Assembly (NCBI GenBank): GCA_020850225.1
Contig: JADZFD010000063.1
Location: forward strand, 1 to 64,000
Source of the DNA: Saprospiraceae bacterium
GTDB lineage: Bacteria; Bacteroidota; Bacteroidia; Chitinophagales; Saprospiraceae
Reading direction: 5' to 3'
DNA length: 64,000 nucleotides
This document shows positions 1-64,000 of the stretch, piece after piece; within the stretch, counting starts at the first letter, position 1; each line of letters starts with the position of its first letter. Below the pieces are notes generated by a model. It worked only from the letters and a program-made list of their open reading frames with translations. It ran no database searches and had not been told where the DNA came from. The translations under genes were made by a program, and so were the position numbers.

Positions 1-763
1 AGTCTACCCATATTGCATATCCAAAAGTAGAATTGATTACAGGTGAAACACTGAAATCAACTGGAGTACCCTCCAAAGCTGATACAAACTGAGTTGTATA
101 ATCTGTGTAATTACCACTTCCTGTTGTATTATTGATATTGCCAACTCCTCCAGTTGTTGTCACATTTTTAATACCATAAGATGTGTTACCTGTTGATGTG
201 ACTGCACAATATGTTGCAGGTGGCGGTGTACAACTTTTGCATGCTACTGATGTTACCATACAACTTGAACCTGTACCACATGATGCATTAGTATTGAAAT
301 GAACATACAATGTACCACTCACTGTAGGGGTTGCATCCAAAGGTTGAACACCTTCTGCAACAACTGCACCATTATAGGTACCTGATCTTACAGTAATATA
401 AGTAGTAGCAACACCTGCAGAAAAAGTATATGTAGTACCCGCTACTGCACCACTCATAACTGCATACTCGCCTTCATACTGACATGTCGTAAAGTTAACT
501 TCAACACAAGGTGCTGTAGGTGCTGTAGCAGAGCCATACTGGGATGTATTGGTACATGCCAAAGGCGCCATTGCAGCATTGCTTACATCTGTAAGTGTAC
601 TGCTTTTGAAAGTATTATCAGAACTTGCGGATTCCGTAGTTCCTTCACTGGATGCCGGTGAGTATAAACGCATAGCTGCTATACTGACAACACTAAATGC
701 CAGTAAAGCTACCAAAACCTTCATAGCACCTGCATACGTTGATTTCGTATCTTTGTTAAACAT
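1..763 (-). CDS. GEVED-domain secreted protein, N-terminal part (cut by window edge)
   Basis: This open frame is not in the ORF track because no stop codon lies inside the window. It starts at an ATG on the minus strand at 763 and stays open for 254 codons to position 1. Residues 14-30 form one hydrophobic segment, which I read as a signal peptide or anchor. A Ser/Thr/Ala-rich stretch follows, then a compact region with several Cys residues, and then a segment starting YCAVTSTGNTSYGI and ending FGYAIWVD. That last segment resembles the beginning of a GEVED domain, found on secreted Bacteroidota proteins that often carry a C-terminal T9SS signal. The C-terminus is missing, so the secretion route is inference. 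It is the last gene of a minus-strand row with the two small secreted proteins upstream. Adhesive or surface function is a guess from the domain type. Confidence 0.75.
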   Translation of the reverse strand, partial: MFNKDTKSTYAGAMKVLVALLAFSVVSIAAMRLYSPASSEGTTESASSDNTFKSSTLTDVSNAAMAPLACTNTSQYGSATAPTAPCVEVNFTTCQYEGEYAVMSGAVAGTTYTFSAGVATTYITVRSGTYNGAVVAEGVQPLDATPTVSGTLYVHFNTNASCGTGSSCMVTSVACKSCTPPPATYCAVTSTGNTSYGIKNVTTTGGVGNINNTTGSGNYTDYTTQFVSALEGTPVDFSVSPVINSTFGYAIWVD

Positions 764-803
764 ACTATTAATTTTTTTGAGTTTGAGTTAATTAATAAAT
801 TGA

Positions 804-1208
804 TTACTTGGAAAGTAGATTTCTGAAAAAAGTATCGACTTCCTGGAAAATATCCAGTTCACCTCTTGCCTTAGCAGGATTCTGCAGCATTTCTGATGAC
901 TTATTTAATGCATCCTTAACAGAAATACCTACGTTTAACTCTTTTAATAAATTCTTACCATAAAGTACTTTGAAATCTCTCACTTTGGCAGGTCTGTCCA
1001 AAGTAGACTGATATCCTCGTGCAGTATCATGATTGCCAAGTGATGAACTATTTACTATTGTAGTTGACTTTCCTGAATTCTGACTTATAACACCTTGAAC
1101 TGCTTTAATGGCTTCTGTTGAAGACTTATAATTTTGAGCACTCAGTGTCATTCCAAAAAGCATAAAAGCTGCCACAATCATAATTGGAAAAAAATTACAT
1201 CTTTTCAT
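804..1208 (-). CDS. small secreted protein, paralog of the upstream gene
   Basis: This is a 134-residue protein with a clear signal peptide (hydrophobic residues about 8-22, cleavage likely after LSAQ). I do not recognise a family. It resembles its upstream neighbour (1241..1624): both mature proteins open with QNY.SS.EA and both end with an aromatic-rich tail, FFRNLLSK here and YFKNLLQ there. The middle is polar, rich in Ser, Asn and Lys, and looks helical. The gap to the upstream gene is 32 bp and to the downstream GEVED gene 40 bp, so co-transcription is likely. It has no lipobox and is probably periplasmic or exported. Function unknown; a structural or assembly role for the GEVED protein is only a hypothesis from gene order. 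Confidence 0.7.
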   Translation of the reverse strand: MKRCNFFPIMIVAAFMLFGMTLSAQNYKSSTEAIKAVQGVISQNSGKSTTIVNSSSLGNHDTARGYQSTLDRPAKVRDFKVLYGKNLLKELNVGISVKDALNKSSEMLQNPAKARGELDIFQEVDTFFRNLLSK

Positions 1209-1240
1209 AAGATTGAGTTTTGGTTTAAAAAATTAATAAA

Positions 1241-1624
1241 CTATTGTAAAAGGTTCTTAAAATACAAATCAGCTTTCTGGAGAGCATCCTGAAAAGACTG
1301 ATCCGTTGAGGTGCTTGCAATCGCAGCATTTGCATTATCAATAGATACTGAAGTTACAGATCCTCCCTGAAGATTTTCTTTCAACTTTTGAGCATACTGA
1401 ATTTTAAGTGATTTTTCCTGTTCAGCTACATAAGCTGCAGAAGCAGAAACAGGATTAACATCACTCGTTTTAATACCAGTCAAGTCCTGAGTCAAGGTAA
1501 CGAGTTCTGAATTCACACGATTTAGCGCCTCAGCTGAGGATACATAATTCTGTGCAGACAAACTCACACCAACAAACATTAAAATAAATGTTGCAAGGAT
1601 TGAGAAAAATTTACTTTTCATCAT
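1241..1624 (-). CDS. small secreted protein, first of a tandem paralog pair
   Basis: This is a 127-residue protein with a signal peptide (MMKSKFFSILATF..., cleavage likely after LSAQ). The mature part begins QNYVSSAEAL and ends YFKNLLQ, matching the pattern of the downstream paralog at 804..1208. The two share length, signal peptide and both termini but differ in the middle, consistent with an old tandem duplication. The first two codons are both Met, so the start could be three bases later. It appears to lead the row that continues into the GEVED-domain gene. The upstream region is AT-rich and shows no clean TAnnTTTG promoter match. Function unknown. Confidence 0.7.
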   Translation of the reverse strand: MMKSKFFSILATFILMFVGVSLSAQNYVSSAEALNRVNSELVTLTQDLTGIKTSDVNPVSASAAYVAEQEKSLKIQYAQKLKENLQGGSVTSVSIDNANAAIASTSTDQSFQDALQKADLYFKNLLQ

Positions 1625-2537
1625 GTGATAGAGTTTTGGTTAAAAAATCATTAAATTTATCCACAAAAATATGGCAAATAATTTATATAAGTAACTATTT
1701 TGGATTATTTTTTATATATATTTTAAATTAATTCATATAAACCTGAATATCATATTGTTAAGAAACTGATTTTAAAATTAATTATTTTGTGATCCCAATA
1801 GTAATTTACTGTTAGATACTAAAATCATTCAAAACATATAATGACAATTAACAATTTAAAATAATTTTATAGGTTAAAAAAATGGATTAATTAACATGTT
1901 CTTTTCATGACACGTATTATATATGTAAGGTAAATACAGATATAATACCTTATATTATGGTATCCATGTAATTGAAAGTCATAATTACCAACCTTATATT
2001 TTGAAAGAAATACAAATTTCAATTAAATAATATATGTGATCCCATTTAGTCTCATTAAATATATGTTTGTCAAATTGTTGATCACATTAAATTTGCAATT
2101 GAATATAGCATACACTAAGTTCATGACTTAGATAGGCAGGAAATTTATTAGAGACAGGAATTGCATTGGATCCAATAAAACATAAGTAACTTTAAAACAA
2201 ATCATCACAGGTAAAAGGAGATTAAATCATAAATTGATAATTACAATACTGAAAAGGGAAATATCATAATAATTTCTGTAGTAAATAAATATATTATACA
2301 CAACTTCAATCGTAAATATAACACACTATCAAAATTACATTAAAATTACATATCAGATTAAATGTTTAATCTATAATCAGAATTTATAGTACAAAATAAA
2401 GGATACAACACTATTATATAAATTAATATGTAATTTTATTTAATTAAAATTATTATAATAAAAAAATTTAAATAATTTTACACCATATTAACTAATTGTC
2501 TTTATGACACTAATTAACTTAACAAATCGAATTATAT
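1625..2537. other. AT-rich intergenic region between divergent genes
   Basis: About 910 bases without a credible gene, between the minus-strand small-protein row and the plus-strand susC. Composition is very AT-rich with many short A and T runs. One perfect DnaA-box-like 9-mer (TTATCCACA, 1657-1665) and a repeated 10-mer (TGTGATCCCA at 1788 and 2035) are visible. Neither forms a cluster. The promoters of both flanking units must lie here, but I could not place them with confidence. Confidence 0.6.
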
Positions 2538-5504
2538 ATGAGCATGACACATTACACCAAAATACCATTATTAGTATGTGTGACATTACTACTGAGCATA
2601 AGTGCATTTAGCCAGCGGGTAATATCCGGAACAGTTTTGGACGATGGAAACAACGAGACTATCATTGGTGCGTCAGTTGTAGCGATGAAAAGTAGTAAGT
2701 CGACACTAACTGATATAGATGGAAATTTCCATTTTACAGTCGATAACACTGATACTTATATAGAAGTAAGTTTTGTTGGTTATCAGACCATCAGGATGAA
2801 TCTCACTTCTGAAAACCACTATAATATAAGAATGTTCGCAGGAGAATTGATTGATGAAGTTTTGGTCATCGGTTATGGCACTATCAAAAAAACGGACAAA
2901 ACAGGAGCTGTTGCATCGGTTACATCCAATGAACTGAATACAGGCAGATTGTCCGACCCGATTGAGGCACTTCAGGGTAAAGCTGCCGGCGTTACAATTT
3001 CCAGGCAAGGTGGAGACCCCAACAGTGGATTTTCTGTAAATATTCGGAGTGCTTCCAGTTTTACATCCGGCACCAATCCGTTATTTGTTGTGGATGGTGT
3101 TCCCGGCGTGGATCCGACTACAATAGCACCTTCTGACATTGCTTCTTATAATATACTGAAAGATGCTTCTTCAACTGCCATTTACGGATCGCGTGGTGCC
3201 AATGGTGTGATTATAATTACTACTAAAAGTGCAGCAAAAAATGACGGAGACAATCTGACCATAGACTATTCTTCGCAGTTGTCCATCGATAATGTAGCCA
3301 GAAGATACGATCTACTTACTGGTGAACAGATCAGGGATTTTGCCAATAAGACAGGAAGAGTCTTTGTAGATAATGGAGCCAATACTGACTGGCAGGACGT
3401 TATTTACAGAACAGGCCTAACTCAGGATCATAATCTGTCCATTATGAATGGTACCAAATCATCCAATTTCAGAGCATCCTTATCGCATATGAAGATAGAA
3501 GGTGTAATAAAGGGATCGTCCAAAACCAGAGATATAGGAAGGTTGAATTACAGTCAGAAAGCCCTGGGTGATTTCCTGACTATCAATACAAGATTGGCAG
3601 GAACGATCGAGAAGAATGATTATATCAATTACGGAGGTGGATCTTCTCCTACCAACGTCATATATCAGGCTTTAAGAAGGTCTCCTACCGACAAAGTTTT
3701 TAATGATGACGGTTCATTTTACGAAACAGACCGTTCTTTCCAATATTACAATCCACTGGCTATCATTACAGATATCCAAAACAACAGAGATGCCAAAAGA
3801 TTATTGGGGAATATCAGTCTGGATGCCAATTTTCATAAAAATTTTAAAGGATTCCTGAATCTGGCATACATCCGGGATGACGAAGAAAGTCTGTATTTCG
3901 AACCCAAATCCACCGCATCCAATCTGACCAATGGATATGGAAGACGTGCCTACAACAATAAATCGAACAAATTATTGGAAGGAACGCTGACTTATCTCAA
4001 TACATTCAATGAAAACCACAATTTTTCAGTAATGGGAGGTTATTCCTGGCAGACTGACTTATTTGACGGGTTTTCAGTGGCCGGAAGAAATGCTACTTCA
4101 GACTATATAGGAGCCAACAATATGGGTATTTTCCTGGATCATGAAACCGAAAGACCTTACGGATATAAACGAGAGGATATTCTGATCTCTTTCTTTTCCC
4201 GTGCTTTATATGATTATGCCGGAAAATACTTTGCATCATTGAGTGTCAGGAGAGACGGATCCAGTAAATTCGGTTCCAATAATGAATGGGGAACCTTCCC
4301 TTCAGTTTCATTTGGGTGGAACTTGGCAGAAGAAAACTTTATGAAAAGTCAGAATCTGTTTGACCAGTTAAAATTAAGATTGAGCTATGGATTGGCCGGA
4401 AATCAGAATATACCGAGTGACGCTGAAAAAACATTATTTGGCCCCGGTGGTCCCGCTATCAATCCTGAAACAGGTAATGAGGTCATCAATTATATTATAT
4501 CCGGGGGAACCAATCCCAATCCCAACCTCAAATGGGAAACCAATGCAGAAGCCAATCTGGGTATTGACTTTGGTTTGTGGAAAAGCAAACTCAGCGGAAG
4601 TATAGAAGTGTATCAGCGCAGAACGTATGATCTGGTATATTCATTCCAGGTTCCTGTGCCGCCTAACAAACAATCACACACGATTGGAAATGCCGGAGAG
4701 ATTAAAAACGAAGGTATTGAACTGTCACTGAATTATTATGCAGTCAACAGAAATGATTTTAACTGGAAGACAAATCTTACATTCAGTACCAACAGACAAA
4801 AAACGGTTTCCTTAGGAAATGATGAATTTCCGCTTGGAGAAATCCCAGCATTGTATGTTTCTGGCAGAGGACTTGTAGGAGGAATCAACTACGCACAGGT
4901 CATACGACCGGGACTTTCCATCGGCACATTTGTAATGCCGGAATATGCCGGATTGAGTGATGATGGCAAGTTTTTATTCAAGACTGCTGCCGGAGGAGTA
5001 ACCCGTGATGTTTCCAAAGCAGAAAGACGAATAGTAGGAAGTGCACAACCTGATTTTCAGGTTGGCTGGTCCAACTACTTCAATATCAATAAAAATCTGG
5101 ATTTGAGCTTTGCTTTCCGCGCTATTTACGGTTATGATGTCCTGAATGTAACCAGAATGATTTTCAGCAATCCGGCAGATTTGCCTACACTTAATACGCT
5201 TCAGGAAGGAATAGAAGAGTACAACAGAGGATTGACCTCCAACCCTACCCTGAACAGTTATTATCTTGAGGATGCCAGCTTTCTCAGGCTTGATAATGTA
5301 ACATTAGGTTATAATATTCCATTGAGCAGTAAGTATATCAAAAACATACGCGTTTTTGCAAGTGGAAGTAATTTACTGCTGATAACAGGATATTCCGGAA
5401 TAGATCCCGAAATATCATTCGGTGGCTCAGAATTTGGACGTGATCAGTACGATGTATATCCAAGAACGAGAACTATTTCCTTAGGAGTAAAAGCTAATTT
5501 GTAA
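2538..5504 (+). CDS. SusC/RagA-type TonB-linked outer membrane receptor
   Basis: This 988-residue protein forms the outer-membrane barrel of a SusCD uptake complex, importing a glycan or peptide with energy from TonB. A signal peptide (residues about 1-25, ending ISAFSQ) is followed by a carboxypeptidase-regulatory-like domain (VISGTVLDD...GASV...D.DGNF, about 26-105). A plug domain comes next (from about 107: DEVLVIGYGT, TGAVASV, then NPLFVVDGVPG and the SusC-typical GSRGANGVIIITTK), then a long beta-barrel ending in an aromatic/basic pattern. No N-terminal STN signalling domain is seen, so it is probably not a sigma-linked transducer. The susD-like gene follows 24 bp later. The window shows no glycosidase or peptidase tied to it, so the substrate cannot be inferred. 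The start could also be the Met two codons downstream. Confidence 0.93.
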   Translation: MSMTHYTKIPLLVCVTLLLSISAFSQRVISGTVLDDGNNETIIGASVVAMKSSKSTLTDIDGNFHFTVDNTDTYIEVSFVGYQTIRMNLTSENHYNIRMFAGELIDEVLVIGYGTIKKTDKTGAVASVTSNELNTGRLSDPIEALQGKAAGVTISRQGGDPNSGFSVNIRSASSFTSGTNPLFVVDGVPGVDPTTIAPSDIASYNILKDASSTAIYGSRGANGVIIITTKSAAKNDGDNLTIDYSSQLSIDNVARRYDLLTGEQIRDFANKTGRVFVDNGANTDWQDVIYRTGLTQDHNLSIMNGTKSSNFRASLSHMKIEGVIKGSSKTRDIGRLNYSQKALGDFLTINTRLAGTIEKNDYINYGGGSSPTNVIYQALRRSPTDKVFNDDGSFYETDRSFQYYNPLAIITDIQNNRDAKRLLGNISLDANFHKNFKGFLNLAYIRDDEESLYFEPKSTASNLTNGYGRRAYNNKSNKLLEGTLTYLNTFNENHNFSVMGGYSWQTDLFDGFSVAGRNATSDYIGANNMGIFLDHETERPYGYKREDILISFFSRALYDYAGKYFASLSVRRDGSSKFGSNNEWGTFPSVSFGWNLAEENFMKSQNLFDQLKLRLSYGLAGNQNIPSDAEKTLFGPGGPAINPETGNEVINYIISGGTNPNPNLKWETNAEANLGIDFGLWKSKLSGSIEVYQRRTYDLVYSFQVPVPPNKQSHTIGNAGEIKNEGIELSLNYYAVNRNDFNWKTNLTFSTNRQKTVSLGNDEFPLGEIPALYVSGRGLVGGINYAQVIRPGLSIGTFVMPEYAGLSDDGKFLFKTAAGGVTRDVSKAERRIVGSAQPDFQVGWSNYFNINKNLDLSFAFRAIYGYDVLNVTRMIFSNPADLPTLNTLQEGIEEYNRGLTSNPTLNSYYLEDASFLRLDNVTLGYNIPLSSKYIKNIRVFASGSNLLLITGYSGIDPEISFGGSEFGRDQYDVYPRTRTISLGVKANL

Positions 5505-5528
5505 TAAATCATTAATAAAGAGATACAA

Positions 5529-6989
5529 ATGAAAAAGTATATATTTTTAATCATATTAACAGGTATATTATCTTGTACCAATCTGGATGAAACTGTATAT
5601 GACAGGATACCGAAGGACAAATTCCCTGAAAATGCTGAACAGGCAGCGCTTAAAGTCATTCCAACCTATCGGGAACTTGGTGATTTGATAGATGATGGTG
5701 GATGGTGGTTCTGGGCTCAGGAGATTACAAGTGATGAAATCGTCTTTCCCGTAAGGCTGACTGACTGGGAAGACGGAGGAAAATGGTATTTGCTACATCA
5801 GCATCAGTGGTCCAACAACATCGATGCGGTCAACAGTATGTGGTCCAATCTCTATGATGGTGTAACTGAAGCTAACAGAGCATTGGATGACCTCGAAGGA
5901 CTGAATGATCCCATCACGGAAGCCAAGCTCAAAACACTCAGAGCTTTTTATTATTATCTTCTCATTGATAACTATGGAGACGTACCGTTGGTAACATCCT
6001 TCACCAAAGCTGAGAGTCAGCCACATAAGGCAAAAAGAAAAGATATTTATGACTTTATTGTTAAAGATGTTCAAGCAAGTTTACCCTACCTGCCTGCGAC
6101 AAGCAAGAAATTTGCGGTATCCAAAGGTATGGGATATATGCTACTGGCTAAATTATATATTAACGCTGAAATTTATACTGGTAAGGCTGCCTGGTCAGAT
6201 GCAGAGCGATATTGCGACAGTATTATCAACAGTGGTGTCTACACACTTGAATCAGAAGCTTTGGGGCCATTCATCACCAATAATGAGAACTCTCCTGAAA
6301 ATATTTTCACCATTCCTTTTGATGAAAAAAGTTTTCAGGGATTCAGATTGCATATGAGGACACTTCATTATCTTAATAATCTCACATATGACATGCCGGT
6401 TGGACCCTGGAATGGTTTTGGAGCTATGGAAGATCATTATAATACCTTTGAAGATAATGATGCAAGAAAACGCGGTTTCATTGTAGGTCAGCAATATGAT
6501 TCCAATGGCAAACCATTGTTTGACCAAACAGCAAATGCACCTTTGGTTATCAACCCACATATTCCCAAACTTATCATCGATGGCTCATATTCTTTGGAAC
6601 AAATCAGAATGTCAGCTGCCCGAGTGGGTAAATACGAAATTAAAAAGGGTGCAATTGAAAACCTGAGTAATGATTTCCCTTTATTCAGATATGCTGATGT
6701 CTTGCTTATGAAAGCAGAAACGATGGTTCGTCAGGGTAAAAATGGAGATCAGTATGTCAATATGATCAGAACGAGAGCTAAAGTCAATCCCTTTTCCAAC
6801 GCTACATTACAACAATTACTGGCAGAAAGAGGGCGTGAAATGTTCTGCGAGGGTCACAGAAGGCAAGACCTGATACGTTTTGGAGAATTTACAAAAGCAT
6901 GGTGGGAAAAACCAGCATCAGACAGTAAGAGAACCCTATTCCCGATACCACAATGGGCAATCGACGCCAATCCTAATTTGGCTGAATAG
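5529..6989 (+). CDS. SusD/RagB family nutrient-binding outer membrane lipoprotein
   Basis: This 486-residue surface lipoprotein is the substrate-binding lid of the SusC receptor. The N-terminus is a lipoprotein signal with Cys at about residue 16 (GILSCTNL). The helical TPR-like SusD fold is suggested by NSMWSNLYDGVTEANRALDDL, ALRAFYYYLLIDNYGDVPL-like and FRYADVLLMKAE patterns. The C-terminal REMFCEGHRRQDLIRFG and LFPIPQWAIDANPNL segments are classic SusD signatures. It is slightly shorter than many SusD proteins (500-600). It lies between susC (24 bp upstream) and the SusE/F-like gene (42 bp downstream), so one operon is likely. Identification is firm; ligand unknown. Confidence 0.93.
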   Translation: MKKYIFLIILTGILSCTNLDETVYDRIPKDKFPENAEQAALKVIPTYRELGDLIDDGGWWFWAQEITSDEIVFPVRLTDWEDGGKWYLLHQHQWSNNIDAVNSMWSNLYDGVTEANRALDDLEGLNDPITEAKLKTLRAFYYYLLIDNYGDVPLVTSFTKAESQPHKAKRKDIYDFIVKDVQASLPYLPATSKKFAVSKGMGYMLLAKLYINAEIYTGKAAWSDAERYCDSIINSGVYTLESEALGPFITNNENSPENIFTIPFDEKSFQGFRLHMRTLHYLNNLTYDMPVGPWNGFGAMEDHYNTFEDNDARKRGFIVGQQYDSNGKPLFDQTANAPLVINPHIPKLIIDGSYSLEQIRMSAARVGKYEIKKGAIENLSNDFPLFRYADVLLMKAETMVRQGKNGDQYVNMIRTRAKVNPFSNATLQQLLAERGREMFCEGHRRQDLIRFGEFTKAWWEKPASDSKRTLFPIPQWAIDANPNLAE

Positions 6990-7031
6990 ATAAAAAATAT
7001 TTTTGTTTAATCATTTTTTAAAATCAATATT

Positions 7032-8480
7032 ATGAATTCATTAAAAATCAATTATTTCAGCAAAATATTCATGCTGGCATTAATGTCTTTATTTGTACTT
7101 GCAAGTTGTGATAAAGACGATCCGAATCCAGGCGGTGGTGGTGGAAATGTAGAAGATGGAGTTTACATAAAAGGCGAAGGAACAGCTTTCCCTGATTTCA
7201 GCTCGAAAGCTTTATTCAAAACGGCTAAAAACGAAGTAACTCAGAAAGACAGAAGTGACTTACTTGAAGTTTATATGGCTGTCAAAGCAGGTACGCAGGG
7301 ATTTAATATCGTAGATGTCAACGGCAGTAGTCAAAAAGTATACGGACCGGGTGCAGATTGGAAATTAGTTACAGAATTGGATGTTGACGAACCTACCGGA
7401 GGTTTGTGGAAAGGTGCACTTACTGAAAGTGCTTCTAAATTTACAGTACCCGAAGATGGTCTTTACCATATTATTGTGGACTTCGGAATTAAGAAAGTAG
7501 CTATGGCCAAAGTAGACTGGGGTGTTATCGGTGGAGCAACACCTAATGGCTGGAGTTCAAGCACTGCTATGACAGCATCGGCATTTAACTTAAATAAGAT
7601 TTCTTTCAAGGCAGAAAAGCTTATTTTACTTAAAAATGAATGGAAATTCCGCTATTCTAACGGATGGAAAATAATCCTTGATCCTGAATTTGATTTGGGA
7701 GGCGGAAGCAAAGGAATAAAAGTAAATTCAAATTTTGGTGGAACTGTTAATGCACTTGATGCAGGAGGTGCCAATATTGCCAATGATGTATATGGTGAGT
7801 ATACTGTTGAAATTACCTGGGAAGCTGGTGTTGGTCATAAAGCATCAATTACCAAAACCGGTGACGGACCTGTTCTTCCTGAATATCCTGAAGCATTATA
7901 TACGATTGGAAGTGCTGTAGGTGGCTGGGAATGGAAAACGAATGATATAAAATTAGTACCAGTTCATTCACATCCTGAGCTTTTCTGGGGTATAATGTAC
8001 ATGGAAAAAGGTGGTGAATTTAAATTTTCACCTGTACAGGATTGGAAAGGTGATTTTGGAAAATCCGGTGATGCCACCAACGGTGTCTATAAGAAAGGAT
8101 CTGACAATATTCCTGTTCCGGGAGATGCAGGATATTATATGGTAGTTGTAGATCTTAAGAAAGAAACCATTGAAATTACGTCACCGGGAGTATATCTGAT
8201 CGGAGACTCAGTAGGTTCTTGGGATGCTGCCAAAGCTGAAAACAAATTTACAGTAGGTAGTGATATCAGTATCACAAAAAGCCTGGTAGCGGATAAAGAA
8301 TTAAGAATGCATGTAGCAGCCAGTACATTGGCTTGTGACTGGTGGCAGGCAGAGTTTATGATACTCGACGGTAAGATAGCATACAGAGGCACTGGCAATG
8401 ACCAGGACAGAGTTAAGACAAATGGAGGAAATACTACGATATCACTTGATTTCAAGGCCGGTACAGGTACAATTAAATAA
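7032..8480 (+). CDS. SusE/SusF-like outer membrane lipoprotein
   Basis: This 482-residue lipoprotein has a lipobox Cys at about residue 26 (FVLASCDKD) followed by a Gly-rich linker (GGGGG), typical of surface-exposed lipoproteins in this phylum. The rest is beta-rich and appears to contain repeated starch-binding-like modules: one with GVIGGATPNGWSS, one with ALYTIGSAVGGWEWK, and a last with GVYLIGDSVGSWDAA. The repeated 'G-x-x-x-GW' openings resemble the tandem modules of SusE and SusF, which bind glycan outside the cell. It is the last gene of the susCD-like operon and is followed by a long hairpin. I infer a glycan ligand from the module type; the sequence does not name it. Confidence 0.78.
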   Translation: MNSLKINYFSKIFMLALMSLFVLASCDKDDPNPGGGGGNVEDGVYIKGEGTAFPDFSSKALFKTAKNEVTQKDRSDLLEVYMAVKAGTQGFNIVDVNGSSQKVYGPGADWKLVTELDVDEPTGGLWKGALTESASKFTVPEDGLYHIIVDFGIKKVAMAKVDWGVIGGATPNGWSSSTAMTASAFNLNKISFKAEKLILLKNEWKFRYSNGWKIILDPEFDLGGGSKGIKVNSNFGGTVNALDAGGANIANDVYGEYTVEITWEAGVGHKASITKTGDGPVLPEYPEALYTIGSAVGGWEWKTNDIKLVPVHSHPELFWGIMYMEKGGEFKFSPVQDWKGDFGKSGDATNGVYKKGSDNIPVPGDAGYYMVVVDLKKETIEITSPGVYLIGDSVGSWDAAKAENKFTVGSDISITKSLVADKELRMHVAASTLACDWWQAEFMILDGKIAYRGTGNDQDRVKTNGGNTTISLDFKAGTGTIK

Positions 8481-8518
8481 GTTAACCTTCTTTGTTTTAT
8501 AAATTAAGATAACTTTAC

Positions 8519-8622
8519 AGCCAAAAAACACTTTGATATTGTTGGTTGTTTCAATAAATGTCAGACACATTTGTCTTCTGAAACATTTCTAAAAATCAAG
8601 CTAAGTGTTTTTTGGCTTTTTT
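8519..8622 (+). terminator. nested hairpin with T-run after the sus operon
   Basis: Perfect 15-bp arms, AGCCAAAAAACACTT (8519-8533) and its complement (8603-8617), enclose a second perfect 7-bp stem (8547-8553 with 8579-8585) and a third 5-bp stem with a 4-base loop (8563-8567 with 8572-8576). The outer arm is followed directly by TTTTT. It fits a rho-independent terminator for the sus operon, although the loop is unusually long. It also sits 30 bp before aroC, so an attenuator role is possible. Confidence 0.65.
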
Positions 8623-8651
8623 ATTTTAAAAAAAATATTCTTCTTTTTTCT

Positions 8652-9728
8652 ATGGCCGGTAATAGTTTAGGACATTTGTTTAGAATTACGACCTTCGGAG
8701 AAAGTCATGGACCCGGAATAGGTGTCGTCATTGATGGTTGTCCTGCTGGAATGGAAATGGATACTGACTTTATCAGAACAGAGTTGCATCGCAGAAGACC
8801 CGGACAATCCAGATTGGTTACCCAACGCACTGAAAACGAAAATTTCACCTTTTTGAGTGGTGTTTTTGAAGGAAAAACTACCGGAGCACCTATCACAATA
8901 TTTATCCCGAATGAAGATCAACGATCCAAAGACTATGATCATTTGAAAGGCAAATACAGACCCTCACATGCTAATTACACATATCACATGAAATATGGAC
9001 ATTATGATTACACGGGAGGTGGAAGATCATCAGCCCGTGAAACAGCTGCCCGTGTTGCAGCCGGTGCCGTTGCCAAATTGGTTTTAAAAAAATACGCAAT
9101 AGATATTTTTGCTTTTGTCGCACAAGTAGGTGATATCCGTGTGGAGAATGCTGATTCCGTAGATTATAAACTGATAGAAACGAATAACGTCCGCTGTCCG
9201 GATCCATCTATAGCAGCTCAAATAGAGGATTTGATACTACAAATCAGAAAAAAAGGAGATACAATAGGCGGTATGATCAGCTGCCATATCCTTAACTGTC
9301 CTGTAGGTTTAGGCGAACCTGTATTTGATAAGTTACAAGCTGAATTAGGCAAGGCCATGTTATCTATCAATGCTGTTAAAGGATTTGAAATCGGTTCCGG
9401 ATTCAGTTCTGTCACAATGAAAGGATCAGAACACAATGATGTATTTTATAATAACAAAGGTAAAATCCAAACTCTAACCAACCATTCAGGTGGTATCCAG
9501 GGTGGAATCAGCAATGGGATGCCCATTACCTTTAATGTGGCTTTTAAGCCAGTTTCTACCATTATGCAAGCACAATCCAGTGTTAGTCATTCTGGCGATA
9601 CTACAATCGTAGAAGGTCGAGGTCGGCATGATGCATGTGTAGTACCACGAGCTGTTCCGATTGTGGAAGCCATGGCTGCAATTGTCATAGTTGATTATTT
9701 GCTGATGGCTCGGGCATATAAATCATGA
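8652..9728 (+). CDS. aroC: chorismate synthase
   Basis: This enzyme catalyses the last step of the shikimate pathway, 5-enolpyruvylshikimate-3-phosphate to chorismate, using reduced FMN. I start it at ATG 8652 ([20 protein letters not shown]). The ORF track begins at a TTG 81 bases upstream inside the hairpin, adding residues foreign to the family. From 8652 the protein is 358 residues, the usual length. Signatures are [19 protein letters not shown], the FMN-region [30 protein letters not shown] and [15 protein letters not shown] near the C-terminus. It has no aromatic-pathway neighbour here. It converges on the pseudouridine-synthase-like gene. Confidence 0.97.
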
Positions 9729-9857
9729 TATAACTATACTTTGTAAGGTTAATCAGGGAATATTTATAATAACAAATACATTTAAAAGTAGAAGGCAAAG
9801 TAGAATTGACAAAAAAAATGATGATTACAGATTGAAAATAACACTGGTTCTCCACTT

Positions 9858-10571
9858 TTATGAAAAATGTTTCATGAACACTATTTCCTTTTCTGCAAGC
9901 ATTCTGCTCCAGCCTCTTTTCAGATCTTTTTTTGTAATACCTGCGAGAAAAGTACAATCCAGTTTTTGAACAATCATTCCATTTTCCTTAAAAAAATCAA
10001 AAACATCCGAATACATACCACCCAGCATTTCCAAACCAACCTTATGCTGCGTTTCTGTATCTTCAATTGATTCACAATTTATCCTGATATCATTTTTAAA
10101 AAGATAATACTTCTCATCTGTATTATTTTTAACCTTCCAGGGATGGTCTATGGTCACTTCAAATACCATCTTAAGCTGGTGTCCGTATTGTGACAATTTA
10201 CTCAGGAGTTCCGAATCATCGGTCATGACAACCAATCCGCAGGTAATTGAATTGGGATTTCCCAAAGCTGTCAAAGGTTTATCAGTGTTTTTCTTAATTA
10301 ATGCATTAACATCCGATTTTAAGTCATTTTCTTTTCCATCAACAGGAGTCTGATATGGCTTGTTAATTACCAGATATGTATAGTTTTTCTTAGGAGTAAT
10401 TCTTTTGTTTTTAACAGTAATTATATCATTTTCACCTACTTCTAAAAAGGGTTCCTTCACTACCTTTCCATTAAGAGTAACGAATCCGGCTTTCACCCAT
10501 TCTGCTGCCTGGTTTCTGCTACAGATACCGGATTGTGCTATATACTTATTGAGACGCAGGATTTCGCTCAT
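9858..10571 (-). CDS. RluB/RluF-type pseudouridine synthase homolog, catalytic Asp replaced
   Basis: This 237-residue protein has the layout of the RsuA/RluB/RluF family: an N-terminal S4 RNA-binding domain (LNKYIAQSGICSRNQAAEWV...G.VTLNG, residues about 5-55) and a synthase-like domain starting YLVINKP. In active enzymes the core reads GRLDxxTxGLLxLTND, with the Asp essential. Here the aligned segment is GNPNSITCGLVVMTDD, so Asp is Asn. The second family motif, EGRNRQIRRM, is replaced by GGMYSDVFDF, while the flanking G..V.KL spacing is kept. The frame is intact and the S4 domain looks normal, so this is not a decaying pseudogene. It may bind RNA without modifying it. The gene lies 27 bp downstream of dnaB, likely co-transcribed. 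Confidence 0.8.
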   Translation of the reverse strand: MSEILRLNKYIAQSGICSRNQAAEWVKAGFVTLNGKVVKEPFLEVGENDIITVKNKRITPKKNYTYLVINKPYQTPVDGKENDLKSDVNALIKKNTDKPLTALGNPNSITCGLVVMTDDSELLSKLSQYGHQLKMVFEVTIDHPWKVKNNTDEKYYLFKNDIRINCESIEDTETQHKVGLEMLGGMYSDVFDFFKENGMIVQKLDCTFLAGITKKDLKRGWSRMLAEKEIVFMKHFS

Positions 10572-10598
10572 GCTCTTTTTATTATTATATAATCTTAA

Positions 10599-12158
10599 TT
10601 AAAACGGTATAGATCCGTCATCCGTTATTTCGTCACTATTGGTATCAATACTAAAATCATGATTCATCTTGGAAGGTTTGGTAATAATGGCCCCAGCTGA
10701 AAACGGATCAGCAACAAAAGGATCGTTAAAGTTATCACTGAAACCGGTATCCCCCGGATCTTCAAATTTAACAAATTGTGGAACAAATCTAAGGTTTACT
10801 GTACCCAGACTACCATTTCTATGTTTTGCAAGGATGATTTCTGTCAAATCTTTAGGTTTATCGGTATCCGTAACTCCATAGTAATCCGGCCTGTATATAA
10901 AAGTAACGATGTCGGCATCCTGCTCAATAGCTCCCGATTCCCTCAAGTCAGAAAGCTGTGGACGCTTATCTCCTCCCCTGCTTTCTACATTCCTTGACAA
11001 CTGTGATAAGGCAATCACCGGGACATGCAGCTCTTTTGCAAGTCCTTTTAATGCGCGGGAAATAGATGATATTTCCTGCTCCCTGTTACCACCACCCTTT
11101 CCGGTTGGGGAACCAGACATCAATTGAAGGTAATCTATGATAATCATTTGTATATCGTGATTCTGTTTGAGACGCCGGCATTTTGCCCGAAGTTCGAAGA
11201 TGTTGATACCGGGTGTATCATCAATAAAAATGGGTATCTGGGACAATTTATCAACGGCAGCATGCAGTTTGAGCCACTCGTGATCTTCGAGTTGTCCGCT
11301 TCTAAGTTTACTGGAATTAATTTCTGCCTCCATGGCTATCAATCTCTGTACCAACTGAATATTGGCCATCTCCAGGGAGAAAAAGGCAATTGGTTTTTTG
11401 GCTTCAGCTGCATTCTTAGCCAGAGAGAGTGTAAATGCTGTTTTTCCCATACCGGGACGTGCAGCCATAATAATGAGGTCAGATTTTTGCCAGCCATTGG
11501 TCATCTTATCCAGCATAGCAAAACCGGTGGTCACCCCAGTCATATCCGAACCTTTTTCACTTACAGACTCGATCTCTTTTTGCGCTTTGACGACAAGTGA
11601 TGCCAGCGATTCATATCCTGTATTCAGGTTCTGGTCTGATATTTCATAGAGATTCCTTTCTGCATCATCCAGCAGTTCAAGTACATCTTTAGTATCTTCG
11701 TAGGCTTCACTGATGGTCTGCGTACTGATCCGGATCAATTCGCGTTGAATGTACTTCTGAGAGATTATCCGTGCATGAAACTCAATGTTTGCAGCAGATC
11801 CGACCTTATTCGTCAGTTCCATCAGATAAGCTATGCCTCCGATAGCATCCAGTTTGCCGGACTTCTTCAATGCCTCATGAACGGTCAGCAAGTCTATGGG
11901 TTGCGATTTCCCAAATAACTCAGACATCAACTGAAATATCACCTGATTCTTTTCCTGATAGAAGCTTTCCTTTTTTAATATTTCGATAATGGATGGAAAA
12001 GCATCCTTATCAACCATGATGGCTCCTAATACAGCTTCTTCCAGGGGAACAGCCTGAGGTTGTACCTTACCATAAAGCATATCACCTCCTCCTTTATTGT
12101 AGTGCAATTTATTGCTGATTGCTTTAAGTGTATTAGGGTATTCTGACATTGTTGACAT
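10599..12158 (-). CDS. dnaB: replicative DNA helicase DnaB
   Basis: The hexameric 5'-3' helicase of the replication fork. The protein is 519 residues. The N-terminal DnaB domain (about 33-135: VPLEEAVLGAIMVD...) is followed by a linker helix and the RecA-like ATPase, with Walker A ARPGMGKTAF (about 233-241), SLEMA..QLVQRL, Walker B IIIDYLQLM and a C-terminal AKHRNGSLGTV arginine-finger region. A short acidic/Ser-rich tail ends SIPF. No intein is present. The start is ambiguous between Met1 and Met4. A TACCTTTG promoter element (12194-12201) lies 36 bp upstream and three perfect DnaA boxes another 45 bp upstream, so control by DnaA is plausible. Confidence 0.97.
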   Translation of the reverse strand: MSTMSEYPNTLKAISNKLHYNKGGGDMLYGKVQPQAVPLEEAVLGAIMVDKDAFPSIIEILKKESFYQEKNQVIFQLMSELFGKSQPIDLLTVHEALKKSGKLDAIGGIAYLMELTNKVGSAANIEFHARIISQKYIQRELIRISTQTISEAYEDTKDVLELLDDAERNLYEISDQNLNTGYESLASLVVKAQKEIESVSEKGSDMTGVTTGFAMLDKMTNGWQKSDLIIMAARPGMGKTAFTLSLAKNAAEAKKPIAFFSLEMANIQLVQRLIAMEAEINSSKLRSGQLEDHEWLKLHAAVDKLSQIPIFIDDTPGINIFELRAKCRRLKQNHDIQMIIIDYLQLMSGSPTGKGGGNREQEISSISRALKGLAKELHVPVIALSQLSRNVESRGGDKRPQLSDLRESGAIEQDADIVTFIYRPDYYGVTDTDKPKDLTEIILAKHRNGSLGTVNLRFVPQFVKFEDPGDTGFSDNFNDPFVADPFSAGAIITKPSKMNHDFSIDTNSDEITDDGSIPF

Positions 12159-12193
12159 TGAGAATTACGGAATGAATAATAAAAATCTATACA

Positions 12194-12201
12194 CAAAGGT
12201 A
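12194..12201 (-). promoter_or_regulatory. -7 promoter element of dnaB
   Basis: TACCTTTG on the minus strand matches the Bacteroidota -7 consensus TAnnTTTG. It would start transcription about 30 bases before the dnaB ATG. No TTTG at the expected -33 spacing is seen. Confidence 0.55.
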
Positions 12202-12244
12202 AGATTAGTTCATCATATTAAAAAATCTTCCATATTTACAAAAT

Positions 12245-12285
12245 TGTGGATAATTTGTGGATAATGGATGTTCCTATGTGGATAA
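12245..12285 (-). promoter_or_regulatory. cluster of three perfect DnaA boxes
   Basis: TGTGGATAA, the exact complement of the canonical DnaA box TTATCCACA, occurs at 12245-12253, 12256-12264 and 12277-12285, all in one orientation. The spacings are 11 and 21 bp, close to one and two helical turns. An AT-rich stretch of about 280 bp follows, containing a nearly pure A/T run around 12415-12450. It could be a replication origin element or a DnaA-responsive operator for dnaB. Confidence 0.7.
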
Positions 12286-12569
12286 ATCAACAATTTTACA
12301 TGTAAAAAGATTACATATGAAGATAGTTATTTTTCAGAAAGCAATCAAATTTCCATATTACATTCCATGACACTTTTTACTAACATATTGAAAAATTATA
12401 CTATACATTGTTTAAACTGAATATATTACATTATATTATAATATATAATGATTGACATTCACCAATATGGCAAATTGTGAAGTTATTCGAAAAAAAATAA
12501 AAAATCAATGTGGAAATTTAATCACATATAATAAACAACTATATGTATTGAATTGATATAATATAAATG
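12286..12569. other. AT-rich non-coding stretch next to the DnaA boxes
   Basis: No open frame of interest. The composition is strongly A/T, especially 12400-12460, which could melt easily. No hairpin or further perfect DnaA box was found. It ends at the 3' end of the tRNA gene. Confidence 0.55.
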
Positions 12570-12643
12570 TCGGGACGACTGGATTCGAACCAGCGACCCC
12601 TAGCACCCCATGCTAGTGCGCTACCAGGCTGCGCTACGTCCCG
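12570..12643 (-). tRNA. tRNA-Pro (anticodon GGG)
   Basis: The minus strand folds into a complete cloverleaf: acceptor CGGGACG/CGTCCCG, D-stem GCGC/GCGC, anticodon stem CTAGC/GCTAG with loop ATGGGGT giving anticodon GGG, and T-arm GCTGG-TTCGAAT-CCAGT. The C1-G72 pair is typical of tRNA-Pro. The length is 74 including an A discriminator, and CCA is not encoded. It lies 11 bp downstream of the hydroxylase gene on the same strand. Confidence 0.96.
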
Positions 12644-12654
12644 AAAAGAAAAAA

Positions 12655-13944
12655 TTAATTTTTCTGACCCATACCATATTCCATCAATTCTATAGGTATG
12701 GGTCTATCCTGATAATAAAAATACAATGACAAAATCAATGATAATCCCAAATAAATACTTATCAATACCGTACCTGATTCAAAAACACTTTCAATTCCAA
12801 ACCAGGAATAATCATTGGCAAATATAAGAATATAACCGAATGTAAGCCTGATTCCTTCAAAAATAATTCCGTTTACACTTCCATCCATCAGACTTGTATA
12901 GGCAAAAATAGAAATAAAAATAAACATGCCGTATAATAAAACCTGATCAAACTGAATTAATGCAATGCGATTAAACAAAAATAGCATCAAGAGAAGTGTT
13001 ACAATGAGCTGTATTACAGACCATACTTTGAAAAATCTACTTGATTTCGTATCGTACTTTGGCCTGTGATAAATATCGTCGTCCACAGTAATAGGATACA
13101 ATCGTGTCATATCTTCCGGTCTCCATCCTGTTGGTTTAATCCATATTCTAATTTTATCTTTCCAACTGGATGTTCTCCATGAATCTTTAAATAAAGACCA
13201 TAAGTGGTGGTAATTTATGATCCATGGATTCCATGTTTTGACTGCTTTTGTAATGCCGTATACAGGAGGAACATCCGGCAATTCCGGTTGAAAAGTACCA
13301 AACCATTTATCCCAAACGATAAATACCTGGCTATAGTTTTTATCAATATACACCGGATTGATGGCATGATGCACTCTGTGGTGAGAAGGTGTAACCAAAA
13401 TGTATTCCAGCCAGCCCATTTTGTTAATGATTCTCGTATGGTACCAGAATTGAGCAAACAATTGAATGGGTGCTACAATAGCTATTATCTGACCTGGAAC
13501 ACCAATGATAGCCATCGGCAAATACGTAAATGTAAATAATGCAAAAATTTCAGACGCAGATTGTCTCAGCGCACAGGAGAGATTAAACTCTTCACTGCTG
13601 TGGTGAATGACATGTCTGTTCCAGAATACATTAATCTCATGGCTCCAGCGGTGAACCCAGTAACCGGAAAAGTCAATGCCAATAAAAGCCAGGATATACA
13701 GCAGCCAACTTGATTCTATGTTCAATAAAGCAAAATGTTTAACCATCCATTGGTAACTGATTATAACTACTGACAGTCCGAGTACATCTTTAACTATATT
13801 AGTCATCCCTGAACTTAAACTTGAAATCGTATCAAACAAGCGATTGGTTTTGAACTGAATATAACTACCTGCCAAATATTCAACGGCAATTAAAACGAGG
13901 AAAAAAGGTATAGCATAATTTAGTACCTGTGCATATGCTTCCAT
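12655..13944 (-). CDS. sterol desaturase / fatty acid hydroxylase family membrane protein
   Basis: This 429-residue integral membrane protein carries the histidine clusters of the di-iron fatty acid hydroxylase superfamily: HRWSHE, NRHVIHHSSEEFN and SHHRVHHA, spread over residues about 117-217. These ligate two iron atoms in relatives that hydroxylate or desaturate lipids. Four or more hydrophobic segments surround them, and a further set of helices lies in the C-terminal 120 residues, making the protein longer than the minimal domain (about 250). Bacterial members include proteins acting on alkylglycerols, sterols and carotenoids, and the substrate cannot be read from sequence. It stands alone, with tRNA-Pro just downstream and a 203-bp gap upstream. 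Confidence 0.85.
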   Translation of the reverse strand: MEAYAQVLNYAIPFFLVLIAVEYLAGSYIQFKTNRLFDTISSLSSGMTNIVKDVLGLSVVIISYQWMVKHFALLNIESSWLLYILAFIGIDFSGYWVHRWSHEINVFWNRHVIHHSSEEFNLSCALRQSASEIFALFTFTYLPMAIIGVPGQIIAIVAPIQLFAQFWYHTRIINKMGWLEYILVTPSHHRVHHAINPVYIDKNYSQVFIVWDKWFGTFQPELPDVPPVYGITKAVKTWNPWIINYHHLWSLFKDSWRTSSWKDKIRIWIKPTGWRPEDMTRLYPITVDDDIYHRPKYDTKSSRFFKVWSVIQLIVTLLLMLFLFNRIALIQFDQVLLYGMFIFISIFAYTSLMDGSVNGIIFEGIRLTFGYILIFANDYSWFGIESVFESGTVLISIYLGLSLILSLYFYYQDRPIPIELMEYGMGQKN

Positions 13945-14147
13945 AACGGGCTGATTACATTGTTATTTTATGTATATTAAAAAATATATAGTAATGTCTT
14001 ATTATCATTTACATAATATTCTTATAATTCATGCATTCAATTATCAAAAAATATTTATAATCATAAAATCGCTTTTAGATGATTAACTCTATCAAGATAT
14101 AAAGTTATATATTAAATTTAGAACATAATAACATTAATCAAAAAAAA

Positions 14148-16097
14148 TCAAACAAGGTGATTCAAATTGTAAAGCACAATGCCAATATCCGTCCATAAAC
14201 TATAACGCTTGGCATAGGAGATATTAACTGACCTGAGATCAGCATTACTATTATATACATTTGAAATATTACATGGTATTATCGATTTTGGTAACACAGG
14301 TAAAGAATAATAATCCTTCTCTATCCCTGCGTATCCTATCCATGTATATTTGCCTGTTAATACATTAAAAATATGTAAAAATAATTCTCCTTTCATTCCA
14401 TTGAGCAGCCATAATATCGGTGAGAATATGATAAAAATAATGGATAACAAGATATCTGACAGCCTCTTGTACCTGCGGATTGTAATATCTTCCAGCCGGT
14501 ACTGTACAGACAAATAAATTAATTCCCCCCGTGTATTCCTGTCATCTGAACCAATAATGGACATGGATTCTACGCTACCTATCTTATAACTTACACCTGA
14601 ACCTATGGATGACATCGTATGAAAAATATCCTTCATAGCCACATCTTCGCTACAGAATACTACTTCATTGACCATTAGTTTTTGAACAACAACCGGCAGA
14701 TTCATCAGGGAATTCGTAAAAAAACTGTTACCGGCATCATTGTATGGTGAAATATGATAACATGCATCTATCCTGTAAGATGTTTTATATACATCTATGA
14801 GTTTTAAAATATTGTATTCAGTTCCAACAATTGCAATGTTATTATCCTTCACGGAAGTTATCTTTCGGTTAAAGAAAAGTTTGTACATGAAAGATGAAAC
14901 TGAAAGTGCTAATATACCAGCAAATGCGCCCAATAAAATAATTGCTCTACTCGTCCTGATCATTTCAGGGAGCAAAGCATAAATAAGCAGAATTATGACT
15001 GTTCCCGTAAGTATGGATGTCCATCTTTTGCGTAATGATGTCGGATGGTCATAATATCCATTTAGCCAAAGTGCAGATATCCATATTAAAGTATATCCAA
15101 GTAATGTCAAGGTAATAGGACTATTAGAATAATAATCAGCATCTTCAAAATAATATACAGCCCAAAATGATTTGATTATCCAAAGACATCCAAAAAAAAT
15201 CAATCCATCCATAAACAACATAAGTGTAGATGATAAAAACATAACAATTCCACTCATGATTGCTCTTAAACCGATAACTGCATTGATAATATAAGCAAAA
15301 ACACTTGCCTTTCCATGTCCATAATGTTTACTGACATAAATCTGCATGGCTCCATAAAAGGTTTTTAAATATTGCAGACTTGCCTTCTTCGTGCTTTCAC
15401 CTTTGTAATGTATTATGGTTGTGTCGGGATAATACCATACGTCATAGCCATTTTTTAGAATTCTGTAGGACAAATCAATATCTTCTCCATACATGAAAAA
15501 TGCTTCATCCAGCAATCCTGTTTTTTCGAGTGTGTCGGAACGTATGAACATGAACGCACCACAAAGCACTTCTACTTTGTTCGTCTCCATCTCCGGTAAA
15601 AATCCCAGGTAATAACCACTAAAAAGCTTTGAAGTGGGAAACAAGCCTGACAAGTAAAACAGTTTGCAGAAAGAATTCCATAAATCCGGGACGCCTCTTT
15701 TGGATTCAGGTAAAAACTTACCGCCTCCATCTATCATTCTTATACCAACAGCACCTGCTTTGGGATGACATTCCATAAAATCATAGCAATATTGCAAGGT
15801 CTTTTCTTCAATAACCGTATCCGGATTGAGCAGTAATACATACTTTGCATCCATTTGCCGGATTGCCTGATTATTGGCTGTTGAAAAACCAACATTCTGA
15901 TGATTCTGAATATACCGCACTTCGGGAAACAATTCTCTGACCATCTGAGCTGTTCCATCTACAGATGCATTATCAACTACCCATATTTCAACAGATAGAT
16001 CAGATGTTACGGCATTTCTGACAGAAACGAGACATTGTTCGAGAAAACTTCGAACATTATAACTGACAATAACTATACCTATGTCATGTTGTGGCAT
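14148..16097 (-). CDS. family 2 glycosyltransferase fused to an incomplete polyprenyl sugar-transferase module
   Basis: This 649-residue protein has two parts. Residues about 1-270 are a family 2 glycosyltransferase of the rhamnosyltransferase type (IVIVSYNV, VVDNASVDGT, LLLNPDTVI, GEDIDLSYRI). Several membrane helices (about 275-410) follow. The region from about 420 resembles the Rossmann-like middle of WcaJ-type initiating transferases (NNIAIVGTEYN), ending with KRLSDILLSIIFIIFSPIL, the membrane entry helix of those enzymes. The catalytic part after that helix is not recognisable: the GPVFYxQ and FRSM motifs are absent, and only LTGKYTWIGYA, reminiscent of the VGPRP region, remains. It probably makes a surface polysaccharide. 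It lies 6 bp downstream of recR on the same strand, so the two may share a transcript. Confidence 0.8.
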   Translation of the reverse strand: MPQHDIGIVIVSYNVRSFLEQCLVSVRNAVTSDLSVEIWVVDNASVDGTAQMVRELFPEVRYIQNHQNVGFSTANNQAIRQMDAKYVLLLNPDTVIEEKTLQYCYDFMECHPKAGAVGIRMIDGGGKFLPESKRGVPDLWNSFCKLFYLSGLFPTSKLFSGYYLGFLPEMETNKVEVLCGAFMFIRSDTLEKTGLLDEAFFMYGEDIDLSYRILKNGYDVWYYPDTTIIHYKGESTKKASLQYLKTFYGAMQIYVSKHYGHGKASVFAYIINAVIGLRAIMSGIVMFLSSTLMLFMDGLIFFGCLWIIKSFWAVYYFEDADYYSNSPITLTLLGYTLIWISALWLNGYYDHPTSLRKRWTSILTGTVIILLIYALLPEMIRTSRAIILLGAFAGILALSVSSFMYKLFFNRKITSVKDNNIAIVGTEYNILKLIDVYKTSYRIDACYHISPYNDAGNSFFTNSLMNLPVVVQKLMVNEVVFCSEDVAMKDIFHTMSSIGSGVSYKIGSVESMSIIGSDDRNTRGELIYLSVQYRLEDITIRRYKRLSDILLSIIFIIFSPILWLLNGMKGELFLHIFNVLTGKYTWIGYAGIEKDYYSLPVLPKSIIPCNISNVYNSNADLRSVNISYAKRYSLWTDIGIVLYNLNHLV

Positions 16098-16103
16098 ATC
16101 GGA

Positions 16104-16715
16104 TTATGTATGAACATGGTAAGGAACACGGGAAGCGATCGATCTACCCAAAGTTAATTCATCAGCATATTCAAGTTCTCCGCCGAAAGATACACCTCTG
16201 GCGATTATGGTAAACCTTACATTATATTCTTTCAGTAATTTAGATATGTAATATATAGTAGTTTCACCTTCGATTGTAGGGCTAATAGCCATAATTAACT
16301 CTTCGATTGCTTCGTTTTGTACCCTTCTTATGAGTGAATCGATATTGATGTCGTGTGGACCTATACCTTCCAATGGTGATATAACGCCACCCAGTACATG
16401 ATATCTACCCTTAATCTGTCCGGTTTCCTCTATAGCCATAACGTCTCTTGCTGACTCTACCACACACAATATATTGTTACTTCTTGCGGGAGATTTACAT
16501 ATTTCACACACTTCGTCATCGGAAATATTATGGCAAAACCGGCATTTCTTAATTTCATTATCCAATTTCAGTAGTGCGGCTGCTATCCTTTCAGATTTAT
16601 GTGTTTTATCCTGAACCAAATGCAAAGCAAGCCGTAATGCTGATTTTTTACCAATCCCGGGCAAAGAAGACAGAGCGTTTACAGCTTCTTCCAATATTTT
16701 AGACGAAAAATTCAT
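16104..16715 (-). CDS. recR: recombination mediator protein RecR
   Basis: RecR works with RecO (and RecF) to load RecA at single-stranded gaps. The protein is 203 residues, the usual length. It has an N-terminal helix-hairpin-helix (LSSLPGIGKKSALRLALHL), a four-Cys zinc finger (CRFCHN...CEIC), a Toprim domain (LCVVESARDVMAIEETG, YHVLGGVISPLEGIGP) and the C-terminal SFGGELEYADELTLGRSI. A TAATTTTG element lies only four bases before the ATG, so the mRNA may be leaderless. It is divergent from tatC and is followed at 6 bp by the glycosyltransferase. Confidence 0.97.
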   Translation of the reverse strand: MNFSSKILEEAVNALSSLPGIGKKSALRLALHLVQDKTHKSERIAAALLKLDNEIKKCRFCHNISDDEVCEICKSPARSNNILCVVESARDVMAIEETGQIKGRYHVLGGVISPLEGIGPHDINIDSLIRRVQNEAIEELIMAISPTIEGETTIYYISKLLKEYNVRFTIIARGVSFGGELEYADELTLGRSIASRVPYHVHT

Positions 16716-16719
16716 AAAG

Positions 16720-16727
16720 CAAAATTA
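16720..16727 (-). promoter_or_regulatory. -7 promoter element of recR
   Basis: TAATTTTG on the minus strand fits TAnnTTTG. It ends four bases before the recR ATG, which would place the start of transcription at or next to the start codon. Confidence 0.4.
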
Positions 16728-16794
16728 ATATATTAAACAAACCTTACATACTATTATAAGTTTAATTTTTTAAAAACTTCGCCAAAATATTGCT

Positions 16795-16802
16795 TATCTT
16801 TG
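16795..16802 (+). promoter_or_regulatory. -7 promoter element of tatC
   Basis: TATCTTTG matches the Bacteroidota -7 consensus and lies 27 bp before the tatC ATG. It overlaps the TTG that the ORF track uses as the start of tatC, an argument against that start. Confidence 0.7.
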
Positions 16803-16829
16803 CAACCTGAATGTAAAAACACCATACAA

Positions 16830-17693
16830 ATGGCAGGTTTTTTAAAAAAATTGATGAAGGGTCCGGATTCCGTAATTGTAGAAGATGATTCAAAGGAAAT
16901 GAGTTTTCTGGATCACATCGAAGAATTGCGCTGGCACATTATAAGAGGTGGCTTGGTAGTCATATCAATTGCATTTATTGCCTTGTTTTTTCAGGACGAG
17001 ATTTTTGAATATATCATTTTTGCTCCGAAAAAACCTGATTTTATTACCTACCGTATTATGTGCGCCATTTCTGAAAGCACCTGTTTTGGACCACCTGAAC
17101 TCAAACTGATTACCAGAGAATTGGGCGAGCAGTTTTTTGTTGGGATGAGTGTCTCTATGTATCTGGGAGCAATCTTGGCCTTTCCATATCTTTTTTATGA
17201 ATTCTGGCAATTTATCAAACCAGGCCTGTATGAAAACGAAGCAAAAATAGCGAGTAAATTAATCGGAGTTACTTCTTTTTTATTCCTGCTGGGGATATGT
17301 TTTGGCTATTTTATAATAGCTCCATTTGCCATTACTTATCTGGGTAATTATACTGTCGGCGCTGAAGCTATCAACAGTCCTACCCTATCCTCTTACATAA
17401 CCTATCTCACGATGTTTACTGTTCCGGTTGGGTTGGCATTTGAAATGCCGGTCGTTGTATACTTTCTTGCCAAACTGGGTATAATAGGCCCTGCATTTAT
17501 GAGAAAGTTCCGTCGGGAGGCGTTACTTGTGATTTTTATAATAGCAGGTATCATTACACCACCCGATGTGATATCCCAGATATTAGTTGGAGTACCCATG
17601 TATATTTTATATGAAGTATCCATTATTGTAGCCAAAAATATAGAGCAGGACAGGAACAGGAAAAATATAACGACAACCAATAATAATGCATAG
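16830..17693 (+). CDS. tatC: Sec-independent (Tat) protein translocase subunit TatC
   Basis: TatC is the receptor of the twin-arginine translocase in the inner membrane. I start it at ATG 16830 (MAGFLKKLMKG). The upstream TTG in the ORF track lies in the promoter. The resulting 287-residue protein shows the N-terminal SFLDHIEELRWHIIRG motif, six hydrophobic segments, the conserved FPYLFYEFWQFIKPGLYENE loop and the TPPDVISQILVGVPMYILYE C-terminal helix. A Cys-containing loop (CAISESTCFGPPELKL) between helices 1 and 2 is longer than in E. coli TatC. No tatA/B gene is seen nearby. The stop codon overlaps the next gene by 8 bases, implying translational coupling. Confidence 0.96.
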   Translation: MAGFLKKLMKGPDSVIVEDDSKEMSFLDHIEELRWHIIRGGLVVISIAFIALFFQDEIFEYIIFAPKKPDFITYRIMCAISESTCFGPPELKLITRELGEQFFVGMSVSMYLGAILAFPYLFYEFWQFIKPGLYENEAKIASKLIGVTSFLFLLGICFGYFIIAPFAITYLGNYTVGAEAINSPTLSSYITYLTMFTVPVGLAFEMPVVVYFLAKLGIIGPAFMRKFRREALLVIFIIAGIITPPDVISQILVGVPMYILYEVSIIVAKNIEQDRNRKNITTTNNNA

Positions 17694-18156
17694 AGTATCA
17701 TCCAATCTAACTATTTTTTTTAAATTATTTATCCCTACGGTATGGCTTGTGTTCTTTACATCCATACTTATTACGATATTTACGATAAGTAGTCAGTCAC
17801 TACCGGTTCTTACCACTACCAATTTCAAAATCGGATATATTATATTTTATCTTATATTTATAATATTGATATACTTAACTATATTTCAGTTGAAAAGGGT
17901 CGAATTAGGTCCGGATTACTATATTGTTACCAATTATCTGAAATCGTATAAATTTATATATACAGATATAGAATCAATCAATAACATATCCATGGGGCGA
18001 TTTGATTTAATTACCTATCGACTTCGGGGCAAAAGTAGCCTTGGTAAAAAGATTACCTTTCTTGCCAATAAGCAATTGTATGGTATATTTCTTGAAAGTT
18101 ATCCTGAAATTGCCCGGTTTTTAGAATCACTAACAGAAAAACAAAACGAAGATTGA
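17686..18156 (+). CDS. small two-helix membrane protein
   Basis: This 156-residue protein has two hydrophobic segments (about 10-32 and 47-68) and a soluble C-terminal half of about 85 residues with a beta-rich pattern (RVELGPDYYIVTNYLKSYKFIYTDIESINNI). The order of two helices followed by a small beta domain is like bacterial PH-domain membrane proteins, but I cannot confirm a family. The ATG overlaps the tatC stop by 8 bases, and the ABC exporter follows 30 bp later, so all three probably share a transcript. Function unknown. Confidence 0.7.
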   Translation: MHRVSSNLTIFFKLFIPTVWLVFFTSILITIFTISSQSLPVLTTTNFKIGYIIFYLIFIILIYLTIFQLKRVELGPDYYIVTNYLKSYKFIYTDIESINNISMGRFDLITYRLRGKSSLGKKITFLANKQLYGIFLESYPEIARFLESLTEKQNED

Positions 18157-18186
18157 TAAGAAATTTATTAACCCTAATCCAATAAA

Positions 18187-19983
18187 ATGGAGAAAGAAGA
18201 AATAACCAAAAACCCTAAATTTAAAAAGGATTCTGCAAAAAAGGCATTACGTATTTTCAAATACATTCGGCCGTATATGTGGTATTTTGTTACCGGAATG
18301 ATTTTTCTGGTACTCAGCAGCTTATTATTTATGGGGTTGATGGGATTGCCGGGTGAAATGGCTAATATAGCATTGGGAAAGCCTAAATTCAATCTTGGTT
18401 TATCTGTAAAGGATTTCGGATGGATATTTCTGATAATCCTGATTTTGCAGGGTGTATTCAGCTATCTGCGTACCTATTTATTTGCCGTAGTTTCTGAAAA
18501 AGGTATGGCCGATTTACGCATACGACTTTATCAGAAAATCATCACTCAACCTATTCATTTTTTTGAAGAAAGGCGTGTGGGAGAATTGACAAGCAGGATT
18601 ACTACGGATGTTGAGCAGTTACAATCCGTATTTTCAGTCACTTTAGGTGAGTTTATACGACAGATAGTCGTTCTGATAGCCGGTATCATCATCATTATCG
18701 TCTGGACACCTAAATTGTCCATGATTATGCTTATGACTTTTCCCGCCATAGTAATAAGTGCCATGTTTTTTGGCAAATACATCAAGCAATTGTCTCGTCA
18801 AAGGCAGGATGAACTGGCACATACCAACACAATCGTTGAGGAAACCTTCCAGTCATTTGCCATCGTGAAGGCATTTGCCAATGAATGGTACGAAGTCATC
18901 CGATACAGTAAATCTGTAGAAAAAATTGTTTCTGTATCCTTGAGTTTTGCCAAAATGAGAGGTTTATTTTTCACCTTTATCATAACGATTCTATTCGGTG
19001 GCATCTTCTTTATACTCTGGCAAGGAGCATTGCTACTTGAACGGCATGAGATGGAAGCAGGAGATCTGTTCTCATTTATTATGTACACAGGTATACTGGG
19101 AGGTGCCATTGCAAGTTTGGGTACATTGTCAACCCAGATTCTCACTGCTATAGGAGCAACGGAGCGTATTCTCGATATACTGGAATGTGATTCAGAACTT
19201 GATATCCAAGACAACGCTTCTGAAGGCGAAGCATTACACGTAAAGGGAAACATAGTTTACAATAACATTTCCTTCGCTTATCCCACACGCAAGGACCTTC
19301 CGGTATTGAAGGATATCAATATGCATATAAAAGCTGGTCAAAGAATAGCGCTCGTAGGTCAAAGCGGAGCGGGAAAGTCTACTCTTACACAGCTTTTACT
19401 TAAATTTTACAAACCAGATTCAGGAACCATAACCGTTGACGACCTTGATATCAATGACATGAATCTGACGCATTATCGTAACAATCTGGCTATTGTACCG
19501 CAGGAAGTCATACTTTTCGGTGGTTCTATCAGGGAAAATATATCCTACGGGAAGCCAGGAGCATCTGAATCTGAAATTATTGAAGCTGCCAGGCAGTCCA
19601 ACAGTCTGGAATTTATACATACATTTCCGGAAGGTCTGGATACTATCGTAGGAGACCGCGGTATAAAATTATCCGGAGGTCAAAGACAAAGAATTGCAAT
19701 AGCAAGAGCCTTGCTTAAAAACCCTAAGATTTTGATTTTGGACGAAGCAACTTCATCACTGGACGCAGAATCTGAAAGACTCGTACAGGAAGCACTTGAT
19801 GTGCTGATGGTCAACAGAACTTCCATCATCATAGCACACAGGTTGGCAACCATTAAAGATGTGGATTGGATATATGTCATTGACAATGGAGTCATTGCTG
19901 AACAGGGAACTCACAGCGATCTGATAGAAATTAAAAATGGCGTTTATGCATCTTTGGCAAAGCTACAGTTTGAGAATACTTAA
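18187..19983 (+). CDS. ABC transporter, MsbA-like fused permease/ATPase
   Basis: This 598-residue half-transporter would work as a homodimer in the inner membrane. The N-terminal six-helix exporter domain occupies residues about 25-330. The ATPase domain has Walker A GQSGAGKST (about 390), Q-loop VPQEVILFGGSIRENI, signature LSGGQRQR, Walker B ILILDEATSSLD and the switch His in IIAHRLATI. This layout is shared by MsbA (lipid A flippase) and many peptide and drug exporters, so the substrate is open. Housekeeping lipid export is a reasonable guess given the tatC/murB surroundings, but it is inference. No accessory protein gene is adjacent. Confidence 0.93.
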   Translation: MEKEEITKNPKFKKDSAKKALRIFKYIRPYMWYFVTGMIFLVLSSLLFMGLMGLPGEMANIALGKPKFNLGLSVKDFGWIFLIILILQGVFSYLRTYLFAVVSEKGMADLRIRLYQKIITQPIHFFEERRVGELTSRITTDVEQLQSVFSVTLGEFIRQIVVLIAGIIIIIVWTPKLSMIMLMTFPAIVISAMFFGKYIKQLSRQRQDELAHTNTIVEETFQSFAIVKAFANEWYEVIRYSKSVEKIVSVSLSFAKMRGLFFTFIITILFGGIFFILWQGALLLERHEMEAGDLFSFIMYTGILGGAIASLGTLSTQILTAIGATERILDILECDSELDIQDNASEGEALHVKGNIVYNNISFAYPTRKDLPVLKDINMHIKAGQRIALVGQSGAGKSTLTQLLLKFYKPDSGTITVDDLDINDMNLTHYRNNLAIVPQEVILFGGSIRENISYGKPGASESEIIEAARQSNSLEFIHTFPEGLDTIVGDRGIKLSGGQRQRIAIARALLKNPKILILDEATSSLDAESERLVQEALDVLMVNRTSIIIAHRLATIKDVDWIYVIDNGVIAEQGTHSDLIEIKNGVYASLAKLQFENT

Positions 19984-20092
19984 CCTGTTGAAACCGACAA
20001 CCATTAAAAACTTATAATACTTTCTTTTTGTTGAATGATAATAAATCTTTTACTTAATACAGTTTTTTGAACACCTTCAATCCATTTCGATT

Positions 20093-20713
20093 ATGTTAAA
20101 AAAAGTATTCATATTTTTATTCGTCGTTTTATCTATGCAAGTAAATGCACAGTTCGGATATGGTTTTACTGCATCTACAGATTTATACTCAAGATATGTC
20201 AATCCCAAGGACAATATACTTTCTCCTTCATCCGGAAGTGCATTACTAAACTTAGGAGCCGGCCCGAAAATATGGATTGGAGGCAAAAAATTCTCTTTCT
20301 CAGCCGAAGGTCAGGCTGTTCTGGGGTTTCTCAGCTTGTCATCAGGTGATTACAAAGGTTTGGGGTCTATCTCATTTCCGGTACTCGGGAAATTCAACTT
20401 CAAAGGATTGAGCGGATTCAACTCAGAAGGACAAACAGGGTTTTCAATTGGTGGTGGTATACAATGGAGTAAAACTGAGTTTTTCGGTTTGCAGGATGAC
20501 GCCAAATCAAAAGGAGTCATAAGAGACTACTTTCCAACCTATGTGGTTCAGCTTGGCTGGGGTTTTGGTGTCAGTGGATTTGGGTTGCAGGGAATAGCCA
20601 GATATGGGATAAATCCGGACGACAGTTCAAGTAATACGCTCAATATTGGATTTCAGTATGATTTCAATCTTCCTTTATTAAAAAGGATTGACAACCCTGA
20701 AAGCGCACTCTGA
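20093..20713 (+). CDS. probable outer membrane beta-barrel protein
   Basis: This 206-residue protein has a signal peptide (about 1-19, ending VNAQ) and alternating hydrophobic/polar strands rich in Gly and aromatic residues, ending in a strand like NLNIGFQYDFNLPL. That suggests a small outer-membrane beta-barrel, though no family is recognised. The 3' end overlaps the murB frame by 26 bases. It lies 109 bp after the ABC transporter with no clear promoter between. Function unknown. Confidence 0.65.
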   Translation: MLKKVFIFLFVVLSMQVNAQFGYGFTASTDLYSRYVNPKDNILSPSSGSALLNLGAGPKIWIGGKKFSFSAEGQAVLGFLSLSSGDYKGLGSISFPVLGKFNFKGLSGFNSEGQTGFSIGGGIQWSKTEFFGLQDDAKSKGVIRDYFPTYVVQLGWGFGVSGFGLQGIARYGINPDDSSSNTLNIGFQYDFNLPLLKRIDNPESAL

Positions 20714-21725
20714 TCAACTTTTTGGCTTGGAAACTTCATTAAAACCATATAATACCTTTGGACTGGACGCACACTGTTCGGGATTGTATCATATCTACAG
20801 TGCAAAGGATTTCATTGAATTTCTGCATAAAGAATTAACTCCGTTTAGGATTATAGGTGGAGGATCCAACATCTTGCTTACAGGTGATATAAATGGTTAT
20901 ATTGTCAAAAATGAGATAAAAGGCATTCATATAGAGGAAGAAAATGACGAAACTATACAAGTCCGCGTCGGATCGGGAGAAATATGGCATCAATTTGTTA
21001 TGTGGTCACTATCCCATCGATTATACGGACTTGAAAATCTGTCATTAATTCCCGGCACTGTAGGTGCGGCGCCTATGCAAAATATAGGAGCTTATGGAAT
21101 CGAGCAGGAACATGTGTTTCACAGTCTGAATGCTATTGAAATTGCAACAGGCAAAATTGTCAACTTTTCTAAGGAAGTATGTATGTTCGGATACCGAGAG
21201 AGTATTTTTAAGAACACACATAAAGACAAGTATTTTATTACAGATGTAACGTATTGTCTATATAAAAAACCACAGCGTCTGCATATTGCTTACGGTGCCA
21301 TTGCTGAAACACTGCAAATGAAACATATCTCTAATCCTACAAGCAGTGATATCTCTGAAGTAGTCATTGAAATCAGAAAATCAAAACTTCCTGATCCGAA
21401 AATTATCGGCAATGCAGGCAGTTTTTTTAAGAACCCCGTTATTGATATAAATCATTATAAGTCTTTAAAAATTCAGTATCCGGATATTCCATCTTATCCT
21501 GTATCAGAGAGTGCAGTAAAAGTTCCTGCCGGATGGCTTATTGAACAATTGGGTTTCAAAGGAATTATCAGAGAAAATATAGGTGTTCATAAGAAACAGG
21601 CACTCGTCCTTGTAAATTATGGTAACGGTAGTGGAAGAGACATCTGGAATCTTGCTATGGAAATCCAGAATAAAGTAAGAGAAGTCTTTAGTATAGATAT
21701 AGCACCTGAAGTAAATATTTGGTAA
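20688..21725 (+). CDS. murB: UDP-N-acetylenolpyruvoylglucosamine reductase MurB
   Basis: MurB reduces UDP-GlcNAc-enolpyruvate to UDP-MurNAc using FAD and NADPH, the second committed step of peptidoglycan synthesis. The 345-residue protein shows LKPYNTFGLDA, the FAD-binding RIIGGGSNILLTGD, SLIPGTVGAAPMQNIGAYG, YRESIFKN and a C-terminal GSFFKNPV...VPAGWLIEQLGFKG, as in the E. coli-type (type I) enzyme. There is no in-frame ATG near the expected start: an in-frame stop lies six bases upstream of TTG 20688, so TTG (or CTG 20697) is used. The gene overlaps the preceding barrel gene by 26 bases. A hairpin terminator follows. Confidence 0.96.
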   Translation: MTTLKAHSDQLFGLETSLKPYNTFGLDAHCSGLYHIYSAKDFIEFLHKELTPFRIIGGGSNILLTGDINGYIVKNEIKGIHIEEENDETIQVRVGSGEIWHQFVMWSLSHRLYGLENLSLIPGTVGAAPMQNIGAYGIEQEHVFHSLNAIEIATGKIVNFSKEVCMFGYRESIFKNTHKDKYFITDVTYCLYKKPQRLHIAYGAIAETLQMKHISNPTSSDISEVVIEIRKSKLPDPKIIGNAGSFFKNPVIDINHYKSLKIQYPDIPSYPVSESAVKVPAGWLIEQLGFKGIIRENIGVHKKQALVLVNYGNGSGRDIWNLAMEIQNKVREVFSIDIAPEVNIW

Positions 21726-21746
21726 ACATTCCGTTAATCATATTAT

Positions 21747-21785
21747 GAAAAAGAGGTTAACATTTAAAATGCTAACCTCTTTTTC
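21747..21785. terminator. bidirectional terminator between murB and the TPR gene
   Basis: A near-perfect inverted repeat with 19-base arms (one mismatch) begins GAAAAAGAGGTTA and ends TAACCTCTTTTTC. The A-run on one side and T-run on the other suit both converging genes. Confidence 0.88.
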
Positions 21786-21807
21786 ATTACAATATATGCG
21801 ATCTGGT

Positions 21808-23109
21808 CTACTGACCTCCCAATTTTTCGATTTTTGCCTTGTATTCCTGAGATTTTTCCAATTCTCCTTGTCTTGCATAAATCTCTTTAAGTGCGATTTT
21901 AACGTTCAGATCCTTCGGATCCAGATCTTCTGCTTTTATGAAATATGGCAATGCCTGATTAAAATATCCGTCCATTTCATCCTTTAAAGCCTTGTATTTT
22001 TTATTACCGGCTGGTGTATAGTCGTTGCTCAATGCATTGAGCTTTTCTGTCATACTTGCTGCTTTATTGTAATATAACGCACCCTGACTGTATACCGCAT
22101 CAAAGTTTTTAGCATCCTTAGTCACTGCCTGACTATAATAATCGAATGCAAGATTAAAATATTTATCTGCCTGTTCAATGTTTCCTGCAGTGCGTTCTCT
22201 TTGATTTATCTGATCATACACATTACCTAAAGTAGTATATACCGATACGTTATCCGGTTCTTTGGCTATTGCCGCCTTCAATTTATCTATCAGAATATCC
22301 AACTTTCCTTCACGCAAATAATAATTGATCTCAGCAAAGAGTAGACTACTGTCTTCCGGAGCCAACTTTTTACCTGCATTCAGATATTCAGTTGCTTTTG
22401 CTTCATCTTTATCTACTGTAAGTGTAAACAAAGCTTCATACACCAGTGGATGGTTGTATTTAGCTTCGTATAATTTTTTCAGAACAGGAAGTACATCCTC
22501 TTTATTTTCACCCAGATATCCTGCTACTGCTGTGTAAAAATAATGATCATTTCGTAATACTTCATCATCCAAACGGCTTGTCAATTTATTCTGATTCAGG
22601 TATTCATAATCTTTTATACCTGCATTAAAATTCCTGTATGCATTGACATAATCATTCTTTTGAAAAAATGTTATTCCTATATTATTAACAATTTCTTCAT
22701 TTTCTTTAATGCCATTCAATGCATCTTTGGTCTGTGATTTTTTAATGGCAATACCCATAGCTTTTTCGAAAGCTTCCAAAGCAACCAAACCTGCATCAGG
22801 CGTATTTAAAGGTGATGATTTACCAGCCTGTTCATCAATAATCATTTTTGTCATTTCGCTCTTTGCAATTTCGTTGTATAGCTGACCTTTTGACAACCAT
22901 GCTTCCGGACTGGATTTGGCTTCGTCCGTTTTAAATACTGCATCAAGTATAGTTAAAGCTTCATCCAGTGAAGATTTATTTGCAGTTGGATCCAAATAAT
23001 ACTTGGACAGTAATTTATTGGCATTTTTAAGTTCCTTTTTATATTCCTGACCATAAGAGATACCGACAGTCAGAACAAGGAAAAATACATTTAAAAAAAT
23101 TCGTTTCAT
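21808..23109 (-). CDS. secreted tetratricopeptide-repeat protein
   Basis: This 433-residue protein has a signal peptide (about 1-20, ending ISYGQ) and is helical throughout, with TPR-like units such as DYVNAYRNFNAGI, VSVYTTLGNVYDQ, FNLAFDYYSQAVTKDAKNFDAVYSQGALYYNKA and ALPYFIKAEDLDPKDLNVKIALKEIYARQGE. It is predicted to be periplasmic, since no lipobox or sorting tail is seen. TPR proteins of this kind mediate protein contacts, and no specific partner can be named. It follows gyrA on the same strand with a 136-bp gap and carries its own possible TACTTTTG element at 23139-23146. Confidence 0.82.
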   Translation of the reverse strand: MKRIFLNVFFLVLTVGISYGQEYKKELKNANKLLSKYYLDPTANKSSLDEALTILDAVFKTDEAKSSPEAWLSKGQLYNEIAKSEMTKMIIDEQAGKSSPLNTPDAGLVALEAFEKAMGIAIKKSQTKDALNGIKENEEIVNNIGITFFQKNDYVNAYRNFNAGIKDYEYLNQNKLTSRLDDEVLRNDHYFYTAVAGYLGENKEDVLPVLKKLYEAKYNHPLVYEALFTLTVDKDEAKATEYLNAGKKLAPEDSSLLFAEINYYLREGKLDILIDKLKAAIAKEPDNVSVYTTLGNVYDQINQRERTAGNIEQADKYFNLAFDYYSQAVTKDAKNFDAVYSQGALYYNKAASMTEKLNALSNDYTPAGNKKYKALKDEMDGYFNQALPYFIKAEDLDPKDLNVKIALKEIYARQGELEKSQEYKAKIEKLGGQ

Positions 23110-23138
23110 TTTAAAAAAATTAGTAAAAGTTAAGAATA

Positions 23139-23146
23139 CAAAAGTA
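23139..23146 (-). promoter_or_regulatory. -7 promoter element of the TPR gene
   Basis: TACTTTTG on the minus strand fits TAnnTTTG and lies 29 bp before the start codon, in the gap after gyrA. Confidence 0.4.
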
Positions 23147-23245
23147 ATAAAATAATGCTACTTTAATAATGTTTAAACGATTCTGATTAACATATATATA
23201 TAAGATTGTGTTAAAATCTTTGAAAAATTTAGTTAAACACAATCA

Positions 23246-25714
23246 CTATTCTTCTTCCTCATCACTTTCTTCCCTGCTGATAACTGCCACATCTGCAATA
23301 TTGACATTTTCTTCTATACGGATGACCTTAACTCCCTGAGTAGCCCTACCCATAACACGGATGCTTGAAACAGATGTTCTGATTACGATACCATCCTGCG
23401 TGGTAATCATCAAATCATCGTATTCACTTACCCATTTAATTGCTATCAGTTTGCCTGTTTTATCAGTTATGTTGAGTGTTTTAACACCTTTCCCTCCTCG
23501 GTTAGTAATACGGTAATCCTCCAGAGGCGAACGTTTGCCGTTACCTTTTTCAGACACAACCAGAATTGAGTACTCAGCCAGTGTAATATCAGCTGATATC
23601 ATGCCTATGACTTCATCCTGTTCTCCATTGAGCGTGATTGCTTTAACACCCGCTGCACCTCGTCCCATAGGTCGTACTTTGGATTCGTTGAATCGAATTG
23701 CTCTTCCTTCTTTATTGGCTATTACAATTTCGTTGTTTCCATTAGTAAGTTTGGCTTCGAGCAGCTGGTCACCTTCATTGATGGTGATTGCATTGATACC
23801 ATTTACCCTTGGACGGGAAAATGCTTCAACTATCGTTTTCTTAACCATACCCTTTTTCGTACAGAAGATGATATAGTTATTATTTATAAAATGCTCATCA
23901 CTTAGATTATCTATTTTGATATATGCCCGCACTTTGTCATCGGATGGTATAGACAATATGTTCTGAATCACACGTCCCTGAGATGTCTTACTGGCTTCAG
24001 GAATTTCGAAAGCCCGCATCCAGAAACATCTGCCCTGTTCGGTAAACAGCAAGAGATAATCATGATTATGAGCTATAAACATTTGCTCAACGAAGTCCGT
24101 ATCTCTGGTCTTGGCCCCTCTAGATCCTCTGCCACCACGTCCCTGTGATCTGAATTCGTCTGTTTTGGTTCTTTTAATGTATCCCAGATGTGAAATCGTT
24201 ATGACCACTTCTTCATTTGGGATAAGATCTTCCATACTGATTTCTTCACCGGAATAGGATATTTCAGTGCGTCTTTTATCACCGTACTTATCATTGATTT
24301 CGTCAAGTTCTGTTTTGATTATACCTCTTTGCAATTCTTCACTGGCAAGTATGCTACGGTAATATTCAATTTTGGCAAGTATTTCCTGGTATTCTTCCCT
24401 AACCTTGTCTATCTCTAGACTTACCAATCTTTGAAGACGCATTTCCAGAATCGCCTTCGCCTGTATCTCTGACAGTTTGAATGAAGTCATCAACCCCTCC
24501 TTAGCTTCTTCTACCGTCTTGGATTGGCGGATGATACGGATGACTTCATCAATATTGTCCAGAGCAATCAATAATCCTTCAAGGATATGAGCTCTTTCCA
24601 GTGCTTTATCCAGATCATATTGTGTTCTTCTTACAATAACCTCCAATCTGAATGTGATGAATTCGCTTATCAGATCCTTTAGATTCAACATCATAGGTCG
24701 ACCATTGACAAGAGCAATGTTGTTAACACCATAGGATGATTGTAATGAAGTATATTTATACAGTTGACTCAGTACGACACTGGCCATTGCTTCTCTTTTG
24801 ACCTCAACAACAATACGCAGTCCCTGACGATCTGATTCATCTCTCAAATCTGAGATCCCTTCAATTTTACCTTCATTGACAAGTTCTGCTATCCGGCTTA
24901 CAAGAAGTGCTTTATTAACCTGAAAAGGAATCTCCGTTATTACGATAATCTCTCTTCCTGTATTCAAAGTCTCTATATTGGCTCTTCCTCTTAATACGAC
25001 TCTCCCCCTGCCTGTTTCAAATGCATCTTTAACACCTGAATAACCGTATATAATACCTCCTGTTGGAAAATCCGGAGCTTTAATGTATTCCATTAATCCT
25101 TCGATAGTAATATCCGGATTATCGATTGCGGCTTTTGTACCTTCGATTACTTCTGACAAGTTATGCGGCAACATATTAGTAGCCATACCTACTGCAATTC
25201 CGGACGCTCCATTGATTAACAGGTTAGGAATTTTAGCAGGAAGTACTGTTGGTTCTTCCAGAGAATCATCAAAATTCAATTTAAAGTCTACCGTATTCTT
25301 ACCAATATCTGCCAGCATTTCGTCGGAGATTCTAGCCATCCTTGCTTCAGTATAACGCATTGCTGCCGGCCCGTCACCATCCATAGAACCGAAGTTTCCC
25401 TGGCCATCTACAAGCGGATACCTGAGTGACCAGTCCTGAGCCATACGCACCATCGCATCGTATACGGATGAGTCACCGTGTGGATGATACTTTCCCAATA
25501 CTTCCCCGACAATTCTTGCAGATTTCTTATGAGCTCTACCATATGGAACGCCCAATTCAGACATCCCAAACAGTACTCTTCTGTGTACGGGCTTCAAACC
25601 GTCTCTTACATCAGGAAGCGCTCTTGCCACGATGACAGACATCGAATAGTCAATATACGAAGACTTCATTTCATCTTCTATCAAAATCGGAATAATCCGC
25701 TGATCATTAGACAT
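23246..25714 (-). CDS. gyrA: DNA gyrase subunit A
   Basis: Subunit A cuts and rejoins DNA during negative supercoiling. The protein is 822 residues. The catalytic Tyr is Tyr121 (AMRYTEARM). The quinolone-resistance region reads [15 protein letters not shown], with Ser82 and Asp86 at the positions of E. coli Ser83 and Asp87, the usual sensitive state. The C-terminal half carries the repeated beta-pinwheel blades with a GyrA-box-like [12 protein letters not shown] (about 530), which supports gyrase over topoisomerase IV. The acidic tail (EESDEEEE) is common. No gyrB is adjacent. A TATCTTTG promoter element lies 36 bp upstream, and the gene is divergent from the M1 peptidase. Confidence 0.96.
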
Positions 25715-25750
25715 ATATATATATAATTATTTATTGTTAAATATAATGTG

Positions 25751-25758
25751 CAAAGATA
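25751..25758 (-). promoter_or_regulatory. -7 promoter element of gyrA
   Basis: TATCTTTG on the minus strand is an exact TAnnTTTG match, 36 bp before the gyrA ATG. Confidence 0.65.
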
Positions 25759-25953
25759 ACAATAAATATCATATTTTAAAAATTACAATCCAATAAAGTT
25801 GATTAAAAATGTATATTGTTTTAAAATAATTAAACATTAAAAATCAATAATTTACGATTTATTCAAGTATTATTAATCTTCATATTAAATAATGTCTGTT
25901 TTCGTACAACAAATATTATCTTGCAAGCTTTTATATCATGAAATAACACATAT

Positions 25954-27642
25954 ATGCATCTGATAAAAACAAAAAACCTGATTGTTATCTGCATTGTGCT
26001 GCTAACCTGCAAACTCAATGCTCAAAAGACCATTTTCACGCATAATGATACACTACGCGGATTTATCACCAAAGAAAGAGCGTGGTGGGACGTATTGCAT
26101 TACGATCTCAATGTAAAAGTTAATCCGTCAGATAAAACATTCACCGGTTTCAACACGATCACCTATAAGGTACTTAATGCTGATTCAATAATGCAGATTG
26201 ATCTGCAAAGTCCTATGATTATCACCGAAGTCAGAAGTGATACATCAAAATTAGACTATATGAATGACGGCAATGTATGGTATATCAATACGGGCAAATC
26301 AATACGACCCGGAGAGGTAAATACCATTACAATATTTTATAACGGCAAGGTACATCAGGCTCATAATGCACCATGGGATGGCGGTGTAGTATGGTCAAAA
26401 GACAAAAAAGGAAATGATTTTATTGCTACTGCCTGTCAGGGAATCGGAGCCAGTATATGGTGGCCGTGTAAGGACCATACATATGATGAACCGGATAGTA
26501 TGCAGATAACCATTACGGCTCCAGATCACCTTTTCGGTGTTTCCAATGGTAGACTTAGATCTGTGATTCAGAATAATGACAGAACAAAATCTTATAAATG
26601 GGCAGTTATAAGTCCTATTAATAATTATGGAGTCAACCTGAATGTCGGAGATTATGTACATTTCAGTGAAGTATATAATGGGGAAAAAGGGAAACTGGAT
26701 TGTAACTATTATGTACTCAGGGATAATCTGACCAAGGCAAAAATACATTTTAAAGATGTAGCAAGAATGTTGAAAGCATTCGAATACTGGTTTGGTCCTT
26801 ATCCATTCTATGAAGACGGTTACAAGCTTGTAGAAGTACCTTACCTGGGCATGGAGCACCAAAGTAGTGTAACATATGGCAACAAATACCTCAACGGATA
26901 TTTAGGAAGCGATCTCAGCAACACTGGTTGGGGCTTAAAATTTGATTTCATAATTATCCACGAATCCGGACATGAATGGTTTGGAAATAACATCACGCAT
27001 AAGGATGTTGCTGATATGTGGATACATGAAGGCTTTACTAGTTACAGTGAAAATTTATTTTTGGATTATTACTACGGTTCTGCTGCATCAGCCGCATATA
27101 CGATTGGAACCCGACGGAGAATAATGAATGACATACCAATAATCGGAGTATATGATGTCAATGAGGCCGGATCAGAAGATATGTACTATAAAGGAGCCAA
27201 TATGTTACTGATGCTGAGAACTGCTGTTGGTGATGATCAGAAATGGAGAAATTTATTGAGAGGTTTAAATCTGCATTTCTATCACAAAATTGTAACAACT
27301 CAGGAAGTTGAAGACTATATTGCTAACGCCCTGAACATGGATTTAAAAGGCTTTTTCAACCAGTATCTGCGTACAATTCAGATACCCCAATTAGTTGCCG
27401 AAGTTAAAGGAAATAAAATAAGATACAAATGGGATAATTGTGTACAAGATTTCAAGATTCCGATTCAATTGGAAGTAAATAACAAAAAATACAGCATTAC
27501 ACCTTCCACTCAGTGGCAAACACTTGATATCAGGAAGTTTGTAGAAGATATCCAACTGAGCAATAATTATTATTGTACAAAAAACTTTACCGGCATCAAA
27601 AAGTCATATAATGCACGTAAGAAAACTGCTTATCAAAATTAA
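25954..27642 (+). CDS. M1 family metallopeptidase (aminopeptidase N-like), secreted
   Basis: This zinc peptidase would remove N-terminal residues from peptides. The 562-residue protein has a signal peptide (ending about residue 24, LNAQ), so it probably acts in the periplasm or outside. An N-terminal beta domain precedes the catalytic domain. The substrate-anchoring motif appears as LGMEHQS (GAMEN in classical members). The zinc site is HESGHEWFGN (His336 and His340), with the third ligand in WIHEGFTSYSE. It lacks the long C-terminal helical domain of aminopeptidase N, common in short Bacteroidota M1 members. A hairpin terminator follows. Confidence 0.92.
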   Translation: MHLIKTKNLIVICIVLLTCKLNAQKTIFTHNDTLRGFITKERAWWDVLHYDLNVKVNPSDKTFTGFNTITYKVLNADSIMQIDLQSPMIITEVRSDTSKLDYMNDGNVWYINTGKSIRPGEVNTITIFYNGKVHQAHNAPWDGGVVWSKDKKGNDFIATACQGIGASIWWPCKDHTYDEPDSMQITITAPDHLFGVSNGRLRSVIQNNDRTKSYKWAVISPINNYGVNLNVGDYVHFSEVYNGEKGKLDCNYYVLRDNLTKAKIHFKDVARMLKAFEYWFGPYPFYEDGYKLVEVPYLGMEHQSSVTYGNKYLNGYLGSDLSNTGWGLKFDFIIIHESGHEWFGNNITHKDVADMWIHEGFTSYSENLFLDYYYGSAASAAYTIGTRRRIMNDIPIIGVYDVNEAGSEDMYYKGANMLLMLRTAVGDDQKWRNLLRGLNLHFYHKIVTTQEVEDYIANALNMDLKGFFNQYLRTIQIPQLVAEVKGNKIRYKWDNCVQDFKIPIQLEVNNKKYSITPSTQWQTLDIRKFVEDIQLSNNYYCTKNFTGIKKSYNARKKTAYQN

Positions 27643-27659
27643 ATTGCCCCTTAAAATTT

Positions 27660-27695
27660 AAAAACGAAAAGGAACACTTGTTTCTTTTCGTTTTT
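27660..27695. terminator. terminator between the M1 peptidase and thiolase genes
   Basis: Arms AAAAACGAAAAG and CTTTTCGTTTTT, with A and T runs on both sides, form a strong hairpin between two convergent genes, so it may serve both. Confidence 0.85.
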
Positions 27696-27750
27696 AATAC
27701 AATCTGTGAAAATATTCCTGCTCTTACCTGAAACTATTTATGTTTCAAAT

Positions 27751-28929
27751 TCATACTCTTTCAATAATCATGGCACTTGCTCCTCCACCACCATTACAGA
27801 TAGCTACCATACCATATCGAGCATTATTTTGATGTAAAACATTAACTAACGTAGTCAAAACACGTGCACCAGAACAACCAAGTGGATGTCCTAAGGCAAC
27901 AGCACCACCATTCACATTTACCTTATCCTGGCTTAATCCAAAATGTTGAATAAATGCAAGAGTTACTACTGCGAATGCCTCATTTACTTCAAAATAATCA
28001 ATATCAGTAATGGATAGCCCAGCTCTTTCCAATGCTTTTTCAGCAGCAATAGCTGGAGCAGTGGTAAACCATTCAGGGTCCTGAGCACCATCAGCGTAGG
28101 ATACTATCCTTGCCAATGGTTTTAAATTATTATTCGATACAAAATCTTCACCTGCAAGTACTAAAGCCGCTGCACCATCATTAATAGTAGATGCATTGGC
28201 TGCTGTAACTGTACCTTCTTTTGTAAAAACAGGTCTTAAAGTTGGTATTTTATCAAATTTAACATTCTTATATTCTTCATCTACAGCAATAACCGTAACA
28301 TTGCCTTTTCTGTCTTTTACTTCAACCGGTACAACCTCATTGGCAAACTTCCCTGCTTCCCAGGCTGCTGCTGCACGTTGGTAGGACTGGATTGCGTACG
28401 CATCCTGTTCTTCACGACTGATTCCGCACTTTGTTGCTGTAGCATCGGCGAAGCATCCCATAGCCTGACCATCATACACATTGGCCAATCCATCCCTAAC
28501 CAATCCGTCCAGCACTTCTCCATTGCCGTAACCTAAGCCATACCTACCCTTTGGCAAATAATATGGTATAAGCGACATGTTTTCCATTCCTCCGGATACA
28601 ACAGCTTTGTTCAAACCTAATTGAATGGATTGTGCTCCAAACATTACAGCTTTCAATCCGGAAGCACATACTTTATTGACTGTAGTTGATGGAGTTGATT
28701 TATTCAAACCAGCCTGCAAAGCTACCTGTCTTGCAGGTGCCTGACCAGCATTTGCCTGAACAACCTGACCCATAAATATCTCATCCACATCTGCTATATC
28801 AATACCGGATTTTTCGACGGCTGCCTTAACTGACAAACTTCCTAATTGCGTTGCAGGAATTGAAGACAAACTATTACCAAAACTACCTATAGGTGTTCTT
28901 ACAGCAGATACTATATATACTTTTTGCAT
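27751..28929 (-). CDS. acetyl-CoA C-acetyltransferase (thiolase)
   Basis: This enzyme makes or cleaves acetoacetyl-CoA. The 392-residue length and motifs are typical of the thiolase II group: the acylated Cys88 in [11 protein letters not shown], the C-terminal [10 protein letters not shown] and the second active-site Cys in [10 protein letters not shown]. The central NEAFAV loop is present. It could serve ketone-body or fatty-acid degradation, isoprenoid precursor or polyhydroxybutyrate synthesis. No pathway partner lies next to it, so I do not choose between atoB and phaA. Confidence 0.93.
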
Positions 28930-28961
28930 AATTAATATTTAAAGGTGATAAAAATTTGTAG

Positions 28962-28969
28962 CAAAATTA
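28962..28969 (-). promoter_or_regulatory. -7 promoter element of the thiolase gene
   Basis: TAATTTTG on the minus strand fits TAnnTTTG and lies 32 bp before the start codon. Confidence 0.4.
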
Positions 28970-29035
28970 AGTAAAATATCGTCAGATTCATAGCAAAACC
29001 GAATTTATATTCTCACCAGGATCTTATTAATAAAA

Positions 29036-29069
29036 ATATCCATCAGACATACAACAACCTGATGGATAT
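29036..29069 (-). terminator. terminator after the TonB gene
   Basis: Perfect 11-base arms (ATATCCATCAG and its complement) with a 12-base loop are followed in the minus direction by ATTTTTATTA. It lies 40 bp after the tonB stop codon. Confidence 0.75.
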
Positions 29070-29108
29070 ATAAATAAAACATATCTATGACTATTAAAAA
29101 GAATCTTT

Positions 29109-30164
29109 CTATTTTCCTCCTCTCAGTTTATTATTAGCTGAATTATCCACTGTAAAAGACATTTTGCCACATTGTTCTTTAGGAGCTGTTATGTCTGGTT
29201 GAAACTTATAGCCACGGGCTGCTTTCAGATACAATTTCAATCCTTCCCTGTCTCTTAATGTTGTTTCTGAATTCATAAGTTCAACATAAGTAACAATTCC
29301 AGCCTGGTTAATACAAACCTTCATTACGATCTTTCCACTTTGATTAATGGCTGCTTTGGCTGCAGGCATATTTCTGTATATGATTTTCCTACCGAAAACA
29401 CCGTCTCCTGTTCCATCATACATACCAGTTCCATCACTACTGTTGCCATGTCCGCCATCGCCATCATTACCTGTGCTCATACCTGCTCCTGTACCAGTTT
29501 TACCTTTACCAGTTCCACCTGGTCCATCTATTGAAGAAGGAGGATTCTTTGATGTACCTGTTGTTGATCCTTTTGTAGGGCTTTTACCAGGCAAACCGGA
29601 TCCCGAAGCTGGGCTACCTGATGATGGTGTTCTTGTTGTGCTACCTGATGAAGAAGAATTTGTTGATGGTGGTGCTTTCACTGGAGAATCTTCATTAGAA
29701 CTGACAACATCATCATTAGCCGGCGTGACTTTAGGTCCGGGGACTTTTATATCTACTTTAGGCGGAGAAACTACCTGTGGTTTTGTCACATCAATTACCT
29801 GAGGTTTAACTGCATCAGTGCTTGCCGGGTTTCTGGACATCGGCGCTTCGTTTGGTGCACTTTCTGATTTGGATCTCATTACACCCTCATCATCGCTTGA
29901 CATTCTGCTGTTAGAGCTCTCATGACCTAATTCGGCCAAAGGTGGTTCCTTGACTTTAGGTTTAACTACTGTAACAGGTGCTATTTTTTTAAAAGCAGGT
30001 ACATCCAGATTGATTTCATAGGATGGGTCTTCTTTAACAGAATGATCAACAGGTTGTGGAAGCGAATAAAAAAAAGCAAATATTAATAATATAGCATGTA
30101 CAACTATTGTAATAATTCTACTTTTATTCTTATTGGTTTCTTCCAGGGCAAATGTACTTTGCAT
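29109..30164 (-). CDS. TonB-family energy transducer with long Pro/Ser/Gly linker
   Basis: This 351-residue protein has one N-terminal membrane helix (about 18-38), a long Pro/Lys/Val-rich then Ser/Gly/Thr-rich linker (about 55-255) and a C-terminal TonB-like domain (from about 265: GKIVMKVCINQAGIVTYVEL...AARGYKFQPD...KEQCGKMSFTVD). The tail matches the TonB domain common in Bacteroidota ExbD-TonB loci. It would link the proton-driven ExbB/ExbD motor to outer-membrane receptors such as the SusC protein here. No exbB or exbD is in the window, so this is an orphan copy. The linker's GTGKGKTGTG-like Gly/Thr blocks are unusually long and low in complexity. Confidence 0.82.
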   Translation of the reverse strand: MQSTFALEETNKNKSRIITIVVHAILLIFAFFYSLPQPVDHSVKEDPSYEINLDVPAFKKIAPVTVVKPKVKEPPLAELGHESSNSRMSSDDEGVMRSKSESAPNEAPMSRNPASTDAVKPQVIDVTKPQVVSPPKVDIKVPGPKVTPANDDVVSSNEDSPVKAPPSTNSSSSGSTTRTPSSGSPASGSGLPGKSPTKGSTTGTSKNPPSSIDGPGGTGKGKTGTGAGMSTGNDGDGGHGNSSDGTGMYDGTGDGVFGRKIIYRNMPAAKAAINQSGKIVMKVCINQAGIVTYVELMNSETTLRDREGLKLYLKAARGYKFQPDITAPKEQCGKMSFTVDNSANNKLRGGK

Positions 30165-30485
30165 GATTAATCTTATTTATCTTAAAAAATGATTTCAATA
30201 CTTATTATACGTAAATCTGAATTAAAAAATTCTTAAATTAATATTAAAAAATTACAAATTTATATAATATTATATTTATTAGGTGTTTATTTATTATGAT
30301 TTTAACAAATCAATAAAAATAACAGCAAATCTGGTATATTATCAATTCAATAACTTACACTGATATGTAATACAATCTTTTAGCAAATTATTAATTAATT
30401 GATTCAATATTGCTAAATTTTTACTGAATTTTCAAATATCCTGAAGAGAGTAAACGAAAATTGTGATAATTATATTTTTTAATTT
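30165..30485. other. intergenic region upstream of tonB
   Basis: About 320 AT-rich bases between porP and tonB. A TAAATTTG element on the minus strand (30255-30262) could be the tonB promoter. A short inverted repeat (TTTAATTT/AAATTAAA) overlaps the porP stop codon without a T-run. Nothing else is visible. Confidence 0.45.
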
Positions 30486-31418
30486 CTATTTCAAATTAAA
30501 ATTATATGCGATATAAAATTCAAATCCCGGACCTGCTTTGGATAACGTCGAAGTAATACCATAATTTGCCAAAACGCCTAATCTCAATTTAGAATACCTG
30601 TTGCCAAACCTGTCAATAATCACACCACCTTGAATGGCTGCCATACCCACATTGGAAAAACCCGCACCAGCCCAGAATGCATTTTCCAATTCATACCTGA
30701 GACTGTACAACACATCTATCAAACCCGGCTCAACCAAATTTGCTGTAATCATAGGTTCCAGATAACTGTCATAATAACCAAAACGTCCACCTACATTAAA
30801 ATGTATATGCTTGAGTCGTTGCTGATCATAATCATTTACTAATATCTGAGTTGAAAACAATTGATTGATGCCTGCTCCTATAAAAAAAGCATTTCCTACA
30901 TATTCTCTTGTATTGGATGTATAATAGAATCCCATACCTGCTGATGGAAAAAATGATGAATATTTTGAATTATTAATCAGAGCATCATCAAAATCAGTAT
31001 AGATAGCATCAGCACCATTATAACTGTATTGCTGCAAACTTCCCGAAACTCCCAATGACAACTGACCATGTCTGGTGAATACCTCCTTCATTTTATAGGC
31101 ATAATTGAACTGTAACCCTACTTTATTTACCGGACCAGTCTTGTCTACCATCAGATAGGCACCTGCACTCATATTCTGCTTAATAAATGGATATTGCAAA
31201 GATGCAAATCCTGAAAGAGGTGCGCCCTGAAATCCTAACCACTGCATTCTAAAGAAGCCATCAACAACCATATCTTTTGCAGGTGCTGTCAGGGCCGGAT
31301 TCCATGCAGATCTGGTTTCACCTAAATGCGAACTATTAGGCAGTTGTTGAGCCTGTATACTATAGTTAACAGTCAAAATCACAAAACAAACTGATATTAT
31401 ATTATAAAATGTTTTCAT
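30486..31418 (-). CDS. PorP/SprF family type IX secretion-associated membrane protein
   Basis: This 310-residue outer-membrane protein has a signal peptide (ending about residue 23, SIQAQ). The mature start (QLPNSSHLGETRSAWNPALTAPAKDMVVDGFFRMQWLGFQGAP) carries the family signature of an N-P-A-L box followed by R.QW.GF.GAP. The rest is a beta-barrel with alternating strands (GVSGSLQQYSY, AFFIGAGINQLFS, and a final FEFYIAYNFNLK). Members sit beside giant T9SS cargo and are needed to move or retain it at the surface, as SprF does for SprB. It lies 26 bp downstream of the 1956-residue type-B protein, a pairing that supports this role. Confidence 0.93.
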   Translation of the reverse strand: MKTFYNIISVCFVILTVNYSIQAQQLPNSSHLGETRSAWNPALTAPAKDMVVDGFFRMQWLGFQGAPLSGFASLQYPFIKQNMSAGAYLMVDKTGPVNKVGLQFNYAYKMKEVFTRHGQLSLGVSGSLQQYSYNGADAIYTDFDDALINNSKYSSFFPSAGMGFYYTSNTREYVGNAFFIGAGINQLFSTQILVNDYDQQRLKHIHFNVGGRFGYYDSYLEPMITANLVEPGLIDVLYSLRYELENAFWAGAGFSNVGMAAIQGGVIIDRFGNRYSKLRLGVLANYGITSTLSKAGPGFEFYIAYNFNLK

Positions 31419-31444
31419 TTTAATTCTAATTTATTTTTACAATA

Positions 31445-34400
31445 TTAATCCCACAAAATAGTTAAAGCACTCCTGTATTTCTGATCACCCAATGTTAGAA
31501 TATAATAATAGGTATCCGCCGGCAATCGCTCTCCGCGTCTTGTACCATCAAACAGTTTTCCGAGATGCTGATATCCCTTGGCTTCAAAAATGGTATTTCC
31601 CCAACGATTGAATATTTTCAGACTATTATCCGGATATTCTGACAGATCCCCGAAATAAAGCTCATCATTTTTTCCATCACCGTTGGGCGTGATTATATTG
31701 ACCAATTGAAAATCTGAGTTGGAATGAGGTTCTCTTACACACACCTTTACACTGGCGTCATAGGTACACCCATTAATATCTGTTACGGTTACAGTAAATA
31801 CAGTTTCGGATGTAATCTTAATTTCAGGATTCGGTATATTACTCTTTCCAACTATCAATTCAGGATGATCCCATTGGTATGAGACACCACCAGTTGCCTG
31901 AAGTTTTATTGTTTTACCCAAAACTACACACGTATCTAAGCCAGCTGAAACATTGACTGCTTCATAGATTTTTATCTCAATCGATGCTACATCTGAGTTA
32001 TTCGGACATGTACCATTGTCACTTACCAAAACAGAGTATGTTGTAGTTTTAGTAGGATTAGCTACTACTACACTGGTAATCAAAGAAGACAACGAATTTC
32101 CGAGCGGATCTGTCCACTGATACGAACTACCTCCTGAAGCGGTTAAAGTAACAGGCTCTCCATTACAAACACCAGGTTGATTTGTTGAAATCTTAGCAAT
32201 AACTTCAGGAATACTTGTCACAGTTACTCTATTCTCAGCTGTACAGCCATTGTTATCGGTCACTATTACGGAATAAATTTTATTAGTAATCATGTTATTA
32301 GTCGTTTCATGATTTACAAGGACTGTCGCAGTATTACCTATATTGGAATTGAGCCATTCATAACTTGCGTGATTACCAGCAAATATTGTTTTACTTTCAC
32401 CCGGGCACAAGGTAAAATCTCCTCCTAAATCTACTTTCGGAGATGGTTGTTCTGTAACAACAAAAGTTTTTTGTGTTACACAGTTAGCACCACTTGATAC
32501 GATTACTTCATAAGTGCCGCCGGCTACTATTTCTATGTCTTTGCCATTTACTCCCGAAATTACTATATTATCTTTACGCCATTCATATTGTGTTCCATCA
32601 GAAGTAATACTGATATTTAATTTTTTTCCCTGGCACAAATTATAATTATTTTCCAGATTGGTAATCTGTGGCTTCGGTAAAAATGTTACTCTGACGGATT
32701 TGGAATTTTTACAACCAAAGGCATTTGTCACTTCGACATTATAGACACCTGACTTAGCAACTGTCACTTTTTGAGTAGCAGCTAGTTGTTGTCCATCCAA
32801 TGTCCATATATATGATGATTGGCCTGCTCCGGCATCCAGTACAGGTGGTGTACTTCCTTCACATAAGGATATGTCCTGTCCCAGATCAACTACAGGTATA
32901 GGATTGACTGTTATTTTGACTTCCTTAATCACTTCACATGCCGGAGTGCCTCCTTTGATGGACACTCTGTAAGTTCCTTGTTTTGTTACGGGCAAACTTA
33001 AAGATGCGGCACCCTGAATCAGACCATTATCGTCAAACCACTTAATTTCGGGGTTCACTGCATCCGTAGTAACAGTGATAGTATGGCTTTCACCTTCACA
33101 AATTGAAGCATCCTTACTTATTGTAACTGCCGGACCTGGTATAAATGACACATTTATCTGATCCTGTGCCTGGCATCCGAATTCATTGGTTACGACAACT
33201 TTGTAAGTACCTTCCGTCGATATGTCGATTGAACTCGTTTTTTGAGCGAGTGCTGTGCCATTTCTTGTCCAATCATAGGTCTTTCCATCTTGTCCCGCAT
33301 TTAGCGTAACAGTATTCCCTATACAAGAAACTAAATTAGGTCCACCCAGGCTAACAACAGGCAAATCCCTGAAATAAACCTGAACAGATTTAGTGGATGT
33401 ACATTTGGCTAGATTTTCTGCGATAACGGTATACAATCCACTTTCTGTTACTTTAATCTCTGTTTTTCCTGTATGGGATGTATTCTCAACTCCATCTTTA
33501 AACCACTTTACAAAGGTAAACCCAGTAATAACTGACTTAATATCTACAGTAGTTCCTTTACAGGCATTGATTTCCGTACCAGGAAATTGTTCAATATTTG
33601 GTGATGCAAAGAAATTGATTTTTACTTGGGAATTGGATGAACACTGGGATGAATTCGTGACTACTACCCGATAATTCCCTGTTTTAGTTGCCTGCAATGT
33701 AGAATTTGATTCACCTGAAATCACAACATTATTATAATACCATTCATATTTAGTTCCATCATTTCCAGCATCCAGAATAACTATCTCACCTTCACATTTA
33801 TTCTGGTCTGCCCCTAAATTAACAACCGGTGCATCTACTCTGTTGATGATGGTTGATGTTTCGTTTTTACACCCATACTGGTTATACACAACTATACGAT
33901 ATGTACCACCATCGGTTATTAAAATTTTATCAGAAGTTTCTCCTGAAATTAGTGTTCCATTTCTGTACCATTCTATTTTATTGGCACCCGTGATTGTTGG
34001 AGCTACTTCAAATGTTTCTCCGGTACAGAAATGCAATGCAGGCAAGACTACAACCTGAGGCAATTCATGGAAGGTGACTGTGATTTTATCAGATTGTTTG
34101 CATCCAGAATCATGAGTTGCCTCTACGTCATAATTTCCGGATGTCATCACTGTGATAGTCTGACCGACACTACCCGTAATTTCAACTCCGTCTCTTTTCC
34201 AGAGGTAAGATTTTGCACCTGATCCTGCATCCAATGTAACAGACTCGCCTACACATTTTTCTATGTTTGCACCGAGTTCAATTTTCAAAGGGCAACAATT
34301 TACAGGCGCTGTAAACAATCCGGTTTTCTCATAACGGCAATCCGGTAATTCTGTAAAATATGCATTTACATCCACAGGCAAACCATCTGAATCCAGTCCA

Positions 34401-37315
34401 ACCAGTGTTATCGTCTGAGGACTTGCAGTAACGTCAAATTCCTGTCCATTCACGTTAATCTTACCCGTATTCGGGGCACGGTCATATTCAAAAATTAATT
34501 CCTGTGAGTACGCATTAGTTGCAATTACGCACGCTGTCTGAGTACCAGGTGTTACTGATAGAATCCTGCATCCTGCATTGATAGTAATACTTTTACAATT
34601 TGTACTGATTTGCAGGCAATTACCATCGATTATCGCCTGACTTATTGATTTTCCAATCCAGGAAGTTGGATTACTGTTTGCTTTATAAATAACTCCATAA
34701 ATACAATACTCTCCAAAACGTAAGGTTGTAAAATCAGCTTCAGGACTGACTCCTGTTATTTTATCAGTAGTGGAATTGACAGCAATATAAATAAATTCAT
34801 ATCCTGAAGGCAAATATACACCATCAAATAAACTGCTTCCTGAAGGTTGGTTGGATAAAGTCACCTTATAAGTACTTGGTAAAGTAGGCAGGGATAAAGA
34901 GAAACTTCCAACTGTCATATAATACAACTTACCTGCCGTCAGCGTAACATGCATATCTCCTCCTATGTCAATACTTCCGGATCCAGACGGTCTAATTGCA
35001 GAACTTCCCACATGATTGACACAATTTGTTCCTGTAAATTCATATTCATACATATTCATTACAATACCAAAAGCTCCACCTGATTTAAAGGTATAATTTC
35101 CTGATTTGTCTACAGAAACAGGAAAAACATCGTATTTGTTGGTATTGACTGGACCTGCACATTGTGGTGGCGTATTGTCTAAATAAATCAAATTTCCAGC
35201 TCTATCTGAATTAGAAACAGCACCCGAAATACTTGTTACCTTTTTTCCAATATTATTGGTTAAAGTTAATTTCAAACCTGGATCTCCCTCCAGGAATATC
35301 ATATGAGACTCCGGTGCAATCGTTGTAGCAGGTGCGATACAATCGGTTATAACTTCAAAATTAGATTTGGAAATCGTAAATATTTTAAAACATTCATAAT
35401 CCATACACTCTATCATCATACGCGCATCTTTAGACGCAACAACGCTGGTTGGTATCGTTATGGAAGCGGATCCTGCACTGTAATTGATATTCTCAGCTAT
35501 TGTAAATTTGTAAGAAGTGCCTCCGTCAAATGAAAGTTTGATTCTTACTTTTGAACATAATGCATCAGAGCCATTGGTATTCCATTTAACTGTAACCGGA
35601 GTTCCTGATTGTATTGCTTCTCCTCCATTAGGATACGAAATGACAAACGGACCAGATGCCAGAACCTGAACAGTAACTTCATCATTTGCTGTCGCTCCAC
35701 CTTTCGTATTATTGTCTCTTAGTGAAACATTGAAATTCATTGTACGTGCTACAGAAGGTAATATATCAAACGGATTCACTTTGCCACTCGTTAATGACGA
35801 AAGTGCAGGAAAATACCTGTAGGGAACCTGTGTTGGCGGATAAGATCTGAATAAAGGAGCTCTGCTGTCACTGGCTGCTCTGGACCCAACTTTACCCTGA
35901 GTTACCTTGGTTCCACTACCATCTTCGTCCGTCTGTTCCCAACAATAGGTATGATTATCATCATCCGTAAAAGTACCTTTAGCTTCAAGATAAAAAGGTG
36001 TATTTAACGGTATTTTGTAAGTAGCATTACATGGATTTGCATTTATCTGTGGAGGTATATTGTCAGAAGGTTTAGGATTCCCACATGATCCTCCGTTACC
36101 TTTATATACAAAATTATACATTTGCTCCAGACTCGTTATATGGAAATAGTTGTCCAGAATTCCGCTACCTGGTACATTCTGATCTGCATCACACAACCCA
36201 TTGTATGACATTACAGTAGTTCCACTACCTATTTCAACTGCAGTTTCAGAACTGATATTGTCTGTACAACTTCCTCCAAATCCGTTGAAAGTATGCGTGG
36301 CGCTAAACTGATGTGCAAATTCATGTGCTGCCAGACTTATCCATCCATAACCCTCATTACTGTAAGCTCCACTCCAACCTCCAGCTTTTAAAGGAGGAGT
36401 AGAGTTATTATTACAAACCACACTAAGTAAAGCCAATCCACCATTAGCCCATCCATCCCCATCCTGATGTGTATGAAAAATATGTCCAATATCGTAACGA
36501 TTATTTGTAAAATTCATACCGATCACATCGCGTGCCATCTGAATCCTGTCTCCACTCGGATCAAATGGGTCTGAACCGGGATTATTATACATCTTTATCA
36601 GAGAACTGCTCGTCTTTAATGTAAAAGACAAGTCATTTTTAAAGATAGCACTGATAGCATTAACAGAATTTATGATAGAAGTACGTACATTATTGTCTGC
36701 ATTGCCATTCGCCTGATAATACTCTCCGGTACATGCAATCGCTACATCATATTCATAGTAAGTGGTACCCATGGTTAATTTCGAACGGACATTACCATGA
36801 TTGCGCGTATTTTCACGATTCAAATCTGTAAATTCCGGATGTTCAGTACAAAATTGCTGCATACGCTTCATTTCAGGCTGAATACCATATTCTATCCAAT
36901 ACTCTTCCGGTGTATTGAAATCAGGATATATGCTCACAACTTCACCATAATTATATATGGAAACGTAAACCCTTCCTGCTCCAAAAGTTATAGCTCCATA
37001 TATATTGGGCTGACCAGCTACTCTTAAGTCACATGTCAGTATATCATCATCATCTCTTTTTTCAGAAGAATATACGTCGTTTGGAATGGCTTCCAATCTT
37101 AATAATTGTCCGTAAACAACCACGTCAAGGTGTCTTCCTGACCTCAACTGATCCGATAACCCAAGTTGTACCTGATCCTTGGAAATAGTAGTTTTATTAC
37201 GAGTACCATAAAACTCCTCCTTATTATCAGGCAGCAGACTACCTATATTTTGAGAAAAGGATTCTGTCTGATACAAAAAAAATGCTATAAAAAGAATAAT
37301 ACAATATCTAAACAT
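31445..37315 (-). CDS. giant secreted zinc metalloprotease with Ig-like repeats and T9SS type B sorting domain
   Basis: This 1956-residue protein has four regions. A signal peptide (about 1-22) and a propeptide-like region are followed by a metzincin-type protease domain (about 185-410) with HEFAHQFSATH at about 331-341 and the Met-turn VMSYNG near 367. Several beta domains follow. About nine Ig-like units of roughly 80-85 residues then run from about 1030 to 1850, each with openings like VDLGQDISLCEGS and endings like G.Y.V.VTN..GC. The C-terminal 90 residues (ITPNGDGKNDELYFGDL...IFNRWGNTIFEA...ADTYYYIL) form a gliding-motility-type, T9SS type B sorting domain. The product should be surface-attached or released. 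It probably digests proteins or adheres to them. PorP/SprF is the next gene. Confidence 0.9.
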   Translation of the reverse strand: MFRYCIILFIAFFLYQTESFSQNIGSLLPDNKEEFYGTRNKTTISKDQVQLGLSDQLRSGRHLDVVVYGQLLRLEAIPNDVYSSEKRDDDDILTCDLRVAGQPNIYGAITFGAGRVYVSIYNYGEVVSIYPDFNTPEEYWIEYGIQPEMKRMQQFCTEHPEFTDLNRENTRNHGNVRSKLTMGTTYYEYDVAIACTGEYYQANGNADNNVRTSIINSVNAISAIFKNDLSFTLKTSSSLIKMYNNPGSDPFDPSGDRIQMARDVIGMNFTNNRYDIGHIFHTHQDGDGWANGGLALLSVVCNNNSTPPLKAGGWSGAYSNEGYGWISLAAHEFAHQFSATHTFNGFGGSCTDNISSETAVEIGSGTTVMSYNGLCDADQNVPGSGILDNYFHITSLEQMYNFVYKGNGGSCGNPKPSDNIPPQINANPCNATYKIPLNTPFYLEAKGTFTDDDNHTYCWEQTDEDGSGTKVTQGKVGSRAASDSRAPLFRSYPPTQVPYRYFPALSSLTSGKVNPFDILPSVARTMNFNVSLRDNNTKGGATANDEVTVQVLASGPFVISYPNGGEAIQSGTPVTVKWNTNGSDALCSKVRIKLSFDGGTSYKFTIAENINYSAGSASITIPTSVVASKDARMMIECMDYECFKIFTISKSNFEVITDCIAPATTIAPESHMIFLEGDPGLKLTLTNNIGKKVTSISGAVSNSDRAGNLIYLDNTPPQCAGPVNTNKYDVFPVSVDKSGNYTFKSGGAFGIVMNMYEYEFTGTNCVNHVGSSAIRPSGSGSIDIGGDMHVTLTAGKLYYMTVGSFSLSLPTLPSTYKVTLSNQPSGSSLFDGVYLPSGYEFIYIAVNSTTDKITGVSPEADFTTLRFGEYCIYGVIYKANSNPTSWIGKSISQAIIDGNCLQISTNCKSITINAGCRILSVTPGTQTACVIATNAYSQELIFEYDRAPNTGKINVNGQEFDVTASPQTITLVGLDSDGLPVDVNAYFTELPDCRYEKTGLFTAPVNCCPLKIELGANIEKCVGESVTLDAGSGAKSYLWKRDGVEITGSVGQTITVMTSGNYDVEATHDSGCKQSDKITVTFHELPQVVVLPALHFCTGETFEVAPTITGANKIEWYRNGTLISGETSDKILITDGGTYRIVVYNQYGCKNETSTIINRVDAPVVNLGADQNKCEGEIVILDAGNDGTKYEWYYNNVVISGESNSTLQATKTGNYRVVVTNSSQCSSNSQVKINFFASPNIEQFPGTEINACKGTTVDIKSVITGFTFVKWFKDGVENTSHTGKTEIKVTESGLYTVIAENLAKCTSTKSVQVYFRDLPVVSLGGPNLVSCIGNTVTLNAGQDGKTYDWTRNGTALAQKTSSIDISTEGTYKVVVTNEFGCQAQDQINVSFIPGPAVTISKDASICEGESHTITVTTDAVNPEIKWFDDNGLIQGAASLSLPVTKQGTYRVSIKGGTPACEVIKEVKITVNPIPVVDLGQDISLCEGSTPPVLDAGAGQSSYIWTLDGQQLAATQKVTVAKSGVYNVEVTNAFGCKNSKSVRVTFLPKPQITNLENNYNLCQGKKLNISITSDGTQYEWRKDNIVISGVNGKDIEIVAGGTYEVIVSSGANCVTQKTFVVTEQPSPKVDLGGDFTLCPGESKTIFAGNHASYEWLNSNIGNTATVLVNHETTNNMITNKIYSVIVTDNNGCTAENRVTVTSIPEVIAKISTNQPGVCNGEPVTLTASGGSSYQWTDPLGNSLSSLITSVVVANPTKTTTYSVLVSDNGTCPNNSDVASIEIKIYEAVNVSAGLDTCVVLGKTIKLQATGGVSYQWDHPELIVGKSNIPNPEIKITSETVFTVTVTDINGCTYDASVKVCVREPHSNSDFQLVNIITPNGDGKNDELYFGDLSEYPDNSLKIFNRWGNTIFEAKGYQHLGKLFDGTRRGERLPADTYYYILTLGDQKYRSALTILWD

Positions 37316-37674
37316 GTGATGGATATTTAGTTGATTTTTACAAATATTAAATTCTAAGGTTAAAATTATCTATTTTTATCTAAAATTAAAAATGAAATAC
37401 AAACTTAAAATTATATTTCATTCAATATTATAATCGAATAATCATAAGCAAATCGTAAGCAAATCATAAACAATTATATAATAAACGTATATATATTACA
37501 CCAATTAACTATATATAACTTAGTATTAGTTGAATCAATACCGGTAAAATAGTATTTTCTGTAATCTTTGTGGAAAATACAATTAATTAATACTATCAAT
37601 TATGTTTATCAAACTCCAAATAGGAACTGCGTCAATTTTGTACTGAATAACACTTATTATATAGTGAAATATAA
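37316..37674. other. intergenic region between the two giant genes
   Basis: About 360 AT-rich bases with no credible open frame and no T-run hairpin. It includes the direct repeat ATCGTAAGCAAATCA-like around 37440-37470 ('ATCATAAGCAAATCGTAAGCAAATCATAAAC'). Promoter elements of the downstream giant gene must lie here but were not located. Confidence 0.45.
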
Positions 37675-40600
37675 TTAATGAACCACGGTAATTGAACCTG
37701 AGTATTTTTTGGAAGATGCTGTATTATCAAAGTACACTTCTATCGCATAAATATAAACACCAGGATTGACCAATCCTGTTCCAAACTTACCATTCCAACC
37801 AAATTCAGGATCATTTGGCGGTACGTCCTTAATATTAAACATCATATTGCCCCATCTGTCATAAATGCGCATATTCCTGATTGTTCCTGTCACTTTATTC
37901 GGCATGAAAATGACAAACTTATCATTAACACCATCACCATTCGGACTAAATATATTCGGAATAATTATATCTACTATTACACGTTCTACAGTAATGGACC
38001 TGCTGTCCTTACAATCATTACCATACAGATAATTTACAACATATAAAGTAGTTTCAGCCGGATTGACTATTGGATTAAGACAATCTGTACAGTTCAGAGT
38101 ACCTAATGGTGACCAAGACAAGTCATAGATACTATTCTGCGGAGAAGTCAACAGTAATTGTACCGTTCCGTCAGGGAGTGGCACCTGGGTTAGAACTACA
38201 TCTGGTGAAAGTTCATTCGCGGGTATAACTTCACTAATAGTTTTTGAACATCCCGCATCATTTAATACCTGAATCTGGTGTTGGCCACTTTTTATCGGTA
38301 TGCTTACAGGCAAAGCAGTTGATGTCCTAACAATCTCACCATCTATCATTACAGAATAAGGTCCATTTTGCGTCGAACTGACAATATGTATTACAGGGAG
38401 ATCATTATTACATTTTGATTCAACTGTATAAGAAAAATCAAAACTCTCAAAGGTTAAACTTACATTCACAAGACTGTCACAACCACCTAAGGCAATATCT
38501 GGTATAGTAGCTTGTCCCAACGGATTGGCCTTGTTAAACACTTGTCCACCCAACAACAATTCAAAATTATCATCACAGGTAGTTAGTTTATAATCTCCCG
38601 GAATTAATTCTTTTTTGAAAGTGATATATACGTCTACAATACTGTCACATCCATATTGTGCAGCTCCTGGTATTGTTGCAGTACCAGATGGAGAATTGTA
38701 TGAAAAGGCCTTGTCACCTATAGTAACAATTTTGTCAAAGTCGCAATAGGAGGCTGTAAAATGTCCTTTTGCCACGTTGTAAAAGCTTAGATTGACATGT
38801 ACTATGGTGTCACATTCAGCAGGTTTTGTTGAAGGAATAATGACATCACCCTTCGGTCGTGAAAATGAAAACACTTCACCCTGCAATTCAAAGGTTTCAT
38901 TACTGCATATTTTAGGATTCACATTTTTAACTGTTAAAGGAAGCGTTTTAAAAGTCACAGGTTGGTTTACTTCAAATTCGCATCCACTGGAAAGTAACCT
39001 TATATATGATATTTCAAATAGAACCTGTACATTTTCAGGCCAGCGCCTTAATCCAAAAGGTGGTTGGTTATCTGCACAAATAGTCAATTTCGTTGGATTA
39101 CTACCCTGAATGGTGATCTTTTCACTAAATTGTTCATTGGTAACCTGATTTTTACCAATCAGTGTCAACTCAACCTTATCCTGAGCATCAAGTACTATTG
39201 TCAGTTCCCTACATTGTCCAATACAGATATCATCCATTATGAATTGGTTGATCTGTGGTTTTTTAATTTTAGTCAATTCTATATTGGCTATAGCTTTTGG
39301 ACATGTTATCCCATCACCCACTTCATATATAAAGCTATATTTATCATTACTTCCAAAATCTGTAAATATACCATTTGACACAATAATCCCCTGATAGTAG
39401 AATACGCCTCCACCATCAGCACCTGTATTCAGGTAATCAAATAAGTTGATGTTCTTTGAATCACAAATCGCTGCCTGTACATCACCACCTGCATTGAGTG
39501 CTGATTTTAAATCGATAGCAACAACAGCTACATCATTTGCACATGGTAGAACCCCGTTTACTACATATTCAAAAGAATATTTACCTGCAGCCAATCCGGT
39601 CGTATTCCAGACTGATCCTGTAAGACCCTGATAATTATTCACATTATTAAATTGTCCGGTCAGGTCTACTGATTTCAGTAATGAAAACAAATCTACCTGG
39701 CTACCAATACATGCAGATGTAATTACGTCATTTCCGGCATTCGGTTTAGCAATGACAAACAATTTAACACGAGCTGTATCCGGAAGGCAATTATTCCCTG
39801 AAATAATATATTCCATCTCATAAACACCTGGTTTAGTATTATTTATATTTACTTTTGAAGGATCTGAAATATCTATAGAACCTGAAGAAGTTACACTCCA
39901 TGTTCCGCCTTTATCATACTTGCCTAAAAAATTATATAGATTTAATACTGCTCCGCTTCCTTCACAATACTGGCCTGTAAAATCAGCTCCTGCATTATTT
40001 CCGGGTGTGATTGTTAACAGTAATTGAGCAGTATCCCGTCCACAATACGGATCATTTATAATATATCGCAATAAAGTATCACCCAATGGTAAAGTAGTAA
40101 CCAGATACTTGTCTGCAGTTTTAATAGTATCCTTACCTGACTTCCATATGCCATCAATCCTGATTCCTTTAGATAAATAATCAAACAGATTCACTGTTGC
40201 AGGCTGAACATTGCAAAAAACAGCAAAAGTATCTCTACCCGCAGATGACTTAGTCGTTTGAACATTATGTGACAAAACATTATCGCAGCCAAACACATCC
40301 GTTATAGTAACGTAGAAAGTTGTCTGTTTTACTATATTTACAAAATCAGCTGATGCTTGAGAACCACCATTATCTGACCACAGATACTGAGCTCCTCCAG
40401 TTGCAGTCAAATGTACTGAACCTTTCTCGCATACAATTGAAGGACCCTGAATATTACCCAATGGCAAAGCATGAACATTCAGGTTGAATACTATTATGGT
40501 TGCTTCACATGGGTCAGTACCGTCCGGATCATTGGATGTAAATGTAATCGCAATGGTTTTTCCTGCATCTGCTGCTGAAGGAATGTATTGGATATTAAAT

Positions 40601-43440
40601 GGTGAGACATTTCCTACAAGTGGACTTATAATTCCCTGACCATTTGTAGCCACATTAACCCATACCGCACCTCCTCCAAAAGAGATATTGTTCAATCTGA
40701 AGGTATCACTTACACATATCTCCCCACTTCTTCCAGGAAGTGTAATAACTGCCGGATTTGCACAATTGCAGTTTACGTTAAACTGAAATGAACTACTGCA
40801 ATTCGTTAATGTATCTCGGACAGTAATTGTATGTGACCCATTGGTCAGATTAGAAAAATTCACTGATGTCTGAAATGGATTGCTATCTATCTGATATTTA
40901 TAATCACCATCAACAGGGCTTAATACTTCTATACTACCCGAATTATTGCCTCCTGAACAATCCACTGCAGATATTACCGGAATAGGTGGTATATCATGAA
41001 TAACAATAGGTAAAACTACCTGATTACCGATACATCCCGGATCTGCATTGGGATCAACAGTATATAGTGTAATCGATGATGTCACCGTAGTTCCAGGCAA
41101 ATAAGTTGTTCCTGAACCGGAAGGATCCGTATTATAAAAGGCATCTGCAGATACACCGCTCCCTGTAATGGGTGGAAGCACTACGCTACCACAACCTTCC
41201 AAAGGGAGAATATCGTCAAAAATGACAAAAGGAATAATGGTAATATCTACAATAATCTCATCGTAACAACCTGTGATCTCATCATATACATATAAAGTCT
41301 GAGAAGAATATATGGTATATCCCGGCGGATAGCTTGTGCCACTTCCACCTGATCCAGTATAATACAACGCATTCCCTGTCAGAAAATTACCTGTAATTGG
41401 TGGCAATATAACACTCTGACATGTTGGAGGAATAATTATTGGATCTATCTCAGGAGCATTGACAATATTAATAGTTACCAAATCCGTATAAGTAGCAATA
41501 TTAGGACACCCTGATAATGGTTGTATATCAACTAACTGAAAAGTAGTTGAACCCGATACGGGTACTGTCAGATTAATAAGATTACTGACTGTTCCTGTAT
41601 ATTGGAAGGAAGTTGAATTATCCACTACTGTCACTATATAACTATTATTGTCACCAAAAATAAAACTCAAATCAAGATTATTGCCGGTGAGGCATATTGT
41701 ACACGCATCCTGTCCGGATTGGGCACATAACATATCAGTAAAGGGAATCACTGTAGTATTGACTATAAGCGTTATAGGTACAAGGTCTGATGGACAAGAA
41801 CCATTAGTAACCTGAGCATATACGGTACCTCCTGAAGATATATATGCTGAAGGATTGCCAATAGGAATCTGACCTGCTGCATCCTCAAACCAGTTAACCG
41901 TTAATGATCCATTTCCACCTGTAATTGTGTTATTCAGTGTTGTGAGATCAAAGGTTGCATTGCCTGAAGGGTCAGCACACATTGTGAGTGGACCAGCACT
42001 ATTGGCTGTTGGTCCATTAGTCAAAGTAAGGCTAAAGCTACCGGAAGCCATACCGGGACATCCTGAACCATCCGAAATACCTGTAAGAATCAAAGATCCT
42101 GAACCTGAATAAATAGTTGGAATGGTAATCGTAGATGTAGACTGATCAAAGGTAGGTAAAGGTCCTATTCCACTATAACAAATGGTAAAGACCTGAGAAG
42201 CGGATACTCCTGGAATTGCTGGCAAGGAAAATCCGGGAGGAGATACGGACAAATTAAGTGTATATGGTTCACTTCCACTTGTAAATGTAAAAGAAAAAGT
42301 AGCACATTGACCCGGACATAGCACTGCACTTCCACTCAGACTTCCTACAGGACCTTCCAAGGCATTAACGACCACTGTCTTGGTATCACTGCAATTGCCA
42401 GGTGTAGTGTATTGAACGGTATAACTGTTGCCGCCTACAGCATTGGATATTACTCCTGTTGATGGATTAATAGTTGCACCGTCACCGGGTGGCGGATTAA
42501 AACTAAAAGTACCGCCCTGAGTACCTTGTACAGAAGGTGCACCTGAACCTGGTGCACAAAAATCGCTGAGTGAAAAAGTTGCATCTTCCTGTAAACTGAC
42601 AGTAATCATCATTTGATCAGATGGGGTTGCACACCCAGTATATACCGGATCACCGGTATATGTCAAAGTTATGGTAGACCCAGCTTCAGAAGCATCCGGA
42701 GTATAGGTTGACGTAGGAGATGTATTGTCTGAAAATACGCCTGCACCACCTGACCATATTCCAGTACCTACCCCATCCAGCTGAACGGATTGGCCAGTAC
42801 AAGCAGTCTTATCCGGCCCCGCTGATAATTTTTGAGTTCCTGTCACTACCAAATTCTGAAAGTAAAACTTCTCAGCAGCAGCTTTATTGGAAGCTACTAC
42901 ATGAATCATTAATGTAGATCCGTTCAGAGGTCCTGCCAGCCAGGTTCCGGTAAAATCAGTTTGTGAGGTACCATGAACGTACAAACTTTGTACCAATGGA
43001 CCTCCATCAATGGAATAATAAAAAACTATCTGATCATGACTGTTATCCGGAAATTGATTACCTGTACAACCAAATACAGGGCTTCCCGGTGAATCGTCTT
43101 CATATTTTTCAGTTATAGCAGAATAATCAAAAGATATTTGAATATTCATATAGTTTTCAATATTAATTGTAGCAAATTCAAAATAAGCCTCACCGTCTCC
43201 ACCACCTCCACTGCCAGTACAGCAACTGATTCCATCAATATTATTGACCTCAAACTGTCCGCTTCCGTTTATATCAAAAAAATAATTGACTCCACCTATG
43301 GGGCAGGTCTGACCGGCTTTAGTAATAGTATTATCCAGACAACCAGGTAATGCATCGGCTATCGTTACCTGTGCATGCAGCGTATTCAATCCCAGGCAAA
43401 CAGATATTACCAACGAAAACCTATATATATATTGAATCAT
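37675..43440 (-). CDS. giant secreted repeat protein with T9SS type B sorting domain
   Basis: This 1921-residue protein has a signal peptide (ending about residue 24, LHAQ), a jelly-roll-like N-terminal domain (about 25-210) containing a CCTGSGGGGDGEAYFEF loop, and then many beta-sandwich modules. The repeats are Cys-bearing with patterns such as AGPDKTACTGQSVQLDG and GADFTGQYCEGSGAVLNLYN, which resemble PKD/Ig-type surface domains. The last 90 residues (IIPNIFSPNGDGVNDKFVIFMP...RIYDRWGNMMFN...GVYIYAIEVYF) are a T9SS type B sorting domain. No protease active site is seen. A role in adhesion or biofilm matrix is inferred from domain type. It lies 359 bp upstream of the metalloprotease gene, same strand. 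No adjacent PorP of its own is present. Confidence 0.88.
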   Translation of the reverse strand: MIQYIYRFSLVISVCLGLNTLHAQVTIADALPGCLDNTITKAGQTCPIGGVNYFFDINGSGQFEVNNIDGISCCTGSGGGGDGEAYFEFATINIENYMNIQISFDYSAITEKYEDDSPGSPVFGCTGNQFPDNSHDQIVFYYSIDGGPLVQSLYVHGTSQTDFTGTWLAGPLNGSTLMIHVVASNKAAAEKFYFQNLVVTGTQKLSAGPDKTACTGQSVQLDGVGTGIWSGGAGVFSDNTSPTSTYTPDASEAGSTITLTYTGDPVYTGCATPSDQMMITVSLQEDATFSLSDFCAPGSGAPSVQGTQGGTFSFNPPPGDGATINPSTGVISNAVGGNSYTVQYTTPGNCSDTKTVVVNALEGPVGSLSGSAVLCPGQCATFSFTFTSGSEPYTLNLSVSPPGFSLPAIPGVSASQVFTICYSGIGPLPTFDQSTSTITIPTIYSGSGSLILTGISDGSGCPGMASGSFSLTLTNGPTANSAGPLTMCADPSGNATFDLTTLNNTITGGNGSLTVNWFEDAAGQIPIGNPSAYISSGGTVYAQVTNGSCPSDLVPITLIVNTTVIPFTDMLCAQSGQDACTICLTGNNLDLSFIFGDNNSYIVTVVDNSTSFQYTGTVSNLINLTVPVSGSTTFQLVDIQPLSGCPNIATYTDLVTINIVNAPEIDPIIIPPTCQSVILPPITGNFLTGNALYYTGSGGSGTSYPPGYTIYSSQTLYVYDEITGCYDEIIVDITIIPFVIFDDILPLEGCGSVVLPPITGSGVSADAFYNTDPSGSGTTYLPGTTVTSSITLYTVDPNADPGCIGNQVVLPIVIHDIPPIPVISAVDCSGGNNSGSIEVLSPVDGDYKYQIDSNPFQTSVNFSNLTNGSHTITVRDTLTNCSSSFQFNVNCNCANPAVITLPGRSGEICVSDTFRLNNISFGGGAVWVNVATNGQGIISPLVGNVSPFNIQYIPSAADAGKTIAITFTSNDPDGTDPCEATIIVFNLNVHALPLGNIQGPSIVCEKGSVHLTATGGAQYLWSDNGGSQASADFVNIVKQTTFYVTITDVFGCDNVLSHNVQTTKSSAGRDTFAVFCNVQPATVNLFDYLSKGIRIDGIWKSGKDTIKTADKYLVTTLPLGDTLLRYIINDPYCGRDTAQLLLTITPGNNAGADFTGQYCEGSGAVLNLYNFLGKYDKGGTWSVTSSGSIDISDPSKVNINNTKPGVYEMEYIISGNNCLPDTARVKLFVIAKPNAGNDVITSACIGSQVDLFSLLKSVDLTGQFNNVNNYQGLTGSVWNTTGLAAGKYSFEYVVNGVLPCANDVAVVAIDLKSALNAGGDVQAAICDSKNINLFDYLNTGADGGGVFYYQGIIVSNGIFTDFGSNDKYSFIYEVGDGITCPKAIANIELTKIKKPQINQFIMDDICIGQCRELTIVLDAQDKVELTLIGKNQVTNEQFSEKITIQGSNPTKLTICADNQPPFGLRRWPENVQVLFEISYIRLLSSGCEFEVNQPVTFKTLPLTVKNVNPKICSNETFELQGEVFSFSRPKGDVIIPSTKPAECDTIVHVNLSFYNVAKGHFTASYCDFDKIVTIGDKAFSYNSPSGTATIPGAAQYGCDSIVDVYITFKKELIPGDYKLTTCDDNFELLLGGQVFNKANPLGQATIPDIALGGCDSLVNVSLTFESFDFSYTVESKCNNDLPVIHIVSSTQNGPYSVMIDGEIVRTSTALPVSIPIKSGQHQIQVLNDAGCSKTISEVIPANELSPDVVLTQVPLPDGTVQLLLTSPQNSIYDLSWSPLGTLNCTDCLNPIVNPAETTLYVVNYLYGNDCKDSRSITVERVIVDIIIPNIFSPNGDGVNDKFVIFMPNKVTGTIRNMRIYDRWGNMMFNIKDVPPNDPEFGWNGKFGTGLVNPGVYIYAIEVYFDNTASSKKYSGSITVVH

Positions 43441-43579
43441 AAAATTATATTATTGTTAAATCAGAAATTTTAAACAAAAAGCCAATAATTAATTATAAAA
43501 GAAAAAAAATTGTAAACATTTACCTAAATTTAAAAACCATCCTATTCTATACAAATATTTTCAACTCTTTAAACCAAAG

Positions 43580-46024
43580 CTATTTTGATTCAGGAGGATT
43601 CGATGAATTCAATTTTCTGTTTTTAACATATTTTTCCAGCCATTGGTCTTGTTCCCATAACATATGCATTATAGATTCACGGGCAGCATATCCATGGCTT
43701 TCCTTGGGTAATATCACCAATCGTGCATTAGCCCCCAACCCTTTCAATGCATTAAAATATCTTTCACTCTGCATAGGGAATGTACCTGAATTATTATCTT
43801 CCTCACCATGAATCAACAGCAGTGGAGTTTTCATTTTTTCAGCATTCTGAAACGGTGACATTGCATTATAGACGTCCGGAGCTTCCCAGTAATTCCGTTC
43901 TTCAGACTGAAAACCAAATGGAGTCAAAGTGCGGTTATAGGCACCACTTCTGGCTATACCGGCAGCAAAAAGATTGGAATGTGTCAATAAATTGGCCGTC
44001 ATAAATGCGCCATAACTATGCCCTCCGACAGCTACTCTGTCTCTATCAATAAATCCCAAACTATCTATAGCGTCAATTGCCGCTTTGGCATTCGCTACAA
44101 GTTGAGTAATATAGGTATCATTCGGCTCTGTTTTGCCTTCACCTATCACAGGAAATGATGCATCATCCAGTACGGCATAACCTTTTGTCAGCCAATACAA
44201 TGGAGATCCATAGTTCAGAAATGTAAATTCATTATTACTTACAGTAACCTGACCAGCACTGTTTTTATCTTTAAATTCAGTAGGATATGCCCACATTATC
44301 ATAGGCAATTTTTCTCTGGATTCAATTTTATAACCAACAGGAAGGTATAATGTAGCAGACAATTCGACCCCGTCAGTTCTTTTATATCGAATAACTTCCT
44401 TATATACGTCATCCAGAATTCTGAATGGATTTTCATTAAAAGTTATCTGTTTCAGTACATTTTTTTTAATGTCTCTGATATAATAATTGGGATACTCTTT
44501 TTTCGATTCCAATCTGACCAGATATAATCCTTTTTGTGTATTTAAATTTGTAATAACATCCTCTATCCTATCTTTTTCTGTACTTTCATAGATACGGGTC
44601 TTCTTAAAACTTTCAATACTGTACTTGTCAATAAACGGAAACTTCCCTTTGGAAGAATAGCCGTCACCAATCATATACAGTTGTTTCTTTTCCAATTCCA
44701 GGGTATAATGGTTATATTGATTCCTCCTGATTACAAAACTTCCGGGGTCTGCATATCTATCTTGTGAATTGTGCTCATTAAACAGTCTTGGAGATGTATC
44801 ATATCCGGAAGGATTAAATACCAGCATTCGTGTCATTCGGGTATTCCACCATCTTTCGTATAAAATGGCCGTACTATCATCGCCCCAAACAATTCCAGCG
44901 TATCTGTCTTTCGTTTTCACTAATAATTCCTGATCCCCTGTAAAAGGCGCTGACATCTGATAAACAGCATCGCGAAAAACGACTTCATTGGCAGGGTCTC
45001 CATCATCGAGAGCTTCCACCCAATACAGGGTTGCCGGCTTATCAGACCGCCATTGGATGTTTCTTCTGCCTTTTCTAACAGCCATAAATCCTTTAGGCAG
45101 CTCCTCTGTCAAGGGGTAATTATAAAAATTAGTTAAAAATTCACCTTCACTGGAAACAATATTTACCTTAGTCGGAAAACGATCGTAAGTTACTATATAG
45201 GAAAATGGCCTTTCAAGTTGGTATGTAAGCAAATAACTACCGTCAGGTGAAAAATTCATACCCAGATACATTCCCTCAGGCAAGAATATGCTACGATTTC
45301 CCAACATATCAAATCTTGAAATTTCTGAAGTAACGATTCGTTCAAAATTATCTTCATCGATGGGACCTTTCAGCAAATCCTGATAAGTTCTGTTCTGAGC
45401 TTTTTGTCCTTCATTCTCAGCTATTATCGGTCCACTCGGAACATTCGATTGTTTATCAACCAACTGCAATCGACTGGCAGGAATCGTAGTTGCAAGGATA
45501 AATTTATCATCCTTTGTCCAAACGATTGATGCTCCCATCGCATTGTTTATAATGCCATCACTAAGTTTCGTACACTGAAGAGTATGTATATCTGCAACCC
45601 ACAATTCTATTCCATTATTGATTGTATTGGTAAATGCCATTTTATCCTGATTTCCTGACCAGGTAAAATTACCAAGTTTAGGACCATCAGGTAATCCTTT
45701 CAATAAAAATATTTTACCAGACGATACATTCAGTACCTTCATATCAACGTAATACAAAGCACGACTTTGTCCATTGGTTGCAGGATTCACTCTGATACCG
45801 GCGAGTTTCAGCTCTCTTTCACTTAGTTCTTCTATGCTCTTGTATGTATTTCTGTATAATAAAACAGCTTTGGACGCATCATGATTGATTCTGATTGCAG
45901 GAGCAGGTTGTGCGTCAGCCAGAAAGCGTATATCATTATCCGGTAGCTGATAAGGGAATTCTGACTGACCATTTAAACAATTCAGTGTCATAACAATAAA
46001 AAACAATACAATATATCCTCTCAT
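43580..46024 (-). CDS. S9 (prolyl oligopeptidase) family serine peptidase, secreted
   Basis: This 814-residue serine peptidase has a signal peptide (about 1-19), an N-terminal beta-propeller-like region (about 60-540) and a C-terminal alpha/beta-hydrolase domain (about 560-800). The catalytic triad is visible: Ser670 in GGHSYGAF, Asp in HGEEDNN and His in ESHGYAA. The overall arrangement, with an Arg/Glu-rich propeller, resembles the glutamyl endopeptidase branch found in plants and Bacteroidota, but specificity cannot be fixed by eye. It probably works in the periplasm on peptides. It follows a TAAATTTG promoter element and has no nearby partner gene. Confidence 0.88.
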   Translation of the reverse strand: MRGYIVLFFIVMTLNCLNGQSEFPYQLPDNDIRFLADAQPAPAIRINHDASKAVLLYRNTYKSIEELSERELKLAGIRVNPATNGQSRALYYVDMKVLNVSSGKIFLLKGLPDGPKLGNFTWSGNQDKMAFTNTINNGIELWVADIHTLQCTKLSDGIINNAMGASIVWTKDDKFILATTIPASRLQLVDKQSNVPSGPIIAENEGQKAQNRTYQDLLKGPIDEDNFERIVTSEISRFDMLGNRSIFLPEGMYLGMNFSPDGSYLLTYQLERPFSYIVTYDRFPTKVNIVSSEGEFLTNFYNYPLTEELPKGFMAVRKGRRNIQWRSDKPATLYWVEALDDGDPANEVVFRDAVYQMSAPFTGDQELLVKTKDRYAGIVWGDDSTAILYERWWNTRMTRMLVFNPSGYDTSPRLFNEHNSQDRYADPGSFVIRRNQYNHYTLELEKKQLYMIGDGYSSKGKFPFIDKYSIESFKKTRIYESTEKDRIEDVITNLNTQKGLYLVRLESKKEYPNYYIRDIKKNVLKQITFNENPFRILDDVYKEVIRYKRTDGVELSATLYLPVGYKIESREKLPMIMWAYPTEFKDKNSAGQVTVSNNEFTFLNYGSPLYWLTKGYAVLDDASFPVIGEGKTEPNDTYITQLVANAKAAIDAIDSLGFIDRDRVAVGGHSYGAFMTANLLTHSNLFAAGIARSGAYNRTLTPFGFQSEERNYWEAPDVYNAMSPFQNAEKMKTPLLLIHGEEDNNSGTFPMQSERYFNALKGLGANARLVILPKESHGYAARESIMHMLWEQDQWLEKYVKNRKLNSSNPPESK

Positions 46025-46065
46025 TTAATGAAGATATTCAAATATTTATCAATTAATTTACACGT

Positions 46066-46073
46066 CAAATTTA
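46066..46073 (-). promoter_or_regulatory. -7 promoter element of the S9 peptidase gene
   Basis: TAAATTTG on the minus strand fits TAnnTTTG and lies 41 bp before the start codon. Confidence 0.35.
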
Positions 46074-46288
46074 TGATATAATCTGCATAATATCCGAATA
46101 TAATCAAATTTTGTTTTAATTAAATCAAAACTTTGACGCATACCGAATTCCAAACCATTTATAGTTAAATTATAAAAGATTATATTTAATTATAATATGA
46201 TGCGTGATAAAAAGTTAAACAATACTATTGAAATGATAAACCTATGTTAAGCTATGTTGTTTAGTATACCAAATAATTCAAATCAGGC

Positions 46289-47182
46289 ATGAGACTTCCA
46301 ATAATTGTAATGATATCCCTAATAGTTGTGGGTTGTAAGAATTCAATTGAAAATATTGATTTAAAAGAAGATATACCGCGTTTGGAAGCCGCTTATAAAA
46401 AAGAAAAATCCGACAGTTTGCTCACAAAATTGATTTATGCGTACGGCGAGAAAGTCTCAATTACTGAGAATAAGACTGAAAAGATAAAATTACTGAAAAA
46501 TGCTATCAATATGGTTAAAGTACCCGGATATGATGAATATAGGGTTGTGTTTTTGGCTGAATTAATAAAAATCGACCCGCAAGGAAATGCCAAAGAACTG
46601 TTAGATCTTGGAAAATATTATGAAGATGAAGAAAATCTGAATGCTGCAAGTATCCTATATTCAGGATTTAAACAAAGATATCCCAATGATCCCAGGATTA
46701 AAGACATAAATCACAAAATATTTATCGACCTGAGCGATTCTAAGCTATACTTTAAAAATCTGCTTAAAGATGTTTTTGATGAAAAAGCTAACAGGGGTGT
46801 CGATACTGAAAAGGGACGTGCCTTTATTAATGAAGTAAATGCCTTCGCACTGGGGTATGCCGGAAACACCAGTGTTCCCAACCTATTGATGATTTCTGCT
46901 GATGTTGCACGTGCTATAGGAGACCCCAATACATCTGTCGGACAATACGACTGGGTTTACAATTACTATCCTGATTATTCAAAGGCTTCATTAGCACTTT
47001 TTCTAAAAGGGTATGAAATTGACAATTCATTAAAAAGGTATGATGATGCCCGGAAGGTATATGATACATTTCTAAAGGTATATCCAAATGATTCCCTGGC
47101 TAAAGACGTAAAATACCTGATCAAAAACTTAGGAAAAACTACTGATGAATCCTTCAGAGAGATGTTACCGGTAGAACAATAA
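46289..47182 (+). CDS. TPR-containing lipoprotein
   Basis: This 297-residue protein has a lipoprotein signal with lipobox VVGC (Cys at about 16). Helical repeats follow, including AKELLDLGKYYEDEENLNAASILYSGFKQRYPND and RYDDARKVYDTFLKVYPNDSLAKD, typical of tetratricopeptide units with the YPND turn common in Bacteroidota TPR lipoproteins. No catalytic motif is seen. It stands alone on the plus strand between minus-strand genes, and a hairpin downstream separates it from pruA. It probably holds a protein complex at the cell envelope; no partner is apparent. Confidence 0.78.
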   Translation: MRLPIIVMISLIVVGCKNSIENIDLKEDIPRLEAAYKKEKSDSLLTKLIYAYGEKVSITENKTEKIKLLKNAINMVKVPGYDEYRVVFLAELIKIDPQGNAKELLDLGKYYEDEENLNAASILYSGFKQRYPNDPRIKDINHKIFIDLSDSKLYFKNLLKDVFDEKANRGVDTEKGRAFINEVNAFALGYAGNTSVPNLLMISADVARAIGDPNTSVGQYDWVYNYYPDYSKASLALFLKGYEIDNSLKRYDDARKVYDTFLKVYPNDSLAKDVKYLIKNLGKTTDESFREMLPVEQ

Positions 47183-47236
47183 TTTGTAACCTAACCCTTA
47201 TGGCGTACATCTAATGCCTGTTATAAAAATCTAAAA

Positions 47237-47274
47237 AAAGCCTGAAATAATATGTAACAATAATTTCAGGCTTT
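47237..47274. terminator. terminator between the TPR lipoprotein and pruA
   Basis: Perfect 12-base arms, AAAGCCTGAAAT and its complement, sit between convergent genes. The minus side runs into CTTTTTTTAG, so it suits pruA best, while the plus side has a weaker T-run. Confidence 0.85.
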
Positions 47275-47301
47275 GTAATTTATTTATGACTAAACATTTG
47301 A

Positions 47302-48933
47302 TTATTCCTCAGTCAGAAATGGATACCTATAGTCTTTCGGAGAGACAAAATTCTCTTTTATTGTTCTGGCGGATATCCATCTGTAAAGGTTAAGCATCGA
47401 ACCTGCTTTATCGTTGGTGCCTGAAGCCCTTGCTCCACCGAAAGGTTGTTGGCCTACCACTGCTCCTGTTGGTTTATCATTAATGTAGAAGTTACCAGCG
47501 GCATTACGTAGCTTGTCGAATCCCACTTTCTGAGCATATCTAACTTTGGCAAATATGGCACCGGTCAGGGCGTAAGGACCCGTCTTGTCTACTACTTCCA
47601 GCGTCGCTTCATACTCACTATCTTTATATACATAGACTGTGAGTACAGGTCCAAACAGCTCTTCGCACATTGTTACATAAGCCGGATCACTCACCTTTAG
47701 TACTGTGGGTTCTATAAAATATCCTTTGGATTTATCGTAGTTGCCACCTGCTACTACTTCAACATTCTCATCTTCTTTTGCGGCTGCTATATATGAAGTG
47801 ATTTTGTCAAAAGCCTTCACATCGATTACTGCATTTACAAAATTAGTAAAATTTTCAGGACTTCCCATCTTAAAATCTTTCAGATCCTGCGTCAGATAGT
47901 TTTTAACATCCTGCCATAATGATTCAGGGATATAAGCTCTGGATGCTGCTGAACATTTCTGTCCCTGAAATTCAAAAGCGCCTCTGGATAGAGCTACGGC
48001 GACCTCTTTTGGACATGCCGAGTTATGAGCGACTACAAAATCTTTTCCACCGGTTTCACCAACCAATCTGGGATATGTTTTATATTTCATTATATTTTCA
48101 CCGATAGTTTTCCAAATCTTCTGAAAAACGCCTGTACTACCTGTAAAATGTATACCTGCAAAATCTGGATGATTAAATATAACATCACCTGCAGACTGTC
48201 CATCTACGAAAACCAGATTAATGACACCAGGTGGTAGTCCTGCTTCTTCATAAATCTCCATAATCACAGCTGCAGAATATATCTGTGTCTCAGCAGGTTT
48301 CCAAACAACAGTATTTCCCAACAAAGCAGGTGCACTGCATAGATTTCCAGCAATCGAAGTAAAATTGAAAGGAGTCAATGCAAAAACAAAACCTTCCAAT
48401 GGCCTGTATTCCAACCTATTCCATGTCCCTCGGGGGCTTTCAGGTTGTTGTGCATAAATCTCAGCCATGTACTGAACGTTAAACCTGAAAAAATCAGCCA
48501 GTTCACATACGGCATCTATTTCAGACTGAAAGACGTTTTTGGATTGACCGAGCATTGTAGCGGCATTCATTTTTGCCCTGTAAGGTCCTGACAACAAATC
48601 AGCTGCCTTTAAAAAAATAGCTGCCCTATCTTCCCACGGCATAGCAGCCCATTTTTCTTTTGCTTCCAATGCAGCCTCTACTGCCATTTCAACATGAGAT
48701 TTATTGCCTCTTGAGTAGGAACCCAATGTGTGCTTTAGTTCATGTGGCGGATGAATTGTACGCTTATCATCTGTAAAAATCTTGCGGCCACCGATATGCA
48801 TGGGGATGTCAACCGTTGTTGATTTAAGTTGCGCCAGTGCCGCTTTAAGCTCCTTCTTCTCTTCCGAGCCTGGCTTGTATGTCAATACCGGTTCATTCAC
48901 AGCAACCGGTACTTTAAAAAATGCATTTGTCAT
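47302..48933 (-). CDS. pruA: L-glutamate gamma-semialdehyde dehydrogenase (1-pyrroline-5-carboxylate dehydrogenase)
   Basis: This enzyme oxidises glutamate semialdehyde, from proline breakdown, to glutamate with NAD. The 543-residue protein shows the aldehyde-dehydrogenase nucleotide region (FTGSTGVF), the catalytic Glu loop VGETGGKDFVVAH and the catalytic Cys327 in GQKCSAASRAYIP, plus the C-terminal FGGARASGTNDKAG. Its length matches the stand-alone P5C dehydrogenase of Bacteroidota and eukaryotes, not the bifunctional PutA. It lies 21 bp downstream of coaD on the same strand, probably a shared transcript without an obvious metabolic link. No proline dehydrogenase gene is here. Confidence 0.94.
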   Translation of the reverse strand: MTNAFFKVPVAVNEPVLTYKPGSEEKKELKAALAQLKSTTVDIPMHIGGRKIFTDDKRTIHPPHELKHTLGSYSRGNKSHVEMAVEAALEAKEKWAAMPWEDRAAIFLKAADLLSGPYRAKMNAATMLGQSKNVFQSEIDAVCELADFFRFNVQYMAEIYAQQPESPRGTWNRLEYRPLEGFVFALTPFNFTSIAGNLCSAPALLGNTVVWKPAETQIYSAAVIMEIYEEAGLPPGVINLVFVDGQSAGDVIFNHPDFAGIHFTGSTGVFQKIWKTIGENIMKYKTYPRLVGETGGKDFVVAHNSACPKEVAVALSRGAFEFQGQKCSAASRAYIPESLWQDVKNYLTQDLKDFKMGSPENFTNFVNAVIDVKAFDKITSYIAAAKEDENVEVVAGGNYDKSKGYFIEPTVLKVSDPAYVTMCEELFGPVLTVYVYKDSEYEATLEVVDKTGPYALTGAIFAKVRYAQKVGFDKLRNAAGNFYINDKPTGAVVGQQPFGGARASGTNDKAGSMLNLYRWISARTIKENFVSPKDYRYPFLTEE

Positions 48934-48954
48934 ATTGTATTGTATTGTATTAAT

Positions 48955-49428
48955 TTAATTAAAATCAGATAACTCTTCAAATATTGACGGTGGTACAAAA
49001 CGACTGACATCGCCCTTGCCTCTGATAATTTCTCTTACTATTGTCGAACTGATAAATGAATATTGTGGCTGACTTATCAAAAATACCGTATCGATCTCGC
49101 CTCCAATAATATAGTTTAATTGAGAGATTGTCTTTTCATAATCAAAATCAGAACCATTTCTCAATCCGCGCAACAAATAACCAGCTTCCCTTTTCTTACA
49201 GTAAGATGCTGTAAGTCCTTCAAAGCTATCTATTTCCACATTTTTAAAATTCTCGAAAACACGACGAAGCCATATCAGTCTACGCTCTAATGTATACAGT
49301 GATTTTTTTTGGCTGTTGACACCTATAGCAATTATAATCTTATCAAACATAGGTAAAGCTCGTTTGATAAGATCTATATGTCCGACTGTAACCGGATCAA
49401 ATGAACCGGGAAAAACTGCTATCTTCAT
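48955..49428 (-). CDS. coaD: phosphopantetheine adenylyltransferase
   Basis: CoaD adds AMP to 4'-phosphopantetheine, the penultimate step of coenzyme A synthesis. The 157-residue protein has the nucleotidyltransferase motif FPGSFDPVTVGHIDLIKRA, the phosphopantetheine-binding LLRGLRNGSDFDYE and the ISSTIVREI signature (KTMSK-like region). Length is normal. It heads a probable two-gene unit with pruA. A candidate promoter (TACCTTTG, 49507-49514) lies 79 bp upstream. Confidence 0.96.
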   Translation of the reverse strand: MKIAVFPGSFDPVTVGHIDLIKRALPMFDKIIIAIGVNSQKKSLYTLERRLIWLRRVFENFKNVEIDSFEGLTASYCKKREAGYLLRGLRNGSDFDYEKTISQLNYIIGGEIDTVFLISQPQYSFISSTIVREIIRGKGDVSRFVPPSIFEELSDFN

Positions 49429-49506
49429 GTACGCTTATCTAAAACAGGAATAAAGTATTTTACATCTATTTCAAAATATAAATAAATAACATATTAAAAA
49501 GACTAA

Positions 49507-49514
49507 CAAAGGTA
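49507..49514 (-). promoter_or_regulatory. -7 promoter element of coaD
   Basis: TACCTTTG on the minus strand is an exact TAnnTTTG match, identical to that of dnaB, 79 bp before the coaD ATG. Confidence 0.45.
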
Positions 49515-49578
49515 TATGTTAATAGTTTTAAATCATAAAATAAAGACTAAAATTCCAAAATACATTAAGATAAAAAAT

Positions 49579-49614
49579 CAGGGTGTAACAATTTTTATAC
49601 ATTGATACACCCTG
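49579..49614 (-). terminator. terminator after the dockerin-like T9SS gene
   Basis: Arms CAGGGTGTA and TACACCCTG enclose an 18-base loop. In the minus direction the stem is followed by ATTTTTTATC, 48 bp after the stop codon of 49662..52145. Confidence 0.75.
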
Positions 49615-49661
49615 TAAGTTTACTTATGTCTTATTTAATCTAAAAGTGCTGTTATACTTTA

Positions 49662-52145
49662 TTATTTATTCAAGACTACTACTTTTCGGGTAATCACACC
49701 CTGTGTAGAAATGATTTTTACGTAATATATACCATCGGCATACTTTGAGGTATTCACATTGATGGATTGCATATTAATCTCCGGTTTATCTTCAACCAAC
49801 ATTCCGACCTGATCGTAGATACGCATTGATTTTATGACATTTCTGCCATTAAAATGTACAGACATCAAACCTTTTGCAGGATTTGGATATATAATAAGTT
49901 TGTCCTCTGCAGGCACAGGATCATTCTTTCTTGTATTTACTTTGATATCCACATATGTATCCGGCAACAAAAACCGTTCACCGTCTGCTGCTTCCATCTG
50001 AATACCGTTTGTTGATATTCTTCTGACTACATAGTCATCATTTGATTTAAATCCTTCCAATTCATCCTCTACAATCATCACCACCTGTCCAATTATTCCG
50101 TTACCACTTGATCCGGTAGGACGAAATCCTTCCAACTCATCTTCTACAATAGAATTGGTTAACGTTATAGCCGTATGCAGAACTCCTGCCTTAGGTTGTT
50201 TTGTCAGTGACAATGTAGCCTTGTCCCGACTCAACCAACTGTTATCAGCATAATCCACATGCAGACTGGAAGAGTCTATCATATCCGGATTAATGTTCAA
50301 ACCAAAAGCAAGACCGAAAGCATTCAATACAGGCGCAGTTGGATTACCCAGTGAAATATCCAGAATGAGCACATCACCAGAATCCAATTCAGTACTGTTG
50401 GGTATCAAATCAAATTGATAATCCTTAATTGCCAATACTTCATTAGGTACGAGTTGATGTATATTACTATAATAGGTGTCTATACTTGATTTGTCTGCAT
50501 CGGTAATAATTCCATCACCATTGGCATCTATATGCTTGATATTTACACCGTTTGGCTGATCGTACACCCAGTCTACCGATGTTTGACCTGATCTGAATGG
50601 ATAAGCTACTTCATCTCTTGGAGTTCCTGATATCCCGATAAATCTTCCCAAAGACAATAAATCTGTCACAGAAACCCTGCCATCACCATTCATATCACCT
50701 GACCATACACAATCTGGACCATTACAATGACATAAAGAATCAGGTACAGCGTCAAAAACATGAATATTCAATTTGTATACTACGCAAGGATTACCGGCAA
50801 TACAATACTCGACATCAAATGAATCGAAACCATAGTACTGGTAATCCGGTGTATAGATCAATGTTGATTTGGAGTAAAAAACATCACAACCCTCTCCTAC
50901 TGTAGAATTATTAAATATTTCTACAGTACCATATGCAGGTTGATTCAATACATTAAATGAATAACCGTCTACAGGTACATTATAAGTAAGTACTAAAGGA
51001 TCATTTTTAAGTGTGTTAAAAGTATAATCCTCAGTAGTCAAAGGTTCAAAATTCCCAATGTAAAGTGTAATCCTACCGGTTGACTGCCATTGTCCGTAAT
51101 TGACTACATAATTAAAATATTTTACACCTGAAAAATTGGTCGGGGGTGAATATGTAAATACACCCAATGTATCATGAGTCAGTTCTGAAGAATAACTGCT
51201 GATTGGAAAATTACTGCTTAAATCATTTGCAAACACATCAAAAGTAATCGCAGTATTCTTTGGTGTATAATATATATCATCCCGTACACTTGAAGAGTTT
51301 TGTAGGCGATTTAATATATTGATTTTTACAATTTTGATATTTCCTTCACTATCTTCAAATACCAATCTTTCATTTCCTGTTACACCACTTAGAGGCTGGT
51401 ATTTTGCTACGAAATCTACAGGAAAACTTAAATTACCATATTCCGCTTCACCATTCAAATCGAATGAACCTGAAGGAAATTCTATTAACTGACTTTGTGT
51501 ATTCAGAATTGTATACTCTACTGAATCTACTGTCGGTATTGAATTCAGCATTTTAACATACCTGATTGTACCATTTGACACATTACCCAGGCTATCTTTA
51601 ACACCATAAATCACTAAACCGGAAACAGCATCAGCATTGGGTGTAAAAAATACACTATCCTTCGTAAATGTTGCCGTTCCACCTTTGACAATTCCAAGAC
51701 CGGTAATTTCCAGACCTCCTGCAGTATGTATATCATTAAGCAGAGGTTGTAAACCTATAGTTTCGGCTGAAGTGTAGGATACAAAATCATCTGTTGTTTT
51801 GATTTTGGAATCGAGATAAGTAATATACCAAGTTACATAACGCGGTTTGAAACCATCCGTATACTGAACTGATACTTTTGCGGGTCCGACATAGTCCGGA
51901 TCACTTTGTAAGGGATTGATTACTATTCTGTAATTTTTATTACCAAGATTCGAAATATTAGATATATAACAATTCTCGATAAGCGGCGATATACCGACAA
52001 TCTGAAAATTACTTTTTATGGTATCTTCATAAACCTGTCCTTTCTGCAAATATATAAATTTTTCACCATCATTAATTTGAGCATTAATTTTTGGCAAAAA
52101 TAATAAAAGCAAAATAAAAATCTTTAAATTTTTGATATGCTTCAT
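49662..52145 (-). CDS. secreted protein with dockerin/EF-hand-like repeats and T9SS type A sorting domain
   Basis: This 827-residue protein has a signal peptide (about 1-22), then a set of beta domains. A calcium-binding pair follows: GDMNGDGRVSVTDLLSLGRF and, later, DANGDGIITDADKSS, both with the spacing of dockerin type I or EF-hand loops. A cohesin-like beta region (LDSGDVLILDISLGNPT...) follows. The C-terminal 80 residues, IYPNPAKGLMSVHF to the GIYYVKIISTQGVITRKVVV end, are a T9SS type A sorting domain, so the protein is exported across the outer membrane by a different signal type than the two giants. A 27-base near-repeat in the gene duplicates VEDELEGF. The function is unknown. Confidence 0.88.
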   Translation of the reverse strand: MKHIKNLKIFILLLLFLPKINAQINDGEKFIYLQKGQVYEDTIKSNFQIVGISPLIENCYISNISNLGNKNYRIVINPLQSDPDYVGPAKVSVQYTDGFKPRYVTWYITYLDSKIKTTDDFVSYTSAETIGLQPLLNDIHTAGGLEITGLGIVKGGTATFTKDSVFFTPNADAVSGLVIYGVKDSLGNVSNGTIRYVKMLNSIPTVDSVEYTILNTQSQLIEFPSGSFDLNGEAEYGNLSFPVDFVAKYQPLSGVTGNERLVFEDSEGNIKIVKINILNRLQNSSSVRDDIYYTPKNTAITFDVFANDLSSNFPISSYSSELTHDTLGVFTYSPPTNFSGVKYFNYVVNYGQWQSTGRITLYIGNFEPLTTEDYTFNTLKNDPLVLTYNVPVDGYSFNVLNQPAYGTVEIFNNSTVGEGCDVFYSKSTLIYTPDYQYYGFDSFDVEYCIAGNPCVVYKLNIHVFDAVPDSLCHCNGPDCVWSGDMNGDGRVSVTDLLSLGRFIGISGTPRDEVAYPFRSGQTSVDWVYDQPNGVNIKHIDANGDGIITDADKSSIDTYYSNIHQLVPNEVLAIKDYQFDLIPNSTELDSGDVLILDISLGNPTAPVLNAFGLAFGLNINPDMIDSSSLHVDYADNSWLSRDKATLSLTKQPKAGVLHTAITLTNSIVEDELEGFRPTGSSGNGIIGQVVMIVEDELEGFKSNDDYVVRRISTNGIQMEAADGERFLLPDTYVDIKVNTRKNDPVPAEDKLIIYPNPAKGLMSVHFNGRNVIKSMRIYDQVGMLVEDKPEINMQSINVNTSKYADGIYYVKIISTQGVITRKVVVLNK

Positions 52146-52590
52146 TTTAAAAATAATTGAGGGTTTTTACACCCATGATTTTGGTTACATTTCAAATGCA
52201 AAGTAACGAAATAATTTTTAAACTACCAAATATAATTTAAAAATTATTATATATTTTTATTTAATGGGTAAAGAATTTCAAATTCAATTTATTAACACCA
52301 TATATAACTTTAAATTATAGATTTATTTATTTATCATATAAATTTTTAAAAAAACAATAGAATCAGCAGAAATACAACATATATACATTTTTTGTATTAA
52401 TTATATGAAACATATTTTCAATATATTATACATATAATAATTCTACAACATATATTAACTTTGTAGTGCAAAAGGAGAGAAGGAAGTCATTGACAATACA
52501 AGAATTCAAACACCGACTATGTAATGAAAAAAATCTATTTATCCATAAAAACACTTACCTTTACACATCTAAATACATAAGCAAATTCCC
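52146..52590. other. intergenic region between divergent genes
   Basis: About 445 AT-rich bases. The right part holds a TAnnTTTG promoter element for the plus-strand gene and its leader of about 120 bases, which contains a possible 18-codon open frame (52524-52580). The left part must hold the promoter of the T9SS gene; no clean match was found there. Confidence 0.5.
52456..52463 (+). promoter_or_regulatory. -7 promoter element of the 481-residue gene
   Basis: TAACTTTG matches TAnnTTTG, giving a leader of about 120 bases before the TTG start at 52591. Confidence 0.5.
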
Positions 52591-54036
52591 TTGAAAGACA
52601 GAAAAATTATCATAGCTCTTTCCAGTCTCTCTGTTTACGAACTGAACAGCTTCAGTAAGTTTATTCATTCACCCTATTTTAATTCCAATGAAAACATTAT
52701 CCATTTTTATAATTATATAGAAAAATTCGTTAAAAACAATACATTAGATTCCCTGAATACTGAAATGATCTGGTCATCCGTTTTTCCGGATACGCCTTTT
52801 AACAATCAAAAACTTCTTAAACTCAATTCAGACCTGACATACTTACTTGAATTATTTATTACCCAAAAGGAATTTGAAAAGTCAGAAAGTTTTAAAGCCA
52901 ATCTCAAGCTTGAAGGTGTCCGAAAAAGAAACATAACTAAACTGTACAAAGGTATCATTGCAGACATAGAACGTATTAATAAACTTGAGAATGACCAATC
53001 AATTGAATTTTATCTGAATAAATATCTGATAGAGAAAAATCTGTTCAGGCTCAAAACAGAAAGTGAAAAGAAGAACGAAAAAGTAGAGATTTCTTCAGAA
53101 CTCAACCTTAAAAATATCTCTGATAATCTCGACTACTTCTACATAGCTGAAAAATTACGGCAATACTGTACCCTTCTGGGATGGCAGAAAATGTATAAAC
53201 TGGATATTGAATTGTCCAACATTGAATTTATTATTGAACTTGCTCAAAAGGAGCAATACAGTAATATACCTGCAATCAATATGTATTACAATATGTACCT
53301 GACATACAATGACAGTAACAATCCTTTACACTATGATAATCTTAAAAATCAGATTAAAAATTCAATTCACCTGTTTCCTGAACACGAACAATGGGAGATT
53401 TATGTAACCGCTTTAAGTTATTGTATCAACAGAGTAAATAAAGGAGATATAAATTTTCAGCAGGAGACTTTCGAACTGTATAAACAAGTCATTGACAACA
53501 ACCTGATATTACATGAAGGTAGTTTGTCTGCTACTACATTCCGTAATATTGTTCAGATAGCTACCCGTGTGGATCAATCGGCCTGGGCTGAAAATTTTAT
53601 CTACGAATATTCAAAACACGTAGATAGAAAACATAGGGATAATGCGGTTGAATTCAGTCTGGCAAGATTGGAGTTTTACCGTAAGAATTACGGAAAAGTA
53701 CTGGAGCATCTCTATCGGGTAACTTATGAAGATGTGTGGTATAATATCAATGCAAAAACCCTTCAGATTGCCTGTTATTATGAACTCGATGAATACGACG
53801 CATTAGAGTCACTCTTGCAGGCTTTCAAAATGTATATCCGAAGAGAGCGATCATTAACACCGGACAGAAAAATCCACTATCTTAATCTGATTAAATTTAC
53901 CAATACGCTGATAAAAATACAGCCAAAAGACAAAAAGCGGCTTGAAAATCTATATACAGACATCAAAAATACCAAAGGTGTCGTATCCAAGCCATGGCTC
54001 GAGGAAAAAATCACTTTCCTGTTAAATAAAAAATAA
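52591..54036 (+). CDS. uncharacterised helical protein
   Basis: This 481-residue protein has no signal peptide or membrane segment, and I cannot assign a family. Nearly all of it reads as alpha-helices with TPR-like spacing, and it opens with KDRKIIIALSSLSVYELNSFSKFIHSPYFNSNE, a distinctive N-terminal motif. No catalytic residues are evident. The start must be TTG 52591 because an in-frame stop lies 21 bases upstream, with only an ATA between as another option. Translation may therefore be weak. It converges on the DUF2891 gene with four bases between stop codons. A cytoplasmic scaffold is possible, but this is a guess. Confidence 0.75.
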   Translation: MKDRKIIIALSSLSVYELNSFSKFIHSPYFNSNENIIHFYNYIEKFVKNNTLDSLNTEMIWSSVFPDTPFNNQKLLKLNSDLTYLLELFITQKEFEKSESFKANLKLEGVRKRNITKLYKGIIADIERINKLENDQSIEFYLNKYLIEKNLFRLKTESEKKNEKVEISSELNLKNISDNLDYFYIAEKLRQYCTLLGWQKMYKLDIELSNIEFIIELAQKEQYSNIPAINMYYNMYLTYNDSNNPLHYDNLKNQIKNSIHLFPEHEQWEIYVTALSYCINRVNKGDINFQQETFELYKQVIDNNLILHEGSLSATTFRNIVQIATRVDQSAWAENFIYEYSKHVDRKHRDNAVEFSLARLEFYRKNYGKVLEHLYRVTYEDVWYNINAKTLQIACYYELDEYDALESLLQAFKMYIRRERSLTPDRKIHYLNLIKFTNTLIKIQPKDKKRLENLYTDIKNTKGVVSKPWLEEKITFLLNKK

Positions 54037-54040
54037 AATA

Positions 54041-55117
54041 TTACCGCATACTCAACACTGCAAAGGTAGCCAACCAATGATCTCCTTCATAATTTCCGTC
54101 TATTATTGAAGAAATTGAAGCATCAATATGTTGCAATGCCACTTTATTCAGATGTCGATATTGAGGAATTGCATCTGTTACAGCATATAGTGACCATGCT
54201 CTGCAAAAATTCAGGCCATCCAGGTGCACCAGTTTACCATCGGTTCTGTCAGCAACTCTTGCCGGAACCAAATCAAATGTACGGTTTTGTAACTCAGGAA
54301 GGAACCTGTCAAACCAATTTTTAAACTTTTTTCTGTTTAGAATTTTTGACATTAGTGCAGCTTCCTGAAGGCAGGGCGATAGAAAATCATATCCTCCGGG
54401 TTCCCAGTTCAAAGGACAACCCTGGTCTTTTCCAAAATAGTCAATTGCTCTTTGTACTATAAGTGATTTGAAAGTTTCGTCTCCGGATATTGCAGCATAA
54501 TCATAAGCAAGATATAATCCAAAAGCTGTATTAGGATGCTCTCCTGCTCTGACAGGATACAATAATACAGGTAAAAACTCCTTATATCGCTGTACAATCA
54601 ATGCTACCAGTGGTTGTAAATTCTGATGCAGTTCCTTAGCCAAAGGATCGCCCCAAAGCAGCAATTCGGCATCCAATTTCAGCAACCACGCCCACCCATA
54701 GGTACGTTCAAAAGCCTTTTCGCTGTTTCTCATAAAATAATTCAACTCAACCTGAATATTCGAAGAGGAAAGGTTATCTGTCAATAATCTTCTGATTTCA
54801 GCAGACTGTTTAATATCAGGATATTGCCGTATTAATCTAACGAGGAGCCAGTGACCATGTACCGCCGAATGCCAGTCAAAACAACCGTAAAAAGCAGGAT
54901 GAAGCGTTGAGGGAAACGCTATTTCTTCAGGAGTTTCCAGTACCTGATTCAATTTATTAGGATATTCTTTCTGAAGACATTGTATTGGGAGTTCAGCCAT
55001 TTTCTCTGCAACAGATGCAGTTAGGTAATTATAATCTTCGTTTTGTTTATCTGCCTGTGCAGATAATGAAATTACATTAAATATCAAGGCCAGAATAGTT
55101 GAAATTTTCAGATACAT
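54041..55117 (-). CDS. DUF2891 family protein, secreted
   Basis: This 358-residue protein has a signal peptide (ending about residue 20, LSAQ) and the DUF2891 signatures: HPAFYGCFDWHSAVHGHWLLVRL, RTYGWAWLLKL, VRAGEHPNTAFGLYLAYDYA, WEPGGYDFLSPCLQEAALM and LVHLDGLNFCRAWSLYAV. Several conserved His, Asp and Trp residues cluster, and the helical pattern suggests an (alpha/alpha)6 barrel as in some sugar-active enzymes; that is inference. No sugar-related gene is adjacent. It ends only four bases from the convergent 52591..54036 gene. Confidence 0.88.
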   Translation of the reverse strand: MYLKISTILALIFNVISLSAQADKQNEDYNYLTASVAEKMAELPIQCLQKEYPNKLNQVLETPEEIAFPSTLHPAFYGCFDWHSAVHGHWLLVRLIRQYPDIKQSAEIRRLLTDNLSSSNIQVELNYFMRNSEKAFERTYGWAWLLKLDAELLLWGDPLAKELHQNLQPLVALIVQRYKEFLPVLLYPVRAGEHPNTAFGLYLAYDYAAISGDETFKSLIVQRAIDYFGKDQGCPLNWEPGGYDFLSPCLQEAALMSKILNRKKFKNWFDRFLPELQNRTFDLVPARVADRTDGKLVHLDGLNFCRAWSLYAVTDAIPQYRHLNKVALQHIDASISSIIDGNYEGDHWLATFAVLSMR

Positions 55118-55222
55118 GTTGGATTCAATTTAACAAAAAAATATAGATGAAATGTGCAAGCAGTGATTACATATTTACTGTGGTTTCAGTTTGAATTTTT
55201 GCGAATAGACAATATATGAAAA

Positions 55223-56155
55223 TCAATTTCGTGCACTGGCGAGCAAATACAGAACAGCCATGCGTACGGCTACACCATTTTCGACCTGATCGAGTATAAC
55301 AGATTGCCTGGAATCTGCTACATCGCTCGTAATTTCAACACCTCTGTTTATAGGACCAGGGTGCATAATAATGATTTCCTTATTCAATGAATCAAGGAGA
55401 TGTCTGTTGATACCAAAATAGAGAGCATATTCTCTCAGAGATGGAATATAACGGACATCCTGGCGTTCCAGCTGAATTCTGAGCACATTGGCTACATCAC
55501 ACCATTCAAGCGCTCTTCTAACATTATGTTCTACGATTACTCCCAGGCTACTTATATGTTTCGGGATGAGCGTAGCAGGACCACAAACCATAACATTAGC
55601 ACCTAATTTTTTCAAACAAAAAATATTACTCAGTGCTACCCTACTGTGCAGAATATCACCTACTATAACGATATTTTTTCCTTCAACTGAACCTAGTTTC
55701 TCTATCATGGAATACACGTCCAGTAAAGCTTGTGTCGGATGTTCATGCGTTCCATCACCAGCATTTACGATATTGGCATCAATGTGTTTTGCCAGAAAAT
55801 GATGTGCTCCGGGAGCCGGATGTCGCATTACAATCATATCTACCTTCATAGCCAGGATATTATTGACTGTATCCAGGAGCGTTTCACCTTTACTAACAGA
55901 GGATGATGAAGCAGAAAAATTGATTATGTCAGCAGAAAGTCGTTTTTCAGCCAGTTCGAATGATATCCTTGTACGTGTACTATTTTCAAAAAAGACATTG
56001 GCTATAGTAATATCTCTGAGCGAAGGCACTTTTTTTATCGGCCTGTTAATGACTTCCTTAAATTCAGTCGCTGTCTTCAATATCAACTCAATATCCTCTT
56101 TGGTAATGTATTTGATACCGAGCAAATGTTGGGTACTGAGTAGCGATTGGGACAT
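55223..56155 (-). CDS. pyrB: aspartate carbamoyltransferase, catalytic subunit
   Basis: PyrB joins carbamoyl phosphate and aspartate, the first committed step of pyrimidine synthesis. The 310-residue protein has the carbamoyl-phosphate site STRTR (59-63), HPAPG, the HPTQALLD signature and HPGPINRGVE in the C-terminal domain. No regulatory chain gene pyrI is adjacent. It lies 24 bp downstream of pyrR, so the pair is one transcript, matching a pyrR-pyrB arrangement controlled by pyrimidine level. Confidence 0.97.
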   Translation of the reverse strand: MSQSLLSTQHLLGIKYITKEDIELILKTATEFKEVINRPIKKVPSLRDITIANVFFENSTRTRISFELAEKRLSADIINFSASSSSVSKGETLLDTVNNILAMKVDMIVMRHPAPGAHHFLAKHIDANIVNAGDGTHEHPTQALLDVYSMIEKLGSVEGKNIVIVGDILHSRVALSNIFCLKKLGANVMVCGPATLIPKHISSLGVIVEHNVRRALEWCDVANVLRIQLERQDVRYIPSLREYALYFGINRHLLDSLNKEIIIMHPGPINRGVEITSDVADSRQSVILDQVENGVAVRMAVLYLLASARN

Positions 56156-56179
56156 TATGGAATATTACTTTTTAAAAAA

Positions 56180-56734
56180 TTAAGAATCGATTTTCCCAGC
56201 GTACAGAATCACCTGATCTTCACCATGTTGATCTTTCCATCTCACGCGCACATAAGCTTCATCCAATGCATCAACAGCCAACCCTTTGTAATCTGCCTTA
56301 ATGGGGAAATGCCTGTTGAATCTCCGGTCAATCAGGCAGAGCATTTCAATTTGTTCCGGTCGTCCGAAATCCTGAATTGCAGCTATAGCTGCGTGTACTG
56401 TCCTGCCCGTATATAAAACATCATCAATGAGTAAGACATGTCTTCCTTCAACCAGAAAATCGATCTCGGTTGTTGAAGCTTTTAAAGGGCTACTCCTGCG
56501 TCTGAAATCATCTCTATAAAAAGTAATATCCAGTTTTCCATAATCAAATGGCTGGCTTCCAAGCATCAATACCAGTTGCTGACGTATACGTTCTGCCATA
56601 TAGACACCCCGTTCCTGAATACCCATGATGCATAACTTTTTTAAATCAAGATGACGTTCGAGAATCTGATGACAAAGTCTCTTGATGGTAAGCTCAAACC
56701 GAGCTGCAGATACGATGAGTTTTCCCTGTTCCAT
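56180..56734 (-). CDS. pyrR: bifunctional PyrR (pyr operon regulator / uracil phosphoribosyltransferase)
   Basis: PyrR binds pyr mRNA and makes UMP from uracil and PRPP. The PRPP-binding loop is LLIDDVLYTGRTVHAA, and the family's FYRDDF and YAGKI segments are present. I use the ATG at 56734 (MEQGKLIVSAARFELTIKRL), which gives 184 residues and fits family N-termini. The ORF track begins at 56773 with 13 extra residues. That longer start overlaps a TATCTTTG element at 56744-56751. If this element is the promoter, the mRNA is nearly leaderless. No attenuator was seen between pyrR and pyrB (24 bp). It lies 95 bp downstream of the glycosyltransferase. Confidence 0.93.
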   Translation of the reverse strand: MEQGKLIVSAARFELTIKRLCHQILERHLDLKKLCIMGIQERGVYMAERIRQQLVLMLGSQPFDYGKLDITFYRDDFRRRSSPLKASTTEIDFLVEGRHVLLIDDVLYTGRTVHAAIAAIQDFGRPEQIEMLCLIDRRFNRHFPIKADYKGLAVDALDEAYVRVRWKDQHGEDQVILYAGKIDS

Positions 56735-56743
56735 ATCAAGAGA

Positions 56744-56751
56744 CAAAGATA
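56744..56751 (-). promoter_or_regulatory. -7 promoter element of pyrR
   Basis: TATCTTTG on the minus strand, nine bases before ATG 56734 and inside the longer reading of the gene. It supports the shorter start. Confidence 0.5.
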
Positions 56752-56828
56752 TAACTTTTGAAATAACCATCAAATTTTTGTCACTTAAAAAAGCATATAT
56801 AACATCACTTCCGGTAGTTGTAATTGAA

Positions 56829-57980
56829 TCAGGATGTCTTTTTTTCAGATACTATTTTCTGATAAAACTGTTCAACCGCATTAGTAGTCGTTTCAGGATT
56901 GAATTTATCCCACACATATCTGTATCCTTCTGATTTTATCCTTGAATATAATTTTCCATCATTGATATCTTTCATAGCTCTGGTTATCGAATCTACATCG
57001 TAAGGATCTGTAAGAATCGCTCCCGGTCCTGCTGCTTCAGGCAGGGATGATAAACAAGAGGTAATCACTGGTTTTTCACGAAAAAGAGATTCTATAACCG
57101 GAATGCCGAATCCCTCATACACAGACGGATATATCAGACAATAACTCTTGTCATAGATTTGTACCAGATCCTGATTGGAAACTCCATTTATAAAATATAC
57201 ACTTTTATCCAACTTATAATAGCTGATCATTTCTTTCACCTGCCGAATATAAGTCCTGTCTCCGTTTCCAACAATGACAAAAGGTCTTCTGTATTTATCA
57301 TCCAATTTAGCATATGCCATAATCGACTGCAACAAACCCTTGCGTTTAATAATCGAACCTACATACAAATAATAATCTCTCAGGTCTTTTGGTAACACAC
57401 TACTGACAAAATCGTCTACAGGGTCGTACATGAATACATCATTGCAGGATTGGTACAATACCTCAATCTTGCCGGCGTCCAATTCGTACATACTTACAAT
57501 ATCCTGTTGTGTACTATTACTGATAGCAATGATATGTTGTGCTGTTTGAGCAGAATGCCTGTACTTGAAGTGGTACAAATGTCTGTCCCACCATCCGAAC
57601 TGGTGTGGATACAACTCATATATAAGATCATGAAATGTTACCACCGTAACTATATCCGGGTGAATTCCCAAAGGTATCTCATGACTCAATCCATGAAATA
57701 TATCTGGCCTTAATGTATTAATCTGTCTGCTCATCCCATAGCTCCTCCACAATGGGCTGATAGATGAAGGTGTGTGAATTGTAAATTTACCTGAATCAAA
57801 AAAATATTCGGTCTCTTTATTTTTCAATACCCTGGGTGTAAACAGATGATATTCATGTTCCGGGTAATAATACTGCAGATATCTTACCAATGTCCGGCTA
57901 TAATTACCCAGGCCGGTAAAATTGTTAAAAAGCCTTTTTGCATCCAATGCTATACTTAACCTATTTCGTGTATCCTGCAA
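56829..57980 (-). CDS. glycosyltransferase family 4-like protein
   Basis: This 383-residue retaining (GT-B fold) glycosyltransferase probably acts in polysaccharide synthesis. The N-terminal domain opens with IALDAKRLFNNFTGLGNYSRTLVRYLQ, and the C-terminal GT4 domain has YLYVGSIIKRKGLL, FVIVGNGDR and the donor-sugar E(x7)E region IYPSVYEGFGIPVIESLFREKPVITS. No signal peptide is present, so it is cytoplasmic. It has its own TATTTTTG promoter element and no adjacent polysaccharide genes. Its substrate is unknown. Confidence 0.92.
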   Translation of the reverse strand: MQDTRNRLSIALDAKRLFNNFTGLGNYSRTLVRYLQYYYPEHEYHLFTPRVLKNKETEYFFDSGKFTIHTPSSISPLWRSYGMSRQINTLRPDIFHGLSHEIPLGIHPDIVTVVTFHDLIYELYPHQFGWWDRHLYHFKYRHSAQTAQHIIAISNSTQQDIVSMYELDAGKIEVLYQSCNDVFMYDPVDDFVSSVLPKDLRDYYLYVGSIIKRKGLLQSIMAYAKLDDKYRRPFVIVGNGDRTYIRQVKEMISYYKLDKSVYFINGVSNQDLVQIYDKSYCLIYPSVYEGFGIPVIESLFREKPVITSCLSSLPEAAGPGAILTDPYDVDSITRAMKDINDGKLYSRIKSEGYRYVWDKFNPETTTNAVEQFYQKIVSEKKTS

Positions 57981-58012
57981 TCTTCTAAAAAATCTTTGTA
58001 TGAATGATGGAA

Positions 58013-58020
58013 CAAAAATA
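58013..58020 (-). promoter_or_regulatory. -7 promoter element of the glycosyltransferase gene
   Basis: TATTTTTG on the minus strand fits TAnnTTTG and lies 32 bp before the start codon. Confidence 0.4.
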
Positions 58021-58082
58021 GACAGATTTTATTGTAGTAATATCAGTTAACAGGTTTTATATAACTTTACAAACAATTTTAC

Positions 58083-58829
58083 TTGGAATTCGGTATTTTT
58101 GACCATATACTTGCCTTCTTTATTTTGATTATATTTCCGGTTTTATCAGCTCAGAGTGGAAAACCTGACAAGGATGTCATCAAAATGTTACCACCCAAAA
58201 AACATCTCTATTATACAAATGGGTTGCTGTTGATTATAGCTGCAATGCTTGTATGCACAGCATGGAACATCGGAAACAGGTCATGGGTACAATTCGGTTT
58301 TTCAAAGCCACATTTCAATATAACGGTATGGGTTTCGATATCAGTCATTGTAATCGTATATATTGCAGATATTATAATGACTTTCGTAAAGAAAGATACA
58401 TCCAAAGATGCATTCAATGACCTTACTTACGTTATACCAGTACAGTGGAATGAATTCAAACCCTATATATTTCTGGCTCTGTCAGCCGGTATATGTGAAG
58501 AAATCATTTACAGAGGTTTTCTGATACATTATCTTATATATTTAGGAGGCGAAAATGCTTCTTCACAAGTGTTTGCCCTTTTAATCCCTGCCATTGTCTT
58601 TGGTATCAGTCATAGGTATCAGGGTTGGTGGGCTGTAATCAAGATATTTTTGATTGCCATAATACTGGGTATAATCTATGTAAGTTCTGCATCTTTACTT
58701 ATTGTTATCCTAATACATGTATTGATAGATTTAATATCCGGATGGGTAGGAATCATTTATTTCAAAACCAATACAATTTCTGAAGATGAAAAACATTCAT
58801 ACAGTGATGAAATTATAAATAAGACATAA
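58083..58829 (+). CDS. CPBP family intramembrane metalloprotease-like protein
   Basis: This 248-residue integral membrane protein has about seven hydrophobic segments and the CPBP (CAAX protease/bacteriocin-processing) motifs: EEIIYRGF, then FGISHRYQG and a last HVLID. These supply the Glu and His residues of the glutamic-type intramembrane protease. Bacterial members process peptides or protect against their own bacteriocins, and many have unknown targets. The start is TTG 58083 (MEFGIFDHILAFF); I see no in-frame ATG close upstream. It lies 53 bp before ppk1. No peptide precursor gene is nearby. Confidence 0.85.
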   Translation: MEFGIFDHILAFFILIIFPVLSAQSGKPDKDVIKMLPPKKHLYYTNGLLLIIAAMLVCTAWNIGNRSWVQFGFSKPHFNITVWVSISVIVIVYIADIIMTFVKKDTSKDAFNDLTYVIPVQWNEFKPYIFLALSAGICEEIIYRGFLIHYLIYLGGENASSQVFALLIPAIVFGISHRYQGWWAVIKIFLIAIILGIIYVSSASLLIVILIHVLIDLISGWVGIIYFKTNTISEDEKHSYSDEIINKT

Positions 58830-58882
58830 TATTATGAATTCCTTTAAAAAATCATCACTTTTGCGATATTCTTACGAATGAT

Positions 58883-60967
58883 ATGACAAAATTAATACAT
58901 AGGGATATCAGCTGGCTTTCTTTCAACCACCGGGTTTTGCAAGAAGCTAAAGATATTTCAGTTCCATTACTCGAAAGGCTCAAATTTCTGGCTATCTATT
59001 CTTCCAATCTGGATGAATTTTTCAGAATCCGGGTTGCCAATCATCGTAATCTGGCACGTACAAACAAATCGACTCTCAAGGATATCGACTATTCTCCAAT
59101 CCAGATACTGAAAGAAATTCAGAAAATTTCCAATCAGCATCAGAAAGAATTCAGTCGAATATATGAAAAAGTTTTAATCCCTGAACTAAAAAAAACAGGA
59201 ATTCAGATTGTCTCGTGGAAAAACCTCGATAAAGAACAGGTAGAATTTGTTGATACATACTTCAAGGAATCACTGTTGCCTTTTGTTCAGCCCGTATTGC
59301 TGGTAGGTAAAAAAATCAAACCTTTTCTCAACAACGGAGCCTTGTATCTGGCTTTACACCTACAGAGTAAGGAGCATACGGAATCAGCTCCGGTACCTGA
59401 ATATGCCATTGTTAAAATACCTTCAGACCATTTATCCAGATTTCTTGAATTACCTGCCCAAAAACCGGATGTGCGTCAGATACTGATGCTGGATGATGCC
59501 GTCAGATATAGTGTGCGATTGATTTTTCCAGGATACAATATTATGGATACCTATTCCATCAAACTTACCCGCGATGCAGAGTTGTATATCGACGATGAAT
59601 ATTCCGGTGATTTGTTGCTAAAGATTAAAAAAAGTTTGGACAAACGCAATGTCGGTATTGCTTCAAGGCTTGCTTATGACAGGTCTATGCCCAAACATTT
59701 TCTTCAATATTTGATGCAGGTTTTTGAGATAGAAGAATTTGACCTGTTGCCTGAAGGAAGATATCACAATAATGCCGATTTCTTTAAGTTCCCTTCTTAC
59801 AATCTGAACTTTCTGAAAGATCCTGAACTTCCACCTATACATATCAGTGAACTAGAATATACTGAATCTATTTTCAGTAAAATAAGGGAAAAAGATTATC
59901 TCGTATACATGCCCTATCACAGTTACGAATCCGTAATCAAGTTTTTTGAAGATGCTGCCGATGATCCGGATGTATCACATATAAAAATCATTCAATATAG
60001 AGTCGCCAGAATATCCCGTATCATGCAAGCCATTCAAAAGGCTGTAAAAAACGGGAAACATGTCAGTACATTTATTGAAGTCAAAGCCAGATTTGACGAG
60101 GAAGCCAACCTCAAATGGGGTGAAGAACTTGAAAAATCAGGCGTTACTGTCTATTATAGTATGCCTGGCTTCAAAGTACACAGTAAACTGGCACTGGTAC
60201 GCAGGCTGGAAGATGGCAAACCCAATTTATACGCATATCTTGGTACGGGTAACTTCCATGAAGATACGGCTAAAACCTACTCAGATTTCGGATTATTTAC
60301 CAGTGATAAAAAAATAGTCAATGAAGTAGCGAGGGTTTTTAACTATCTGGAAACCAAACAACGACCCCATCAGCCTTTCGAATATCTGGGTGTCGGTCTT
60401 TTTAACCTGAAGGAAAAATTTATCAGTCTGATCAAAAGGGAAACCGAGAATGCCCGGAAAGGTAAAAAAGCACGGCTTATACTCAAGATGAACAGTCTTC
60501 AGGACGAAGAAATCATTCAGTATCTGTATGAAGCTTCACAGGCCGGTGTTAAAATCAAGCTCATAGTCAGAGGTATTTGTTGCCTTGTTCCGGGACAAAA
60601 AAACCTAAGTGAGAACATTGAAGCTATTTCAATTATAGACCGATTTCTGGAACATGCACGGGTTTTTATTTTTCATAATGACGGAAATTCAGAAGTCTAT
60701 CTTTCTTCAGCTGACTGGATGACACGCAACCTGCATTTCAGGGTAGAAACCCTTTTTCCCGTACTGGATAAAGACCTCGCTAAGGTAATTACAGACTGTA
60801 TACAAATTCAACTCAATGACAATGTAAAGGCAAGAATATTAAATGCCAAAATGAACAATAAGTACCGTAAGAACAACGAAGAAATTGCTGTACGAAGTCA
60901 AACTGAGACTTATTATTATATCAAGCGCAGAGAAGAAAAAATTCCAAAACCGGAACCCATTATTTAA
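58883..60967 (+). CDS. ppk1: polyphosphate kinase 1
   Basis: PPK1 builds inorganic polyphosphate from ATP and can run in reverse. The 694-residue protein has the N-terminal HRDISWLSFNHRVLQEA domain, the head domain, and two phospholipase-D-like C-terminal domains. The autophosphorylated His433 lies in PGFKVHSKLALV, aligning with E. coli His435, and YLGTGNFHEDTAKTYSDFGLFT is the next conserved block. The second His domain (SSADWMTRNLHFRVETLFPV) is complete. No exopolyphosphatase (ppx) is adjacent. purB follows after 21 bp, so co-transcription is likely. Confidence 0.97.
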   Translation: MTKLIHRDISWLSFNHRVLQEAKDISVPLLERLKFLAIYSSNLDEFFRIRVANHRNLARTNKSTLKDIDYSPIQILKEIQKISNQHQKEFSRIYEKVLIPELKKTGIQIVSWKNLDKEQVEFVDTYFKESLLPFVQPVLLVGKKIKPFLNNGALYLALHLQSKEHTESAPVPEYAIVKIPSDHLSRFLELPAQKPDVRQILMLDDAVRYSVRLIFPGYNIMDTYSIKLTRDAELYIDDEYSGDLLLKIKKSLDKRNVGIASRLAYDRSMPKHFLQYLMQVFEIEEFDLLPEGRYHNNADFFKFPSYNLNFLKDPELPPIHISELEYTESIFSKIREKDYLVYMPYHSYESVIKFFEDAADDPDVSHIKIIQYRVARISRIMQAIQKAVKNGKHVSTFIEVKARFDEEANLKWGEELEKSGVTVYYSMPGFKVHSKLALVRRLEDGKPNLYAYLGTGNFHEDTAKTYSDFGLFTSDKKIVNEVARVFNYLETKQRPHQPFEYLGVGLFNLKEKFISLIKRETENARKGKKARLILKMNSLQDEEIIQYLYEASQAGVKIKLIVRGICCLVPGQKNLSENIEAISIIDRFLEHARVFIFHNDGNSEVYLSSADWMTRNLHFRVETLFPVLDKDLAKVITDCIQIQLNDNVKARILNAKMNNKYRKNNEEIAVRSQTETYYYIKRREEKIPKPEPII

Positions 60968-60988
60968 CCATTCAATTTATACTATTCA

Positions 60989-62323
60989 ATGCTGTCAGCT
61001 CTATCCCCGTTAGATGGCCGGTATGTTACCGGAACAACACCATTAAGAGATTTTTTTTCAGAATATGCTTTAATAAGATACAGGGTATTCGTAGAAATAG
61101 AATACCTGAAAGCTTTGATATCTTTGCCACTGTCTGGTCTTGAATCTTTGAATACGAAAGACATATTTACGGCATTGGACAATATTGTCAGCAACTTTGA
61201 TGAAATGGAGGCAATGAAAATCAAAGAGACGGAAAATAAGACCAATCATGATGTTAAAGCTGTAGAATACTATATCAAAGATGAAATGACCCGGCTGAAT
61301 CTGGGCAAATACCTGGAATTTGTACATTTGGGTCTGACATCCCAGGATATCAACAATACAGCATTTCCACTGATGCTAAGGGATGCTCTCGAAAAAGTCA
61401 TGATACCCAAACTCAAACAAGTATTATCGGATATTGAAGCTAAGTCCATTGAATACAAGGGTATTCCAATGTTGGCTCATACACATGGTCAACCGGCATC
61501 ACCCACCACATTGGGTAAAGAATTCCAGGTATTTTCAGAAAGATTACAGGATGAATCAGAAGTATTGAAAGCTCAGAGGATAAAATGCAAATTTGGTGGT
61601 GCAACCGGTAATTTCAATGCACACAAAGTAACTTATCCAAATATCAACTGGCAGGTGTTTGCCGATCAACTGACAGCAAAAATGGGGCTATACCGCTCTA
61701 AACATACTACACAGATTGCTCATTATGATGATATAGCCGCTATATGCCACAATTTCATACGAATCAATACGATTCTAATTGATTTTTGCAGGGATATGTG
61801 GAGTTATATCTCAATGGATTATTTCAAACAAAAAGTCAAAGAAGGCGAAGTTGGTTCTTCAGCCATGCCACATAAAGTCAATCCAATAGATTTTGAAAAT
61901 GCTGAAGGTAATCTGGGTATGGCCATTGCTGTATTTGAATTTATGGCTGCCAAGCTTCCAGTATCCAGACTACAAAGGGATTTAACTGACTCTACTGTAC
62001 TTCGTAATCTGGGTGTGCCGTTTGGACATACATTGATTGCCCTGAATTCAATTATAAAAGGTATCGGCAAATTACAATTAAATCATCAGGCATTAGACCG
62101 TGATCTCGAACAAAACTGGGCTGTGGTAGCGGAAGCCATCCAAAACATTTTAAGAAGGGAATTGTATCCTGAACCCTATGAAACATTAAAAACCTTGACA
62201 AGGGGAAAGGTATCTATAACACAAAAAGATATACAGCAGTTTATCTTGAATCTGAATATTGACGAAAGCATTAAAAATGAGATGCTGCTCATCACTCCGC
62301 AAAACTATATCGGATATTATTAA
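60989..62323 (+). CDS. purB: adenylosuccinate lyase
   Basis: PurB releases fumarate at two steps of purine synthesis (SAICAR to AICAR, adenylosuccinate to AMP). The 444-residue protein has the SPLDGRYV opening, THGQPASPTTLGKE, and the fumarase-superfamily signature GSSAMPHKVNPIDFENAEGN carrying the catalytic Ser loop. Its sequence resembles the E. coli type of PurB. It lies 21 bp downstream of ppk1 and is followed by a separate promoter and a lipoprotein gene. Confidence 0.97.
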   Translation: MLSALSPLDGRYVTGTTPLRDFFSEYALIRYRVFVEIEYLKALISLPLSGLESLNTKDIFTALDNIVSNFDEMEAMKIKETENKTNHDVKAVEYYIKDEMTRLNLGKYLEFVHLGLTSQDINNTAFPLMLRDALEKVMIPKLKQVLSDIEAKSIEYKGIPMLAHTHGQPASPTTLGKEFQVFSERLQDESEVLKAQRIKCKFGGATGNFNAHKVTYPNINWQVFADQLTAKMGLYRSKHTTQIAHYDDIAAICHNFIRINTILIDFCRDMWSYISMDYFKQKVKEGEVGSSAMPHKVNPIDFENAEGNLGMAIAVFEFMAAKLPVSRLQRDLTDSTVLRNLGVPFGHTLIALNSIIKGIGKLQLNHQALDRDLEQNWAVVAEAIQNILRRELYPEPYETLKTLTRGKVSITQKDIQQFILNLNIDESIKNEMLLITPQNYIGYY

Positions 62324-62367
62324 ATAAATTACATATTACTATTATATGTAATTTTATAAATAACAGT

Positions 62368-62375
62368 TATCTTTG
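62368..62375 (+). promoter_or_regulatory. -7 promoter element of the lipoprotein gene
   Basis: TATCTTTG matches TAnnTTTG exactly, 38 bp before the ATG at 62414 and 44 bp after the purB stop. Confidence 0.65.
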
Positions 62376-62413
62376 CGCATCATTTATTTTTTAACGTTAA
62401 AAAAATACTTAAT

Positions 62414-63007
62414 ATGCGACAATTGTTCATTCTACTGATAACTTTATCATTCTTTGCATGTAAAAACGATACAGGTAGCTCCAACACCCTGAGCAATGTA
62501 CCTGATGCTCCACCGGTTGATCCTGCTACTTTGACCATTCCCAGTTCCTGTAGCCTGATCAGCGCTGCAGAAGTTAAGGACATCTTAGATACAAAATCAG
62601 ATGTTAATCTCAAAGATGCAACTGATCCAACCAATAAATTTTCAAAATCTTGTTTCTTCAGATGGGACGATACAGACACGCCCAATGCAGGTATCATGAT
62701 TCAAATCCAGACCAATTCAGTATATTCTGAATATCCCGAATATATCAGCAATTATATAAAAAGTAAACTTGAGAACGGAGAAATGGCAATGGGTAATGAA
62801 GCACCGTTTAAATTTTCAAAATTTGACGCATCCGGCAGACCGGGAGCATATTCATTCGAGCAGGCACGGTTCTACTGGACTTTAGACAATAACTATGTTT
62901 GTACTTTATTTTTTAACGTATCCACTCTGAATGAAAAGAAAATGGTAAGAGCAGCAGAAAAAATTATTGAAAAAGTAAACAGCAATTTTGCCAAAGCAAA
63001 AAAATAA
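62414..63007 (+). CDS. lipoprotein of unknown function
   Basis: This 197-residue protein has a lipoprotein signal with Cys at about 16 (LSFFACKND) and a short Pro/Ser/Asp linker. The mature domain has one Cys pair candidate (SSCSLIS and KSCFFRW), mixed alpha/beta character and a C-terminal helix (VRAAEKIIEKVNSN). The Cys spacing and 'C.LIS..EV..IL' opening are reminiscent of DUF3558-type lipoproteins, but I cannot confirm this. A perfect 18-base tandem repeat covers its stop codon. A terminator follows 60 bp downstream. Confidence 0.72.
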   Translation: MRQLFILLITLSFFACKNDTGSSNTLSNVPDAPPVDPATLTIPSSCSLISAAEVKDILDTKSDVNLKDATDPTNKFSKSCFFRWDDTDTPNAGIMIQIQTNSVYSEYPEYISNYIKSKLENGEMAMGNEAPFKFSKFDASGRPGAYSFEQARFYWTLDNNYVCTLFFNVSTLNEKKMVRAAEKIIEKVNSNFAKAKK

Positions 63008-63034
63008 TACATATCCAAAAAATAATACATATCC
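62999..63034 (+). repeat. two exact 18-bp tandem copies across a stop codon
   Basis: The unit AAAAAATAATACATATCC occurs at 62999-63016 and again at 63017-63034. The first copy contains the TAA stop of the lipoprotein gene, so the duplication did not change the protein. Confidence 0.85.
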
Positions 63035-63066
63035 AATAAGTTCATTTTTGAGAAATGAGCATTAAC

Positions 63067-63102
63067 AAAAAAAGGTCACTTCCCCCAAAGTGACCTTTTT
63101 TT
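63067..63102 (+). terminator. rho-independent terminator after the lipoprotein gene
   Basis: Perfect 15-base arms (AAAAAAAGGTCACTT and its complement) with a six-base loop CCCCCA, ending in a run of seven T. Strong, and able to act in both directions. Confidence 0.93.
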
Positions 63103-63225
63103 GATCTTGCGATTCCCATGAAAATTTACCAAAACTTGAAATGAAAAATACTTCAGCTACTTTAAGCCAAAACTCTTTTATAATAACTAAAAACTCAAAC
63201 TCAATTTAATTTAGGAATGTTCTAA

Positions 63226-63282
63226 AATAATTGGGTTGATATTATTTAAATGTTGACTATATCAACCCAATTATTGTTTTTT
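63226..63282 (+). terminator. 17-bp perfect hairpin followed by T-run
   Basis: AATAATTGGGTTGATAT (63226-63242) pairs perfectly with 63259-63275 across a 16-base loop, and the right arm is followed by GTTTTTTAAT. No gene lies immediately upstream of it, because the lipoprotein gene already has a terminator 124 bp earlier. Confidence 0.7.
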
Positions 63283-63698
63283 AATCCCATAAACATTCCT
63301 GATATTTCAAACCGATTCTTTAACCGGATTCGTTAAAAGTATTTAATTTCTTTCCTTTTAACAATACAAAGATGAGACGATTTCAAACATCAAACAAAAA
63401 CAATTTTTATTCAAAATAACATATTTATTTATATAATGTATATTTAAAAGATAATCTATGTATTATATTATTTCTTATCCAAATTTGAAATAGTCCAGCT
63501 ATAGCATTATTATTGAAGATTAAATTTATGTATTATAGATGATACAATGACTTTTTTTCAAAGTGTTACCAAAGGACTTGACGTTAAGTTCAATTTTTTT
63601 TTACAAAACAGGATTCACCCATTAATACGTAACCCAAGGTTGATAACTCTTTGTAATAAATTTTACATTATTAGAAAAATAAAAATTACAGCATTTAA

Positions 63699-63730
63699 TT
63701 TGGGGATTTCTGACATTATACTTACCTTTA
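63699..63730 (+). promoter_or_regulatory. promoter of the sigma-factor gene
   Basis: TTTG (63699-63702), a 20-base spacer and TACCTTTA (63723-63730) match the Bacteroidota -33/-7 consensus TTTG-N19/20-TAnnTTTG with one mismatch. The start codon is four bases after the -7 element. Confidence 0.55.
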
Positions 63731-63734
63731 ACGC

Positions 63735-64000
63735 ATGGATATATCAATTAAGATATCGATTCCTGATGAAGGTGACTTCATACGTGCTGTGCTTAATAAC
63801 GAAAGATGGGCTCAGAAGCAATTGTATGAAGATCATTATCCGGCAATGATGGCAATAGCCCTGCGTTATTCCAATAATGAGGACGATGCCTTGGATATCC
63901 TGCACGAAAGTTTTATCAAAGTATTTATTAATCTGAATAAATATAAAGTCAATTCTTCCCTTTCCGCCTGGATAAGAAGAATCCTGATCAACACAGCTAT
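63735..64000 (+). CDS. ECF-type RNA polymerase sigma factor, N-terminal part (cut by window edge)
   Basis: The ATG at 63735 opens a frame that remains open to the end (88 complete codons). It is not in the ORF track because it has no stop in the window. The residues ALRYSNNEDDALDILHESFIKVFINL match sigma-70 region 2 of extracytoplasmic-function factors, and WIRRILINTA is the usual end of region 2. The opening EDHYPAMMAIALRY is the region 1.2/2.1 boundary of the same group. Region 4 lies beyond the window. An anti-sigma gene may follow but is not visible. A close promoter suggests a leaderless mRNA. Confidence 0.88.
   Translation, partial: MDISIKISIPDEGDFIRAVLNNERWAQKQLYEDHYPAMMAIALRYSNNEDDALDILHESFIKVFINLNKYKVNSSLSAWIRRILINTA

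Follow-up and report, generated by a model that had tools for sequence, protein, structure and literature searches.

The locus described here raises the question of why a pseudouridine synthase gene would be kept intact after the residues needed for its chemistry have been replaced. The gene lies within the window, meaning the whole stretch of 64,000 nucleotides analysed, taken from a Saprospiraceae bacterium (assembly GCA_020850225.1, contig JADZFD010000063.1). A previous reading based on the sequence only (hereafter the sequence-only reading) had described a protein with an S4 domain, a pseudouridine synthase layout and an intact frame, in which the catalytic Asp had become Asn (GNPNSIT) and motif III had turned into GGMYSDVFDF. 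These observations were all confirmed, and the features of the locus are as follows.

9858–10571, (−) strand: degenerate rluB ortholog, 237 aa, frame intact
10419–10559, (−) strand: S4 RNA-binding domain, residues 5–51 (PF01479, E 4e-12)
10515–10517, (−) strand: S4 Arg19, equivalent to RluB Arg17, kept in 28 of 28 degenerate orthologs
10242–10262, (−) strand: former motif II, GNPNSIT in place of GRLDxxT, residues 104–110
10161–10163, (−) strand: F137, in the active-site Tyr column (RluB Tyr140; from the alignment and PMC3919597)
9990–10022, (−) strand: former motif III, GGMYSDVFDFF in place of x-GRNRIVRRIF, residues 184–194
9861–9959, (−) strand: conserved C-terminal segment, TKKDLKRGWSRxL...E, residues 205–237
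10599–12158, (−) strand: dnaB, directly upstream of the rluB ortholog with a gap of 27 bp

The catalytic domain was matched by PseudoU_synth_2 (PF00849) over residues 66–157, with 30.3 bits against a cut-off of 26.8. The fold was predicted with confidence (pLDDT 87, pTM 0.75; AlphaFold2 with 28 homologs), and the top Foldseek matches were RsuA, RluF and RluB. With TIGR00093 the protein scored 26.6 bits, below the cut-off of 109.3, compared with 141.9 and 144.7 bits for active orthologs. Chance or assembly error is not considered to explain the altered motifs, as the same regions were changed in all ten genomes of the genus. The sole tRNA of the window, tRNA-Pro (ggg), is located just upstream of dnaB (12569–12643, (−) strand).

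Assignment to the RluB lineage

In many active and degenerate relatives the rluB ortholog was found directly downstream of dnaB, and because this place is shared, the window gene is the positional ortholog of the ordinary active enzyme and not a paralog. The neighbouring dnaB had drawn attention in the sequence-only reading; however, as active orthologs occupy the same place, the adjacency is not remarkable and a functional link to dnaB was rejected. The possibility that the gene is rluF was also rejected due to the presence of a separate, intact RluF-type paralog: a second gene with intact GRLD and GLNRQIRR motifs was found in 10/10 genus genomes, and these paralogs grouped with E. coli RluF in the tree (100/100), whereas the window gene did not. 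RluF and RsuA share the same S4 and catalytic fold and are the best single-sequence and Foldseek matches of the window protein, but RsuA of E. coli and H. influenzae grouped elsewhere on the tree.

The window gene reached no equivalog cut-off that would separate RluB from RluF, and the tree alone does not decide the identity since E. coli RluB forms a long branch. The gene is assigned as the Saprospiraceae ortholog of RluB, the 23S pseudouridine 2605 synthase (PDB 4lgt, 9cl9), by elimination, given the separate RluF clade, and by the GRNRxVRR type of motif III and the K-x-L-x-RG C-tail of the active orthologs to which it corresponds in position and sequence. The window protein shares with RluB the S4 and pseudouridine synthase fold, the equivalent of S4 Arg17 and the K-x-L-x-RG C-tail; it differs in that Arg108, Asp110, Tyr140 and motif III have been replaced and the core is no longer basic.

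A query with the protein gave a match in 197 of 199 family genomes, where a match may be either the ortholog or the RluF paralog. A query with the genus alignment returned 25 named loci (Saprospiraceae, Portibacter, Lewinella, OLB9 and similar MAGs), and a single-sequence query of the genome contigs gave no matches. No literature linking Saprospiraceae with a pseudouridine synthase was found.

Loss of the active site in the window gene and its genus

E. coli RluB requires Asp110, and this catalytic Asp is universal among active pseudouridine synthases; the R108A and Y140F mutants retain 0.6% and about 3% of activity, respectively, and Arg194 also falls within the conserved motifs (PMC3919597). 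In the window protein the three corresponding columns are occupied by N107 (Asp110), N105 (the base-flipping Arg108) and F137 (Tyr140), and motif III is without any arginine. The changes at the essential Arg of GRLD and at the active-site Tyr are losses beyond those of the sequence-only reading.

The equivalent of Arg108 and the motif III residues were lost in 10/10 genus genomes. The Asp column behaves differently: the two nearest relatives retain Asp, with GTPD at 53% identity and GNPD at 45%, and others carry Thr, Leu, Ser or Gly. Asn was therefore rejected as a conserved substitution, the conserved trait being the loss of Arg108 and motif III. An orthologous comparison had been proposed earlier, in which conserved Asn together with purifying selection would mark a pseudo-enzyme; the selection was found (omega 0.05–0.10 in degenerate relatives, see below) but the Asn varies. 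From these replacements, the predicted lack of pseudouridine synthase activity in the window protein is well supported, and the protein would be expected to be inactive in the test tube.

Recurrence of the loss among relatives

Orthologs collected from Saprospiraceae and its order were classified as canonical in 171 cases and degenerate in 28 (n=199), the latter being distributed over 13 genera of the family; this sample is tilted toward orthologs with a conserved C-tail, as very diverged orthologs could escape detection. Six sequences were set aside from the classification, namely five RluF-type paralogs and one broken alignment. Most of the genomes are MAGs, and the genus and family labels used below (g8, f24 etc.) are group codes. 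The Arg108 column was lost in 28/28 degenerate orthologs; about a quarter of them still have Asp in its column, and some still have Tyr. For motif III, the N187 column was kept in 0% and the R188 column in 8% in the degenerate genera.

Both states occur within one genus in g8, g10, g14, g16 and g33. On a DnaB tree of 52 genomes the state switches 10 times, and well-supported branches force at least 7 of these switches, although these counts of independent losses depend on one gene tree and on the chosen threshold for degenerate; G013, G022, G024, G082 and G099 were not placeable and were left out of the tree. The retained, inactive enzyme of the sequence-only reading thus stands in so far as the protein is very probably inactive, keeps its S4 domain and is under purifying selection, but it is not the peculiarity of one lineage, the loss having recurred about ten times.

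Elsewhere in the order, two degenerate orthologs were found in other families (G247 and G250). Outside Saprospiraceae, recurrence was noted in families f6, f21 and f24–f26. Within the class, the orthologs of families f24, f25 and f26 (L315–L323, L335–L337) read GRLG, GRMD, GKLD, GKMD, DKMD or GRME at motif II; motif III is mostly altered and the C-tail is kept, with genus g196 showing GRMD and an altered motif III in 6/6 genomes read. The orthologs of f24–f26 were classed as intermediate because Arg, Asp and Tyr are all present in some of them, and these may have activity. In G017, G126, G185, G189, G205 and G208 the family search found no RluB-type ortholog or a fragment only, which may represent either gene loss or assembly gaps.

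Two further observations were made on these loci. Long basic low-complexity N-terminal extensions are present in many active orthologs (L014, L019 and L036) and are absent from the degenerate genes of the window genus. It should also be noted that the dnaB beside the degenerate rluB of L276 (G082:C158, positions 2–1795) has an in-frame intein with a LAGLIDADG domain, which the window dnaB does not have.

Selection and the retained parts of the protein

The ratio omega was calculated by the Nei-Gojobori method. The degenerate pair G102/G191 gave an omega of 0.10 (dS 0.69), and degenerate pairs of g42 gave about 0.05 with dS near saturation, the active pairs also being at about 0.05. The degenerate rluB genes are under purifying selection where omega is measurable. 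Within the window genus dS approaches saturation (omega 0.25 for G000/G004), and for this reason selection there is deduced from the intact frames and conservation in 10/10 genomes.

The retention is uneven along the protein. Sixty columns are conserved at ≥95% in active orthologs; their retention in degenerate genera is 95% in the S4 domain and 78% in the C-terminal stretch, compared with 38% in motif II and 27% in motif III. The core of degenerate pairs likewise evolves faster than the S4 domain and C-tail, a contrast seen little in active pairs. The TKKDLxRGxxRxL segment at the C-terminus, absent from the sequence-only reading, is strongly retained: K214, R219, R223 and E229 are kept in about 99–100% of degenerate orthologs, K215 in 92–96%, and D205 and L225, counted over degenerate genera, in 92–99%. 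On the other hand, most degenerate genera lack D81 and R85, which lie after the first core strand, where RluB has its forefinger loop. The mean charge of the core changes from +3.4 in active to −2.0 in degenerate orthologs (−4 in the window protein), with the charges of the S4 domain and C-tail remaining steady at about +3 and +4.

Possible function of the non-catalytic protein

A role independent of its former chemistry is very probable for the protein, because selection keeps it and the same loss arose independently in many related bacteria. The favoured explanation, to which we give about an even chance, is that this RluB ortholog no longer forms pseudouridine and is kept for a task free of catalysis, most likely docking on the 23S rRNA of the pre-50S particle during assembly. 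The pattern is consistent with two functions of the protein, the non-catalytic one alone being strongly selected in these lineages. On the pre-50S 23S rRNA, the loop of the U2605 stem-loop would be held by S4 and the basic C-tail would add a second contact; once docked, the protein might help to fold or protect the peptidyl-transferase region. In RluB, S4 Arg17 holds nucleotides 2593–2595 (PMC3919597), and a structure of the E. coli enzyme bound to a pre-50S particle is available (PDB 9cl9). A role in 50S assembly and binding of 23S rRNA are inferred for the window protein. Whether the same U2605 stem-loop is bound is uncertain, since the groove and forefinger residues which hold it have also been lost, and the conservation of the C-tail may reflect folding alone.

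The state of the target was examined in the available 23S sequences. The segment AACGTCGCAAGACAGTTCGGTC, which contains U2604 and U2605 (E. coli numbering), was identical in the degenerate genomes G004, G013, G018 and G082 and in active genomes, and the G004 and G013 loci were identified as 23S by Rfam. The segment was also sought in the window genome, where no match was obtained, and a 23S match in G006 was left out as its loop differs (GTGA) and it may be a contaminant. Loss of activity through disappearance of the target base is not supported, as four degenerate genomes still carry the UU.

Among other explanations, the most plausible is that the pseudo-enzyme now serves a different partner, whether RNA or protein, and no longer acts as an rRNA assembly factor. 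Examples would be an mRNA, a regulatory function or, as with YlmH and its S4 domain, a stalled ribosome. This explanation is possible but is regarded as clearly less likely, at around one chance in four. The loss of stem-loop-binding residues from the core and the reversal of its charge would agree with it, as would the occurrence of S4 domains in other ribosome-bound factors, YlmH itself giving a weak match in sequence through its S4 domain. However, the S4 and C-tail residues that survive the recurrent losses are those of the active orthologs, and an ancestral shared function is simpler than repeated new ones.

It is improbable that the protein retains weak or changed catalysis through a different residue or on a different substrate. 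The motif Asp of G004 and G006 (GTPD and GNPD), the Tyr of some degenerate orthologs and the intermediate appearance of the f24 orthologs (GRMD with an altered motif III) are consistent with residual activity. Against this, the Arg column whose Ala mutant is nearly inactive in E. coli was lost in every degenerate ortholog, the catalytic Asp is common to all active synthases, and the window protein has lost Asp, Arg108, Tyr and all basic residues of motif III together.

A functionless gene decaying toward loss would account for the fast-evolving core and the few family genomes lacking an RluB-type match, yet it is very unlikely and is disfavoured by the low omega of other degenerate lineages, the strongly conserved S4 domain and C-tail, and frames that are intact in 10/10 genus genomes at 26–53% identity to the window protein. 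Least probable of all, if only slightly less so than decay, is a role in modification control, in which the protein, by occupying the site, inhibits or adjusts RluF or protects U2605; all ten genomes of the genus carry an RluF whose motifs are intact, and E. coli RluF is slightly active on 2605 substrates (PMC3919597), but the proposal has no direct support and requires binding of the stem-loop without the groove.

Comparison with known systems

The assembly role favoured here for the RluB ortholog has parallels in E. coli, where the rRNA modification enzymes RlmB, RlmKL and RlmE take part in 50S assembly independently of catalysis, and RlmB and RlmL continue to assist it when catalytically dead (PMC11194073). 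These differ in being naturally active methyltransferases whose dead forms were engineered, whereas the loss in rluB is natural and repeated. E. coli RluB showed no detectable assembly effect in the delta-10 test of the same study (PMC11194073). It is an old question why bacteria keep rRNA modification enzymes whose deletion barely matters; one answer is that the protein matters and not the modified base, for which engineered dead mutants provide backing for a few methyltransferases. Evolution has apparently run the dead-enzyme experiment many times on one enzyme, with the same protein parts kept each time. It is suggested, tentatively and at slightly less than even probability, that in Bacteroidia RluB performs an ancient function, under strong selection and independent of catalysis, through the S4 domain and the TKKDLxRG C-tail. 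If so, pseudouridine 2605 would be dispensable there and the protein would not, as the active site has been naturally lost in about ten or more lineages. The residues singled out by retention are S4 Arg19, K214, K215, R219 and R223, and species pairs of the same genus with opposite active-site states are available for comparison.

Trypanosome mt-LAF5 and mt-LAF6, one of which is possibly inactive, are mitochondrial and belong to another subfamily. They are nevertheless comparable in being bound at H92 of the maturing mitoribosomal large subunit (PMC8316566), and one chain of their entry 6yxx was a weak Foldseek match to the window protein.
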